A stretch of DNA of 39,014 bases. Source: a virus. Made by a program: the position numbers and the translations under genes. The DNA lies in IMG/VR virus record IMGVR_UViG_3300021405_000033, positions 1 through 39,014 of that record. One strand, written 5' to 3'. This document shows, piece after piece, positions 1 to 39,014 of the stretch; position 1 is the first letter of the stretch; each line of letters starts with the position of its first letter. A model generated the notes under the pieces. The model was given only the letters and a program-made list of their open reading frames with translations, did no database searches and was not told the DNA's origin.

Positions 1-126
1 GGTGCGGCTGTGGGCGCGGTGGCGGGCGCGGGCACCGCAGTGGCTGGCGGCACCAGTGTTTCCAAGGGTCTGCTCTACGGCGCGGCCACGGGCGGGTTGA
101 CGGCGGGCCTCACCCCTGAAATTGCC
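1..126. repeat. Terminal redundancy, left copy
   Basis: These bases are identical to 38880-39005. The following nine bases differ from the right-hand copy at three positions (127, 132 and 135 against 39006, 39011 and 39014). The repeat lies inside a gene that runs off the right end and continues in frame here. The simplest reading is assembly overlap of a circular or circularly permuted phage genome. A true short direct terminal repeat is the alternative, but a repeat lying in the middle of a gene makes that less likely. Confidence 0.9.
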
Positions 127-1026
127 GACGCAACGGGTCTTTCCACCGATGCGGCTCAGGCCATCGCCAGCGGCGTCGTCACAACCGGCTCGACCTTGGC
201 GCAGGGCGTTCCTCTCGGTAAAGCGCTGGAATACGGTCTGACGGCGGGCGCTGGAAGCTATGCGGGTGGCCAGATCAATGGCCTCCTTTCCAACAGAGAA
301 ACGCCTGGCGGGTTGGGGGGCGATCTTAACCCCGTCACCGTTACGCCGTCTGTCCTCGATCAGAATTTGGCCCCCGTCACCGTCACTCCGCCAGCATCGG
401 TGACCGACCCGCTGGCCCCGGTCCAAGTCACCCCTCCGGTAAACGACCCGCTCGCGCCCGTTCAGGTGACGCCGCCTGCATCAATTCCACAAAGCGCGAC
501 ATCTGCTCTGCCTGAAAATACGGCGGTAGTGACGGGGGACGCTACGCAGGGGCCGTCTATCAGCGCCACAGCCCCTGTCATTACGCCATCCGATCTCACG
601 AATCCTGCGACCGGGGCAGAGATGACGCAGCCGTCTGCAGAAAAGAAACCAGACCCAGCAGTTTCCGCGCCTTCTTTGCTGAACGACCAAGGCGTCAAGA
701 CGCTGGAAAAGGGCGCATTAGAAGCGGGGTTGTTCGCCCTACTGTTTCCGCAGGGGCACCAATACTCCGATGGAGGCGGCGGTGTCAGCACCGTGCCCAG
801 TGTGGGCGGGGCCTCTGCCGGCGGCGGTGGGGCAGGAGGGAGTGCATCGGCTCCAGCTGGCGCAGCCTCCGGGCCAAGCGCGGCGCTCTCGCCCGCGGCA
901 CAAGCGGCCATCGGCTCTACGGGCTCGACCTCGATCTATTCGCCCGGCGGGCCACTATTTGGTGCTCCGGGCGGAAGCAAGTACAATGCCTGGAATATCG
1001 CTTCGCTTCGCACAGGACAATCTTGA
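1..1026 (+). CDS. Virion/ejection-type protein, 3' part (starts at 38739)
   Basis: This is the continuation of the gene beginning at 38739; the joined product is about 388 residues. The first part (about 130 residues overall) is Ala/Gly/Val-rich and could insert in a membrane. A low-complexity middle part carries four copies of a PVxVTP motif (bases about 331-474), and the C-terminal part is rich in Gly, Ser and Ala. No enzymatic motif is visible. The position after the tail and internal-protein genes, and ahead of two more large low-complexity genes, fits an internal virion or DNA-ejection protein of a podovirus. That role is inferred from gene order. The stop overlaps the next ATG (TGATG at 1024-1028). 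A GTG at base 10 is only an internal codon, because the frame is open across the window end. Confidence 0.75.
   Translation, partial: GAAVGAVAGAGTAVAGGTSVSKGLLYGAATGGLTAGLTPEIADATGLSTDAAQAIASGVVTTGSTLAQGVPLGKALEYGLTAGAGSYAGGQINGLLSNRETPGGLGGDLNPVTVTPSVLDQNLAPVTVTPPASVTDPLAPVQVTPPVNDPLAPVQVTPPASIPQSATSALPENTAVVTGDATQGPSISATAPVITPSDLTNPATGAEMTQPSAEKKPDPAVSAPSLLNDQGVKTLEKGALEAGLFALLFPQGHQYSDGGGGVSTVPSVGGASAGGGGAGGSASAPAGAASGPSAALSPAAQAAIGSTGSTSIYSPGGPLFGAPGGSKYNAWNIASLRTGQS
331..474 (+). repeat. PVxVTP coding repeats, first cluster (4 copies)
   Basis: Four in-frame heptads of the form [N/A]PV[T/Q]VTP start near bases 331, 370, 415 and 454, separated by short linkers such as PSVLDQNL and PPASVTDPL. 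The same motif recurs four times in the next gene. The codons differ between copies, so selection appears to act on the peptide rather than on recent DNA duplication. Confidence 0.85.
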
Positions 1027-2138
1027 TGGCCCGGCATCATCTCAGATCAGCCCTTGGGACCGATATGCCGTCTGTGGCGAAGATGCTGCAGGCGAGCGGA
1101 CGCGGCAAGGACCGGCTCCTGGCCCACATTACGCCCGCCGAAGCTGCGTTGCTCAAGGCGCGCGGCGGGCGGGGCTCACGCAATCCCAGGACTGGGCTTC
1201 TCGAATTTGACGATGATCCGCTGGCCCCCGTGGAGGTGACGCCGCAGGTTAGCGCTGCGCCCGCCATCGCCCCAGAAACTGTGGTGTCGAGCGCCCCCGC
1301 GCCGACCGCACCCGCGATTTCTGCACCGCCGCCGACAATCTCGGCCCCCGGCGGCGCATCGTCCAACAACGCGCCCGAAACCGTCACTTCGACCGCGAAC
1401 GCCCCGCCCGCGCCGGTCCAGGTGACGCCATCTGTCTTGGACCCAACCTTGTCCCCGGTCCAGGTGACGCCTCAGGCGACCATTCCGGCTCCGACGCCCG
1501 CCGTCGCTCCAACGGCCAGCGCGGCGCCGGAGTCCGTGACCGTCCAAGGCACGCAAACAGCGCCAGCCCTGTCGCCCGTCACCGTCACGCCCCAGGCAGA
1601 GATTCCACAGGAGAGCTTCAGCCAAAAGACCAAGGACTGGCTAGGGAACAACTCGACGCTTCTGAGCGCCTTGGGATTGGGCGGCCTCGGCGTGTTCGGG
1701 GCGCTCAACAACGCCAAGGCCGGGAAGCAGGCGGCAGGCCTCGAATCGAACATCGCCGCGCTTGGCCAGCCCTTGGCGAATATCGGCAACCAGGAATTGT
1801 CGCAAACGCTCTCAGGCGGTCTTAACCCTCAGAGCCTCCAAGCTCTTCAGGCGGTCCAGGCACAACTCGGGCAGGGCCAGGCCATGGGTGCGGTATCCGC
1901 CCAGCAGGCGGCGCAGGCGATCTCCGGGACGTTCGCCACCCTCTTGCAGGGCCAATTGACCCAGGCGCTCAACATCTTGCAGGCGGCGGATAGCTATCTC
2001 CAGGAGGCTTACCTCCAGGGGTATCAGGCCAATGTCGCCAATCAGACCAACACCACGAACTTCTTCACTTCGCTAGCGCAAATGGCGGCTTCGATCTCCG
2101 GGCTCGCCACGCCAACCACAATCAGGGTGGGGGCGTAA
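1026..2138 (+). CDS. Virion-associated protein with PVxVTP repeats
   Basis: The product is about 370 residues. The N-terminal 60 residues are basic (MARHHLRSALG, then KARGGRG). A Pro/Ala/Thr/Val-rich stretch follows with four PVxVTP motifs (bases about 1224-1593). The C-terminal half (about residues 195-370) is Gln/Ala/Leu-rich and predicted helical, with repeated LGQ and QALQ runs. ATG 1026 is chosen because it overlaps the upstream TGA; a TTG at 1023 is also in frame. The linkers PSVLD..L.PV.VTP and TPQA.IP also occur in the upstream gene, so the two genes share a module. I do not recognise the family. A structural or ejection role is inferred from the gene neighbourhood. Confidence 0.75.
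   Translation: MARHHLRSALGTDMPSVAKMLQASGRGKDRLLAHITPAEAALLKARGGRGSRNPRTGLLEFDDDPLAPVEVTPQVSAAPAIAPETVVSSAPAPTAPAISAPPPTISAPGGASSNNAPETVTSTANAPPAPVQVTPSVLDPTLSPVQVTPQATIPAPTPAVAPTASAAPESVTVQGTQTAPALSPVTVTPQAEIPQESFSQKTKDWLGNNSTLLSALGLGGLGVFGALNNAKAGKQAAGLESNIAALGQPLANIGNQELSQTLSGGLNPQSLQALQAVQAQLGQGQAMGAVSAQQAAQAISGTFATLLQGQLTQALNILQAADSYLQEAYLQGYQANVANQTNTTNFFTSLAQMAASISGLATPTTIRVGA
1224..1593 (+). repeat. PVxVTP coding repeats, second cluster (4 copies)
   Basis: Heptads APVEVTP, APVQVTP, SPVQVTP and SPVTVTP are encoded near 1224, 1410, 1452 and 1573. They are separated by Ala/Pro/Thr-rich linkers. They match the four copies of the upstream gene at protein level. Confidence 0.85.
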
Positions 2139-3620
2139 ATGGCGCTCGACGCGGCCCTGTCCACCGACATGCCCGCCTACCCCACGGCGGCACCGAAGAA
2201 GCCTGCTCCGCAGATCAAGAGCCCCGCGCCCGCGCCCGGCTTCGATCTAGGGAAGGCCGCCGCCGGCGTGACCGACGCAGACCGGGCGGCAAGCGAAGCT
2301 GCATCCGCGCAAGGCGCGGCGGAGGGCCGCCTCGCCACCGTCCAAGGCAAGTACCAGGGCGAGCAGAGCAAATATGTTTCCGGGCTGCATCAGGAGGAGG
2401 CGGGAAAGCTGGGCGCGCTGGATCCCGGCACCTTCAAGCCCGATGAAAACACGCTCGGCAACATGGCGGGCCTCTTCACCATGGTGGGCATGCTTGGGGC
2501 CTTTCTGGGCGGCAAGCGCACCACCGCGTCGGCGGCGAACGCCCAAGCCGCGCTTACCGGGATGCTCAACGGTTGGTCCAAGGGCGATCAGATGGAGGTG
2601 GCCCGCCAGAAGCAAATCTATGACGAGAACGCGGGCTACCTGAAATCCAAGGCCGAGCAGGTGCGCGACCTCTATAAGACCTACGAGGAGGACGCGGTAA
2701 AGCTGGGCGTCCCGACCGCCCAAGGCAAATATCTTCAAAGCCTTTTGACTGAGGCCAATGCGGACGTGCTGGCAGCGCGCACCAAATACGCCGGGGCGCA
2801 ATCGACCCAGAAGCAAGCCGACGATATTCTCAAGATTACCGAGCAGATGACCAACAAGCAGGCGGATATCGACACGAAGGTTGCCATGGCAAACCTGACC
2901 GCCCAAATACGGTGGGGAATACAGGGCGATAAGGATGACCAGCAGAAGGCGGGATTCTCGCCGGAAGCAGGCGATCTTATGGCCGCTCTCGCGGAGCGCG
3001 GTGTGTCTCTACCGACCGGCCTGCGCTCCCGCCAGCAACAGACGGCTCTTTACGCCGGCCTACTGGCGCGCCACCCTGGCAAGTCCCCGGACGAAATTGC
3101 CGAAATGATCAAGGCCGGGCAGATCGACCTCAAGGCCGAACTCAAGGAAACCCAGATCGCGGCCACTATTGCGGGCCGTGTCGCTGTGGCCGAGAACGAA
3201 ATCGGCCCGATGGGCGATCTTGTCATGCAGAGCGCCAACAAAGTTCCGCGCGGGAGCTTTTTGCCTATCAACAAACTGTTGGCCGCCTCGGAAAACCAAC
3301 TTCAAGACCCGAATTTGCGCACCCTCAAGGTCCGGATCCTATCGCTCCTCAATGCCTATGACGTGCTGGCGGCTCGGGGCGGTACGGATGTGGACAAACG
3401 CGCTGCGGCCCACTCCCTGCTCACCACGGCGGACAGCCCGGCCAATTTACAGGCCGCGGTGACCGCGTTTAAGCAGGAAATGCATGTTGCGCGGCGCGCG
3501 GCGGATGCTGCAGAGCATCATAAAGGGGGTGCGACCGACGGTCCCCAAGAAGGGCAAACGTCCAAGTCCAAGAGTGGCAAACCCATCATATTCCGCAACG
3601 GCCAGTGGGAGTACCAGTGA
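2139..3620 (+). CDS. Putative internal virion/ejection protein, 493 aa
   Basis: ATG 2139 follows directly on the TAA of the preceding gene. The product has a Pro/Ala-rich start (AAPKKPAPQIKSPAPAPG). A short hydrophobic Gly-rich segment (MAGLFTMVGMLGAFLGG, about residues 107-124) could enter a membrane. A long helical, charged remainder follows, with many Lys, Gln and Glu (about residues 150-260), and a Lys/Ser/Gly-rich tail. This layout of helical bulk with one short hydrophobic patch is usual for podoviral ejection proteins, but there is no sequence signature I can name. It ends by overlapping the next gene (TGATG at 3618). Confidence 0.75.
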   Translation: MALDAALSTDMPAYPTAAPKKPAPQIKSPAPAPGFDLGKAAAGVTDADRAASEAASAQGAAEGRLATVQGKYQGEQSKYVSGLHQEEAGKLGALDPGTFKPDENTLGNMAGLFTMVGMLGAFLGGKRTTASAANAQAALTGMLNGWSKGDQMEVARQKQIYDENAGYLKSKAEQVRDLYKTYEEDAVKLGVPTAQGKYLQSLLTEANADVLAARTKYAGAQSTQKQADDILKITEQMTNKQADIDTKVAMANLTAQIRWGIQGDKDDQQKAGFSPEAGDLMAALAERGVSLPTGLRSRQQQTALYAGLLARHPGKSPDEIAEMIKAGQIDLKAELKETQIAATIAGRVAVAENEIGPMGDLVMQSANKVPRGSFLPINKLLAASENQLQDPNLRTLKVRILSLLNAYDVLAARGGTDVDKRAAAHSLLTTADSPANLQAAVTAFKQEMHVARRAADAAEHHKGGATDGPQEGQTSKSKSGKPIIFRNGQWEYQ

Positions 3621-5044
3621 TGGTTGCCGTCCCCGCCAGCGATCTGCCGAATAATTCGGTGCCCGCCGGAGATTTGCCGGACCATTTGAGAGCCCCGTCC
3701 GGCCCCCAAGGAAAATCGGATTTTGGCGGTGCAGCAAAGACGTTCGGCCTGTCAGCGGCCAAAGAGGGGCTGCGGACAACCGGCGCGCTGGCTGGCGGCG
3801 AATTGGGCGCGGAGGGTGGTGCTGCACTGGGCTCCTTCGGCGGGCCTCTGGGCACCCTTGCGGGCGGCGTCTTGGGTGGCCTTGGTGGCGGTGTTGCAGG
3901 CTATCTGGGAATGGGAAAGCTGGGCGACAAGGCGACCGCTGGGACGGACAAGGAAACCGCCGAACACCCCACGGCAAGCTTGGCCGGGCGCGCGGCTGTG
4001 GATATTCCGATGGCCGGGGCCGGGCTGTACCAGCTCGGGCGCTCAGTGGTCGATAACGCCCCTTCCATCGCCAGGGCCGGGGGCAAGGTGGTCGATGTCG
4101 CCAAGACGGCCCTGAAGCCGAACCGCGTGATCTCGAAGATCACAAAGCCCTCTACTGTAAGCGATGTTGGCGAATCCATCGAGAAGAAAATCTCCGGCAA
4201 CCTCAAGTCGCTGCTCGGCAAGCGCAGCGGCAAGGCTCAGGACCTCTATAAAACTTACCTGGACGCCGGGAAAAAGCAGGAAGGCGACATCCTCGCTGAC
4301 TACAAGCAGTCGCTGCAGCGATACTACGGCGAGAAGGCGGCTGGCGGCGACCTCTCGCCCGATGACGCCAAGGCGCTAAACGAGGCCTTCAAAAGAGTGG
4401 CCGGCGTTTCCAAAGAACTTGGCAAAAACGACCGCGCCGCAGCACTGGGCATCGGGGCGTTGGAGAAAGAGCGCCGTTTCCTCAACGACATCGCCAACGG
4501 CTACGATGTGAAAGGGGCAGAAGCGATCTCCGAGCGCACGGCGCGCGACATTAGCGGGCTCTTGAAGGCGTCCATCCAGAAGTTCGTGGGCAAAGAGTTC
4601 GACGCCGCCGATACCGGCTACAGGGAGCTTTCCGAGCCGATAAATCGCTTCAACACGGCGATGGGCAAGAAGGTCACGGCCAAGGCGGATGAGTTCCTGC
4701 CGGAAATGGCAAAGACCGATCCGGCGCAAATCCCCACCACGTTTTTCAAGAGCCGCCGCAGCATCACCGAGTTGAAGGCGCTGACGGGTGGCGATGATAA
4801 GTTTGTCGAACAGGCCGCGCGCAGCCATGCCGTCAATCAACTCGCCAACGCTCAGACCTCCGCCGATATCGAGAAATACATCAGCAAGAACAACGACTGG
4901 CTGCAGGAAGTGCCCGCTGTGAAGAAACAGCTTGAGGCGGCGGCGAAGGAGATGAAGGCGGCGGAACGGACCAAATTTGGCGGCAAGATGCTTGGCCTTG
5001 GCGCAATCGCCGGGCTGGGCACCGACATTATGAGGCACATGTGA
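3620..5044 (+). CDS. Putative internal virion/ejection protein, 474 aa
   Basis: ATG 3620 overlaps the previous TGA, with GGGAG upstream. The N-terminus is Pro-rich. Residues about 40-110 form a Gly/Ala/Leu-rich glycine-zipper-like stretch (GGELGAEGGAALGSFGGPLG and GGVLGGLGGGVAGYLG) of the kind that packs in or crosses membranes. Residues about 150-470 are strongly helical and charged (Lys, Glu, Ala), and a second short Gly-rich patch lies at the C-terminus (GLGAIAGLGTDI). The glycine zipper fits a DNA-ejection protein that helps form a channel through the cell envelope. This is inference from composition and gene order; no family is recognised. Confidence 0.75.
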   Translation: MVAVPASDLPNNSVPAGDLPDHLRAPSGPQGKSDFGGAAKTFGLSAAKEGLRTTGALAGGELGAEGGAALGSFGGPLGTLAGGVLGGLGGGVAGYLGMGKLGDKATAGTDKETAEHPTASLAGRAAVDIPMAGAGLYQLGRSVVDNAPSIARAGGKVVDVAKTALKPNRVISKITKPSTVSDVGESIEKKISGNLKSLLGKRSGKAQDLYKTYLDAGKKQEGDILADYKQSLQRYYGEKAAGGDLSPDDAKALNEAFKRVAGVSKELGKNDRAAALGIGALEKERRFLNDIANGYDVKGAEAISERTARDISGLLKASIQKFVGKEFDAADTGYRELSEPINRFNTAMGKKVTAKADEFLPEMAKTDPAQIPTTFFKSRRSITELKALTGGDDKFVEQAARSHAVNQLANAQTSADIEKYISKNNDWLQEVPAVKKQLEAAAKEMKAAERTKFGGKMLGLGAIAGLGTDIMRHM

Positions 5045-5262
5045 CCGCGAAGAAATCCAAGGGCATCTCGCCGGAACTTGAAAAAGCCATTGCCGACCTT
5101 CTGACGCAAGTCACCAAGGAGGCGGGCGAGGGAAAGCTGCTCGACAAGTTGCGTGTGATCGACCGCGCCTTGGCCTTGGAGAAGATCAAGCAGAAGATCA
5201 GCGATGACGAGTGGGGCTCCGGCTTCCAGACCCTACCCGATGAAGAGGAGGAGGCAAAATGA
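5041..5262 (+). CDS. Small acidic helical protein, 73 aa
   Basis: GTG 5041 overlaps the stop of the previous gene (GTGA), so translation is probably coupled. The product is mostly charged helix with an acidic tail (PDEEEEAK). No domain is recognised. It sits at the end of the ejection-protein run. Confidence 0.65.
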   Translation: MTAKKSKGISPELEKAIADLLTQVTKEAGEGKLLDKLRVIDRALALEKIKQKISDDEWGSGFQTLPDEEEEAK

Positions 5263-5274
5263 CTGGGGACAAAC

Positions 5275-5505
5275 ATGGACATCAAACTCGTAATCGGCAT
5301 CATAAGAGGCGCCCTAAGCGACCGCCTTATCACGATCACAGCACTGTTCATGGCGTTCACGCTCGCGGCGTGGGCCATGATAGACCCGACCTGGATGAGA
5401 TGCAGTATGGCGGCGTTCTTCGCACTCTGCGTATTCCTCCCGGCACTTTTCAAAGAAAGGACCAAAGGCCATGACAAACCCAATCCGGCCCCAGAAGCCC
5501 AGTGA
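5275..5505 (+). CDS. Small membrane protein, two spans, 76 aa
   Basis: ATG 5275 has a GGGGAC Shine-Dalgarno element at the spacing seen for several other genes here (10261, 11888, 34259). Two hydrophobic segments are visible, about residues 19-37 (ITITALFMAFTLAAWAMI) and 42-58 (RCSMAAFFALCVFLPALF). A charged Lys/Pro-rich tail follows. It could be a holin-like or other inner-membrane protein, although a better holin candidate lies at 7791. An overlapping frame starting at 5259 has a stronger Shine-Dalgarno element but encodes an implausible His/Arg-rich product. Confidence 0.65.
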   Translation: MDIKLVIGIIRGALSDRLITITALFMAFTLAAWAMIDPTWMRCSMAAFFALCVFLPALFKERTKGHDKPNPAPEAQ

Positions 5506-5677
5506 CGAATATCTGGATGCGCCGCGCTACAAAGAGGGCGGGTTCAATCCGCTCGGCTTCCGGTCGGTGATCCATTTCAACGGGCCGGGGGAGAAACGCT
5601 CGGCCACGACCGCCGGAGTTGCGCCGGGCGTTGACAAGATGTGGAGCCCGAAGGGCAGAAGTTCGAGGATCAAATGA
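5471..5677 (+). CDS. Small hypothetical protein, 68 aa
   Basis: ATG 5471 overlaps the 3' end of the preceding membrane gene by 35 bases and has GAAAGGACCAAAGG upstream. The product is polar, with the segment DEYLDAPRYKEGGFNPLGF near its N-terminus, and no recognised domain. It ends TGA, overlapping the ATG of the next gene (ATGA at 5674), which supports it as a translated unit. Confidence 0.6.
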   Translation: MTNPIRPQKPSDEYLDAPRYKEGGFNPLGFRSVIHFNGPGEKRSATTAGVAPGVDKMWSPKGRSSRIK

Positions 5678-6009
5678 GCGTTAGCGCGCCATTTTCCCCG
5701 ATGGGGAACACCGTCACGTTCACCGCCAATGTGGCGGCACCAAATGCCGTCCAAGCAAACTCGACCACGCCCGGCGCGAACAACTACGAGTTCGTCAACC
5801 TCGGCAATGTGGTTGTGCATGTCGGGGCCGGAACGAGCAACGCAACCGCAGTAGCGAATGCCCTGATCCCAGGAGCAAATAGCGCTCCGTCGATACCCCT
5901 AGCACCTGGCGCTACCCTTGTGTGGTCATTCGGTCCGAATTTTTTCTTCACCGGCATTACGTCGAGCGGGACGGCAGTTGTTTATGTGACTCCAGGAGAT
6001 GGGGCCTGA
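5674..6009 (+). CDS. Beta-rich virion/appendage protein, 111 aa
   Basis: ATG 5674 is preceded by GAGGATCAA and overlaps the previous stop. The product is rich in Val, Thr, Asn and Ala with short alternating hydrophobic stretches (TVTFTANV, NVVVHVGAG, TAVVYVTPG). This is typical of a small beta-sandwich decoration or tail-appendage protein. It has no Cys. The next gene is a tail-fibre type protein, so a tail-associated role is likely but unproven. Confidence 0.7.
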   Translation: MSVSAPFSPMGNTVTFTANVAAPNAVQANSTTPGANNYEFVNLGNVVVHVGAGTSNATAVANALIPGANSAPSIPLAPGATLVWSFGPNFFFTGITSSGTAVVYVTPGDGA

Positions 6010-6012
6010 CCG

Positions 6013-6831
6013 ATGCTCAAATCCCTCTTCCCAAATGCCAACGATTTTACTGGAACGTTAGCCATCGCCAACGGTGGCACGGGCGCAACTACCGCAATAG
6101 GTGCGGCGCAGTCTCTCGGTATGCCGATGATCTTGGGCAACCAAGGCTTGCCGATGGTCATGCCCGGCTCTGGCCTTATGGTCGCCAATGGCGTGGGGAC
6201 GCTGAGCACGGCCCTAGCCGCGACTCCGGCAATAACAAATTGCTATGCTTATTTTGCTGCGAACGCGATTGCTACAGGTGTGGCTGCTGGGTGGTATTAC
6301 ACCGTCTTTTCAACCACGACGGCGTTCATTGTTTATAACAACACGTACACTACTGGCACGCCAGTTATTCCAGCATCCCCGACCCCGTTTGTAACTGCAA
6401 GCCCTGTTTCATATACGGGATCGAGCAGCGCGATTACTGCGTATCAGCTTTCTGTTGCCGGAAATACACTTGGTCTGAACGGCGGTCTTCGTATAACAAG
6501 CGCAATCTCCTATACAAATTCTGCGGCAAATAAAACGCAGACTATCACCTGGGCTGGGTCTCAGCTTACTACTGACACATTCACTACGAGCGCTTCCTAT
6601 GTGGTCATGGCTGGCATAAAGAACGCCGGAGTGACAGGCGTGCAATATGGAATGTTTAGCTCTGGTGCATCGGGTGGGATTGGGGCTCCCTCAACAAATG
6701 CACTAACCTCTACGACGGCTGATACTACCATGGCACAAACAGTTGCCACCGTGCTTACAAACGCAACACCTGCGACAAATAATCTTGTCCAAATGAACAC
6801 CACCGTCGAACTTCTGCCGAGCGTTGCATGA
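6013..6831 (+). CDS. Tail fibre/appendage-like protein, 272 aa
   Basis: The N-terminal region carries LAIANGGTGATTAIGAAQSLG, the GGTGATT motif that recurs in collar-type tail fibre and tail-collar proteins. The remainder is low in charge, Thr/Ala/Ser/Asn-rich and predicted all beta. It ends with a Thr/Ala-rich strand region. The DNA from about 6230 to 6830 is visibly more AT-rich than its surroundings, as expected for a receptor-binding region acquired by exchange. The gene overlaps the endolysin start (ATGA at 6828). Confidence 0.75.
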   Translation: MLKSLFPNANDFTGTLAIANGGTGATTAIGAAQSLGMPMILGNQGLPMVMPGSGLMVANGVGTLSTALAATPAITNCYAYFAANAIATGVAAGWYYTVFSTTTAFIVYNNTYTTGTPVIPASPTPFVTASPVSYTGSSSAITAYQLSVAGNTLGLNGGLRITSAISYTNSAANKTQTITWAGSQLTTDTFTTSASYVVMAGIKNAGVTGVQYGMFSSGASGGIGAPSTNALTSTTADTTMAQTVATVLTNATPATNNLVQMNTTVELLPSVA

Positions 6832-7265
6832 TCGCGTCCGGACAAGACCTCACGCGCCTCAACGAAAATTGCGTGCTAACCGCGCAGCCCGACAGAAAGG
6901 GCAAGTGGGAGATTGGCTGGGGACACGACACCCCACCTTCTCCAGGCCTGACTTGGACGCAAGAAGAAGCGGACGCCACGTTCACGGCAGACTACGCCAC
7001 CGCGCAGATGCAGGCGGAACTTGATCTGGGGTCGAACGACTATTGGGCGCTGAACGAGCCGCGCCGGGCCGTCATCACCGACATGGCATACGAACTCGGC
7101 GGCGCCGGGCTGGTAAAGTTCTTGAACTTTCTCGCGGACGTGCGCGCGGGAAGCTGGCAGTTAGCAGCGATGGCGTTGCGCCAAAGCCTCTTGTTCTCGC
7201 AAGTGCCCGAACGGGAAAACCGCAACATTCAGATATTATTGAGCGGAGAGTGGTCGAGTGACTAG
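6828..7265 (+). CDS. GH24 endolysin (T4-lysozyme-like), 145 aa
   Basis: The product is a muramidase of the phage lysozyme family, which cleaves the MurNAc-GlcNAc bond in peptidoglycan to release progeny. The family pattern Glu-x8-Asp-x5-Thr is recognisable as E13, D22 and residue 28 within GKWEIGWGH. Residue 28 is Glu here rather than the usual catalytic Thr (Thr26 of T4 lysozyme). The C-terminal helical lobe is present (NEPRRAVITDMAYELGG). There is no signal peptide or N-terminal anchor, so release would need a holin. It starts inside the stop of the tail gene, and its 3' end overlaps the GTG of the HNH gene. Confidence 0.88.
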   Translation: MIASGQDLTRLNENCVLTAQPDRKGKWEIGWGHDTPPSPGLTWTQEEADATFTADYATAQMQAELDLGSNDYWALNEPRRAVITDMAYELGGAGLVKFLNFLADVRAGSWQLAAMALRQSLLFSQVPERENRNIQILLSGEWSSD

Positions 7266-7794
7266 CCCGAGAAATAAATCTCCGATCTCATTGCCGTCTC
7301 AGGCGCGGCTAAATGAGCTTTTGGAATATCGGCCCAGTACTGGATATCTGACTTGGAAAGTCCAACTTGGAAGTCGGGCGCTAGTCGGGCAAAGAGCCGG
7401 ATGCGTCAAAACCGAGCGAGGGAAGCCGGGCCATAGGGCTGTGAGGATTGATCGCGTCTTGTATCAAGAACACAGGATAATTTGGGTTCTCGTTTATGGG
7501 AAAGAGCCGGTTTGTGAGATTGATCACATCAACGGCAACGCGATGGATAATAGGCTGTGCAACCTTCGTGAAGCAACTGGTTCAGAGAACCGAAGCAATA
7601 TCGGTCTGATAAAAAGCAACACATCTGGTCTTAAAGGTGTGGGGTGGCATAAGGCCAAAAATAAATGGCGCGCCTACATAGGAAAAGATGGACGATATAT
7701 TCATTTAGGGCTTTTCGAGAAAAAGTCGGATGCGGCTGCTGCGTATGCTCAAGCAGCCAAAAAATACTTTGGCGAATATGCGAGGATAAATTGA
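7258..7794 (+). CDS. HNH homing endonuclease with AP2 domain, 178 aa
   Basis: The central HNH motif is at about residues 87-108 (EIDHINGNAMDNR then NLREAT; catalytic D89/H90). It is followed by an AP2/ERF-type DNA-binding domain at about 121-175 (SGLKGVGWHKAKNKW ... HLGLFEKKSDAAAAYAQAAKKYFGE). This is the usual layout of free-standing phage homing endonucleases. GTG 7258 overlaps the endolysin stop. The gene ends by overlapping a TTG start of the next gene (TTGA at 7791), so it sits seamlessly between two lysis genes. Base composition is more AT-rich than its neighbours, supporting recent arrival. Confidence 0.9.
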   Translation: MTSPRNKSPISLPSQARLNELLEYRPSTGYLTWKVQLGSRALVGQRAGCVKTERGKPGHRAVRIDRVLYQEHRIIWVLVYGKEPVCEIDHINGNAMDNRLCNLREATGSENRSNIGLIKSNTSGLKGVGWHKAKNKWRAYIGKDGRYIHLGLFEKKSDAAAAYAQAAKKYFGEYARIN

Positions 7795-8213
7795 GCGGCC
7801 CCGGCGCACCGAACCCATTCTCCGCTTTGGTCATAACCGGGAACGCAACGGTCGATGCCGTTATTCGCTATGGACTCGTTGCCATCTTGGCGGCGCTTAC
7901 GGGCATCATCGGCGGGTGGCTCAATGCCCACGGGTTTCACGATCCAAACCTCAATCTTCTAATCAGTGGCGCTCTGATCTCTACCCTGAGCGGCGGGGTG
8001 CTTGCTTTATGGGGCATTCTTCGCACTCACAATATCGCGGCAATCACAGATGCGGACAAGTTGGTGGCTATGAACGCCACGCTGGGTCTGGTGGCTAGCG
8101 GTAAGGCGGTCGATACCGCAGGCAATCTTATTCCAGTCCCCATCACTAACTCCACGCCACCAAAGGCCATCACGGCGGAGACTATGCCGGAAATTGTGAA
8201 GAAATTTGGCTGA
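7791..8213 (+). CDS. Holin-like membrane protein, 140 aa
   Basis: TTG 7791 is chosen: it has GAGGATAAA just upstream and overlaps the HNH stop. Two hydrophobic segments lie at about residues 25-45 (YGLVAILAALTGIIGGWL) and 55-76 (LLISGALISTLSGGVLALWGIL). A soluble tail of about 60 residues contains a long Ala/Asp/Lys helix and a Pro/Thr-rich linker. Position directly after the endolysin (interrupted only by the homing gene) and topology make this the best holin candidate. Class and timing cannot be judged from sequence. Confidence 0.65.
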   Translation: MSGPGAPNPFSALVITGNATVDAVIRYGLVAILAALTGIIGGWLNAHGFHDPNLNLLISGALISTLSGGVLALWGILRTHNIAAITDADKLVAMNATLGLVASGKAVDTAGNLIPVPITNSTPPKAITAETMPEIVKKFG

Positions 8214-8518
8214 TGACCAAGGTCACGGATGAGTTGGCGAATTTGAGGGAGAGTGAACAGATTTCCCGTTCAACAACAAGAATTATGGGCGGGGAGGATG
8301 GCGTGGATCAAGAAGCACGGGATGCCGTGTTGAAGGTTGGTGCGAGGATGGACTCTCACGAGGTGTTGTGTACCGAGCGCTGGGGACAATTACGGGCCGC
8401 CGTTGCTGAGGTGAAAGCGAAGGTGGACAAGTCGATTGGCTACATCCCTGCCGCCTTGATTGCCGCCCTTACGGGTATTTGCGGCTTTCTGGCCGACCGC
8501 GCGTTTCCGTTGCATTAG
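8213..8518 (+). CDS. Tail-anchored membrane protein with helical ectodomain, 101 aa
   Basis: The ATG overlaps the preceding TGA (TGATG). Residues 1-75 are polar and helix-forming with heptad-like spacing (WGQLRAAVAEVKAKVDK). Residues about 79-96 (IPAALIAALTGICGFLADR) form one membrane span at the C-terminus. This shape resembles the haemolysin XhlA type and other lysis accessory proteins. Location in the lysis block supports a lysis role; the family assignment is tentative. Confidence 0.6.
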   Translation: MTKVTDELANLRESEQISRSTTRIMGGEDGVDQEARDAVLKVGARMDSHEVLCTERWGQLRAAVAEVKAKVDKSIGYIPAALIAALTGICGFLADRAFPLH

Positions 8519-8538
8519 GTGCCCAGGAGGGCAAGAAA

Positions 8539-8736
8539 ATGTCTATCCTTTATCTAGTCGCTGTTCTGGTCGTGATCGGCGTACTGCTCTAGCTCGTCAA
8601 TACCTATGTGCCGATGGACCCTAAGATCAAGAACATCATGAATATCGTGGTCGTGATCGCCGTGGTGTTTTGGCTGCTCCAGGTTTTCGGGCTATTCGAT
8701 AGCCTCTCCGCCGTCCATGTTGGCAGATTGCGTTAG
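8539..8736 (+). pseudogene. Thivi_2564-type small membrane protein interrupted by amber codon
   Basis: A strong Shine-Dalgarno (AGGAGG, ending 9 bases before the ATG) opens a 65-codon frame. The first 17 residues are hydrophobic (MSILYLVAVLVVIGVLL). TAG then follows at 8590-8592, after which the same frame continues LVNTYVPMDPKIKNIMN and a second hydrophobic span, IVVVIAVVFWLLQVFGL, to a TAG at 8734. From memory of the Thivi_2564 membrane family, the conserved sequence is GVLLWLVNTYIPMD. The amber therefore replaces a conserved Trp (TGG to TAG, one base). Either the gene is dead, only a 17-residue peptide is made, the stop is read through, or the base is an assembly error. Neighbouring genes use TAG as a normal stop, so recoding of the whole genome is unlikely. 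Confidence 0.8.
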
Positions 8737-8748
8737 TTAGGGTAATAT
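8720..8748 (+). promoter_or_regulatory. Possible sigma70-type promoter ahead of lipoprotein gene
   Basis: TTGGCA (8720-8725), a 17-base spacer and TAATAT (8743-8748) lie 28 bases upstream of the lipoprotein ATG. The -35 matches consensus at 5 of 6 positions and the -10 at 4 of 6. It overlaps the 3' end of the interrupted membrane gene. There is no further support beyond spacing and position. Confidence 0.4.
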
Positions 8749-8776
8749 CCGCCAAATTCGCCGGGAAGGACCCTCC

Positions 8777-9151
8777 ATGAAAAGTCGCTTGATGCTTCCG
8801 ATTGCCCTCATACTGGGTATCGGCCTGATCCCACTTTCCTCTTGCGCCAATGTCTCTGCCGCCGTCACGGCCCTTACCACTTCGACCGCCGCACCCGCCG
8901 CAGTGACAACCCTGGCAGACGCCGAACAGTCGGCCACCCTCGTCACCCAGGCCGTCGATCTCTACGTCAAGACCGGCAATCCGACCAAAGCGACCCTGCA
9001 GCAACTCCAGGCCTACTCCAACGCGGTCCACGCCGCGCTTACGACACTGGAGCAGGCGAACGCGGAAGGCGGGACGCTGGTGTTCGCCAGCTTTAACGCC
9101 GCCGTCGCAGCCTTCAACTCCTATTCCGCCAGCATCGGAGCAACCAAATGA
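8777..9151 (+). CDS. Phage lipoprotein, 124 aa
   Basis: The N-terminus has a classic lipoprotein signal: MKSR, a hydrophobic core (LMLPIALILGIGLIP) and the lipobox LSSC, giving acylation at Cys23. The mature part is Ala/Thr-rich and helical. A GGAAGGACCC Shine-Dalgarno precedes the ATG. In this lysis neighbourhood it could be an outer-membrane spanin or an envelope protein, but it lacks an obvious coiled-coil partner gene. It overlaps the next gene by ATGA at 9148. Confidence 0.75.
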   Translation: MKSRLMLPIALILGIGLIPLSSCANVSAAVTALTTSTAAPAAVTTLADAEQSATLVTQAVDLYVKTGNPTKATLQQLQAYSNAVHAALTTLEQANAEGGTLVFASFNAAVAAFNSYSASIGATK

Positions 9152-9477
9152 GCAGCACCGGAACTCCCACCTGGGAAACAATCGTCACCGACGTGACCGA
9201 AGTGGTCAATTCTCTGGCCCCGTACGTCAGCGGCGCGGTCACAGCAGTGGAAATGGTAGCGCCGGAAGTTGCCCCGGCCCTGTCACTCGCCACCAAGATC
9301 GTCCAGGGCGTGATCGCGGCGGAGCCCACTGCTGTGGCCCTCTACAACTCGATCACCAGCGGGACGCCCCCCACAGCCGCCCAGCTTCAAGCCTACGCGG
9401 CTTCCTATGAGGCGGCATACCAGCAGCTCAATACCGATATCAACGCGAAGCTCGCCGCGCTCGCCGCTTCTTCTTGA
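9148..9477 (+). CDS. Helical hypothetical protein, 109 aa
   Basis: ATG 9148 overlaps the lipoprotein stop, so the two are probably translated together. The product is Ala/Thr/Val-rich and predicted helical with no Cys. Its composition resembles the mature part of the preceding lipoprotein, which could mean a distant relationship or partnership. Its last 38 bases overlap, tail to tail, the 3' end of the leftward glycosyltransferase gene. There is no visible terminator between the convergent units. Confidence 0.65.
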   Translation: MSSTGTPTWETIVTDVTEVVNSLAPYVSGAVTAVEMVAPEVAPALSLATKIVQGVIAAEPTAVALYNSITSGTPPTAAQLQAYAASYEAAYQQLNTDINAKLAALAASS

Positions 9478-10261
9478 CCGGTGCCGGGTCCGCGGCTACC
9501 TGCGGCGCGTCCTGGCGAGGCTTGCGAAGCATCCGGCCCTCGAACGTATAGGTTCCGGTGTGTGTCAGCGTGACCCACGGCGCTGCGTACACCTTGCCGC
9601 CGCAGCGGGTGCGCCAGGTGTGGCAGAAGTGGTAATCCTCGGATAGAAGCCGCTCGGTGCCCGTCTCAATGCTGGTGTCGAAATACTCGATGATCGGCTC
9701 GCCCTGCGCCATGCCGCCCGATTGGTCAACAACGTCATTCTTGTAAACCGCGCAAGCGGGGCGCATGCGCTCGAACACCTCGCGCTTGATGAGCATGAAG
9801 CCGGTGCCGCCGTTCCAGATTTCGAGAGGCTGATCCATCGGCACCTCTTCGTGGCCCTGGTAGTTGACCAGATTGATGACGAATGAGCCGCTATGGAAGC
9901 GCAGTTCATTGGCCGGCACACCGTTGAGTGCGGCGGCGCGCACGCCGTCCCAGTTGATCTCCTTCTTGGGATAGATGCCGCAGATGATGTCCTTGTCGGC
10001 GGTCACCATCGGGGCAACCTCGCCGGGATTGAAGCCGATATCGGAATCCACGAAGAACAGATGGGTGGCGTCGGTCTTGAGGAAATTGTGGACGATGGAA
10101 TTGCGTCCGCGCGTGATCAGGCTCTCATTGGAGAGCATGGAGAGCATGGTCTGCCAGTTTAACTGGCGGCAGATGTCGGAGAGTTGGAACACGCCGCGCA
10201 TATAGGTGCCGTGGGCTTGGCCGCCGTACATGGGCGTAGCGATGAAGATCTTAGGTTGCAT
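9440..10261 (-). CDS. GT-A type glycosyltransferase, 273 aa
   Basis: ATG 10261 is preceded by AAGGGGACG; an upstream in-frame extension overlaps the zinc-ribbon gene and is rejected. The N-terminus KIFIATPMYGG is the first beta strand of a nucleotide-sugar fold. FFVDSDIGFNPG supplies the D72-S-D74 metal-binding motif. WNGGTGFMLIKREVF and SEDYHFCHTW correspond to acceptor-side motifs found in phage glycosyltransferases. The C-terminus is very basic (KKKRRARRASR), perhaps to bind nucleic acid. The substrate could be modified DNA, a virion protein or host glycan. It is the last gene of the leftward unit. Confidence 0.8.
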   Translation of the reverse strand: MQPKIFIATPMYGGQAHGTYMRGVFQLSDICRQLNWQTMLSMLSNESLITRGRNSIVHNFLKTDATHLFFVDSDIGFNPGEVAPMVTADKDIICGIYPKKEINWDGVRAAALNGVPANELRFHSGSFVINLVNYQGHEEVPMDQPLEIWNGGTGFMLIKREVFERMRPACAVYKNDVVDQSGGMAQGEPIIEYFDTSIETGTERLLSEDYHFCHTWRTRCGGKVYAAPWVTLTHTGTYTFEGRMLRKPRQDAPQVAADPAPVKKKRRARRASR

Positions 10262-10415
10262 GAATCGTCCCCTTTGAGTGTTTGCGTTTGAGGCGGAGTT
10301 TGATGATCTTGTCCTGACATTCGAGGCAGCGCTTGCGTCCGCCAAAGACCGGGATTTCTTGGGGGCAGTCGGCGCACTTGGTCCAGCGCTTGGCTTGGGG
10401 TTTGGCGCCGGTCAT
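10251..10415 (-). CDS. Zinc-ribbon micro-protein, 54 aa
   Basis: This small frame starts at ATG 10415 (overlapping the upstream TGA) and ends 11 bases inside the glycosyltransferase start. It encodes two cysteine pairs, C14-A-D-C17 and C30-L-E-C33, with 12 residues between. A Lys/Arg-rich helix follows (IIKLRLKRKHSKG). This is the pattern of a compact zinc ribbon that binds nucleic acid or protein. Stop-start overlap on both sides supports it as a real coupled gene. Confidence 0.72.
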   Translation of the reverse strand: MTGAKPQAKRWTKCADCPQEIPVFGGRKRCLECQDKIIKLRLKRKHSKGTIHAT

Positions 10416-10663
10416 TTGAGCGCGGTGTCAATCATGTGGGAATAAACATTGGAGTCGCATTCTTGGTCAAATCTGTGGCACGCATCACGCATCGCCTCAG
10501 TCGGCTCGCGCATAGCATTTATCGCTGCGCGCGCGACAGTCTCAAAGAAAAGGCGTGCTATGGGCGTGGCGTATTCCCACGCCTTGGGCTCGCGCTCCAA
10601 TACGTATTTTCCCTCGTTGGCGTCGAATAGAATTCGCGCCACACGTTCGACCATCTCGCTCAT
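10412..10663 (-). CDS. Hypothetical protein, 83 aa
   Basis: ATG 10663 overlaps the stop of the upstream gene (ATGA) and has GAGGGGACATC ahead of it. The product contains VERVARILFDAN near the start, a pattern seen in many small phage proteins, and is helical and charged. No function can be assigned. It forms part of a leftward unit in which every gene overlaps the next. Confidence 0.7.
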   Translation of the reverse strand: MSEMVERVARILFDANEGKYVLEREPKAWEYATPIARLFFETVARAAINAMREPTEAMRDACHRFDQECDSNVYSHMIDTALK

Positions 10664-11031
10664 ATGATGTCCCCTCTCTTAACCTCGACCGGCGGTGCAG
10701 CGAGCTTCTTCTCCCTCGCAATCACCCGTGCAATCACTCTCTCACTAGCCTTCCTCGCGGGCATTGCCAAGCGGATCAATTCCGGGACCAACAGCTTCCT
10801 CCCTTTCTGCGAAATGCAGATATTCAGGAACACGTACCCGTTCTCCTTGTGCGTCCAGGCGTGGAGATGGACGCGCTTGCCCCCGAACTTTTTCGGGATC
10901 ATGAGCGCCCCCTCGTAGCTCGGATATTTGGGGTCTTTCCGCTTCAGGAACGGGCGCAATTCGGGTGGGATGTACTCCAAGAACCCGCGGCCAGGCTTCA
11001 ACTCCCGGATGGTTTTCCAAGCTGGTCTCAT
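10660..11031 (-). CDS. Basic hypothetical protein, 123 aa
   Basis: The product is strongly basic. Segments include GRGFLEYIPPELRPF, a beta-rich middle (KRVHLHAWTHKENGYVFLNICIS) and a Lys/Arg helix (ARKASERVIARVIAREKK). ATG 11031 overlaps the stop of the exonuclease-like gene. Its place right behind the YqaJ-like gene suggests a helper in recombination or DNA handling, but I recognise no family. Confidence 0.68.
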   Translation of the reverse strand: MRPAWKTIRELKPGRGFLEYIPPELRPFLKRKDPKYPSYEGALMIPKKFGGKRVHLHAWTHKENGYVFLNICISQKGRKLLVPELIRLAMPARKASERVIARVIAREKKLAAPPVEVKRGDII

Positions 11032-11888
11032 TTCACCACGAACCGCCGACCGCCCGGCCTGTCTACCACAAAAGACTCGTACATTTCTGGAGCGGATACC
11101 TTGAACGTGTCCGCGTCAAAGTGACGCACCGATTTGCTGTTCTTCCAGGTCGCCAGCGCCCGACCATCCGACGCCAGCAGCGTTCCGGCGCCCTGCATGT
11201 AATCCATGACCACGGTCTGGAAGGTTCCTATCGTGTCTTCCAGGGCCTTCTTACCCCGCTTCCAATCCGCGAGCTGGTGGCATATGGCCTCGATCCGTCT
11301 GTCCGCCGTCCGGCATGCGCCATTGTCGCTCGCCCACACCTTGCGGGCCTGTTCTGGCGTCGTGGGGCTCGGAATTGTGCCGGTCTGAATCATGCCCCAC
11401 ACCTCGGCCAGCCGCTTGATCCAAGACTCTTTCTCCTCGGGCGAAAAATACAGCCGGTAATCGCAATAGTGCTGACCTCCGAACAGGACCGCGAGCCAGA
11501 CGAAATCGCAGCCGAACGCGATAGCTTGATGAAGGCATTGGGCACGGTCAGGAGCAGGTATGAGTGTAGGTTCCTCCCCCTCCCCAGAGAAATTCTGGAT
11601 TTCCGCCAAAGGGTAGTTTTTGCAGGTGACCAGGAAAGAATTATCGTCCTTCACGTAGTCGAAGGCGCCACCAATCCAGTCGTGGCGTGGGTGATTTGTG
11701 GTCGTGTCCAGATCCTTGAGGCGGATTCCGTGCGTTGCCTCGAACGTCCGAGAGATCGCATGGCGCATTGGACGTTGCCAGATCGGATCGGGCACAGGCT
11801 CCGGCACCAATCTTCCCAGCTTTTCCAGCACCACGCCGCACGCATCGCCGGAGGCAATGCGGTAGCTGTCGGAAGGCCATAATTCCAT
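11028..11888 (-). CDS. YqaJ/lambda-exonuclease-like recombination nuclease, 286 aa
   Basis: ATG 11888 is chosen because CAGGGGACA precedes it; a TTG six codons upstream is in frame but lacks this signal. The layout follows YqaJ-type PD-(D/E)xK nucleases, which digest one strand of duplex ends for recombination. An N-terminal helical part has GDACGVVLEKLG. IGGAFDYV supplies the acidic residue (D77). LVTCKNY stands where the E-x-K strand normally lies (T88, K90). A downstream helix with RAQCLHQAIAFG matches the usual Q-x-Q region, and YFSPEEKESWIKRLAEVW closes the domain. The expected Glu is replaced by Thr, so activity is uncertain. The natural partner is the Rad52-type protein at 17398-18096. 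Confidence 0.65.
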   Translation of the reverse strand: MELWPSDSYRIASGDACGVVLEKLGRLVPEPVPDPIWQRPMRHAISRTFEATHGIRLKDLDTTTNHPRHDWIGGAFDYVKDDNSFLVTCKNYPLAEIQNFSGEGEEPTLIPAPDRAQCLHQAIAFGCDFVWLAVLFGGQHYCDYRLYFSPEEKESWIKRLAEVWGMIQTGTIPSPTTPEQARKVWASDNGACRTADRRIEAICHQLADWKRGKKALEDTIGTFQTVVMDYMQGAGTLLASDGRALATWKNSKSVRHFDADTFKVSAPEMYESFVVDRPGGRRFVVK

Positions 11889-11902
11889 TGTCCCCTGCGG
11901 CC

Positions 11903-12145
11903 TCAATTGTGTGTTGTGTGAATTGGCTCATTCGCTCGGTATATTCCTACCCGGTGGCGGCTCTCGATTGCTACGTTTTGACAATGCCGTTTCGGGCAAA
12001 CGCCCGTACCAGTGTTCCGATCATGCCACATGGCCTCCCACCCCATCTCGAAGCCAGCAAAGTTCTCACGACATACTGGGCATGGAAGCCAGAAATAGCC
12101 GCCCAAGTGCGCTAGAACTTTCGCCAGTATACGCGGGCGGATCAT
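11903..12145 (-). CDS. Zinc-binding small protein, 80 aa
   Basis: Cysteine pairs lie in WLPCPVCRENFAGFE and GVCPKRHCQN, flanked by His and Trp residues. This is a treble-clef or ribbon pattern often found in short phage and bacterial proteins of unknown role. No strong Shine-Dalgarno precedes ATG 12145. The gene ends 14 bases before the exonuclease-like start. Confidence 0.65.
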   Translation of the reverse strand: MIRPRILAKVLAHLGGYFWLPCPVCRENFAGFEMGWEAMWHDRNTGTGVCPKRHCQNVAIESRHRVGIYRANEPIHTTHN

Positions 12146-12158
12146 GGCGCGGGTCTTT

Positions 12159-12404
12159 CTACAGTCCTGAGTTTATATTGAAAAGAAGTTGCGCCGCGTC
12201 CTCTGGATCATAGAGCGGATCAGTCATGACTGGCTTTCCTAACGCATCGAAGAACTGAGCGCGAGGGCCATTGTGAACAATCATTTGGCAGGTCCAGGGG
12301 CGCGGGTGTTCTACGCGGCAATCCTTATCAGCCATGGCGATTTCAAGAATATGCTTGAATCGCTCGCGCCCTTCTTCACGCCGAATCTCTGCTTTGGTCG
12401 CCAT
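12159..12404 (-). CDS. First gene of the leftward unit, hypothetical, 81 aa
   Basis: ATG 12404 is preceded by AAAAGAGG at good spacing. The N-terminus is a charged helix (KAEIRREEGRERFKHILEIAM) and the rest is mixed. No domain is recognised. It is the promoter-proximal gene of the leftward cluster, about 110 bases from the putative leftward promoter. Confidence 0.68.
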   Translation of the reverse strand: MATKAEIRREEGRERFKHILEIAMADKDCRVEHPRPWTCQMIVHNGPRAQFFDALGKPVMTDPLYDPEDAAQLLFNINSGL

Positions 12405-12564
12405 TTCGGGCCTCTTTTCGATTCAGCGCCAGTATTTTAGCACCGCTGGCACGGCCACCGCCCAAGGGACTCGAACCCTATTTGTGAGGCCTCAATACCC
12501 CGGCTAAGTAAGGACTATCTACGCCCTTGACAGGATACCGTCAAGTACAATAATACAATTACCC
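12405..12564. other. Divergent intergenic control region
   Basis: This 160-base gap separates the leftward unit (starting 12404) from the rightward serine recombinase (12565). It holds a T-arm-like motif on the minus strand (12466-12478), a ten-base palindrome TGAGGCCTCA at 12485-12494, and the inverted repeat CTTGAC-N8-GTCAAG at 12526-12545. No reading frame of interest is seen. Confidence 0.7.
12516..12556. promoter_or_regulatory. Overlapping opposed promoters with inverted repeat
   Basis: Rightward: TTGACA at 12527-12532, 18 bases, TAATAC at 12551-12556. Only eight bases separate this -10 from the recombinase ATG, and no Shine-Dalgarno is present, so the transcript would be leaderless or nearly so. 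Leftward: TTGACG read from 12544 to 12539, 17 bases, TAGATA at 12521-12516 (weak). The two -35 elements lie in the arms of the inverted repeat CTTGAC-N8-GTCAAG, so transcription one way could hinder the other. Confidence 0.45.
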
Positions 12565-13239
12565 ATGCGCCCGACTGAATTAAGAAAGTCCGCATTGTCG
12601 GAGGTTGAAGCGCCCAAAGGCGAACTTATAGGCTATGCCCGTGTTTCGACTGAAGATCAGAGCCTCGCGCTCCAGACTGACGCCCTCAAGAAAATCGGGT
12701 GTCTCAACATCTACGAGGAAAAGATCAGTGGCGCGAAACGTCACCGTCCGCAACTCGATCTCGCTATCAAAGATTTACGTCCTGGTGACACTCTTGTCGT
12801 CTGGCGTATCGACAGACTTTCTCGCTCCATGGGCGACTTCTATGAACGACTTGCGCAGATCGAGGCGGCTGGTGCCGGGTTCAAGTCTGTATCTGAAAGC
12901 TTTGACTTCACCACGGCTACAGGCCGTCTAATTCTTGGGATCATGGCTGTCATGGCGCAATTCGAGAGACAACTCACAATCGAAAGGACGCGGGCAGGAA
13001 TGCAAGCTCTAAAGGAACGCGGCCACAAGCTAGGCGCGACGATCAAATTCACTGCCGACAAGAAGCGCCAGGCGCGCGCCTTGCTCAAAAAGATGAAGTG
13101 GGTGGTGCTCACCCGCAAAGACCACGCCGGAAAACCGCTTAGGGCTCGGCGCCGCGTCTATAGCAAGATTGAGATCGCCCACAAGTTGGATATATCGATC
13201 GGCACGCTGCACAACTGGATTCGGGATGGGATGAAGTAA
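12565..13239 (+). CDS. Serine recombinase (resolvase/invertase class), 224 aa
   Basis: The N-terminal catalytic domain shows IGYARVSTEDQSLALQ with catalytic Ser28 and Arg26. VVWRIDRLSRS supplies R84 and R87, and GRLILGIMAVMAQFERQLTIERTRAG forms the long dimerisation/DNA helix. The C-terminus holds a helix-turn-helix (SKIEIAHKLDISIGTLHNWI, about 201-220). Length is that of a small resolvase or invertase, not a large serine integrase, so inversion or dimer resolution is more likely than classic integration. No flanking crossover sites were found by eye. It starts without a Shine-Dalgarno, directly behind a promoter-like sequence. Confidence 0.92.
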   Translation: MRPTELRKSALSEVEAPKGELIGYARVSTEDQSLALQTDALKKIGCLNIYEEKISGAKRHRPQLDLAIKDLRPGDTLVVWRIDRLSRSMGDFYERLAQIEAAGAGFKSVSESFDFTTATGRLILGIMAVMAQFERQLTIERTRAGMQALKERGHKLGATIKFTADKKRQARALLKKMKWVVLTRKDHAGKPLRARRRVYSKIEIAHKLDISIGTLHNWIRDGMK

Positions 13240-13407
13240 ATGCGGTGGTGCTGGTTGCTAGGACACAAGTGGGGCGCGCCCAGCGCGTGGTATCAATGGC
13301 CCGGTGGCCCGGACGGATGGCAGACGCGGCGGTGTGAATGTACGCGATGCGAGAAAATACTTTATCGTCAGGTGCGAGATAGTTCGCATCGCTTAGTCTA
13401 TTATTGA
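13240..13407 (+). CDS. Cys/Trp-rich micro-protein, 55 aa
   Basis: ATG 13240 follows the recombinase TAA with no gap. The product is rich in Trp (six) and has RRCECTRCEK (C32, C34, C37), a possible metal knuckle. Its stop lies within the Shine-Dalgarno of the next gene (TTGAGGAGC), a compact arrangement repeated through this region. Confidence 0.55.
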   Translation: MRWCWLLGHKWGAPSAWYQWPGGPDGWQTRRCECTRCEKILYRQVRDSSHRLVYY

Positions 13408-13418
13408 GGAGCGGGGCC

Positions 13419-13769
13419 GTGGTCGCGTTCAATTTCAGTCCTGAGTTTGCCGATGCCGTCGCCTCTGGCGAGAAGGTGCAGACTGTCCGCAAGACGCGCC
13501 GCGCAAAACCGGGAGATCTATTGCAGCTTTATACGGGCCAGCGAACTAAGAAGTGCCGCAAGCTGCGGGAAGCGATCTGCGCCTATGTCGATTATGTCCA
13601 CATCGCGCCCGATGGCCTGACGTTCGGAGACAAAGACCAGCATCCTGGAAATGCCGATGCTTTCGCCAAGCGTGATGGCTTCAAGAATTTTGATGACATG
13701 CTGGCGTGGTTCACGAAGAAGTACGGAAGCCCGCACTTCGTCGGTTATGTCCATCGCTGGAAGATTTAA
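13419..13769 (+). CDS. ASCH-domain protein, 116 aa
   Basis: GTG 13419 follows GAGGAGCGGGGCC. The N-terminal half has the ASCH/PUA-like pattern: FSPEFADAVASGEKVQTVRKTRR, then KPGDLLQLYTGQR. The G-x-K-x-x-T-x-R element binds RNA or modified nucleotides in characterised members. The C-terminal part (HFVGYVHRWKI) completes the small beta barrel. In phages such proteins may act on RNA or modified bases; the target here is unknown. Confidence 0.82.
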   Translation: MVAFNFSPEFADAVASGEKVQTVRKTRRAKPGDLLQLYTGQRTKKCRKLREAICAYVDYVHIAPDGLTFGDKDQHPGNADAFAKRDGFKNFDDMLAWFTKKYGSPHFVGYVHRWKI

Positions 13770-13784
13770 CAGAGGAGACTTTTC

Positions 13785-14018
13785 GTGGCGCTGCACTTTG
13801 TAGGATTCCGAGACGAGCGGATTTATACCGCCCGCGCCATCTTTGGCGAAGCGGATTTCTACCACCGGAATTGGGACATGCGCGCCCGTCAGGAAATTGT
13901 CGAAGGCGATGTTGCCGTATTTGCCACCGGCACGATCAATGATCCGGTCAAGCCCACAAGCTGGGATGACAGCGAAGCAGATATTAGGGCGTGGGGAACG
14001 CCGGAAGATTGGAAATGA
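13785..14018 (+). CDS. Small hypothetical protein, 77 aa
   Basis: GTG 13785 is preceded by GAGGAGAC. The product is acidic with ALHFVGFRDERIYTARAIFG at the start and ends GTPEDWK. No domain is recognised. It overlaps the nucleotidyltransferase ATG (ATGA at 14015), suggesting coupled translation and a possible linked role. Confidence 0.7.
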   Translation: MALHFVGFRDERIYTARAIFGEADFYHRNWDMRARQEIVEGDVAVFATGTINDPVKPTSWDDSEADIRAWGTPEDWK

Positions 14019-14998
14019 CACCTGTAGTCCGCATGAAGTTCGGCTCGCACCTATACGGCACTGACACGCCGCAGAGCGACCTCGACTTCAAGAGCCTATT
14101 TATTCCCGATGCGCGCGACATCCTGTTGCAGCGCGTGAAGCACACCGTCGCCACGAAACGGCCCAAAGCCGAAGGCGAAAAGAACTATGCTGGCGAAGTT
14201 GACGAGGAAGGCTATGCGCTCCACCGCTTCATGCAGTTGGTGGCGGAAGGACAGACTGTTTCCCTGGACATGCTGTTCGCCCATGATGGGATAATTCTGG
14301 ATCGGTCGGAGTGCTGGGACAATCTTGTGGCGCATCGTCATTTGCTGCTGACAAAGAAAAGCGCGGCGTTTGTCGGCTACTGCCGCACCCAGGCCAACAA
14401 GTATGGGATCAAGGGCTCGCGGGTTGCTGCGGCCAGAAATGCCGCAGCTATGTTTGCCGATGCCTGCGAACGCCTTGGCACTACGGCGAAGGTGTCCGAG
14501 ATCGAGGCCGAGCTGAAAAGGTTCGTGGCCGAGAATGAGCATTCGGCGCTTATCCCGCTTTCGGCGGTCGGTCGCGGCGAGGAACACCCTCTCATGCACT
14601 TTGAGTGCTGCAACAAGAAAGTGCCGTTCACGGTCAACCTCAAGGCCGCGCACGAATTGTTTGCCCGTGTCTATGACGAGTACGGGCATCGTGCGCGAAA
14701 GGCCGAGACCAATGTTGGTATCGACTGGAAGGCGCTGTCCCACGCTGTCCGCGTGGCGCGCGAAGCCGTCGAACTTCTTGAAACCGGCCATATCACTTTC
14801 CCGCTGCCATATGCAGCGCACGTCCTTGAGATCAAGACTGGCGCGCTGACCTATGATGTGGTCGCGGGCGAAATTGAGGAATTGCTCGTTGCGGTCGAGG
14901 CGGCGTCCGAAAGATCGACGCTCCCCGACACGCCAGACATGCAATTTATGGAAGATGTGATCGCCTTCGAGTATGGAAAGGCGGTTGCCCGTGGGTAG
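14015..14998 (+). CDS. Pol-beta-superfamily nucleotidyltransferase (COG3541/RlaP-like), 327 aa
   Basis: ATG 14015 overlaps the previous stop. MKFGSHLYGTDTPQSDLDFKSLF carries the GS (10-11) and D-x-D (22, 24) motifs that bind nucleotide and metal in polymerase-beta-fold nucleotidyltransferases. KYGIKGSRVAAARNAA and a long helical C-terminal half follow. The pattern matches the COG3541 / RNA-repair-associated RlaP group as I know it; members transfer NMPs, probably to RNA ends. Strikingly, its stop codon lies inside the tRNA-His gene that follows (10 bases of overlap). A link between enzyme and tRNA is inference. Confidence 0.78.
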   Translation: MTPVVRMKFGSHLYGTDTPQSDLDFKSLFIPDARDILLQRVKHTVATKRPKAEGEKNYAGEVDEEGYALHRFMQLVAEGQTVSLDMLFAHDGIILDRSECWDNLVAHRHLLLTKKSAAFVGYCRTQANKYGIKGSRVAAARNAAAMFADACERLGTTAKVSEIEAELKRFVAENEHSALIPLSAVGRGEEHPLMHFECCNKKVPFTVNLKAAHELFARVYDEYGHRARKAETNVGIDWKALSHAVRVAREAVELLETGHITFPLPYAAHVLEIKTGALTYDVVAGEIEELLVAVEAASERSTLPDTPDMQFMEDVIAFEYGKAVARG

Positions 14999-15062
14999 CA
15001 TAGTGGTAGTGCGCTGGGTTGTGGACCCGGATGCCCGGGTTCGATCCCCGGCCTACGGCCCA
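14989..15062 (+). tRNA. tRNA-His (anticodon GTG)
   Basis: All arms fold. The acceptor CCGTGGG (14989-14995) pairs with CCTACGG (15052-15058) with one G-U. The D-stem is GCAT/GTGC and the anticodon stem CTGGG/CCCGG, with loop TTGTGGA giving GTG (15021-15023). The variable loop has four bases. The T-stem is CCGGG/CCCGG with loop TTCGATC. The discriminator is C73, usual for His, and CCA is encoded (15060-15062). Base -1 is C rather than the G normally encoded at -1 in bacterial tRNA-His, so G-1 would have to be added after transcription, or recognition is relaxed. The 5' end overlaps the nucleotidyltransferase gene. Confidence 0.93.
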
Positions 15063-15090
15063 AATGCAAACAATTATTGAGGAGCGGGCC

Positions 15091-15285
15091 ATGCGTCTGT
15101 ACCAGATCACGCGAGACAATGATGCTAACGTGCCGTGGGAGATGGAGATCGAGCGCGGCTTCTATATCGACCTCGACTGGAAGCAGTGGCTGTTCGGTTT
15201 CGGAGTGTATGGCTGCTCGGTATCCGGATGGGTGCTGACGATCAGCCTTGGGCCGCTATCATTCTCATTTTACATCAACCGATAA
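15091..15285 (+). CDS. Aromatic-rich small protein, 64 aa
   Basis: ATG 15091 follows TTGAGGAGCGGGCC; an upstream in-frame extension would run through the tRNA and is rejected. The product is rich in Trp, Phe and Tyr (DLDWKQWLFGFGVYG) and ends LGPLSFSFYINR, a beta-rich pattern I recall in short phage proteins without assigned role. It probably starts the run of micro-genes up to 17401. Confidence 0.7.
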   Translation: MRLYQITRDNDANVPWEMEIERGFYIDLDWKQWLFGFGVYGCSVSGWVLTISLGPLSFSFYINR

Positions 15286-15298
15286 GGGAGAGTTTTGC

Positions 15299-15442
15299 GT
15301 GGACCTTGGCAAGCAACGAGAGACTGAACCGTTAACGCTTCGGCGCGCGATCTGCTTTCTGTTCCATTGGACCAAGCAAGAACGCATGGGGAAATATATT
15401 TGGGTTTGTGGTCATTGTAAGGAAATCTGGTACTCAAAATAG
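15299..15442 (+). CDS. Micro-protein with CxxC pair, 47 aa
   Basis: GTG 15299 is preceded by AAGGGAGAG overlapping the upstream stop. The product has ICFLFHWTKQERM and KYIWVCGHCKEIWYSK, giving a CGHC knuckle plus nearby aromatic residues. A dimeric zinc site would be needed for a full ribbon. Function unknown. Confidence 0.6.
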   Translation: MDLGKQRETEPLTLRRAICFLFHWTKQERMGKYIWVCGHCKEIWYSK

Positions 15443-15452
15443 AGGAGAGTTT

Positions 15453-15524
15453 GTGGCGAACTGGCTTTACCTGATTGGTTCGATTTGCTTTGTCTCTGGC
15501 ACACTCATCAACATGGTGCGCTGA
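15453..15524 (+). CDS. Single-span membrane micropeptide, 23 aa
   Basis: GTG 15453 sits six bases after AGAGGAGAG. The peptide is almost entirely one hydrophobic segment (NWLYLIGSICFVSGTLIN) ending MVR. The stop TGA overlaps the ATG of the following gene (TGATG). Its size makes it uncertain, but the strong initiation signal and exact packing against both neighbours favour translation. Confidence 0.5.
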   Translation: MANWLYLIGSICFVSGTLINMVR

Positions 15525-15880
15525 TGATCGGGACTGTGACCCCTTTAGGAGACACTCACTTCCATGTCTGCGACCGATGCGCGGAAATTTGGTGCCACAC
15601 CAAGACCAGTGTGACGCCAGAGGAAAGGGAACGCATACACCGTTGCCCGCGCTGCACGGCGGGGCCGTACATCACAGCCTACGAGACAAGGCGTGAGGCT
15701 GATGACGTGAAACGTGTTATCCGGGCGGCAAATGACGCCGCTATAGCTTCGCCCAGCCCCATGCGCGCTGCGTTACAAAACCTTGTGGACGCACTAGCTG
15801 CTAACGATGAGGACGGCCTAACAGAATTTGCAGAACCAATGATAGCGGCGCGCAAGGCGCTCGCTGCATACCACGATTAG
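15524..15880 (+). CDS. Zinc-ribbon protein, 118 aa
   Basis: ATG 15524 overlaps the stop of the micropeptide. Two cysteine pairs, VCDRCAEIWCH and RCPRCTAG, form a four-Cys ribbon in the first 47 residues. The rest is an Ala/Glu/Asp-rich helical region (RREADDVKRVIRAANDA ... EPMIAARKAL). It may bind nucleic acid or a host protein. No family is assigned. Confidence 0.68.
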   Translation: MIGTVTPLGDTHFHVCDRCAEIWCHTKTSVTPEERERIHRCPRCTAGPYITAYETRREADDVKRVIRAANDAAIASPSPMRAALQNLVDALAANDEDGLTEFAEPMIAARKALAAYHD

Positions 15881-15890
15881 GGAGTAGTCC

Positions 15891-16049
15891 ATGTTCGTGA
15901 TGCTGATAATTACCAATCTTGCTATCGGACATCAGGTTCAAGTGCTGGATCAGTTTCCGACATTTGAGAAATGCGAAAAGCGCGTCCCACTAATGCAGCA
16001 GCTTGTCGGGCCGCAAGGTGATGCCATCTGCATTCCGATATATAGATAG
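15891..16049 (+). CDS. Small exported-type protein, 52 aa
   Basis: ATG 15891 follows TAGGGAGTAGTCC. A hydrophobic N-terminus (MFVMLIITNLAIG) is followed by a polar stretch with two Cys (FEKCEKRV and DAICIPIYR) that could form a disulphide, as in short periplasmic phage proteins. Function unknown. Confidence 0.58.
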   Translation: MFVMLIITNLAIGHQVQVLDQFPTFEKCEKRVPLMQQLVGPQGDAICIPIYR

Positions 16050-16059
16050 GAGCTACATC

Positions 16060-16248
16060 ATGTCCGGTATGCACGAAGTTGTCGCTACGAGAGACGCAGA
16101 GAGCAGAGATCGCCTAGCTGCGAAAGATGCGGAGATTGCAAAGCTGCGTGGCGTGCTCAAGGCGGTTATCGCTCATTGGGATGAGTTTGGCCCTGATCAC
16201 GGTTTCGCCGAAACCATGGACCGTATCGCCAGACCTGTAGTCAGCTAG
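16060..16248 (+). CDS. Coiled-coil small protein, 62 aa
   Basis: ATG 16060 follows TAGGAGCTACATC. Residues about 8-38 are a charged helix with heptad spacing (DAESRDRLAAKDAEIAKLRGVLKAV), followed by HWDEFGPDHGFAETMDRIA. No function is recognised. Confidence 0.62.
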   Translation: MSGMHEVVATRDAESRDRLAAKDAEIAKLRGVLKAVIAHWDEFGPDHGFAETMDRIARPVVS

Positions 16249-16258
16249 AGGGGCGGCC

Positions 16259-16432
16259 ATGGGAAATGACCCAAGACCATATGATTTGAGTCAGTCTGGC
16301 GAGATCGCCCGCTTACATCGGGAGCTTTATGGCTATCTGCTGACCTGCATCGGTCAGCATCACGGCACGGATAGGCCGGGGCGGCAGTACGCGCTTGAGG
16401 CCCTGAAGAAACTTTGTGACGACAGACTTTAA
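16259..16432 (+). CDS. Small hypothetical protein, 57 aa
   Basis: ATG 16259 follows AGAGGGGCGGCC. The product is polar and helical, with IARLHRELYGYLLTCIGQHHG and LEALKKLCDDRL. Two Cys and several His residues are present but not in a standard motif. It belongs to the micro-gene run. Confidence 0.58.
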   Translation: MGNDPRPYDLSQSGEIARLHRELYGYLLTCIGQHHGTDRPGRQYALEALKKLCDDRL

Positions 16433-16446
16433 TTAGGGAGCGGACC

Positions 16447-16653
16447 GTGGACGACAGCGAATTGTTTGAGACGCCAGAATGGTTAATCCGCCATGAGGCA
16501 CCTGCTCGGCGCGAGATTACGGTCGGCTTCACCTTTATGTTTGTCTGCTTCCCGCTCACGGAGTGGAGCAACTGGCTATGGCATCGGACCCCGTCGGGCT
16601 GGTGCGCCGGGCCCATGAGAATTTCTTTTAGACGCGAAATAGCAGTCAGATAG
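16447..16653 (+). CDS. Trp-rich small protein, 68 aa
   Basis: GTG 16447 follows TAGGGAGCGGACC. The middle is hydrophobic and aromatic (ITVGFTFMFVCFPLTEWSNWLWH) and could associate with a membrane. The ends are charged (DDSELFETPEWLIRHE, RRE). No domain is recognised. Confidence 0.58.
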   Translation: MDDSELFETPEWLIRHEAPARREITVGFTFMFVCFPLTEWSNWLWHRTPSGWCAGPMRISFRREIAVR

Positions 16654-16664
16654 GGAGCCGGGCT

Positions 16665-16883
16665 ATGTATCGCTATCAATGCTCGACATGTCAGAAGAAG
16701 TTCAAGAAGGAACAGGGCGCGAAAGCGCACATCGCCGATCACCACAAGAAGAAAGGCGGCGAGGTCCGTCTGCTTCCGGAAGTTCAGCCCGACCACGAAG
16801 AGAGTTTTGCGGACCGCTCCATCGACGCGCATCTGGATCGCGCGATGGGAATTTACAATCCAGATTCAGATTGGCTTATTTGA
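16665..16883 (+). CDS. C2H2 zinc-finger protein, 72 aa
   Basis: ATG 16665 follows TAGGGAGCCGGGCT. The N-terminus is a clear C2H2 finger: YQCSTCQKKFKKEQGAKAHIADHH, with C6, C9, H22 and H26 or H27, the hydrophobic core Phe13 and a very basic helix. The C-terminal half is acidic (PDHEESFADRSIDAHLDRAMG). A single eukaryotic-style finger is uncommon in phages outside the Ros/MucR type, which has different spacing. DNA or RNA binding is the likely role. Confidence 0.72.
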   Translation: MYRYQCSTCQKKFKKEQGAKAHIADHHKKKGGEVRLLPEVQPDHEESFADRSIDAHLDRAMGIYNPDSDWLI

Positions 16884-16895
16884 GGAGCAAAGCGC

Positions 16896-17126
16896 GTGAG
16901 CGGACATCTGATGTGGGAACCGGCAGACCGGAAAAAGAAATCGCTGCCAACCACTTTGAAGTGGGCCCTAGAGAAACGATATGGCGGCTCGCCAAACGAT
17001 ATCACGATGAGCCAAGACCACATGAACTATCTTCATGGCTTGCTCGACGGTGGCGTAGAAGGCGCGCAAGAGCTTATAGACGCCATCGACAAACATGGAT
17101 CAGTCCAACTTACTGTCGAATATTAA
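16896..17126 (+). CDS. Small hypothetical protein, 76 aa
   Basis: GTG 16896 follows TGAGGAGC, which contains the upstream stop. The product is polar, with LKWALEKRYGGSPNDI and MNYLHGLLDGGVEGAQELIDAIDKHG, probably helical. No function is recognised. Confidence 0.62.
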   Translation: MSGHLMWEPADRKKKSLPTTLKWALEKRYGGSPNDITMSQDHMNYLHGLLDGGVEGAQELIDAIDKHGSVQLTVEY

Positions 17127-17137
17127 AGGAGTTTCTC

Positions 17138-17401
17138 TTGACCGAACTACTTCCAACCCTTCGCCAGTATGCTGACGCAGGCGACCGCAATATGAACGTG
17201 GCGACATTGCCGCTAGACATCTTTGAGTTGGCGGTCAAGCAATTGTCGGAACAGGATGCCATGATCGCGGACAACATCGAGCGACTCTATGAGCTTGATC
17301 GCTATCGCGAGCGATACGAGCAGTTACGTGAGGCGCTGATAGACGCGCTCGGACCGCAGGGCGATACGATCATCTCGCTCTGTGTTGGCCCCGCGGACTA
17401 G
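17138..17401 (+). CDS. Helical small protein, 87 aa, last of the micro-gene run
   Basis: TTG 17138 follows TAAAGGAG; a longer frame reading through from 16679 lacks such a signal and overlaps real genes. The product is almost wholly helical with coiled-coil-like LYELDRYRERYEQLREALIDAL. Its last four bases overlap the 3' end of the leftward Rad52-type gene. Confidence 0.65.
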   Translation: MTELLPTLRQYADAGDRNMNVATLPLDIFELAVKQLSEQDAMIADNIERLYELDRYRERYEQLREALIDALGPQGDTIISLCVGPAD

Positions 17402-18096
17402 GCCGGCGCCGTCTTGCGGGAAATCAGCTCCACGCGTCCTTGATAAATCCTGCACAGATCCTTGTATGCGTCCGGCGCCTTGCGCTTCAGACGGTCAAAC
17501 GCCGATCCACTGGGCGCGTCCGTGAGGCTACCGCCGTGCTCGTCGAGCCACATATACAGGTCTGGCAGGCGTTCCGCGGCGGTGATGATGGCGGTCTGCT
17601 TCTCCATCCAGTTTTTCACGCCCTCGGCCACATCGGGGTCTGGCCCGTGCTGCACCTCGGTCTGCTCTTTGTCGTAGAGGGCGAGGCCGAAGGAGTTTCC
17701 GAACGTCATGAGGGCGCGCTTCATCGCGTCCGTCTCGGCTTCCTTGAGGGCGCTTTCGTGGGCTTGACCCAGATCGCGGTCGATACCATGGCCTGTGCCG
17801 CAGCCTTCACGAATTATTACCGTGCCGACCGTGATGCGAACGCGGGCGATATACGTGACGCCCCATCCTAGGGATGTGTTGGGCGGTTTGCCGATCTGGC
17901 GCCCTTTCTCCGAAACCATGCGTAGATCAATGGTTTCTCGCGCCCATCCGTCGAATCCAAATATCCGGTTTGCTTCCCGGATGGCCCACCACCCCTCGAT
18001 GTAGGACAGTGTGCGGCCCGACTGGTCACGCGACTTGACGTTCTTGGCGTTGAGCGGGGCAGCGAGGAGGGTGATCTGGGCTTCTGTGAATTTCAC
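17398..18096 (-). CDS. Rad52-family single-strand annealing protein, 232 aa
   Basis: The N-terminal 150 residues follow the Rad52/Rad22 fold. SYIEGWWAIREANRIFGFDGW (31-51) is the diagnostic Y-x-x-G-W ... A-N-x-x-F-G-x-x-x-W element. VTYIARVRITV then GCGTGHGIDRDLGQAHESALKEAETDAMKRAL form the DNA-binding groove. The C-terminal 80 residues are helical and probably for partner contacts. It anneals complementary single strands in phage recombination, normally with an exonuclease; the YqaJ-like protein in the other leftward unit is the candidate. GTG 18096 has GAAGGTGAATC upstream and overlaps the preceding stop. Confidence 0.88.
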   Translation of the reverse strand: MKFTEAQITLLAAPLNAKNVKSRDQSGRTLSYIEGWWAIREANRIFGFDGWARETIDLRMVSEKGRQIGKPPNTSLGWGVTYIARVRITVGTVIIREGCGTGHGIDRDLGQAHESALKEAETDAMKRALMTFGNSFGLALYDKEQTEVQHGPDPDVAEGVKNWMEKQTAIITAAERLPDLYMWLDEHGGSLTDAPSGSAFDRLKRKAPDAYKDLCRIYQGRVELISRKTAPA

Positions 18097-18251
18097 GATT
18101 CACCTTCATCTTTCGCAATATCGCAAATGTCGCGCTGGTGGCGGATTTCTTCTTCCTGCGCCGGAGTGCGCCGTGTGGGCGAGGAAGCGGCGAGGAGGGC
18201 GAACAGGCGCTCGAACGCCTGCTTGCGCGTGGGGATGGCAATAGCCGGCAT
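18093..18251 (-). CDS. Small helical protein, 52 aa
   Basis: This frame starts at ATG 18251 (overlapping the upstream TGA) and ends overlapping the GTG of the Rad52-type gene (GTGA). The product begins PTRKQAFERLFALLAASS and ends with a charged region (EEEIRHQRDICDIAKDEGES). Coupling at both ends supports it. No function is recognised. Confidence 0.65.
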   Translation of the reverse strand: MPAIAIPTRKQAFERLFALLAASSPTRRTPAQEEEIRHQRDICDIAKDEGES

Positions 18252-18433
18252 CAAATCGCCGCTTGCTCGTTCAGATTGTTGAGCATCTTGACCGCGTAGA
18301 ACACATATGCGCCGCGCTCGAGTTGGTAGCGGATGAAGGCGAAAGCGGCTTTCATGTCGCGCGCCTTGCTGACGGCCTCGCGGATGTAGAACTTTTCCTC
18401 GCGGGTGAAATAGACCCTGCTCAATTTCCTCAT
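18251..18433 (-). CDS. Small basic protein, 60 aa
   Basis: ATG 18433 follows ACGGAGAACC and overlaps the preceding stop. The product is basic and helical (REEKFYIREAVSKARDMKAAFAFIRYQLERG). It may bind nucleic acid. No family is recognised. Confidence 0.68.
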   Translation of the reverse strand: MRKLSRVYFTREEKFYIREAVSKARDMKAAFAFIRYQLERGAYVFYAVKMLNNLNEQAAI

Positions 18434-18564
18434 GGCTGGTTCTCCGTAGTTGCCTGTTCGGCCAATTTGGCCTTAAGCTTCTTGGCTCGATGCTTGCGCA
18501 CGCGGTCGCGGTTCAGTCTGCGAAACCGGGCTAATTCTCGTTCGGCTTTTGTCATATTTTTCAT
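18430..18564 (-). CDS. Very basic helical micro-protein, 44 aa
   Basis: ATG 18564 is the first start after the leftward promoter. The sequence KAERELARFRRLNRDRVRKHRAKKLKAKLAEQ is one amphipathic, Arg/Lys-rich helix. There is no Shine-Dalgarno, and the -10 element lies about nine bases ahead, so the mRNA is probably leaderless or nearly so. It overlaps the next gene by ATGA. A role as a small DNA-binding regulator is possible. Confidence 0.62.
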   Translation of the reverse strand: MKNMTKAERELARFRRLNRDRVRKHRAKKLKAKLAEQATTENQP

Positions 18565-18571
18565 GGTTGTT

Positions 18572-18634
18572 ACATTACACGGACGGTCTGTAACGTGTCA
18601 AGGCTTGACAGTAACATTACCTGAGGGGTATATC
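18572..18634. promoter_or_regulatory. Palindromic divergent promoter/operator
   Basis: A perfect palindrome TGTCAAG-G-CTTGACA (18596-18610) contains a -35 element (TTGACA) for each direction. Rightward: TTGACA 18605-18610, 18 bases, TATATC 18629-18634, then ATG at 18641. Leftward: TTGACA read 18601-18596, 16 bases, TGTAAT read 18579-18574, then ATG at 18564. GTAA/TTAC half-sites recur around it (18571-18578, 18590-18593, 18611-18620), the last as the inverted repeat GTAA-CA-TTAC. One dimeric regulator could control both units. Confidence 0.7.
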
Positions 18635-18640
18635 GGCACG

Positions 18641-18787
18641 ATGAACAAGCGCGAAACCCTCCGCCAAGCCCGCCGCGTCCTCCACGCCCGTCTCCGCGCC
18701 GAGCTTGAGGCGGAGAAGTTGAGCAAGGAAGATCGCAAGCTGGCCCGCAGGGACCAATTCCGCCGCACGGGAGATTTGGATGACTGA
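18641..18787 (+). CDS. Basic helical micro-protein, 48 aa, probable leaderless start
   Basis: ATG 18641 lies about seven bases after the -10 element, at the expected transcription start. A GAGGGG exists but is twelve bases from the ATG. The product is one long charged helix (RETLRQARRVLHARLRAELEAEKLSKEDRKLARR) with an acidic tail. Like the divergent 18564 gene, it is short, helical and Arg-rich, so the pair could be cross-acting regulators. That is inference. Confidence 0.6.
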   Translation: MNKRETLRQARRVLHARLRAELEAEKLSKEDRKLARRDQFRRTGDLDD

Positions 18788-19019
18788 GCCCGCCCGCATT
18801 CTGCAATACAAGCCCCGCCCGAAGTGGCACGAAACCCACCTTGGCGTAGGTGCTGATTACCGCCTCAGCGCGCCCCGTACGCAGCGTGAGGCCGGGCTGG
18901 AGTTCATGCAGTGGGAGGACCGGCTACCGCGCCAAAGGCCGCTGTGGGAGGACGTGGTGGCCGGATTTGGGCTGCTGGTGTTCCTGGCGATTGTCATTCT
19001 CATGTCGTTGGCAGCCTAG
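18780..19019 (+). CDS. Single-span membrane protein, 79 aa
   Basis: ATG 18780 overlaps the upstream gene by eight bases. The first 58 residues are polar and the C-terminus is one membrane helix (VVAGFGLLVFLAIVILMSLAA). No family is recognised. It is followed by another small membrane gene. Confidence 0.65.
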   Translation: MTEPARILQYKPRPKWHETHLGVGADYRLSAPRTQREAGLEFMQWEDRLPRQRPLWEDVVAGFGLLVFLAIVILMSLAA

Positions 19020-19027
19020 GAGGGGTC

Positions 19028-19165
19028 ATGGCGCACTGGAGAGATGAGGAAGATTTCTGCCGTCCGAGGGTGACCTTTGGGGCTGCCCCAGCCTTGATCG
19101 CGTTTGCGATAAGCATGGCGCTCTGGGCGGGATTTATCTGGTCTGCGGTCGAGTTTGGCCGGTGA
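19028..19165 (+). CDS. Small membrane protein, 45 aa
   Basis: ATG 19028 follows TAGGAGGGGTC, a strong signal containing the upstream stop. One membrane span is visible (APALIAFAISMALWAGFIWSAV). Its stop overlaps the GTG of the methyltransferase (GTGA), so it is translationally coupled. Confidence 0.65.
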   Translation: MAHWRDEEDFCRPRVTFGAAPALIAFAISMALWAGFIWSAVEFGR

Positions 19166-19779
19166 CGGAAGCGTTCGATGGGATTCCGCGCGCCCATTTT
19201 GCGGCGATTTTGGCCGATCCACCGTGGCATTATAAAACCTACAACGAAAAGGGTCGGAAGCGTTCGCCCGACTGGAAACCATTCAAGGGCTCACCGTCGA
19301 TACACTACGACACAATGAGCGCCGACAGCATCCGATCGCTTCCCGTTTCTGACCTCGCCGCGCCCGATACATGTCTTTTCCTTTGGATCTGCTGGCCGAT
19401 GCTGCAGGAAGCATTGCAGCTTATAGAGGCGTGGGGGTTCACTTACAAAACCTGTGCCTTCGATTGGATGAAAGCCAAGAATCAGCTTGAGATTTTCAGC
19501 AATGAGCCAGCCGTTCAAATCGGTATGGGGTACTGGACGCGCTCGAATAGCGAAGTGTGCTTGCTCGCCACACGCGGCAGACCAAGGCGGCTCAAAGCTG
19601 ATGTTCGCCAAGCCATCATCGAGCCGCGCCGCGAGCACTCCCGCAAGCCAGATTGTGTTTATGACCGTATAGAGCGGCTTGTCGCTGGCCCATATCTCGA
19701 GCTTTTCGCGCGCACCTCGCGCCCAGGCTGGACGGCATGGGGGAACCAATCTGGCAAGTTCTCGGTGGCGGCAGAATGA
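19162..19779 (+). CDS. MT-A70 family N6-adenine methyltransferase, 205 aa
   Basis: The catalytic motif DPPW is at residues 19-22 (AAILADPPWHYKTY). SWITCH-like elements of the family follow: TCLFLWICWPMLQEALQLIEAWGF, KPDCVYDRIERLV and LELFARTSRPGWTAWGNQ, the S-adenosylmethionine pocket. In phages this family methylates adenine in DNA, often to evade host restriction. The NPPF/DPPW order and length are normal for a stand-alone enzyme. GTG 19162 is coupled to the upstream membrane gene. Confidence 0.9.
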   Translation: MTEAFDGIPRAHFAAILADPPWHYKTYNEKGRKRSPDWKPFKGSPSIHYDTMSADSIRSLPVSDLAAPDTCLFLWICWPMLQEALQLIEAWGFTYKTCAFDWMKAKNQLEIFSNEPAVQIGMGYWTRSNSEVCLLATRGRPRRLKADVRQAIIEPRREHSRKPDCVYDRIERLVAGPYLELFARTSRPGWTAWGNQSGKFSVAAE

Positions 19780-20087
19780 TGCTGGACAGATTCGGAAAAC
19801 CGATCCGCGTCGGCTGGGCTATCCACGAAATCCTGTGGATAGAAGCAGCGCTGACGCTCCCGCGGGCAGAGCGGTTAGCGGCGTTCGAGGACATCGCCAG
19901 CATGACCGGGCGGACGGTCGCAGGCGTCCAGACGAGGGCCTACACCCTCGCCGCAGAGAGGCCCGCCCAGTCGGACCCCCGTACCGTCATGGTGCTTGCT
20001 GTGACCAAGCCTGGCCGGCCTCGGATACCGTTGGCCTGCACTGCAGGGAGTGCTCGGCGTTGCAAAAGTCGGAGGCTGGAAGCATAA
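19776..20087 (+). CDS. Small helix-turn-helix-like protein, 103 aa
   Basis: ATG 19776 (or 19779) overlaps the methyltransferase stop. Residues about 18-55 look like a compact three-helix domain (WIEAALTLPRAERLAAFEDIASMTGRTVAGVQTRAYTL), similar in layout to Myb/SANT-like or homeodomain-like DNA-binding units. The basic C-terminus (CTAGSARRCKSRRLEA) may be a random extension. Function is unproven. Confidence 0.55.
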   Translation: MMLDRFGKPIRVGWAIHEILWIEAALTLPRAERLAAFEDIASMTGRTVAGVQTRAYTLAAERPAQSDPRTVMVLAVTKPGRPRIPLACTAGSARRCKSRRLEA

Positions 20088-20199
20088 TCGCCGCTCTGGG
20101 GACGGGCATGATCACCCGTTCTGCAATCAGACGTTGGCCGAGCTCGGGTTTCGCAGCCTGGGCCCGGCTCGGCCCATCGTCTCAACAGGTTGAGGACCT

Positions 20200-20820
20200 A
20201 TGCCGCATAGCGCATGGATGCCCCTCTATTGGGGTGATTATTTCCAAGATACGCTTGAGTTTTCGACATTTCAGCACGGGGTTTACCTGTTACTGATCGG
20301 CGCCTATTGGGCGCGCGGGGGCCCACTGCCAAACGATCCACAGGCCCTCGCCAAGATAGCAAGAACATCTTGTGACAAGCTTACAAGGTTCGGAAATCCC
20401 ATTCTTGCTAAGTTCACTTGCAAAGAAGGCTTGCTTTACCACAGTCGCATTGAAAAAGAACTACTTAGGTCTAGCGAACGCTTGGAGTCCGCTAGGGCGA
20501 ACGGTAGAGCGGGCGGGTTAGCGAAATCCTACCTAACCACATCCACATCCACAAAAGAAGAAAGTAAGAAAGAAAACATCCTGAACTTTGTGGTTGGGAA
20601 GAACGGGAACGGTTCTGGAAGTGGCGTCACCATCAAAGACCCAGCCGAGCGTCTCGCCAGATTCCAGAAATGGCTCGCAGAGAGCTTCCCTCACAACGGC
20701 TGGGATCTGGTCGCAGCCGCAGCCGACAAAGCCCACCCCCAGCACGAGATCGCTCTTACGGCCTGCAAGCGCCAGGCTAGGTCTTTAGGAAAGGGATGGC
20801 CGACACAATGGCCGTCCTGA
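20200..20820 (+). CDS. DUF1376 protein, probable replication-associated, 206 aa
   Basis: The N-terminal 90 residues have the DUF1376 signature: MPLYWGDYFQDTLEFSTFQHGVYLLLIGAYWARGGPLPNDPQALAKIAR. This is a winged-helix-like unit often found where phages encode replication initiators. A Ser/Thr/Lys linker and a C-terminal helical part (AERLARFQKWLAESFPHNGWDL) follow. In related phages a helicase loader often comes next; here it does not. It is the only replication-type candidate in the genome. Confidence 0.82.
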   Translation: MPHSAWMPLYWGDYFQDTLEFSTFQHGVYLLLIGAYWARGGPLPNDPQALAKIARTSCDKLTRFGNPILAKFTCKEGLLYHSRIEKELLRSSERLESARANGRAGGLAKSYLTTSTSTKEESKKENILNFVVGKNGNGSGSGVTIKDPAERLARFQKWLAESFPHNGWDLVAAAADKAHPQHEIALTACKRQARSLGKGWPTQWPS

Positions 20821-21440
20821 GATTTATTTCCCCGCCCAAACCCTACCGTCCCACACCGCAAGATATTGACAGCCCCTCTGAAATGTCACAACCGCGTCTT
20901 ACGCGCGCACGCTTCTCTGCACCTTCGCCTACCGCAGGACCTCGGTATCCTCAGACCAACAGCGGCCTCGGTCGAGACACCAGCGACAGACCAAGACCCA
21001 GTGAGCACCGCAGCGCCGACGAGACACAGGCGGTAAGCGCCCCTCTCTCCCACCGCGTGAAATCCTCCTGCTCCCTGCGAAACCCTCTCAACAGGCACCG
21101 GAACCGGCCTCAAGACTGCCTCTATCCGATAGTACTCAAGGCATTGATACCGCTCGGTATTCTCAGACATTGGACATAATGGATCTTATACGCGATTGAT
21201 GCTGCAGCGCACTCGGCCAGGTGATTGGGGCGTGAGGTGGTGAGTAGCGTGTCTCCCCACCCTTCCCGCCCCATAGGAATTACAGGGTTTCCGGCCTTGT
21301 CTGCGGCGTGTTGACGCAGGTGTGTGGGCTTTTGGTGGGAGGTGTGGCTACTGTTCTTAGCCTGCTTCCTTCGCTGCAGGTGATCGACATGGGCCGGGCG
21401 TCGTGCGTTGTGTGGGGCGCCCGGTTCTTTCAGGGAGGGG
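20821..21440. other. 620-base region without a convincing gene
   Basis: An open frame from 20796 to 21179 has no Shine-Dalgarno at a sensible start. It encodes a Pro/Arg/Ser-rich product without domain character, and the opposite-strand frames are no better. The stretch is moderately GC-rich with no strong palindrome that I could find. It could hold an origin, a packaging site, a small RNA or the remains of a lost gene (for example a helicase loader). Confidence 0.5.
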
Positions 21441-21743
21441 ATGATGCTCGCAGCTCTGGCGCTTTCCTGTGGCACGATACTCATGCCGCCGGCGCAGTAT
21501 GACACCGCCTGGTATCCCGACCCGGTCTACCGGCTGGTGGATTACTGGGACGTGGACAAGACTTGCCGCAGTCTGGGCGGGCTCGAGCGGGGCCGGTACG
21601 AGGCCTGCACGGTGCACCGCGTCATGGTGCTTCCGAAGGTGGGGAATGGGGTGACGAAGCAGTTTCAAGATTGTCTGTTCCGACATGAGCGGGCGCATCT
21701 GGCGGGGTGGGGATACGATCATCCGGGTGCGCGGTATGACTGA
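21441..21743 (+). CDS. Lipoprotein-like protein with HExxH motif, 100 aa
   Basis: ATG 21441 follows CAGGGAGGGG. The N-terminus is short and hydrophobic with a lipobox-like LALSC (Cys10), so it may be exported and acylated. Residues about 82-97 are CLFRHERAHLAGWGYDHPG. H-E-R-A-H is the zincin metal-binding motif, with a further His nearby. A small envelope peptidase or a degenerate relative is possible. It overlaps the HNH gene start by eight bases. Confidence 0.65.
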   Translation: MMLAALALSCGTILMPPAQYDTAWYPDPVYRLVDYWDVDKTCRSLGGLERGRYEACTVHRVMVLPKVGNGVTKQFQDCLFRHERAHLAGWGYDHPGARYD

Positions 21744-22095
21744 GGAAGAGGCCAAGACGAAATGGCAAAAGGGCTGCGTTGGGTTTGGCTCTTATGAGGA
21801 AAAATATCCATTGCTGGAACGCATTGATGACCTATCGGTTGGCGAACCGAACTCAGGATGCAAATTGTGGTTGGGAGCGCTTAATGACTCCGGTTACGCC
21901 CGCATCAAGGTTAAGAGTCGATTTAGACGGGCGCACATCGTTGCCTATGAACTGTTCAACGGCAAAGTGCCGCTGGGGCTAGTTCTAGACCACAAATGCA
22001 GGACACGGTGCTGTGTAAACCCAAACCACCTAGAGGCGGTCACGCTGGCCGAAAATCTCCGACGTGGACGCCTAGCGAGAGGGATGTCCAGATGA
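21736..22095 (+). CDS. HNH endonuclease with borrowed N-terminus, 119 aa
   Basis: The HNH core is LVLDHKCRTRCCVNPNHLEAVTLAENLRRG (82-111), with D85/H86 and the C88, C92, C93 and H98 metal knuckle. The middle has GCKLWLGALNDSGYARI, typical of this subgroup. The first ten residues (MTEEEAKTKW) nearly repeat those of the next gene (MTEEDAKTRW), suggesting that the endonuclease landed inside, or copied, that gene's start. ATG 21736 overlaps the upstream stop. Confidence 0.85.
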   Translation: MTEEEAKTKWQKGCVGFGSYEEKYPLLERIDDLSVGEPNSGCKLWLGALNDSGYARIKVKSRFRRAHIVAYELFNGKVPLGLVLDHKCRTRCCVNPNHLEAVTLAENLRRGRLARGMSR

Positions 22096-22382
22096 CAGAG
22101 GAAGATGCAAAAACTCGCTGGTGCCCCTTCTCCCGCGTATCGTGCAGCGGCGGCCCGATAGAAGGAAACCATGCCGCGAACCGCCGCGCGACCGGGGGAT
22201 CGATCAGCCCAGAATATCTATGCATTGCCTCTGCCTGCATGGCGTGGCGCTGGGCTCTAGTGGAACGAACTTCGGATGACAGCGGACAGCCTGTAGAGAC
22301 GTGGCCCGATCTTATGCCGTTCCACCCTAAGGGGACGCTACTAACTCGCCACGGCATTTGTGGCCTAGCAGGAAAGCCATGA
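22092..22382 (+). CDS. Small Cys-rich protein, 96 aa
   Basis: ATG 22092 overlaps the HNH stop. The product has WCPFSRVSCSGG, then YLCIASACMAWRW, a pattern I know from short phage proteins that begin TEEEAKTKWCP. The conserved Cys and Trp residues suggest a small metal or disulphide fold. Function unknown. The N-terminus is echoed in the preceding HNH gene. Confidence 0.72.
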   Translation: MTEEDAKTRWCPFSRVSCSGGPIEGNHAANRRATGGSISPEYLCIASACMAWRWALVERTSDDSGQPVETWPDLMPFHPKGTLLTRHGICGLAGKP

Positions 22383-22789
22383 GTGATCTGGACACCGTTG
22401 CCCGCGCGATCTACCACGTCTTTTCCCAGCCCTTTGGCGGCAAGAAGCCGTGGTTCGATCAGCTTCCGCTTGACGCCAAGGATTTCTTGCGCGATCAGGC
22501 CAAGGCTGGGCTGGAGAGGCTGAGGGATCAGGTTTCGGACGAGGCGATCGCGGATGGCCAGTTGGTTTGCGATGCTGGGTCTTGGCGGACTCAAGAACCT
22601 ACCCCAGACGCCCGTAAGGTATTCCAAGCCATTATGGACCGCGTGATCGCGGGCGAGGTGAATGATGAATCGGCGCGGGTTCCTGACTGGTATAACGGGC
22701 TTTGTGGCGTGCGCTCCCGCGATAGTTCGGGCGTCGAGCCTGATGAAAGTGAAGCCAGTTGGTTATGCTGCAGACCCATCGACCAGTAG
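22379..22789 (+). CDS. Hypothetical protein, 136 aa, with out-of-frame overlap
   Basis: ATG 22379 overlaps the previous stop. Residues 1-95 are an orderly helical domain (LDTVARAIYHVFSQPFGGKKPWFDQLPLDAKDFLRDQAKAGLERLRDQV). The last 42 residues (from about NDESARVPDWY) lie in another frame over the start of the Tat-signal gene and look like unselected sequence. The overlap is 128 bases. An earlier stop may have been lost. Confidence 0.68.
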   Translation: MSDLDTVARAIYHVFSQPFGGKKPWFDQLPLDAKDFLRDQAKAGLERLRDQVSDEAIADGQLVCDAGSWRTQEPTPDARKVFQAIMDRVIAGEVNDESARVPDWYNGLCGVRSRDSSGVEPDESEASWLCCRPIDQ

Positions 22790-22913
22790 CGTTTTACACC
22801 GATGGTCCGGCTATGATGGAACCTCTGTGGTCGTGTCCGAGGAAATGGTTGATAATTGGAGTGCTATGCAGTTGCGCGAACATATTAGGCACGGGTTGTT
22901 GGGGGCTACATGA
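22662..22913 (+). CDS. Twin-arginine (Tat) signal protein, 83 aa
   Basis: The N-terminus MMNRRGFLTGITGFVACAPAIVRA has twin Arg, Phe-Leu, a hydrophobic core and an A-x-A type end. This is a Tat signal for export of a folded protein. The mature part is about 58 residues with ending LREHIRHGLLGAT. GAGGTGA precedes the ATG. Similar short Tat proteins are common near phage accessory genes of alphaproteobacteria, as I recall, but their role is unknown. Its stop overlaps the radical SAM ATG. Confidence 0.72.
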   Translation: MMNRRGFLTGITGFVACAPAIVRASSLMKVKPVGYAADPSTSSVLHRWSGYDGTSVVVSEEMVDNWSAMQLREHIRHGLLGAT

Positions 22914-23803
22914 CGTTTGAAGAAGCCGTCGCTTCCATGCGCGCGCCGCGTCAGATGCACGTTATATGCATCGACGTGACCTCAAAATGTGATTTGGCCT
23001 GCAGCAACTGCACCCGCCTTCTCGCCAATCAGGACAAGACCTGGGACATGACGCCGGAGAATTTCCGGCTCGCGCTTCAATCTCTCAAAGACTACTTCGG
23101 CATCATCGCCATGCTCGGCGGCAATCCCTGCATGCACCCGAAATTCCCCGAACTCTGCCGGATATTCGTCGAGGAAATCCCCAACCGCTTGCAGCGCGGG
23201 CTCTGGACTAACAATCCGTTCAAGCATGAGAAACTCTGCGAGGAGACGTTCGGAACCTTCAATCTCAACGCCCACGGCGCCAAGCGCGCGCTAGATCCTA
23301 TCAAACGGATGACGGCGCACGGCCAGAAGAACGGTGCTATCGTGTGGAGTTACATGGGCAACAGCGTCCATGCCCCTCTGCTCACTGCTGTGAAGGATAT
23401 TTACCGCGATGAAGAAACCATGTGGGACAAAATCAGCAAGTGCGAGATCAACCGCGATTGGTCGGCCTCCATCGTCCAGAACGCGCAAGGCGAGCTACGT
23501 GCCTATTTTTGCGAGGTGGCTGCAGCCTTCGATCTTGCCCGCGGGACGGATAGCGGTCACCCGGTAACGCCGGGCTGGTGGAACCAAAAGATCGAGGTGT
23601 TCTCCGATCAGATCAAGACCTTCTGCCCAGGCTGCGGCGTGCCGGCCAAGCAGAAAGGCGTGAAGGACTCTGACGAGAAGGACGTTTACACTGCGAGCAA
23701 CGCCGACATTGCGCTCAAGGACAAGAAGCGGCATGCGGAGTTGTTGCTGAAACCGGAGATCGAGGAACGCCGCGTGACGCAATATAGCGAGATTACGCAG
23801 TGA
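22910..23803 (+). CDS. Radical SAM enzyme, 297 aa
   Basis: The [4Fe-4S] cluster motif is C27-x3-C31-x2-C34 (SKCDLACSNCTR), followed by MLGGNP (69-73), the GGE-like S-adenosylmethionine contact. Extra cysteines in the C-terminal part (C178, C201, C239, C242; FCPGCGVPAKQ) suggest an auxiliary cluster as in SPASM/twitch enzymes. The substrate is unknown. ATG 22910 overlaps the Tat gene stop and its own end overlaps the glycosyltransferase start, so the three are co-translated. Confidence 0.87.
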   Translation: MTFEEAVASMRAPRQMHVICIDVTSKCDLACSNCTRLLANQDKTWDMTPENFRLALQSLKDYFGIIAMLGGNPCMHPKFPELCRIFVEEIPNRLQRGLWTNNPFKHEKLCEETFGTFNLNAHGAKRALDPIKRMTAHGQKNGAIVWSYMGNSVHAPLLTAVKDIYRDEETMWDKISKCEINRDWSASIVQNAQGELRAYFCEVAAAFDLARGTDSGHPVTPGWWNQKIEVFSDQIKTFCPGCGVPAKQKGVKDSDEKDVYTASNADIALKDKKRHAELLLKPEIEERRVTQYSEITQ

Positions 23804-24480
23804 GCACCGTCGCCGTCATCACCGCCACCACCGGGCGCGATACGCTGCGCCAGACCATCGAATCGGTGGCCGCCCAGACCTACCCGTGCAACCATTATGT
23901 CATCGTGGACGGCAATGATGACGTGCAGTTCACCGACGCCTACAAGGGCGAGGTTGTCTATCTGCCACGCCGCACGGGCGGCAATGGCATGATGAATGGG
24001 GCCATTCTCGCTATGGCGGCATACCTCGCCACCGAGGACTATCTGTGCTTTTGCGATGACGACAACTGGTTCGCCAGTGACCATGTGGAGAGCTTGGTCA
24101 AGGCGCTGGAGGAGAAAAATGCCGCATACGCTTATTCTCTCAGGAAGCTATGCAATCCTGACGGCGGTTTTTGGGCCAATGACGATGGTGAAGCTATCGG
24201 TCATCATGGCGATCTGGTTGACGCTAATTGTTATTTGTTTCGCCGTGACCTGGCGGTTGGGATCGCGCCTCTCTGGTATAGAACCGAAGGGCCGATGTGC
24301 GTCGGGGACCGATATGCTTGGGCTGCTCTCAAGCAGAACAATGTCCCCTGGGCCGCCACCGGGCGCTACACCCTCAACTATCGCATCTCAGCGAGAGGCC
24401 AGGACATGAAGCCGTTCTTCTTCATGAAGAACGCAATCGCGCGCTCGAAATATCCTGACGGTTTCCCGTGGGCGGTATGA
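23800..24480 (+). CDS. Family 2-type glycosyltransferase, 226 aa
   Basis: The N-terminus VAVITATTGRDTLRQTIESVAAQTYP is the classic GT2 start, with the sugar-nucleotide Asp in VIVDGNDD. YLCFCDDDNW (81-90) is the metal-binding D-x-D motif. GGFWANDDGEAIGHHGDLVDANCYLFRRDLA is the acceptor region. Its length is that of a bare GT-A domain. It is coupled to the upstream radical SAM gene, so the two may act on one product. Targets could be DNA, a virion protein or host glycan. Confidence 0.87.
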   Translation: MSTVAVITATTGRDTLRQTIESVAAQTYPCNHYVIVDGNDDVQFTDAYKGEVVYLPRRTGGNGMMNGAILAMAAYLATEDYLCFCDDDNWFASDHVESLVKALEEKNAAYAYSLRKLCNPDGGFWANDDGEAIGHHGDLVDANCYLFRRDLAVGIAPLWYRTEGPMCVGDRYAWAALKQNNVPWAATGRYTLNYRISARGQDMKPFFFMKNAIARSKYPDGFPWAV

Positions 24481-24584
24481 TGCTTAGAAAACCGCGCGCA
24501 AGGAGCAGAACAGAAAATGCCGCATGGGTGTTCTTTGCCTTGCTCGGGCTTCTAATATTTCCGATCTTCTATCTCTTTGGATGA
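24477..24584 (+). CDS. Single-span membrane micropeptide, 35 aa
   Basis: ATG 24477 overlaps the glycosyltransferase stop and the TGA overlaps the next ATG. The product has a basic head (LRKPRARSRTENAA) and one span (WVFFALLGLLIFPIFYLF). By the positive-inside rule the head faces the cytoplasm. It may tether the neighbouring enzymes to the membrane; that is inference. Confidence 0.55.
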   Translation: MMLRKPRARSRTENAAWVFFALLGLLIFPIFYLFG

Positions 24585-26080
24585 CAAACTCTGTCTGCCT
24601 GATCACGCCGCCCTCGCCCTTTCTTCTAGACGAAAGGGTATTCGTGAGCCTCGGTATTCTCAAAGTCGCTTCCAGCCTCGAAGCGCGCGGCTACAAGGTC
24701 AACATGCTCGACCTCTCAGGCGTGGAGAACTATCTGACGCCGCTTGAGGACTACATACGTGATAGCGGGGACATGGCAATCGCCATCACCACCACCACTC
24801 CACAACTACCTTCGGTCGTCAAAATAGCGGAGCGCGTGCGCGAACTGCGGCCCAATCTGCGTCTGATCCTTGGCGGGCCGCACGTCACGCTGGTGTACTC
24901 GGCGCAAAAGCTCGAACGCAAAGCCGGGCGCGTGGGACGCGGGAGCGAGGCCGCCCGGAGGCTGGAAGCAGCATTCGATGTGCTTGTAAGCGGAGACGGC
25001 GAGTTGGCGATATTCGAGGCGCTGGCGGAGGGCGCGCCCAAGTTCATAGATGGCGATGATCCCAAGGGCGGGCTGTTCCTGACCGACCAAATGTTCACCG
25101 ACGCGCCGATGCCTGCGCGCCATCTTGTTGACCTGAAATCCTACCACTACGCAATCGAAGGCCATCCCGCCACCAGTCTCATTGCCCAACTCGGTTGTCC
25201 CTTCGCCTGCGGTTTCTGCGGCGGGCGCAATTCCAAGAGCCTGCGCGTCATTCGCAACCGCTCCACCGAGTCCGTCCTGGCCGAAGTCGAACATCTCCAC
25301 GCCGCCCACGGCTATACCGGCTTCATGTTCTATGACGACGAACTCAATGTCAGTAAAAGCCTGATCGAGTTGATGGACGGATTGACTGAAATGCAAATGC
25401 GGCTTGGCGTGGAGTTTCGGCTGCGCGGGTTTGTCAAATCCGAACTCTTCACCGCCGCACAGGCCAAGGCGATGTACCGGGCGGGGTTTCGGTGGCTGCT
25501 GTGTGGTTTCGAGGCCGCCAATCCTCGCATCCTCACCAACATCAACAAGCGCGCCACCCTGGAGGATAACACCAGGGCGGTCGATTACGCCAAGGACAAT
25601 GGGCTCAAGATCAAGGCGCTGATGTCGGTGGGCCATCCGGGCGAGAGCGAACAGAGCATCGAAGATATCCGCGCGTGGCTGATCGAGCGGGAGGTGGACG
25701 ATTTCGACTGCACCGTCATCACCACCTATCCCGGCACGCCCTACTACGACATGAGCGTTCCCCACGAAACCCTGCCGCATGTCTGGACCTATACCCAGCC
25801 CAAGACCGGGGACCGTCTCCACGCCTACGAGGTTGATTATTCGGTGTGCGCCGATTACTATAAAGGCGATCCCAACGGGGGCTATCGTTCCTTCGTGTTC
25901 ACCGACCATTTGTCCGCAGAGGAAATTGTGACGCTGCGCGATGACGTGGAGCGCGATGTGCGCGCGAGGCTGGGCATCCAGTTCAATCCGGGCGCCGCCG
26001 CGCTGCGCTTTGAGCATACGATGGGGCAGGGATTGCCGGGCTTCATTCATCGCCAGAGCGCGCCATGTCCTTCGATCTAG
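24581..26080 (+). CDS. B12-binding-domain radical SAM enzyme, 499 aa
   Basis: ATG 24581 is chosen because it overlaps the upstream TGA. Residues 1-160 form a Rossmann-like B12-binding domain (CLITPPSPFLLDERVFVSLGILKVASSLEARGY and LILGGPHVT). The radical SAM cluster is C206-x3-C210-x2-C213 (GCPFACGFCGG), with FYDDELNVS, LLCGFEAANPRIL and SVGHPGESEQS as the later barrel strands. Class B members use methylcobalamin to methylate or rearrange unreactive carbons. Such an enzyme is very unusual in a small phage, and directly upstream of the terminase gene (16-base overlap). Substrate unknown. Confidence 0.9.
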   Translation: MTNSVCLITPPSPFLLDERVFVSLGILKVASSLEARGYKVNMLDLSGVENYLTPLEDYIRDSGDMAIAITTTTPQLPSVVKIAERVRELRPNLRLILGGPHVTLVYSAQKLERKAGRVGRGSEAARRLEAAFDVLVSGDGELAIFEALAEGAPKFIDGDDPKGGLFLTDQMFTDAPMPARHLVDLKSYHYAIEGHPATSLIAQLGCPFACGFCGGRNSKSLRVIRNRSTESVLAEVEHLHAAHGYTGFMFYDDELNVSKSLIELMDGLTEMQMRLGVEFRLRGFVKSELFTAAQAKAMYRAGFRWLLCGFEAANPRILTNINKRATLEDNTRAVDYAKDNGLKIKALMSVGHPGESEQSIEDIRAWLIEREVDDFDCTVITTYPGTPYYDMSVPHETLPHVWTYTQPKTGDRLHAYEVDYSVCADYYKGDPNGGYRSFVFTDHLSAEEIVTLRDDVERDVRARLGIQFNPGAAALRFEHTMGQGLPGFIHRQSAPCPSI

Positions 26081-27825
26081 CCCGCTTTAAGCAGTTCTGC
26101 GCGCAACTTCGCATCGAGTCCAAGGAACACGGCCTAATCAAGCTGGGCAAGCTTCTCGGCACCCAGACCCATTTCATGGACGAAGTTGCTAAGGGGCTAG
26201 AGGAAGGCGTTCATTTCTTCGTCTGCCTTAAAGGGCGGCAGCTTGGCATTTCCACCATCAGCCTCGCCCTCGATCTCTATTGGATATTCGTCCACGGCGG
26301 ATTGCAGGGCTCTCTCACTACCCACGACGAACCCAGCCGCGACATGTTCAAGTCCACGCTCACCATGTACATGGACGGCTTACCGAGAAAGTGGAAGATC
26401 AAATATGTTCAGCACAACCGCAATCAGCTTGTGCTTGATAACCGCTCGCGGCTCTACTACCAGATCGCGGGCACACGCAACAACGGCACGCTCGGACGCA
26501 GCAAGGGCATGGCGTTCCTGCACGCCACCGAGGTTTCGTCATGGGGCGACGAGGAGGGGCTTCGCTCCCTGATCTCGTCACTCGCGGAAAACAATCCCGC
26601 TCGTCTCTACATCTTCGAATCCACCGCTCGCGGGTTCAACATGTTTCACGACATGTACAAGACCGCTAAGCGGGCGAGAACACAGCGGGAGATATTCGAG
26701 GGATGGTGGCGCAATGAGCTTTATTCCGCTGCGCCCGACAGCAACATCTATAAGGTTTACTGGGACGGCAAGCTCAAGCCGGAAGAACGCGAATGGGTGC
26801 GCGAGATCAAGAAGCTCTATGACGTGGAGATAAATTCGCGGCAGATCGCGTGGTGGCGGTGGAAGCTGGCGGAAGAGGTGCACGACGAGTCGATCATGTA
26901 TCAGGAGTTTCCGCCGACCGAGGATTACGCCTTCATCATGACGGGGACGAGCTTCTTCAGCCATGCGCGCTGCACCGACGCGGCGAAGGACTCCAAGCGC
27001 AATCTGCCCGATTGCTACCGCTATGTGATGGGGGCTTATTTTCAGGACACGGAAGTGGTAAAATCCACCGAGCGTCTTGCCACGCTGAAGGTCTGGGAGG
27101 AGCCGGTTGACAATGGGTACTATGTTATCGGGGCTGATCCGTCCTACGGGTCAAGCGACCACTCGGATCGCTTCTGCGTCCAAGTCTTTCGGGCCTACGC
27201 CGATGGGCTGGACCAAGTGGCAGAATTTTGTACTCCAGAACTTAATACCTACCAATTTGCCTGGGTCATTTCTCATCTCGCCGGAGCGTACCGTAACTCC
27301 ACCCTCAACCTCGAAGTTAACGGTCCCGGACAAGCCGTCATCAACGAACTCCGAAACCTGAAGCGCCAGGCCGTGACCATCACCGGCCAGCAGGGCAAGG
27401 AATTGATGAACGCCCTCGGTCACATGTCACACTACATCTGGCGCAAGAACGACTCTCTGGGCGGCGCGTCCAATTCCATCGGCTATGTCACGTCGCACTC
27501 CTCAAAAGAGCGCTACATGAATTACTTCAAGGATTTGTTCGAGCGCGGTCTGATGAAGGTCTATTCGATGGACCTGCTCGACGAAATGAAATCCATCGTG
27601 CGCGACCAGGGCACCATCGAAGCCTATGGCCGGGGCAAGGACGACCGCGCCATTGCCACCGGCCTCGCCTGTGTCGCCTACATGGAGCAGGTGCAGCCCA
27701 AGCTGCTCGCCGCCAAGATCACACGGGCTATAAGCCACGCGCAGGAGGTGTTCACGCCGGAGGAAGTGGCGGCGCAGCGGACTGTTTCGACGTATCTCAA
27801 GAAGATTGGGATGTACGGAAAATGA
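26065..27825 (+). CDS. terL: Terminase large subunit, 586 aa
   Basis: The ATPase domain has FFVCLKGRQLGIST (51-64), the terminase Walker A variant, and GMAFLHATEVSSWGDEEG, the Walker B/catalytic Glu region. FESTARGFNMFHDMY acts as motif III. The nuclease domain has YYVIGADPSYGSSDHSD (first acidic residue), LNLEVNGPGQAVINELRN (second) and GKDDRAIATGLACVAY (third). It pumps DNA into proheads and cuts it. ATG 26065 overlaps the end of the B12 enzyme. No classic small subunit sits upstream; the helix-turn-helix protein downstream is one candidate. Confidence 0.95.
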   Translation: MSFDLARFKQFCAQLRIESKEHGLIKLGKLLGTQTHFMDEVAKGLEEGVHFFVCLKGRQLGISTISLALDLYWIFVHGGLQGSLTTHDEPSRDMFKSTLTMYMDGLPRKWKIKYVQHNRNQLVLDNRSRLYYQIAGTRNNGTLGRSKGMAFLHATEVSSWGDEEGLRSLISSLAENNPARLYIFESTARGFNMFHDMYKTAKRARTQREIFEGWWRNELYSAAPDSNIYKVYWDGKLKPEEREWVREIKKLYDVEINSRQIAWWRWKLAEEVHDESIMYQEFPPTEDYAFIMTGTSFFSHARCTDAAKDSKRNLPDCYRYVMGAYFQDTEVVKSTERLATLKVWEEPVDNGYYVIGADPSYGSSDHSDRFCVQVFRAYADGLDQVAEFCTPELNTYQFAWVISHLAGAYRNSTLNLEVNGPGQAVINELRNLKRQAVTITGQQGKELMNALGHMSHYIWRKNDSLGGASNSIGYVTSHSSKERYMNYFKDLFERGLMKVYSMDLLDEMKSIVRDQGTIEAYGRGKDDRAIATGLACVAYMEQVQPKLLAAKITRAISHAQEVFTPEEVAAQRTVSTYLKKIGMYGK

Positions 27826-28208
27826 TGACCCGCAAGGCCATCCTTGCCGCCATGAAGCGGTTTGACGCCGACAAGGGCAAGGTCATCAGCATGCGCATGC
27901 TTTGCGAGTTGGCGGGTATTTCCCACGACACCTACCAGAATGTCCGCGATGGCCGGTCACCCATGACCGAGGTCACGCAAATCCGGCTGGAGCGGGCGTT
28001 GGGGGCGGTCGAGCGGGGCGAGGTCAAGATCATGCGCCGCCCCGACCAGACCAAGTTCATCAGCTACCGCCGCCATGCCAAGCCCGACATGCGGCGCGGA
28101 TTCTCATTGACCGTAAAAGGTGGCAGAATAGCGATTCGCACTGGGTTGCAGAACGCCAGCGATTACACGCGGACGACTTTCGGGGAGGAATTGGATGGCG
28201 GTTCTTAA
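27822..28208 (+). CDS. Helix-turn-helix protein, 128 aa
   Basis: ATG 27822 overlaps the terminase stop. Residues about 22-60 form an Xre-like helix-turn-helix (SMRMLCELAGISHDTYQNVRDGRSPMTEVTQIRLERAL), followed by a basic region (KIMRRPDQTKFISYRRHAKPDMRRG). It could be the small terminase subunit binding the packaging site, or a regulator. Its location between terminase and portal favours the first slightly. Confidence 0.68.
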   Translation: MMTRKAILAAMKRFDADKGKVISMRMLCELAGISHDTYQNVRDGRSPMTEVTQIRLERALGAVERGEVKIMRRPDQTKFISYRRHAKPDMRRGFSLTVKGGRIAIRTGLQNASDYTRTTFGEELDGGS

Positions 28209-28644
28209 GCGCTATATTTGCTCCAAGCACGGGGAGTTCGATGGCTGGTCTGACAGCGTGCGCTGCCCGGCCCTCAAATGCCGCTGCAAGCCGCGCGAGA
28301 TGGTGTCAGCCCCCGCCGTTCACCGGGAGGGGCGCACCGCCGGGATCGACAAGAAGCTCAACCAGCTTGCCATCGACTTCAACATGACTAACATCAAATC
28401 GACCAAGGAAGGCGATCACCAGACCGGCTATCATACCCGCAACAATACCCAGCCTCAGAAGAACCAGACCGGGGTGATGTGGGGCGATAATGGCCGCTTT
28501 GCCCTCGACAGCATCGTCAAAACCGGGGCGGCGTCCTCTATACGGGGCGAGGAAGTTGGGGTAAAGGTGACGGGTGGGACGACGCCTGGCCTGCGAGCCC
28601 GAACCATTGGGATCAAAGACCCTGACAATTTGACGATCAAATGA
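28195..28644 (+). CDS. Protein with N-terminal zinc-ribbon-like motif, 149 aa
   Basis: ATG 28195 overlaps the upstream gene by 14 bases. The first 33 residues (YICSKHGEFDGWSDSVRCPALKCRCKP; C9, C24, C29, C31) resemble an FmdB-type ribbon. The remainder is polar (TGYHTRNNTQPQKNQTG). Genes of this kind sit just ahead of portal in several podoviral genomes, as I recall, without known role. It overlaps the portal ATG (ATGA). Confidence 0.7.
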   Translation: MAVLKRYICSKHGEFDGWSDSVRCPALKCRCKPREMVSAPAVHREGRTAGIDKKLNQLAIDFNMTNIKSTKEGDHQTGYHTRNNTQPQKNQTGVMWGDNGRFALDSIVKTGAASSIRGEEVGVKVTGGTTPGLRARTIGIKDPDNLTIK

Positions 28645-30260
28645 AGCTCCCTGCCGATCTCATCAAGCGCGAGTTCTTCGTCAACGAGTTGATCGAGAAG
28701 TGCCAGAACACGGTCGAAAGCCGCAAGGCCGACTACTCCAACCTCCGTTCATACTATCTGTTCGGCTCCGGCGCGGAAGATAGCCCGGCACAGTTCAATA
28801 AGATCAATCCGACCATCGATCAATTGATCTCGTTCCTCTATGCTGCCGACACGACGCGCTTCACCATCCATCTGGGCTCGACCGCGCCCAAATCCGAATA
28901 CGACAAGATCGCTGTGCTGAACGATGCGCTCAATGATCGCTGGGCCGACTCCGGCGGAGACTTGCGCTTTCTTTCCGGTCTGGAATGGGCGCTCGCCTAT
29001 AGCTGCACCCACATCAAGCTGATCTGGCGCGATGGCATCCACCCTTACGTGGTTGTGCCGGCCAGTATGGGCGTGTTGCGCGAGGACATCCCCGGCACCG
29101 ACCGGCAGGAAGCGGTGACCCAGGAGTACTACATCACCAAGACCGATCTCTACGACCGGCTGTATTCGCATCCGCGCCGCGAGGACATCGCGCGCCGCCT
29201 TGTCGCATCCCAGCACGCCCCCGAATATATTCCGTCCGGGGTGGACCGCATCATCATGTCCGCGACCGAGCCGAACATCACCGGCAACGTGAACCTCGAC
29301 CTCTACGGCTTCAACCGCATGCAGGCGGAGGTGTCCGAGGATACGATCAAGATGACGGAGGTCTGGGTCTGGGACGACGCCGACCGTGACTATCGCTGTT
29401 TCACCATAGCGGACCCAGGCGTGATCATCTATGACAGGCCGGGCCGCGACATCTACCTCCGCGCCGAGCTTCCCTTCATCCAAATCTGCCCCAACCCGCA
29501 GAACGATTACTACTGGGGCCAGTCCGAGGTTCAAAAGCTCGTCCTGCTCCAGCAGCTCCGCAACAAGCGCATCAACCAGATCGAGAACCTGCTCGAACTC
29601 CAGGTCAAGCCGCCGGGCATGATTACCGGCATGACGGGAATCCCCGACGAGCGTCAGTTCGCCTTCAACCGACCGGGCTCGTGGCTGTCGAACGATATGC
29701 CGGGCGCCAAGATCGACAAACTCGCGCCGGAATTGCCGGACGATCTGTTCAAGGAGATTTCGCAGATAGACGCCATGTTCAACGAGGCGTCCGGAATTGG
29801 CGATGTGCTGCAGGGACGCGGCGAGGCCGGGGTGCGCAGCCAGGGCCATGCCGCGCAGCTCGCCCGCCTGGGCTCGGCCCGCGCCAAGAAGCGCGCGCTA
29901 GTGATCGAGGACTCGCTTTCCAAGATCGCCACGCAGTACATGAAGCTGATGGCGCAGCATGACGCCACCCACTACACCGACGAGAAGGGGGGCAAGTTCA
30001 CCATCGACCAATTCACCAGCGACTACATCGTCAAGGTGGACGCGCACTCCAACTCGCCCATCTTCATGGAGGACAACCGCCAACTCGCCTTCGAGCTTCT
30101 CGACAAGCAGGTGATTGACAAAGAGTCGGTTTTGGATTTGCTTGATCCCCCGATGAAGCAGCTTCTCAAGCGCCGCTTGAAGAAGCAGGAAGATGCAGCA
30201 GCAGCACAGGGAGGCCAACCTGCCCAGCTCAAGTCCATCCAGGGGGGGAAGCGTGGCTGA
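28641..30260 (+). CDS. Portal (head-tail connector) protein, 539 aa
   Basis: Length, acidic-helical composition and place after the terminase fit a podoviral portal, the dodecameric ring through which DNA passes. Recognisable parts are the NKINPTIDQLISFLYAADTTRF region near the N-terminus, the stem/wing segment PFIQICPNPQNDYYWGQSEVQKLVLLQQLRNKRINQIENLL, and the crown-side AGVRSQGHAAQLARLGSARAKKRALVIEDS. The C-terminal barrel is helical and Gln/Lys-rich. The assignment rests on pattern and gene order. Confidence 0.87.
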   Translation: MKLPADLIKREFFVNELIEKCQNTVESRKADYSNLRSYYLFGSGAEDSPAQFNKINPTIDQLISFLYAADTTRFTIHLGSTAPKSEYDKIAVLNDALNDRWADSGGDLRFLSGLEWALAYSCTHIKLIWRDGIHPYVVVPASMGVLREDIPGTDRQEAVTQEYYITKTDLYDRLYSHPRREDIARRLVASQHAPEYIPSGVDRIIMSATEPNITGNVNLDLYGFNRMQAEVSEDTIKMTEVWVWDDADRDYRCFTIADPGVIIYDRPGRDIYLRAELPFIQICPNPQNDYYWGQSEVQKLVLLQQLRNKRINQIENLLELQVKPPGMITGMTGIPDERQFAFNRPGSWLSNDMPGAKIDKLAPELPDDLFKEISQIDAMFNEASGIGDVLQGRGEAGVRSQGHAAQLARLGSARAKKRALVIEDSLSKIATQYMKLMAQHDATHYTDEKGGKFTIDQFTSDYIVKVDAHSNSPIFMEDNRQLAFELLDKQVIDKESVLDLLDPPMKQLLKRRLKKQEDAAAAQGGQPAQLKSIQGGKRG

Positions 30261-30402
30261 CTCCAGCCCCCGCGCCGACCAGCCGAGGGTGTCGGGCGCT
30301 CAGACATCGCCGCGCGATCCGTCTTTCAGTTACCGGGTGACCGGGGTAAAGTCCGTCTCACGCGCTGCGCCGCGCGCGCCGCGCAGAGAGATACGTTCTT
30401 GA
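30253..30402 (+). CDS. Arg/Ser-rich small protein, 49 aa
   Basis: GTG 30253 follows AGGGGGGGAAGC and overlaps the portal stop by eight bases. The product is disordered and basic (ADSSPRADQPRVSGAQ ... SRAAPRAPRREIRS). The initiation site is strong, but composition is close to what chance would give in GC-rich DNA. Confidence 0.45.
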   Translation: MADSSPRADQPRVSGAQTSPRDPSFSYRVTGVKSVSRAAPRAPRREIRS

Positions 30403-30438
30403 TGGGGACCAACCATCAACAGGAAAGGAGGGCATCCC

Positions 30439-30480
30439 ATGAAACGCAAGCACCGCCGGGGTCGCAAGGGTAAGCGCTAA
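30439..30480 (+). CDS. 13-residue basic micropeptide ahead of terminator
   Basis: A near-perfect Shine-Dalgarno (AGGAAAGGAGGG) stands eight bases before ATG 30439. The peptide MKRKHRRGRKGKR has nine Lys/Arg residues and one His, then TAA, and a terminator follows within 35 bases. The combination of the strongest ribosome site in the window and a tiny basic product suggests either a real peptide (RNA or DNA binder) or a leader that sets translation-dependent termination. Confidence 0.5.
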   Translation: MKRKHRRGRKGKR

Positions 30481-30511
30481 CTCACGGGGCTTTTAAGCCT
30501 CACCCCATAAG

Positions 30512-30545
30512 ACCCCGCTGGTCCTACCCGGCGGGGTTTTTGTTT
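30512..30545 (+). terminator. Rho-independent terminator after portal region
   Basis: The stem ACCCCGC (30512-30518) pairs with GCGGGGT (30531-30537), with a twelve-base loop, followed by TTTT and TGTTT. A second weaker hairpin, GGGGC-ttttaa-GCCTC, lies just before it (30486-30501). It separates the terminase-portal unit from the scaffold-capsid unit. Confidence 0.85.
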
Positions 30546-30566
30546 GGCAACGACGCCGTTTGCCTC

Positions 30567-30601
30567 GCGTCAACTTGACGCACCTCAAAATCTGGTATCT
30601 A
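30567..30601 (+). promoter_or_regulatory. Palindrome with promoter-like sequence before capsid genes
   Basis: A perfect palindrome, GCGTCAA-C-TTGACGC (30567-30581), contains TTGACG (30575-30580), followed 15 bases later by TATCTA (30596-30601). The spacing is shorter than ideal. It lies between a terminator and the first gene of the head unit, where a promoter is expected. The GTCAA/TTGAC arms also occur in the control regions near 12526 and 18596. Confidence 0.45.
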
Positions 30602-30635
30602 CCTCCCACTCGGTGTCCATGATTGGAACTGAGCG

Positions 30636-31112
30636 TTGCCGCCCAATATCCCGCCCGACCGGCTAAAGGCCATGCTTTCCCAGGACGCGGACAACGCCGC
30701 GCCCGGAGCCGCGACACCCCCCGATCTCCCCGCCGGCCCGATGGCCGCCCCCATGTCCACGCCCGAACCAAAGATGGGCAACAAGGAGGGTGCGCTGGTC
30801 CACCTTGGCATGGCGCTCGACCTGATCGAGCAAGCCATTCCCGGCCTGGGCTCCGAATCCCCCGAAGGCAAGCAGGCGCAAGCCGCCATGCGCGCGCTCT
30901 CCGGCGTGCTGGGGGCCAAGCGGCCCCGCACCGACGAACTTCAGCCTGCCGAAATCATGCAATTGCTGGGGTCACTCCCCCAAGCCGGAAATGTGACGCC
31001 CGAAGTGGCCGCCGTGCTCGGCCCGCGTCCCGGCCAGAACAAACCGCCCCTTCCCGCACCGCCCCCGCCGCCCGGTGGTGGTGCGCCCCCGCCAATGCCC
31101 GCAGCCGCATAA
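30636..31112 (+). CDS. Pro/Ala-rich head-assembly candidate, 158 aa
   Basis: TTG 30636 gives MPPNIPPDRLKAMLSQ; ATG 30672 with AAAGG upstream is an alternative start. The ends are Pro-rich and disordered (PPLPAPPPPPGGGAPPPMP), with a helical core of about 60 residues (GALVHLGMALDLIEQAIPGLG ... AQAAMRALSGVLG). It could be a minor scaffold or head protein. No family is recognised. Confidence 0.62.
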   Translation: MPPNIPPDRLKAMLSQDADNAAPGAATPPDLPAGPMAAPMSTPEPKMGNKEGALVHLGMALDLIEQAIPGLGSESPEGKQAQAAMRALSGVLGAKRPRTDELQPAEIMQLLGSLPQAGNVTPEVAAVLGPRPGQNKPPLPAPPPPPGGGAPPPMPAAA

Positions 31113-31123
31113 GGAGAACGCAG

Positions 31124-31312
31124 ATGGACCTGTTCAAACCCCGTGGTGCCGCCACCGTCCGCCGCCCCACCGACAACAACCAGAAGAACGGCCAGATCGT
31201 GAATACGCCGCGCTTCTCCGAGTTCGGCGGCCTGTCCAACGCCAGCAAGGTCGGTCCGAAATCGACCTACCACAATCTGTCGAAGCCCGGCGACACCAAG
31301 AAGGTGATCTGA
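31124..31312 (+). CDS. Small basic head-region protein, 62 aa
   Basis: ATG 31124 follows AAGGAGAACGCAG; a long upstream frame is a shadow. The product is polar and basic (FKPRGAATVRRPTDNNQKNG). No function is recognised. It lies between the Pro-rich protein and the probable scaffold. Confidence 0.65.
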   Translation: MDLFKPRGAATVRRPTDNNQKNGQIVNTPRFSEFGGLSNASKVGPKSTYHNLSKPGDTKKVI

Positions 31313-31313
31313 C

Positions 31314-31850
31314 ATGGCCGCGACCTTGGAAGATTTGGGCCAGGACCAGATCAACGAACTGGCGCTGCTCGCCCGCGAACTGTCGGACAATCCCGATACC
31401 CGCCCGGATTTTCTCCGCGGCATGAAGAAGATTCGGCCCGGCACTCCGGTCCCCGAACTGGAACTGGACGATCGCTTGGCGGCAGCCCGCAAGGAAAACA
31501 CCGACGCACTCGCGGCCCTTCAGAACAAGTTGGCCGAGCGCGATCTGCGCGACGAACTCACCCGGCGCCGTACCGCCATCAAGACCGAGCGCAATCTCTC
31601 GGACACCGATGTGGAGGCAATCGAGAAAGTGATGCTCGACAAGGGCATCCAGAATCACGAAGCCGCTGCGGATTATTGGGACTGGATGCGGCAGGCTGCG
31701 AAGCCCACACCGGCCGCCTACGACCGCAGCTTTCTCAACAAGGAAAACCGCACGGTTCTCTCGGACTATTGGAAGAACCCCGCTGCTGCGGCGCGCGCCA
31801 ATGCAGCGGACGCGATCAACGATTTCAAGAAGCAAAACAGGATCGGATGA
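31314..31850 (+). CDS. Probable scaffolding protein, 178 aa
   Basis: The product is highly charged and helical. The N-terminal half is acidic ([22 protein letters not shown]), a coiled-coil-like middle has [28 protein letters not shown], and the C-terminus is basic ([10 protein letters not shown]). This charge pattern, with a positive C-terminal helix to bind coat subunits, and the place between portal and capsid fit a scaffold. It ends overlapping the HNH gene ATG. Confidence 0.7.
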
Positions 31851-32416
31851 AAATCCACCCCTCACATAGCCGAGTGCGCACTTTCGTCGCGCGGACCTGC
31901 CAGAGATGCGGGGAAGAATTTGGCGTCCCCAAGCATCGGGAGAACGCTAGATTTTGCTCGATTCAGTGCCGGGGGGCGATCAAGATCGTCAAGCCATGCT
32001 CTGACTGCGGCGTGGAGGTCAGGCGCTATCCCGTTCACGTTGCGCGCGGTCAGGATAAGTTTTTCTGCAACAGCAAGTGCTATTCGTCCTGGCGCAGAAA
32101 GCAGCCGGGAAAGCCCAATAAGCAGGGCTATATCGTGCGCAATCTCACGGGCACTCAAAAGAAAGAGCATCGGCGCGTGATGGAAGAAAGCATCGGGCGC
32201 CCCCTGTTCGCGCACGAGACTGTGCATCACAAAAACGGCTTCCGGGACGACAATCGGATTGAAAACTTAGAGCTTTGGTCCAAGAGCCAGCCCTATGGGC
32301 AGCGCGTCGAGGACAAGATTTCGTGGGCCAAGCGGTTCCTCGAAGAACAGGGATATCGAGTTGAAGTGGGGACTTCGACAAAAGCGGACGCCATTGTGCT
32401 TCGCTTGGTGAAGTAA
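31847..32416 (+). CDS. HNH homing endonuclease with two zinc clusters, 189 aa
   Basis: Two four-Cys clusters (C18, C21, C37, C41 and C51, C54, C74, C78) precede the HNH core [29 protein letters not shown] (about 124-152; H127/H128, N140). This is a common free-standing phage homing endonuclease type, with the zinc clusters for DNA binding. It sits between scaffold and capsid genes and starts in the scaffold stop codon (ATGA). It is probably an invader with no role in the virion. Confidence 0.9.
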
Positions 32417-32426
32417 GGAGATCACA

Positions 32427-33437
32427 ATGCCCATTGGTGGCGGCATACTGCCAGCGTCAAATACCCAGCAATATCAAGAGCTTACGTACGTCACGAGAAG
32501 GGCTTTTATTCCTAAGATGGTGGTGCAAATTTACAACAGCACCCCATTGATGGCCGCGCTGCTTGCGAACTCGCAATCTGCTTCCGGCGGCGTGTCGTCC
32601 GTGACCGCTCCGGTTCAGGGCGCGCCCTTCGTCAACACGCAATGGTCGGACTACTCCGGCTCATTCGCGCAACCGGCGGTTCAGCAGGGCGCCTACAACG
32701 CGGAGTTCAATCTCAAGCTGATGATCGCGCCCGTGCCGTTCCTCGGCATGGAAGGGGCGGTGCAACAGGACTTCGCGATTATCCCGCTGATCGAAGCCCG
32801 CATGAACGACGCCACCAACGGAATGATGGACACGGCCGCGACCGCACTGTTCAACAACACCACCAACGGCCAGGAGTTCATCGGCCTTCCGGGCGCGGTG
32901 GACGACGGCACCACGCTTGCCACCTACGGCAATATCAATCGCACCACCAACACTTGGTGGAAGTCCAAGCTCTACAACGCCACCGGCGTCAATCCCACCC
33001 GCCAGAATGTTCTCCAATATATCTCCGGCACGGTGAAGAACGGCGCGGAAGTGCCGACCTTCGGCGTCTGCGGCTTCGGCACCTGGACGCTTCTCGCCCA
33101 GGACTATGTGGGCCAGGAGCAGTATGTCATCACCCCCGGCTCCGGTTTCGACGACACGGCCAACGGCCCGCAAGCCGCCTTCCGCGCCTTGATGGTGGCG
33201 GGCGTGCCGATCTATCCCGATCCTTACTGCCCGGAGGGCTCGCTCTACCTGCTCAACTCGAACTACCTATCGCTCTATGTCCACGATCAGGGCAGCTTCG
33301 TGTTCACCGGGTTCGAGTCCACCCTGCCGAACTGGCAGATTGGTTATGTCGGCGCGGTCATCCTGATTGCCGAACTGGTTTCCACCAAGCCCAAGTCCAT
33401 GACGCAGGTCACGGGCTACAACTCCGTTTCGATTTGA
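32427..33437 (+). CDS. Major capsid protein, 336 aa
   Basis: TAAGGAGATCACA provides a strong start. The product has HK97-fold character: an N-terminal extended arm, a long helix region (EARMNDATNGMMDTAATALFNNTTNG), mixed alpha/beta P-domain parts (VPTFGVCGFGTWTLLAQDYVGQEQYVI) and a C-terminal beta/A-domain (GVPIYPDPYCPEGSLYLLN). Length is normal for a podoviral coat. Gene order portal, scaffold, capsid supports it. Confidence 0.85.
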   Translation: MPIGGGILPASNTQQYQELTYVTRRAFIPKMVVQIYNSTPLMAALLANSQSASGGVSSVTAPVQGAPFVNTQWSDYSGSFAQPAVQQGAYNAEFNLKLMIAPVPFLGMEGAVQQDFAIIPLIEARMNDATNGMMDTAATALFNNTTNGQEFIGLPGAVDDGTTLATYGNINRTTNTWWKSKLYNATGVNPTRQNVLQYISGTVKNGAEVPTFGVCGFGTWTLLAQDYVGQEQYVITPGSGFDDTANGPQAAFRALMVAGVPIYPDPYCPEGSLYLLNSNYLSLYVHDQGSFVFTGFESTLPNWQIGYVGAVILIAELVSTKPKSMTQVTGYNSVSI

Positions 33438-33447
33438 GGAGGGACCG

Positions 33448-33783
33448 ATGAGCACAGGTATCAACAAAATCAATCTCGCCGGCGCCAACCTCACCACCAA
33501 CACGGCGGGCGCCTACTGGCAGAATGCCAATATCGTGGTCAACACGGCGGGAGCCAATCTCAATACCATCATCCCGATTGGCCTCTATTACGCCAACACG
33601 CCGTCCAACTGCTCGATCCTTGGCAATCTCAACACCGGGTCCAATCTCACGCTTGTGGCGGCGAACACCGTTGGGCTGCTGTGGTCGGACGGCTCCAGCG
33701 TGTTTGCCAACACCACCACCAACGGCACGCTGGTCCTGGTCACGGTGAACAGCGGCTTCAATGTCCTTGGCACGTTTGCGTGA
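33448..33783 (+). CDS. Head decoration-type protein, 111 aa
   Basis: GAGGAGGGACCG precedes ATG 33448, one of the strongest sites in the window, as expected for an abundant virion protein. The product is Asn/Thr/Gly-rich beta (GANLTTNTAGAYWQNANIVVNTAGANLNTI) with an internal repeat, NTAGA(Y/N), in the first third. It probably decorates or cements the head. Confidence 0.68.
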   Translation: MSTGINKINLAGANLTTNTAGAYWQNANIVVNTAGANLNTIIPIGLYYANTPSNCSILGNLNTGSNLTLVAANTVGLLWSDGSSVFANTTTNGTLVLVTVNSGFNVLGTFA

Positions 33784-33791
33784 GGTGAAAA

Positions 33792-34247
33792 ATGGCCTCG
33801 GATAATTCCGTTCATTCCAGAACGCCGAAAGCGTTCGGAGACTACACACTGGCGGCAGGCCGGGGCGTCAACATCGCCGCGACCGGAAACGCCATTGTCT
33901 CTTTGCCGTTTCTCGACGGAGGCCTGACCAATAGCGGGAGCAACGTCACCAGCGGCGCATGCACCATCCGGCGTATAACCGTTGGCAACTACAGCTCGGG
34001 AAATTGCGCCGCTCTGAATGTGTCCGTGGGCTGGACCAATGACGGCGGAAATCTCGTCGCGGCGGCCCAACTTCTCACTTCGATCACCGCCAACAATCAG
34101 TGGCAGGATCTGACGCTCAACGCCACCGGGAACAACACGTTCCTGAACGGCAACGTGTCATCCGTGCTTTATCTCAACGTGGTGGCGAACGCGGTGGCGA
34201 ACGGAACCATCGACGTTCTCGTTCAGGGACAGACTTTCAGATCGTAA
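33792..34247 (+). CDS. Beta-rich structural protein, 151 aa
   Basis: ATG 33792 follows GAGGTGAAA. The product is mostly beta strands with Asn/Thr/Val (CTIRRITVGNYSSGNC, SSVLYLNVVANAVANGTIDVLVQG). It is composed like the preceding decoration protein and is probably a second head or neck component. No family is named. Confidence 0.66.
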   Translation: MASDNSVHSRTPKAFGDYTLAAGRGVNIAATGNAIVSLPFLDGGLTNSGSNVTSGACTIRRITVGNYSSGNCAALNVSVGWTNDGGNLVAAAQLLTSITANNQWQDLTLNATGNNTFLNGNVSSVLYLNVVANAVANGTIDVLVQGQTFRS

Positions 34248-34258
34248 AGGGGACTATC

Positions 34259-34603
34259 ATGGACATCACCGTCACCAACCACTCCGGCAAGGAATTGGTT
34301 GGGCGCTTCAACAGTCAGGACTACCATTTCCCGGTCAAGAAGCCTGTAAGTGTGCCCGATGTTGCGGCTCGTCATATCCTTGGCTACGGCCTGCCCGTGG
34401 CCGGCAAGGAGCGCGCCGTGATCGCCATGGGCTGGTCCAAGATGTCCACCGATATGCCGGAAGCGCTCGCCCGCTTGGCGAAATTCCATTTCGAGCCGCC
34501 CGAAAACCCGCGCCCCGGTAACGTCCCCTCCGGAGTGGGTCCGCGCATCCCCCTGCAGGCATCGAAAGATGAGGCAGGGGGAAAGCTCCTCTTGGCGGAG
34601 TAG
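34259..34603 (+). CDS. Structural/head-completion candidate, 114 aa
   Basis: ATG 34259 follows AAAGGGGACTATC. The N-terminal half is beta (DITVTNHSGKELVGRFNSQDYHFP), the middle helical (PEALARLAKFHFEPPENP), and the C-terminus polar. It sits between capsid accessory genes and the adaptor. No family is recognised. Confidence 0.66.
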   Translation: MDITVTNHSGKELVGRFNSQDYHFPVKKPVSVPDVAARHILGYGLPVAGKERAVIAMGWSKMSTDMPEALARLAKFHFEPPENPRPGNVPSGVGPRIPLQASKDEAGGKLLLAE

Positions 34604-34614
34604 GGGAACCATGA

Positions 34615-35271
34615 ATGGCGGCAGCGACACAGACGCTTCAGGGGTACATTAACACCTGCCGCATGATCCTGCATGACGCCAATGCAGCATTCTATTCCAA
34701 CGCCCAACTGACCCAGTTCATCAACGACGCGCGCTACCGTCTGGTGCGCGATTCCGGTTGCTTGCGCGCCTACCAGACCTCCAGTGTCGTGAACGGGCAG
34801 GAGGTCTATCAGTTCTCGTCTCTGCCGCAGGGCAATGTCACCTACGACATCATGAACATCAACCTGATTTGGGGTAACAGCCGCGTCCCGCTTTATTACC
34901 TGCCGTGGACGGACTTCAACGCCAAACTGCGCTATTGGACGAATTATATCGGCCGCCCGATTGCGTACTCGATGTATGACTCTTCGACCTCGTTCTATAT
35001 CGGCCCGGTGCCGGATCAGACCTATCCCATCGAACTCGATACGGTCATCTTGCCCACGCCGCTCGTCAATTTGACGGACGTGGATACTATCCCGGACAAT
35101 TATATATCGCCGGTTCCGTACTATGCCGCGCATCAGGCCAAGTTCATGGAGCAGGCGTATGGCGAAAGCGAAATCTTCCGCAACCAATATCTGCAGAAGA
35201 TGCAGAACGTGATCGCCACCAGCTATCAGCGCCGCATCTTCAGCCCCTATGTTCAGCCGGTCGTGGGGTGA
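34615..35271 (+). CDS. Head-tail adaptor (gp4/DUF6682-like), 218 aa
   Basis: ATG 34615 follows TAGGGGAACC. The N-terminal helix pair LQGYINTCRMILHDANAAFYSNAQLTQFINDARYRL is the typical start of podoviral adaptor proteins that sit under the portal ring. A beta middle (VYQFSSLPQGNVTYDIMNI) and a C-terminal helix follow. It seals the head after packaging. The call is from pattern and from its place ahead of the gp10-like protein. Confidence 0.76.
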   Translation: MAAATQTLQGYINTCRMILHDANAAFYSNAQLTQFINDARYRLVRDSGCLRAYQTSSVVNGQEVYQFSSLPQGNVTYDIMNINLIWGNSRVPLYYLPWTDFNAKLRYWTNYIGRPIAYSMYDSSTSFYIGPVPDQTYPIELDTVILPTPLVNLTDVDTIPDNYISPVPYYAAHQAKFMEQAYGESEIFRNQYLQKMQNVIATSYQRRIFSPYVQPVVG

Positions 35272-35274
35272 TCC

Positions 35275-37305
35275 ATGGCAGGGAAGAACAATCCCAACAC
35301 CTCCGAGACGCCTAAGCAGTATCACGTCTCCAAGGCGTTCAAGTCGATGAACACCAAGGCGCATCGGACTGCTATCGACCAGGATGAGTTTTCGATGCTC
35401 TACAATGTTCAGCCCATCGGGCCGGGCAATCTGCGCGTCAACCCTGGACCATTGCGGGCGCAATCCAATGCCTCCGCCAATGTCGTGTTCACCAGCAACG
35501 TCTCCACCATGACCAGCGTGGATCTGAGAGGAAACACGTTCATCTCCGGGTTTCTGAGCAATGGCGCGGCGCAGAACTACGATGTCAACAACGGCAACGT
35601 AATCACGATTGCCGCGAACGGCACATTCTCCGCCAGCAACGTCACCGCCGCGTCCTTCAACCAGCAATATGAGATCATCGGCGATCCGTCCAAGGGCGTG
35701 TTTGTCTATGACGGCAATGTGACCGTGCAGCTGGGCGCGGGCGGCGCTATCGGCATGGTCAATGTCGGCACCAATTATGCCAACACGCCCGCCGTTACGG
35801 TGAGCGCGCCCGACCAACCGGGCGGCATCCAAGCCGCCGCGGAGGCGGTACTGGTCGGCAATGTTGTGAGCGAGGTCGTTTGGACGCAGCCCGGAACCGG
35901 GTACACCAAGCCGCCCGTGCTGACTTTGGTCGGCGGCGGCGGCAGTGGTGCACAAGCAGCCGCGTCTCTGCTTAGTTTCCGCATCGGCCAGGTTTTCTAC
36001 GAAATCCTCAACGGCGGTCAGAACTTTACCCACGCCAACGTCTCGGTGACGGGCGGGGGCGGGGACGGAACCGCCAACGCCATCGGCATCGTTTCCAACG
36101 GGACCATAATTGACATCATCCCGCAGAATCTGGGCAACGGCTACACCAACACCGCCAATCTTATCGTGAACATATCTGGCGATGGCTCCAACGCTCAAGT
36201 CGCGGCGTTCGTGGAAAGCAATTTGGTGACGGATGTCGCCACCTATGCGGGCCGAACCTGGGTCAGCCAGGGCCGCCAACTGATCTACTCCGGCGCCACC
36301 AACTTCAATGACTTCACCGGCATTTCGGCGGGCAGTTTCTACGTCACCGACAACACGCTACAGGGCAATATCCTGGGCATGCTGGTGGCGAATAATTTCC
36401 TCTATTTCTATAGCGTGGATTCGTTCAACATCATCAGCGATGTGCTGGTGAACTCGAACGGCACCACCAATCTCACCAACACGAATATCTCCGCCTCCAT
36501 CGGCACCAATCTGCCGTTCTCGGTTTTCCCGTACTACCGCTACGTCATGATGATGAACCAGTACGGCGTGTACGGCCTTATCGGCTCGACGATGGTCAAG
36601 CTGTCCGACGCGCTCGATGGCCTTTACCCGATGATCGACTTCACCAAGCAAGTGACAGCGGGCCAAGTCGTCATCAACAATATCATCTGCGCGTGTTTCA
36701 ACTTTTTCGTTTCGGGATACACCGCGCCGCCGGGCGTGACACTTTCTGCCGGGTATTACCAGGCAGTGTTCTTCGACAAGAAATGGTTTCTCACCGAACA
36801 ATCCTCCATGAATTTTGTCACTGGCTCTCCAATAGGAGGGACCCTTGGGATCTATGGTGCAAGTGGGGCAAATCTATTCCGGCTATATTCTGATACGTCG
36901 GCCAATGCGATTTCATCCATCGTGCAGACTGCGCTCTGGCCCATGTCTGACCCGATACGTGACAAGCAGGTGCTCCGCTTTGGCTTCGAGGCAGAAGTCC
37001 CAGTCGGCGGTGGCATTGTGAACGTCACCGTCGATAATCCCACCAATGCCAGTCCATCATACGCGTTCGGAAGCGTAGCGGTGCCTTGGATCAATCAGTT
37101 CGGCGCGGTGATCCCGTGGGTGAATAGCTCGAATAACATCATCCCATGGGCCGGTGGCGTCGGTGGCTATCAACTTTATAACTCGATTGGCGATCAGATG
37201 GGACAATGGGGCAAGTATGTGGGTCTGACCATGGTCAGCAATACGGCAAACTTGGTCTATAATACATTCGAGATGGAATCCGAACTCAGGGCACGGTGGC
37301 GTTAA
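35275..37305 (+). CDS. Tail tube/DNA-stabilisation (gp10-like) protein with inserted repeats, 676 aa
   Basis: The N-terminus VSKAFKSMNTKAHRTAIDQDEFSMLYNVQPIGPGNLRVNPG matches the pattern of gp10-like packaged-DNA stabilisation or tail tubular B proteins that form the short tail nozzle. Four modules of about 40 residues, each with a GYT..P.V.V.GGGG.GA.A core, are inserted near residues 160-320. The rest is Asn/Thr/Ile beta structure. It starts four bases after the adaptor gene. Confidence 0.8.
   Translation: MAGKNNPNTSETPKQYHVSKAFKSMNTKAHRTAIDQDEFSMLYNVQPIGPGNLRVNPGPLRAQSNASANVVFTSNVSTMTSVDLRGNTFISGFLSNGAAQNYDVNNGNVITIAANGTFSASNVTAASFNQQYEIIGDPSKGVFVYDGNVTVQLGAGGAIGMVNVGTNYANTPAVTVSAPDQPGGIQAAAEAVLVGNVVSEVVWTQPGTGYTKPPVLTLVGGGGSGAQAAASLLSFRIGQVFYEILNGGQNFTHANVSVTGGGGDGTANAIGIVSNGTIIDIIPQNLGNGYTNTANLIVNISGDGSNAQVAAFVESNLVTDVATYAGRTWVSQGRQLIYSGATNFNDFTGISAGSFYVTDNTLQGNILGMLVANNFLYFYSVDSFNIISDVLVNSNGTTNLTNTNISASIGTNLPFSVFPYYRYVMMMNQYGVYGLIGSTMVKLSDALDGLYPMIDFTKQVTAGQVVINNIICACFNFFVSGYTAPPGVTLSAGYYQAVFFDKKWFLTEQSSMNFVTGSPIGGTLGIYGASGANLFRLYSDTSANAISSIVQTALWPMSDPIRDKQVLRFGFEAEVPVGGGIVNVTVDNPTNASPSYAFGSVAVPWINQFGAVIPWVNSSNNIIPWAGGVGGYQLYNSIGDQMGQWGKYVGLTMVSNTANLVYNTFEMESELRARWR
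35740..36230 (+). repeat. Four tandem 40-residue beta modules within the gp10-like gene
   Basis: The modules begin near IGMVNVGTNYANTP, VSEVVWTQPGTGYTKPP, QVFYEILNGGQNFTHAN and IIDIIPQNLGNGYTNTA. Each ends in a Gly-rich turn and an Ala-rich strand (GIQAAAEAV, GAQAAASLL, GTANAIGIV, SNAQVAAFV). Similarity is at protein level only. Confidence 0.8.
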
Positions 37306-37845
37306 ATGGCGATCACGACATTTGCAAATACGACAACTCAGAATCTGCTGACAGCGCTGGACGCGAATTTCCAGACGCCGGTCACCATCGGTACGTCGCC
37401 AGTCAGTCTTGGCAATACCGTATCCAACATCGACGGGTTGACCAGTTTGCAGTTAGGAACCGGGACTCCTATCACGGCATACACCACCGGAACGTGGACC
37501 CCAACCGACCAAAGCGGCGCTGGCCTAGTTTTCACTGGCGTAAGCGCTGGATATACCATCATCGGAAATATGTGCTTCGCCTATTGCCAGTTCAAATATC
37601 CCAGCACCGCTGACGGCAGCGGCGCGTCCACTGGAGGCTTTCCGGTCACGGCGGCAAATCAAGATTATGCCCAGACTGTCTCTCCCGTAGAATTGAGTGT
37701 AACTCTGGCTTTTCCGGTGATATTCCAAGTCGTCTTGAATCACTCCTACGGTGTTTTCTTCAATCAATTAAATAACGCGCAGGTGACGAATGCCCAACTC
37801 AGCGGCGCAGTCGTCAACATGTGCATTATCATTCCTCTGAGTTAG
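37306..37845 (+). CDS. Tail appendage-like protein, 179 aa
   Basis: ATG 37306 directly follows the TAA of the previous gene. The first 35 residues (ITTFANTTTQNLLTALDANFQ) resemble the adaptor end of short appendage proteins. The remainder is Thr/Gly/Val beta (TGTWTPTDQSGAGLVFTGVSAGYTIIGN), a pattern shared with C-terminal domains of tail spikes and fibres. It may assist host recognition. Confidence 0.68.
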   Translation: MAITTFANTTTQNLLTALDANFQTPVTIGTSPVSLGNTVSNIDGLTSLQLGTGTPITAYTTGTWTPTDQSGAGLVFTGVSAGYTIIGNMCFAYCQFKYPSTADGSGASTGGFPVTAANQDYAQTVSPVELSVTLAFPVIFQVVLNHSYGVFFNQLNNAQVTNAQLSGAVVNMCIIIPLS

Positions 37846-37849
37846 TCTA

Positions 37850-38212
37850 ATGAACATGCAGGACTTGCAGAGCGTGGAGTGGGGAGATGCCGAAGGGCTT
37901 CAAGTCTTTCTGCTGGAAAACGCGCTGCAGCACTCCCTGTTCAAGACGGGATTTCAGCGGCTTGGCCTGGCCCCGCCGTCCTTCAATCTGTTCGACGTGG
38001 ACATCGACAATATCGACGATTGGCTTTTGCCGCACCAGAACGAGCATCAGTTCTTTTCGTCGGTGCTGGGTCTGTCCAACCCCATCAGCCTGCTCGACTC
38101 CAATTGGAACAACGAGGACCAGTTCTACGATTTCGTGTCCGATCACTATTACGTCCACGCCGCCGTGTTCACTACACTCTCCAATCTTGGTGTGTTGGGG
38201 GCCTCGCAATGA
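37850..38212 (+). CDS. Acidic hypothetical tail-region protein, 120 aa
   Basis: The product is acidic and aromatic-rich (NLFDVDIDNIDDWLLPHQNEHQFFSSVLGLSNP), with no Cys and no recognised domain. No strong Shine-Dalgarno precedes ATG 37850. It overlaps the next gene by ATGA. A virion-assembly role is inferred from position only. Confidence 0.68.
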   Translation: MNMQDLQSVEWGDAEGLQVFLLENALQHSLFKTGFQRLGLAPPSFNLFDVDIDNIDDWLLPHQNEHQFFSSVLGLSNPISLLDSNWNNEDQFYDFVSDHYYVHAAVFTTLSNLGVLGASQ

Positions 38213-38742
38213 CGGACGACTCGCTTTCCGGCCCGCTTCTGCCGCAGCAGCAACAGGCCGCGCCGAAAGCGCGCGGTCCTAAGAAACCGCGCCAGAGCGT
38301 CATGCCTGCGGTCCAGAAAGAGGCAGGGCAAGGCGGACGCGAGAAAACCCTGAATATCATTCAGGACTATGTGATGCAGCAGACGGGCAATCCGAAGGCA
38401 ACCGCCATTCACGTCAATGCGATTGCGTCCCTGATCCAGAAGAAGATCGCACGTCCGATTCAGTTCGGTAACACGGTGTTTCTCGCCACCCAGAAGGGGC
38501 CTGGCGTGATGGACGTGCATCTCTATACCGAGGACAGCCCAAAAACGCTGGTGCATCGGTTTCAGCAGGCCTACCAATGGGCCAAGACCAATGGGTTCAC
38601 CACTATCACTTCCACGCTGACGGACGCCAACATGGCGCAGTTGGTCAAGATGGCTGGGTTGCCGGTGTCTCTGAAACAGACGACGATCAATGACGGCAAG
38701 CAAATGCGGCCCGCGTATCAAATGACCATAAAGGTGCAATGA
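38209..38742 (+). CDS. Internal virion protein A-like (GNAT-like), 177 aa
   Basis: ATG 38209 overlaps the upstream stop. The first 45 residues are a basic, Gln/Pro-rich linker. The rest has the outline of a GNAT-like fold (VFLATQKGPGVMDVHLYTEDSPKTLVHRFQQAYQWAKTNGFTTITSTLT ... LVKMAGLPVSLKQTTI). T7 gp13, internal virion protein A, has a similar fold, and this gene also precedes the large ejection proteins. Acetyl-CoA binding is not certain. Confidence 0.6.
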   Translation: MTDDSLSGPLLPQQQQAAPKARGPKKPRQSVMPAVQKEAGQGGREKTLNIIQDYVMQQTGNPKATAIHVNAIASLIQKKIARPIQFGNTVFLATQKGPGVMDVHLYTEDSPKTLVHRFQQAYQWAKTNGFTTITSTLTDANMAQLVKMAGLPVSLKQTTINDGKQMRPAYQMTIKVQ

Positions 38743-39014
38743 TGCCGCCGCTGGTAGGCATAGCGATAGCAGCAGCGGCGACAGAGTTCGGCGTTGGTAC
38801 CGCCATAGCCACCGCCGTGACCGCAGCTACCGCCAGCATCATTGGCGACGCGGCGGTTATCGTAGGAGATGTTGCGGCGGGTGCGGCTGTGGGCGCGGTG
38901 GCGGGCGCGGGCACCGCAGTGGCTGGCGGCACCAGTGTTTCCAAGGGTCTGCTCTACGGCGCGGCCACGGGCGGGTTGACGGCGGGCCTCACCCCTGAAA
39001 TTGCCCACGCCACC
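38739..39014 (+). CDS. Virion/ejection-type protein, 5' part (continues at base 1)
   Basis: ATG 38739 (or 38742) overlaps the upstream TGA, with AAGGTGC ahead. The N-terminus is hydrophobic and Ala/Val-rich (PPLVGIAIAAAATEFG, AIATAVTAATASIIGD, AAVIVGDVAAGAAVGAVAG), suggesting membrane insertion. The frame runs off the window and matches base 1 onward in the same frame. The complete product is about 388 residues. Confidence 0.75.
   Translation, partial: MMPPLVGIAIAAAATEFGVGTAIATAVTAATASIIGDAAVIVGDVAAGAAVGAVAGAGTAVAGGTSVSKGLLYGAATGGLTAGLTPEIAHAT
38880..39014. repeat. Terminal redundancy, right copy
   Basis: This copy is identical to 1-126 over 38880-39005. Three mismatches then occur in the last nine bases, where read support at a contig end is usually poorest. 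It allows the genome to be closed at about 38,879 bases. Confidence 0.9.

Follow-up and report, generated by a model that had tools for sequence, protein, structure and literature searches.

Within the window (the whole 39,014-nucleotide stretch of viral DNA that was analysed, IMG/VR record IMGVR_UViG_3300021405_000033), five plus-strand ORFs of a small uncultured phage led into the gene for the terminase large subunit (TerL; 26065-27825, +; PF17289, phrog_2), which marks the downstream end of a slot that varies among related phages. They comprised a Tat-type ORF (22662-22913, +; N-terminus MMNRRGFLTGITGFVACAPAIVRASSLMKVKP), a Twitch-type radical SAM enzyme (rSAM1; 22910-23803, +) with a CX3CX2C motif at C27/C31/C34, a soluble GT-A glycosyltransferase of 226 aa (GT2; 23800-24480, +; PF00535, 5e-15), a possible single-span membrane peptide of 35-38 aa (24468-24584, +; start at ATG 24477 or GTG 24468), and a B12-binding radical SAM enzyme of 499 aa (B12-rSAM; 24581-26080, +) with CX3CX2C at C206/C210/C213. 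The B12-rSAM frame was open from 24524, and 24581 is its likeliest start. The end-to-end overlaps described in the first-pass annotation were confirmed at these coordinates, with ATGA or GTGA overlaps of 4 bases at each of the four junctions within the block and an overlap of 16 bases between B12-rSAM and TerL. A small conserved gene (22380-22789, +), whose homologues precede rSAM1 in eight relatives, lay on the upstream side of the slot.

On sequence grounds, rSAM1, GT2 and B12-rSAM are genuine, strongly constrained genes. Together with TerL they shared a GC3 of 0.71-0.75 and a single codon-position GC pattern, and dN/dS was approximately 0.015-0.04 for close pairs of rSAM1 and about 0.13 for B12-rSAM (compared with L029). 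The Tat ORF departed from this pattern, showed no coding-type GC pattern, and overlapped the ORF at 22380-22789. Its first ~30 aa resembled small ORFs in other phages (48-77%), one of which was located ~0.9 kb upstream of a TerL 37% identical to the present one. A Tat-signal protein had been counted in the block; the ORF exists, but its membership is doubtful, as it was missing from the slots of the nearest relatives. Treating it as a conserved block member found no support there, even if N-termini of Tat type are seen in other phages. The membrane peptide had one homologue (49% over 37 aa), sited between rSAM1 and GT2 in locus L012, and is optional. Both small ORFs are weakly supported. Scanning 19-31 kb for promoters and terminators was uninformative, with counts like those in shuffles, and no plasmid DNA match was found.

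Domain and fold assignments

rSAM1 scored slightly below the Pfam Radical_SAM cut-off (26.4 bits against 29.5), and C27, C31 and C34, the motif cysteines expected to hold the SAM-binding 4Fe-4S cluster, were invariant across the 22 phage sequences and the bacterial fusions compared. Candidate ligands of a second cluster were also conserved (C178, C239 and C242 in 22/22, C201 in 21/22), which supports the auxiliary cluster initially suggested for this enzyme. With the predicted model (pLDDT 85.6), Foldseek returned SpeY as top match (3.2e-8, TM 0.57), followed by BtrN (9.7e-6) and AbmM, with SuiB and EpeE among the lower matches; at this TM value the modelled likeness to SpeY is at the fold level only. 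SpeY (spectinomycin) and BtrN (butirosin) are Twitch dehydrogenases of sugar/aminocyclitol pathways, and share with rSAM1 the fold, the CX3CX2C motif plus a C-terminal cysteine set, and a length of about 250-300 aa, but identity was 16% and the sequence-profile match was not significant. The profile search of PDB sequences recovered no significant solved relative of rSAM1 (BtrN, E 0.17; SpeY not listed). The lack of a QueE match ruled out a QueE/7-deazaguanine role.

GT2 matched Pfam Glycos_transf_2 well above the cut-off (56.3 bits, cut-off 23.3), with D87/D88 invariant in the alignment. Its model (pLDDT 91.5) adopted a GT-A fold, the top Foldseek matches being AvpGT, 6p61, SpsA, WrtF and TarP, and no membrane helix was present in either sequence or model; Gtr-type O-antigen seroconversion clusters, by comparison, pair a membrane-anchored GtrB with the flippase GtrA and a membrane glycosyltransferase.

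B12-rSAM matched the B12-binding family PF02310 (43.8 bits, cut-off 32.1; 2.7e-11) and Radical_SAM PF04055 (80.4 bits, cut-off 29.5; 2e-22), and carries the domain pair of the cobalamin-binding radical SAM superfamily, an N-terminal B12-binding domain, predicted to bind cobalamin, plus a radical SAM domain. AprD4, its nearest solved relative, has the same architecture yet is not known to use cobalamin. The best NCBIfam model was HpnJ (102 of 577.6 bits), while AprD4 reached 62.1 of 500 bits; since these scores are far under the cut-offs, B12-rSAM does not belong to either family. The HpnJ and AprD4 matches fall mostly on the common radical SAM core. Both rSAM1 and B12-rSAM remained below every NCBIfam cut-off. 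Like B12-rSAM, HpnJ and AprD4 are radical SAM proteins of the B12-binding type; their targets are sugar moieties, which for HpnJ means hopanoid-borne glucosamine (PMC12583986).

B12-rSAM was 82% identical to its homologue in L029 and 54-78% identical to 60 bacterial homologues, and the tree placed it inside an alphaproteobacterial clade. The bacterial homologues adjoined NDP-sugar dehydratases, glycosyltransferases and methyltransferases, and in phage L001 the B12-rSAM gene adjoined an SDR 52-53% identical to SDRs found beside GT2-rSAM1. Among 50,697 phage records, the only relative was a distant one in Streptomyces phage SF3 (listed twice), so the supposed rarity of B12-dependent radical SAM enzymes in small phages holds for this family. 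The same records contained no isolated-phage relatives of rSAM1 or of GT2.

Bacterial rSAM1 homologues included fusions to a GT2 region (L172, L180) and to a methyltransferase-like region (L178, L185); these fusions were chromosomal, and one adjoined a GT25 gene. rSAM1 was found in 1 of 385 alphaproteobacterial genomes (as a fusion) and in 6 of 297 genomes from the order that gave the first hit (four strong matches), and 274 genomes from the class of a Gallionella MAG yielded a single weak partial match.

The variable slot upstream of TerL

TerL scored above the Pfam cut-off for Terminase_6C and had relatives on at least 599 IMG/VR stretches. In related phages, the slot 5' of TerL holds differing sugar genes, and its last gene, whichever one it is, overlaps or abuts TerL. 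Of 28 phage loci, 26 had rSAM1 and GT2 as neighbours (gap 0-264 bp), with both orders represented; in the two loci lacking a visible GT2 (L015, L016), rSAM1 was near the sequence end. The pair also occurred in unrelated phages (L017, L022) and in a 137-kb contig (L028). In relatives it was often joined by a TylF-like O-methyltransferase (TylF/Methyltransf_24), and some added a UDP-glucuronate decarboxylase (UDP-xylose synthase, UXS; 1e-107 to solved UXS1), as in L077, where the order was UXS-GT2-rSAM1-TylF-TerL. Slot genes of clusters 8 and 19 had no Pfam match in the family search, and were therefore judged to be glycosyltransferases by eye only. Counts of slot types are biased, as some loci were retrieved using rSAM1 and GT2 as queries.

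The core of the slot cassette is rSAM1 plus GT2. A single conserved operon of five ORFs, the unit envisaged in the first-pass annotation, was ruled out when its gene order was sought in related phages: order and content varied, the ORFs were not inherited together, and B12-rSAM was present in just 2 of 50 TerL groups. The coupling to terminase through the 16-base overlap is real, but because any last gene of the slot overlaps or abuts TerL, it tells little of function beyond likely late expression. Of 136 pairs, 133 showed faster divergence of GT2 than of rSAM1, as if the chemistry were fixed while the acceptor varied.

Proposed sugar tailoring and competing explanations

As relatives of rSAM1 and B12-rSAM lie in sugar-building clusters and a glycosyltransferase is present, the phage probably makes and attaches an unusual sugar, not an unusual DNA base. 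Of the modified nucleotide or glycan first proposed, the glycan gained from the pairing and fusion with GT2, the UXS and TylF-like partners, the fold match and the bacterial sugar clusters, whereas the nucleotide drew no support: no thymidylate-synthase-type hydroxymethylase was found, TAGT stayed under its cut-off, rSAM1 had no QueE match, and the neighbours are sugar genes. We consider, with a probability of roughly 0.5, that rSAM1, GT2 and B12-rSAM serve as a cassette for tailoring sugars, one that phages can exchange within a variable slot of the late operon for packaging and structural genes, the finished sugar going to a late-made acceptor, most likely a virion protein.

For the sugar substrate, the order of the steps and the donor, we infer the following scheme. 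GT2 would move a sugar from a nucleotide-sugar donor onto an acceptor. UDP-xylose or a related compound is a plausible donor, because the cassettes of sister phages carry their own UDP-glucuronate decarboxylase; the present phage would draw on that of the host. rSAM1, as a Twitch enzyme like SpeY and BtrN, may take hydrogen off a sugar carbon and then oxidise (or epimerise) that position. B12-rSAM, apparently recruited from alphaproteobacterial sugar clusters, could bring about one more radical-based modification, be it methylation, deoxygenation or ring rearrangement, which is added by the present phage and wanting in most relatives. Decoration of a virion protein would alter particle recognition. 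The acceptor is the least certain element, with a virion protein as the leading choice and the host surface second; head modification, as originally suggested, is possible. B12-type radical SAM enzymes span both sugar and non-sugar chemistry, which counts against the sugar reading, as do the merely fold-level likeness of rSAM1 to SpeY and the confinement of the AprD4 and HpnJ matches mostly to the common core.

A target on the host surface fits the cell-surface sugar clusters of the bacterial homologues equally well. The same sugar chemistry might, though we think it unlikely, act on the host envelope (LPS/O-antigen or capsule), altering the receptor late in infection and so sparing progeny from loss on debris or infected cells, or shutting out competitors. 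In bacteria, the B12-rSAM and rSAM1 homologues are surrounded by sugar genes (GT25, heptosyltransferase and SDRs among others), SpsA, WrtF and TarP are among the fold neighbours of GT2, and the host-recognition cluster of SAR11 myophages combines glycosyltransferases with radical SAM cassettes, for which O-chain modification was proposed (PMC7029224). However, GT2 is short and soluble, no membrane-anchored glycosyltransferase, flippase or polyprenyl-phosphate glycosyltransferase was identified among the annotated genes, and a late-operon position is late for exclusion. Passing cargo, i.e. host genes captured by a permissive slot with no gain to the phage, is the least probable explanation. By the test named at the outset, the absence of the block from close relatives makes the set exchangeable cargo, and the nesting of B12-rSAM in an alphaproteobacterial clade and its restriction to two of 50 TerL groups speak for capture from a host; yet the genes are constrained wherever present, with strong purifying selection on both rSAM1 and B12-rSAM in phages, and the rSAM1-GT2 pairing recurs across unrelated phages.

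DNA hypermodification, in which the radical SAM and glycosyltransferase enzymes would equip the packaged DNA with a base that is both modified and glycosylated, is very unlikely. The cassette adjoins TerL, a weak TAGT match was obtained (E 0.08, under the cut-off), and phages having DNA glycosyltransferases and the radical SAM enzyme QueE exist. However, no thymidylate-synthase-type hydroxymethylase (PF00303) was found in the record, which is linear and maybe incomplete (control positive in 9/14 genomes), rSAM1 lacked a QueE match, the partner genes in relatives were UDP-xylose synthase and a TylF-like methyltransferase, and the bacterial rSAM1 fusions were chromosomal, one of them by a GT25 gene. 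A TET/JBP search of the record gave no match, its control being likewise silent. Slightly less probable still is a RiPP-like peptide modification, with the Tat ORF or the membrane peptide as substrate of both radical SAM enzymes and the glycosyltransferase. The small ORFs overlap the enzyme genes, SPASM/Twitch and B12-type radical SAM enzymes act on peptides, and SuiB and EpeE appeared among the fold matches of rSAM1, but most relatives that keep rSAM1-GT2 lack the small ORFs, the slot has no visible transporter or protease, and the neighbours of bacterial B12-rSAM genes are sugar genes.

Relation to known phage systems

Phage glycosylation cassettes are already known, and the radical SAM-bearing form described here would be a new variety. 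PMC12363180 (citing Freeman et al. 2023) describes virion glycosylation in mycobacteriophages Che8 (gp110), Corndog (gp38) and Myrna, where, as proposed here, phage-encoded glycosyltransferases decorate virion proteins; the description there, by which these systems were set beside GT2, mentions neither radical SAM nor B12 enzymes, and no cassette with a UDP-xylose synthase or an O-methyltransferase. The pelagimyophage host-recognition cluster (PMC7029224), also likened by description, belongs to large T4-like phages and is located with tail fibres, not in a terminase slot. Campylobacter phages CP220 and CPt10 encode 11-12 radical SAM proteins, proposed as metabolic genes in the part of PMC2853527 available; they are comparable as an exchangeable phage radical SAM module, with distant BFVD fold matches to rSAM1, but neither a glycosyltransferase partner nor a terminase slot is described in that part. 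The literature search found no paper describing the rSAM1/GT2/B12-rSAM gene set.

More tentatively, UDP-xylose synthase, GT2, the Twitch radical SAM enzyme and the TylF-like methyltransferase, here with B12-rSAM, may constitute a widespread undescribed phage module that makes a new radically modified sugar and places it on virions, with constant radical chemistry and a glycosyltransferase that diversifies. Glycosyltransferases are common in phages, yet their sugars are seldom known. Through the cassette, two radical SAM families that have yet to be characterised become linked to sugar biosynthesis; for one of the two, the link consists in pairing with, and natural fusion to, a glycosyltransferase. 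This provides a concrete substrate class and testable chemistry. The fixed pre-terminase site in related phages, where sugar genes change beside a nearly constant head-protein gene, would represent a slot for exchanging glycosylation capability, and the bacterial rSAM1 fusions offer a second way into the same chemistry, outside the phage.

Setting of the block and the slot upstream of terminase

The window is one entire virus record of 39,014 bases, and the block (22662-26080) marks the entry of its packaging and structural module, as genes for an HNH endonuclease, the terminase large subunit (TerL, 26065..27825), an HTH protein, the portal protein, the major head protein and tail proteins surround it. 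The coordinates and overlaps of its five ORFs agreed with the first-pass annotation: a Tat-signal ORF (22662..22913), a radical SAM gene (rSAM1, 22910..23803), a GT2 glycosyltransferase gene (23800..24480), a putative single-span membrane peptide of 35-38 aa (24468..24584) and a B12-binding radical SAM gene (B12-rSAM, 24581..26080), all on the + strand. Successive genes are joined by ATGA or GTGA overlaps, and the last 16 bases of B12-rSAM are shared with TerL. A common codon-position GC pattern was found in rSAM1, GT2, B12-rSAM and TerL, and was not shown by the Tat and membrane ORFs. The dN/dS ratios were about 0.015-0.04 for rSAM1 (close pairs of compared loci L013/L014, L018/L020 and L022/L023), 0.13 for B12-rSAM (one close pair, window/L029) and 0.18 for GT2 (one close pair, L018/L020); these three are working genes rather than chance frames. 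The Tat-type N-terminus recurred in phage ORFs with unrelated C-termini (L187, L188, L189, L190); in L188 about 0.9 kb separates it from a distant TerL downstream.

Related phages share 65-78% identity in TerL and 79-89% in the head protein, yet the stretch upstream of TerL (the slot) varies. Upstream sequence was long enough in 50 TerL groups, 30 of which had at least one slot family (GT2, rSAM1, B12-rSAM, a TylF-like methyltransferase, a UDP-xylose synthase-like SDR or two further families resembling glycosyltransferases), in many combinations, such fractions being upper estimates because rSAM1 or GT2 served as query for fetching some loci. B12-rSAM was limited to two groups (the window and L029). 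In many groups the last slot gene overlaps or abuts TerL, whichever its family (rSAM1 in L014, GT2 in L032, B12-rSAM in L029), so the translational coupling, previously proposed to time the block with packaging, belongs to the slot.

Elsewhere in the window, an RlaP-type RNA-repair nucleotidyltransferase gene (13991-14998) overlaps at its end a tRNA-His gene (14989-15062), and a serine recombinase/DNA invertase-type gene (12565-13239) may allow integration or segment inversion.

The rSAM1-GT2 pair

The Radical_SAM match of rSAM1 fell slightly below the Pfam cut-off, and no NCBIfam family came close to its own. The AlphaFold2 model (pLDDT 85.6) best matched SpeY (3.2e-8, TM 0.57), called a Twitch radical SAM dehydrogenase in structure entry titles, followed by BtrN and AbmM and, lower, archaeal GDGT-MAS, SuiB and BlsE. 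SpeY, BtrN, AbmM and BlsE are members of sugar, aminocyclitol or glycosyl-nucleoside pathways. By predicted fold rSAM1 looks like a Twitch enzyme; it was not classed as a SpeY/BtrN member because sequence profiles did not significantly reach these four proteins.

rSAM1 and GT2 were immediate neighbours in 26 of 28 phage loci, a count that includes near-copies, and occurred in both orders. A 137-kb contig (L028) carries the pair. The order SDR-GT2-rSAM1 occurred in L017 and L022, with a TylF-like gene behind it in L017, whose terminase had no match to the window TerL. Within one alphaproteobacterial order, rSAM1 is fused to a region reading as GT2-like in L172 and L180, which share 82% identity with one another, whereas the fusion partner in L178 and L185 reads as an FkbM-like methyltransferase. 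Seven candidate cluster cysteines were retained in all three aligned fusions, and a GT25 gene adjoins one bacterial fusion gene. Fusion and recurrent pairing are strong evidence that rSAM1 and GT2 work in a single pathway. In 133 of 136 pairs GT2 had diverged more quickly than rSAM1 (66% versus 95% identity in L018/L020). In L020/L021, rSAM1 is 99.7% identical and GT2 79%, with a near-identical N-terminal part, which looks like recombination inside GT2.

Both glycosylation cassettes and radical SAM modules are already known from phages; a literature search short on subscription papers found no description of this gene combination, of the pair with its bacterial fusions or of the recurrence beside terminase.

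B12-rSAM relatives and possible sugar donors

Sixty bacterial homologues of B12-rSAM (54-78% identity) were spread over many phyla, and the 101 neighbouring genes scanned included 13 epimerase/dehydratase, 13 GT2, 12 GT1-type and several methyltransferase genes. Neighbours in the nearest alphaproteobacterial loci included SDRs, a Gfo/Idh/MocA oxidoreductase, an aldo/keto reductase and an FkbM-type methyltransferase. In the tree the phage sequences fell inside an alphaproteobacterial clade (11 rows, support 100/99), and the gene entered phages once or twice. AprD4 was the closest solved protein and HpnJ, which turns hopanoid-bound glucosamine into a cyclitol ether (PMC12583986), the best NCBIfam model. 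Non-methylating cobalamin radical SAM enzymes form or rearrange rings (PMC13142503), so B12-rSAM may methylate, deoxygenate or rearrange its substrate. One homologue (L003:383-2887, IMGVR_UViG_3300038550_000067) contains an intein-like insert of 344 aa, in frame and at a conserved position (junctions ...YTGFM / C...GN / CYDD...); LAGLIDADG_3 was matched below threshold (E 0.0028). Among annotated isolates, Streptomyces phage SF3 alone has a distant relative of B12-rSAM (gp36, L005:7362-8861), in a different setting beside thymidylate kinase and MutT genes.

Sequence identifies the SDR adjoining the pair in L017 as a UDP-glucuronate decarboxylase (1.4e-107 against solved UXS1), and an SDR beside B12-rSAM in L001 was 52-53% identical to those of L017 and L022. 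The methyltransferase of relatives' loci matched Methyltransf_24 and TylF. Neither this SDR type nor a TylF-like methyltransferase was seen in the window, and a host-supplied sugar donor is therefore assumed.

Candidate acceptors

The first-pass annotation had proposed a modified nucleotide or glycan. A virion protein as acceptor is favoured by the placement of the block in a late operon, by a soluble glycosyltransferase without membrane partners and by the faster divergence of GT2; mycobacteriophages (PMC12363180) provide a precedent for virion-protein glycosylation. The occurrence of bacterial homologues in sugar clusters and a proposal made for pelagimyophages (PMC7029224) point instead to the host surface. 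For DNA, genomic position alone counts in favour, and against it, a search for thymidylate-synthase-type enzymes found none although its control worked; a TET/JBP search gave no match, its control being equally silent. The window also encodes a DNA methyltransferase of phrog_359 (19162-19779), so ordinary base methylation of the phage DNA is possible.
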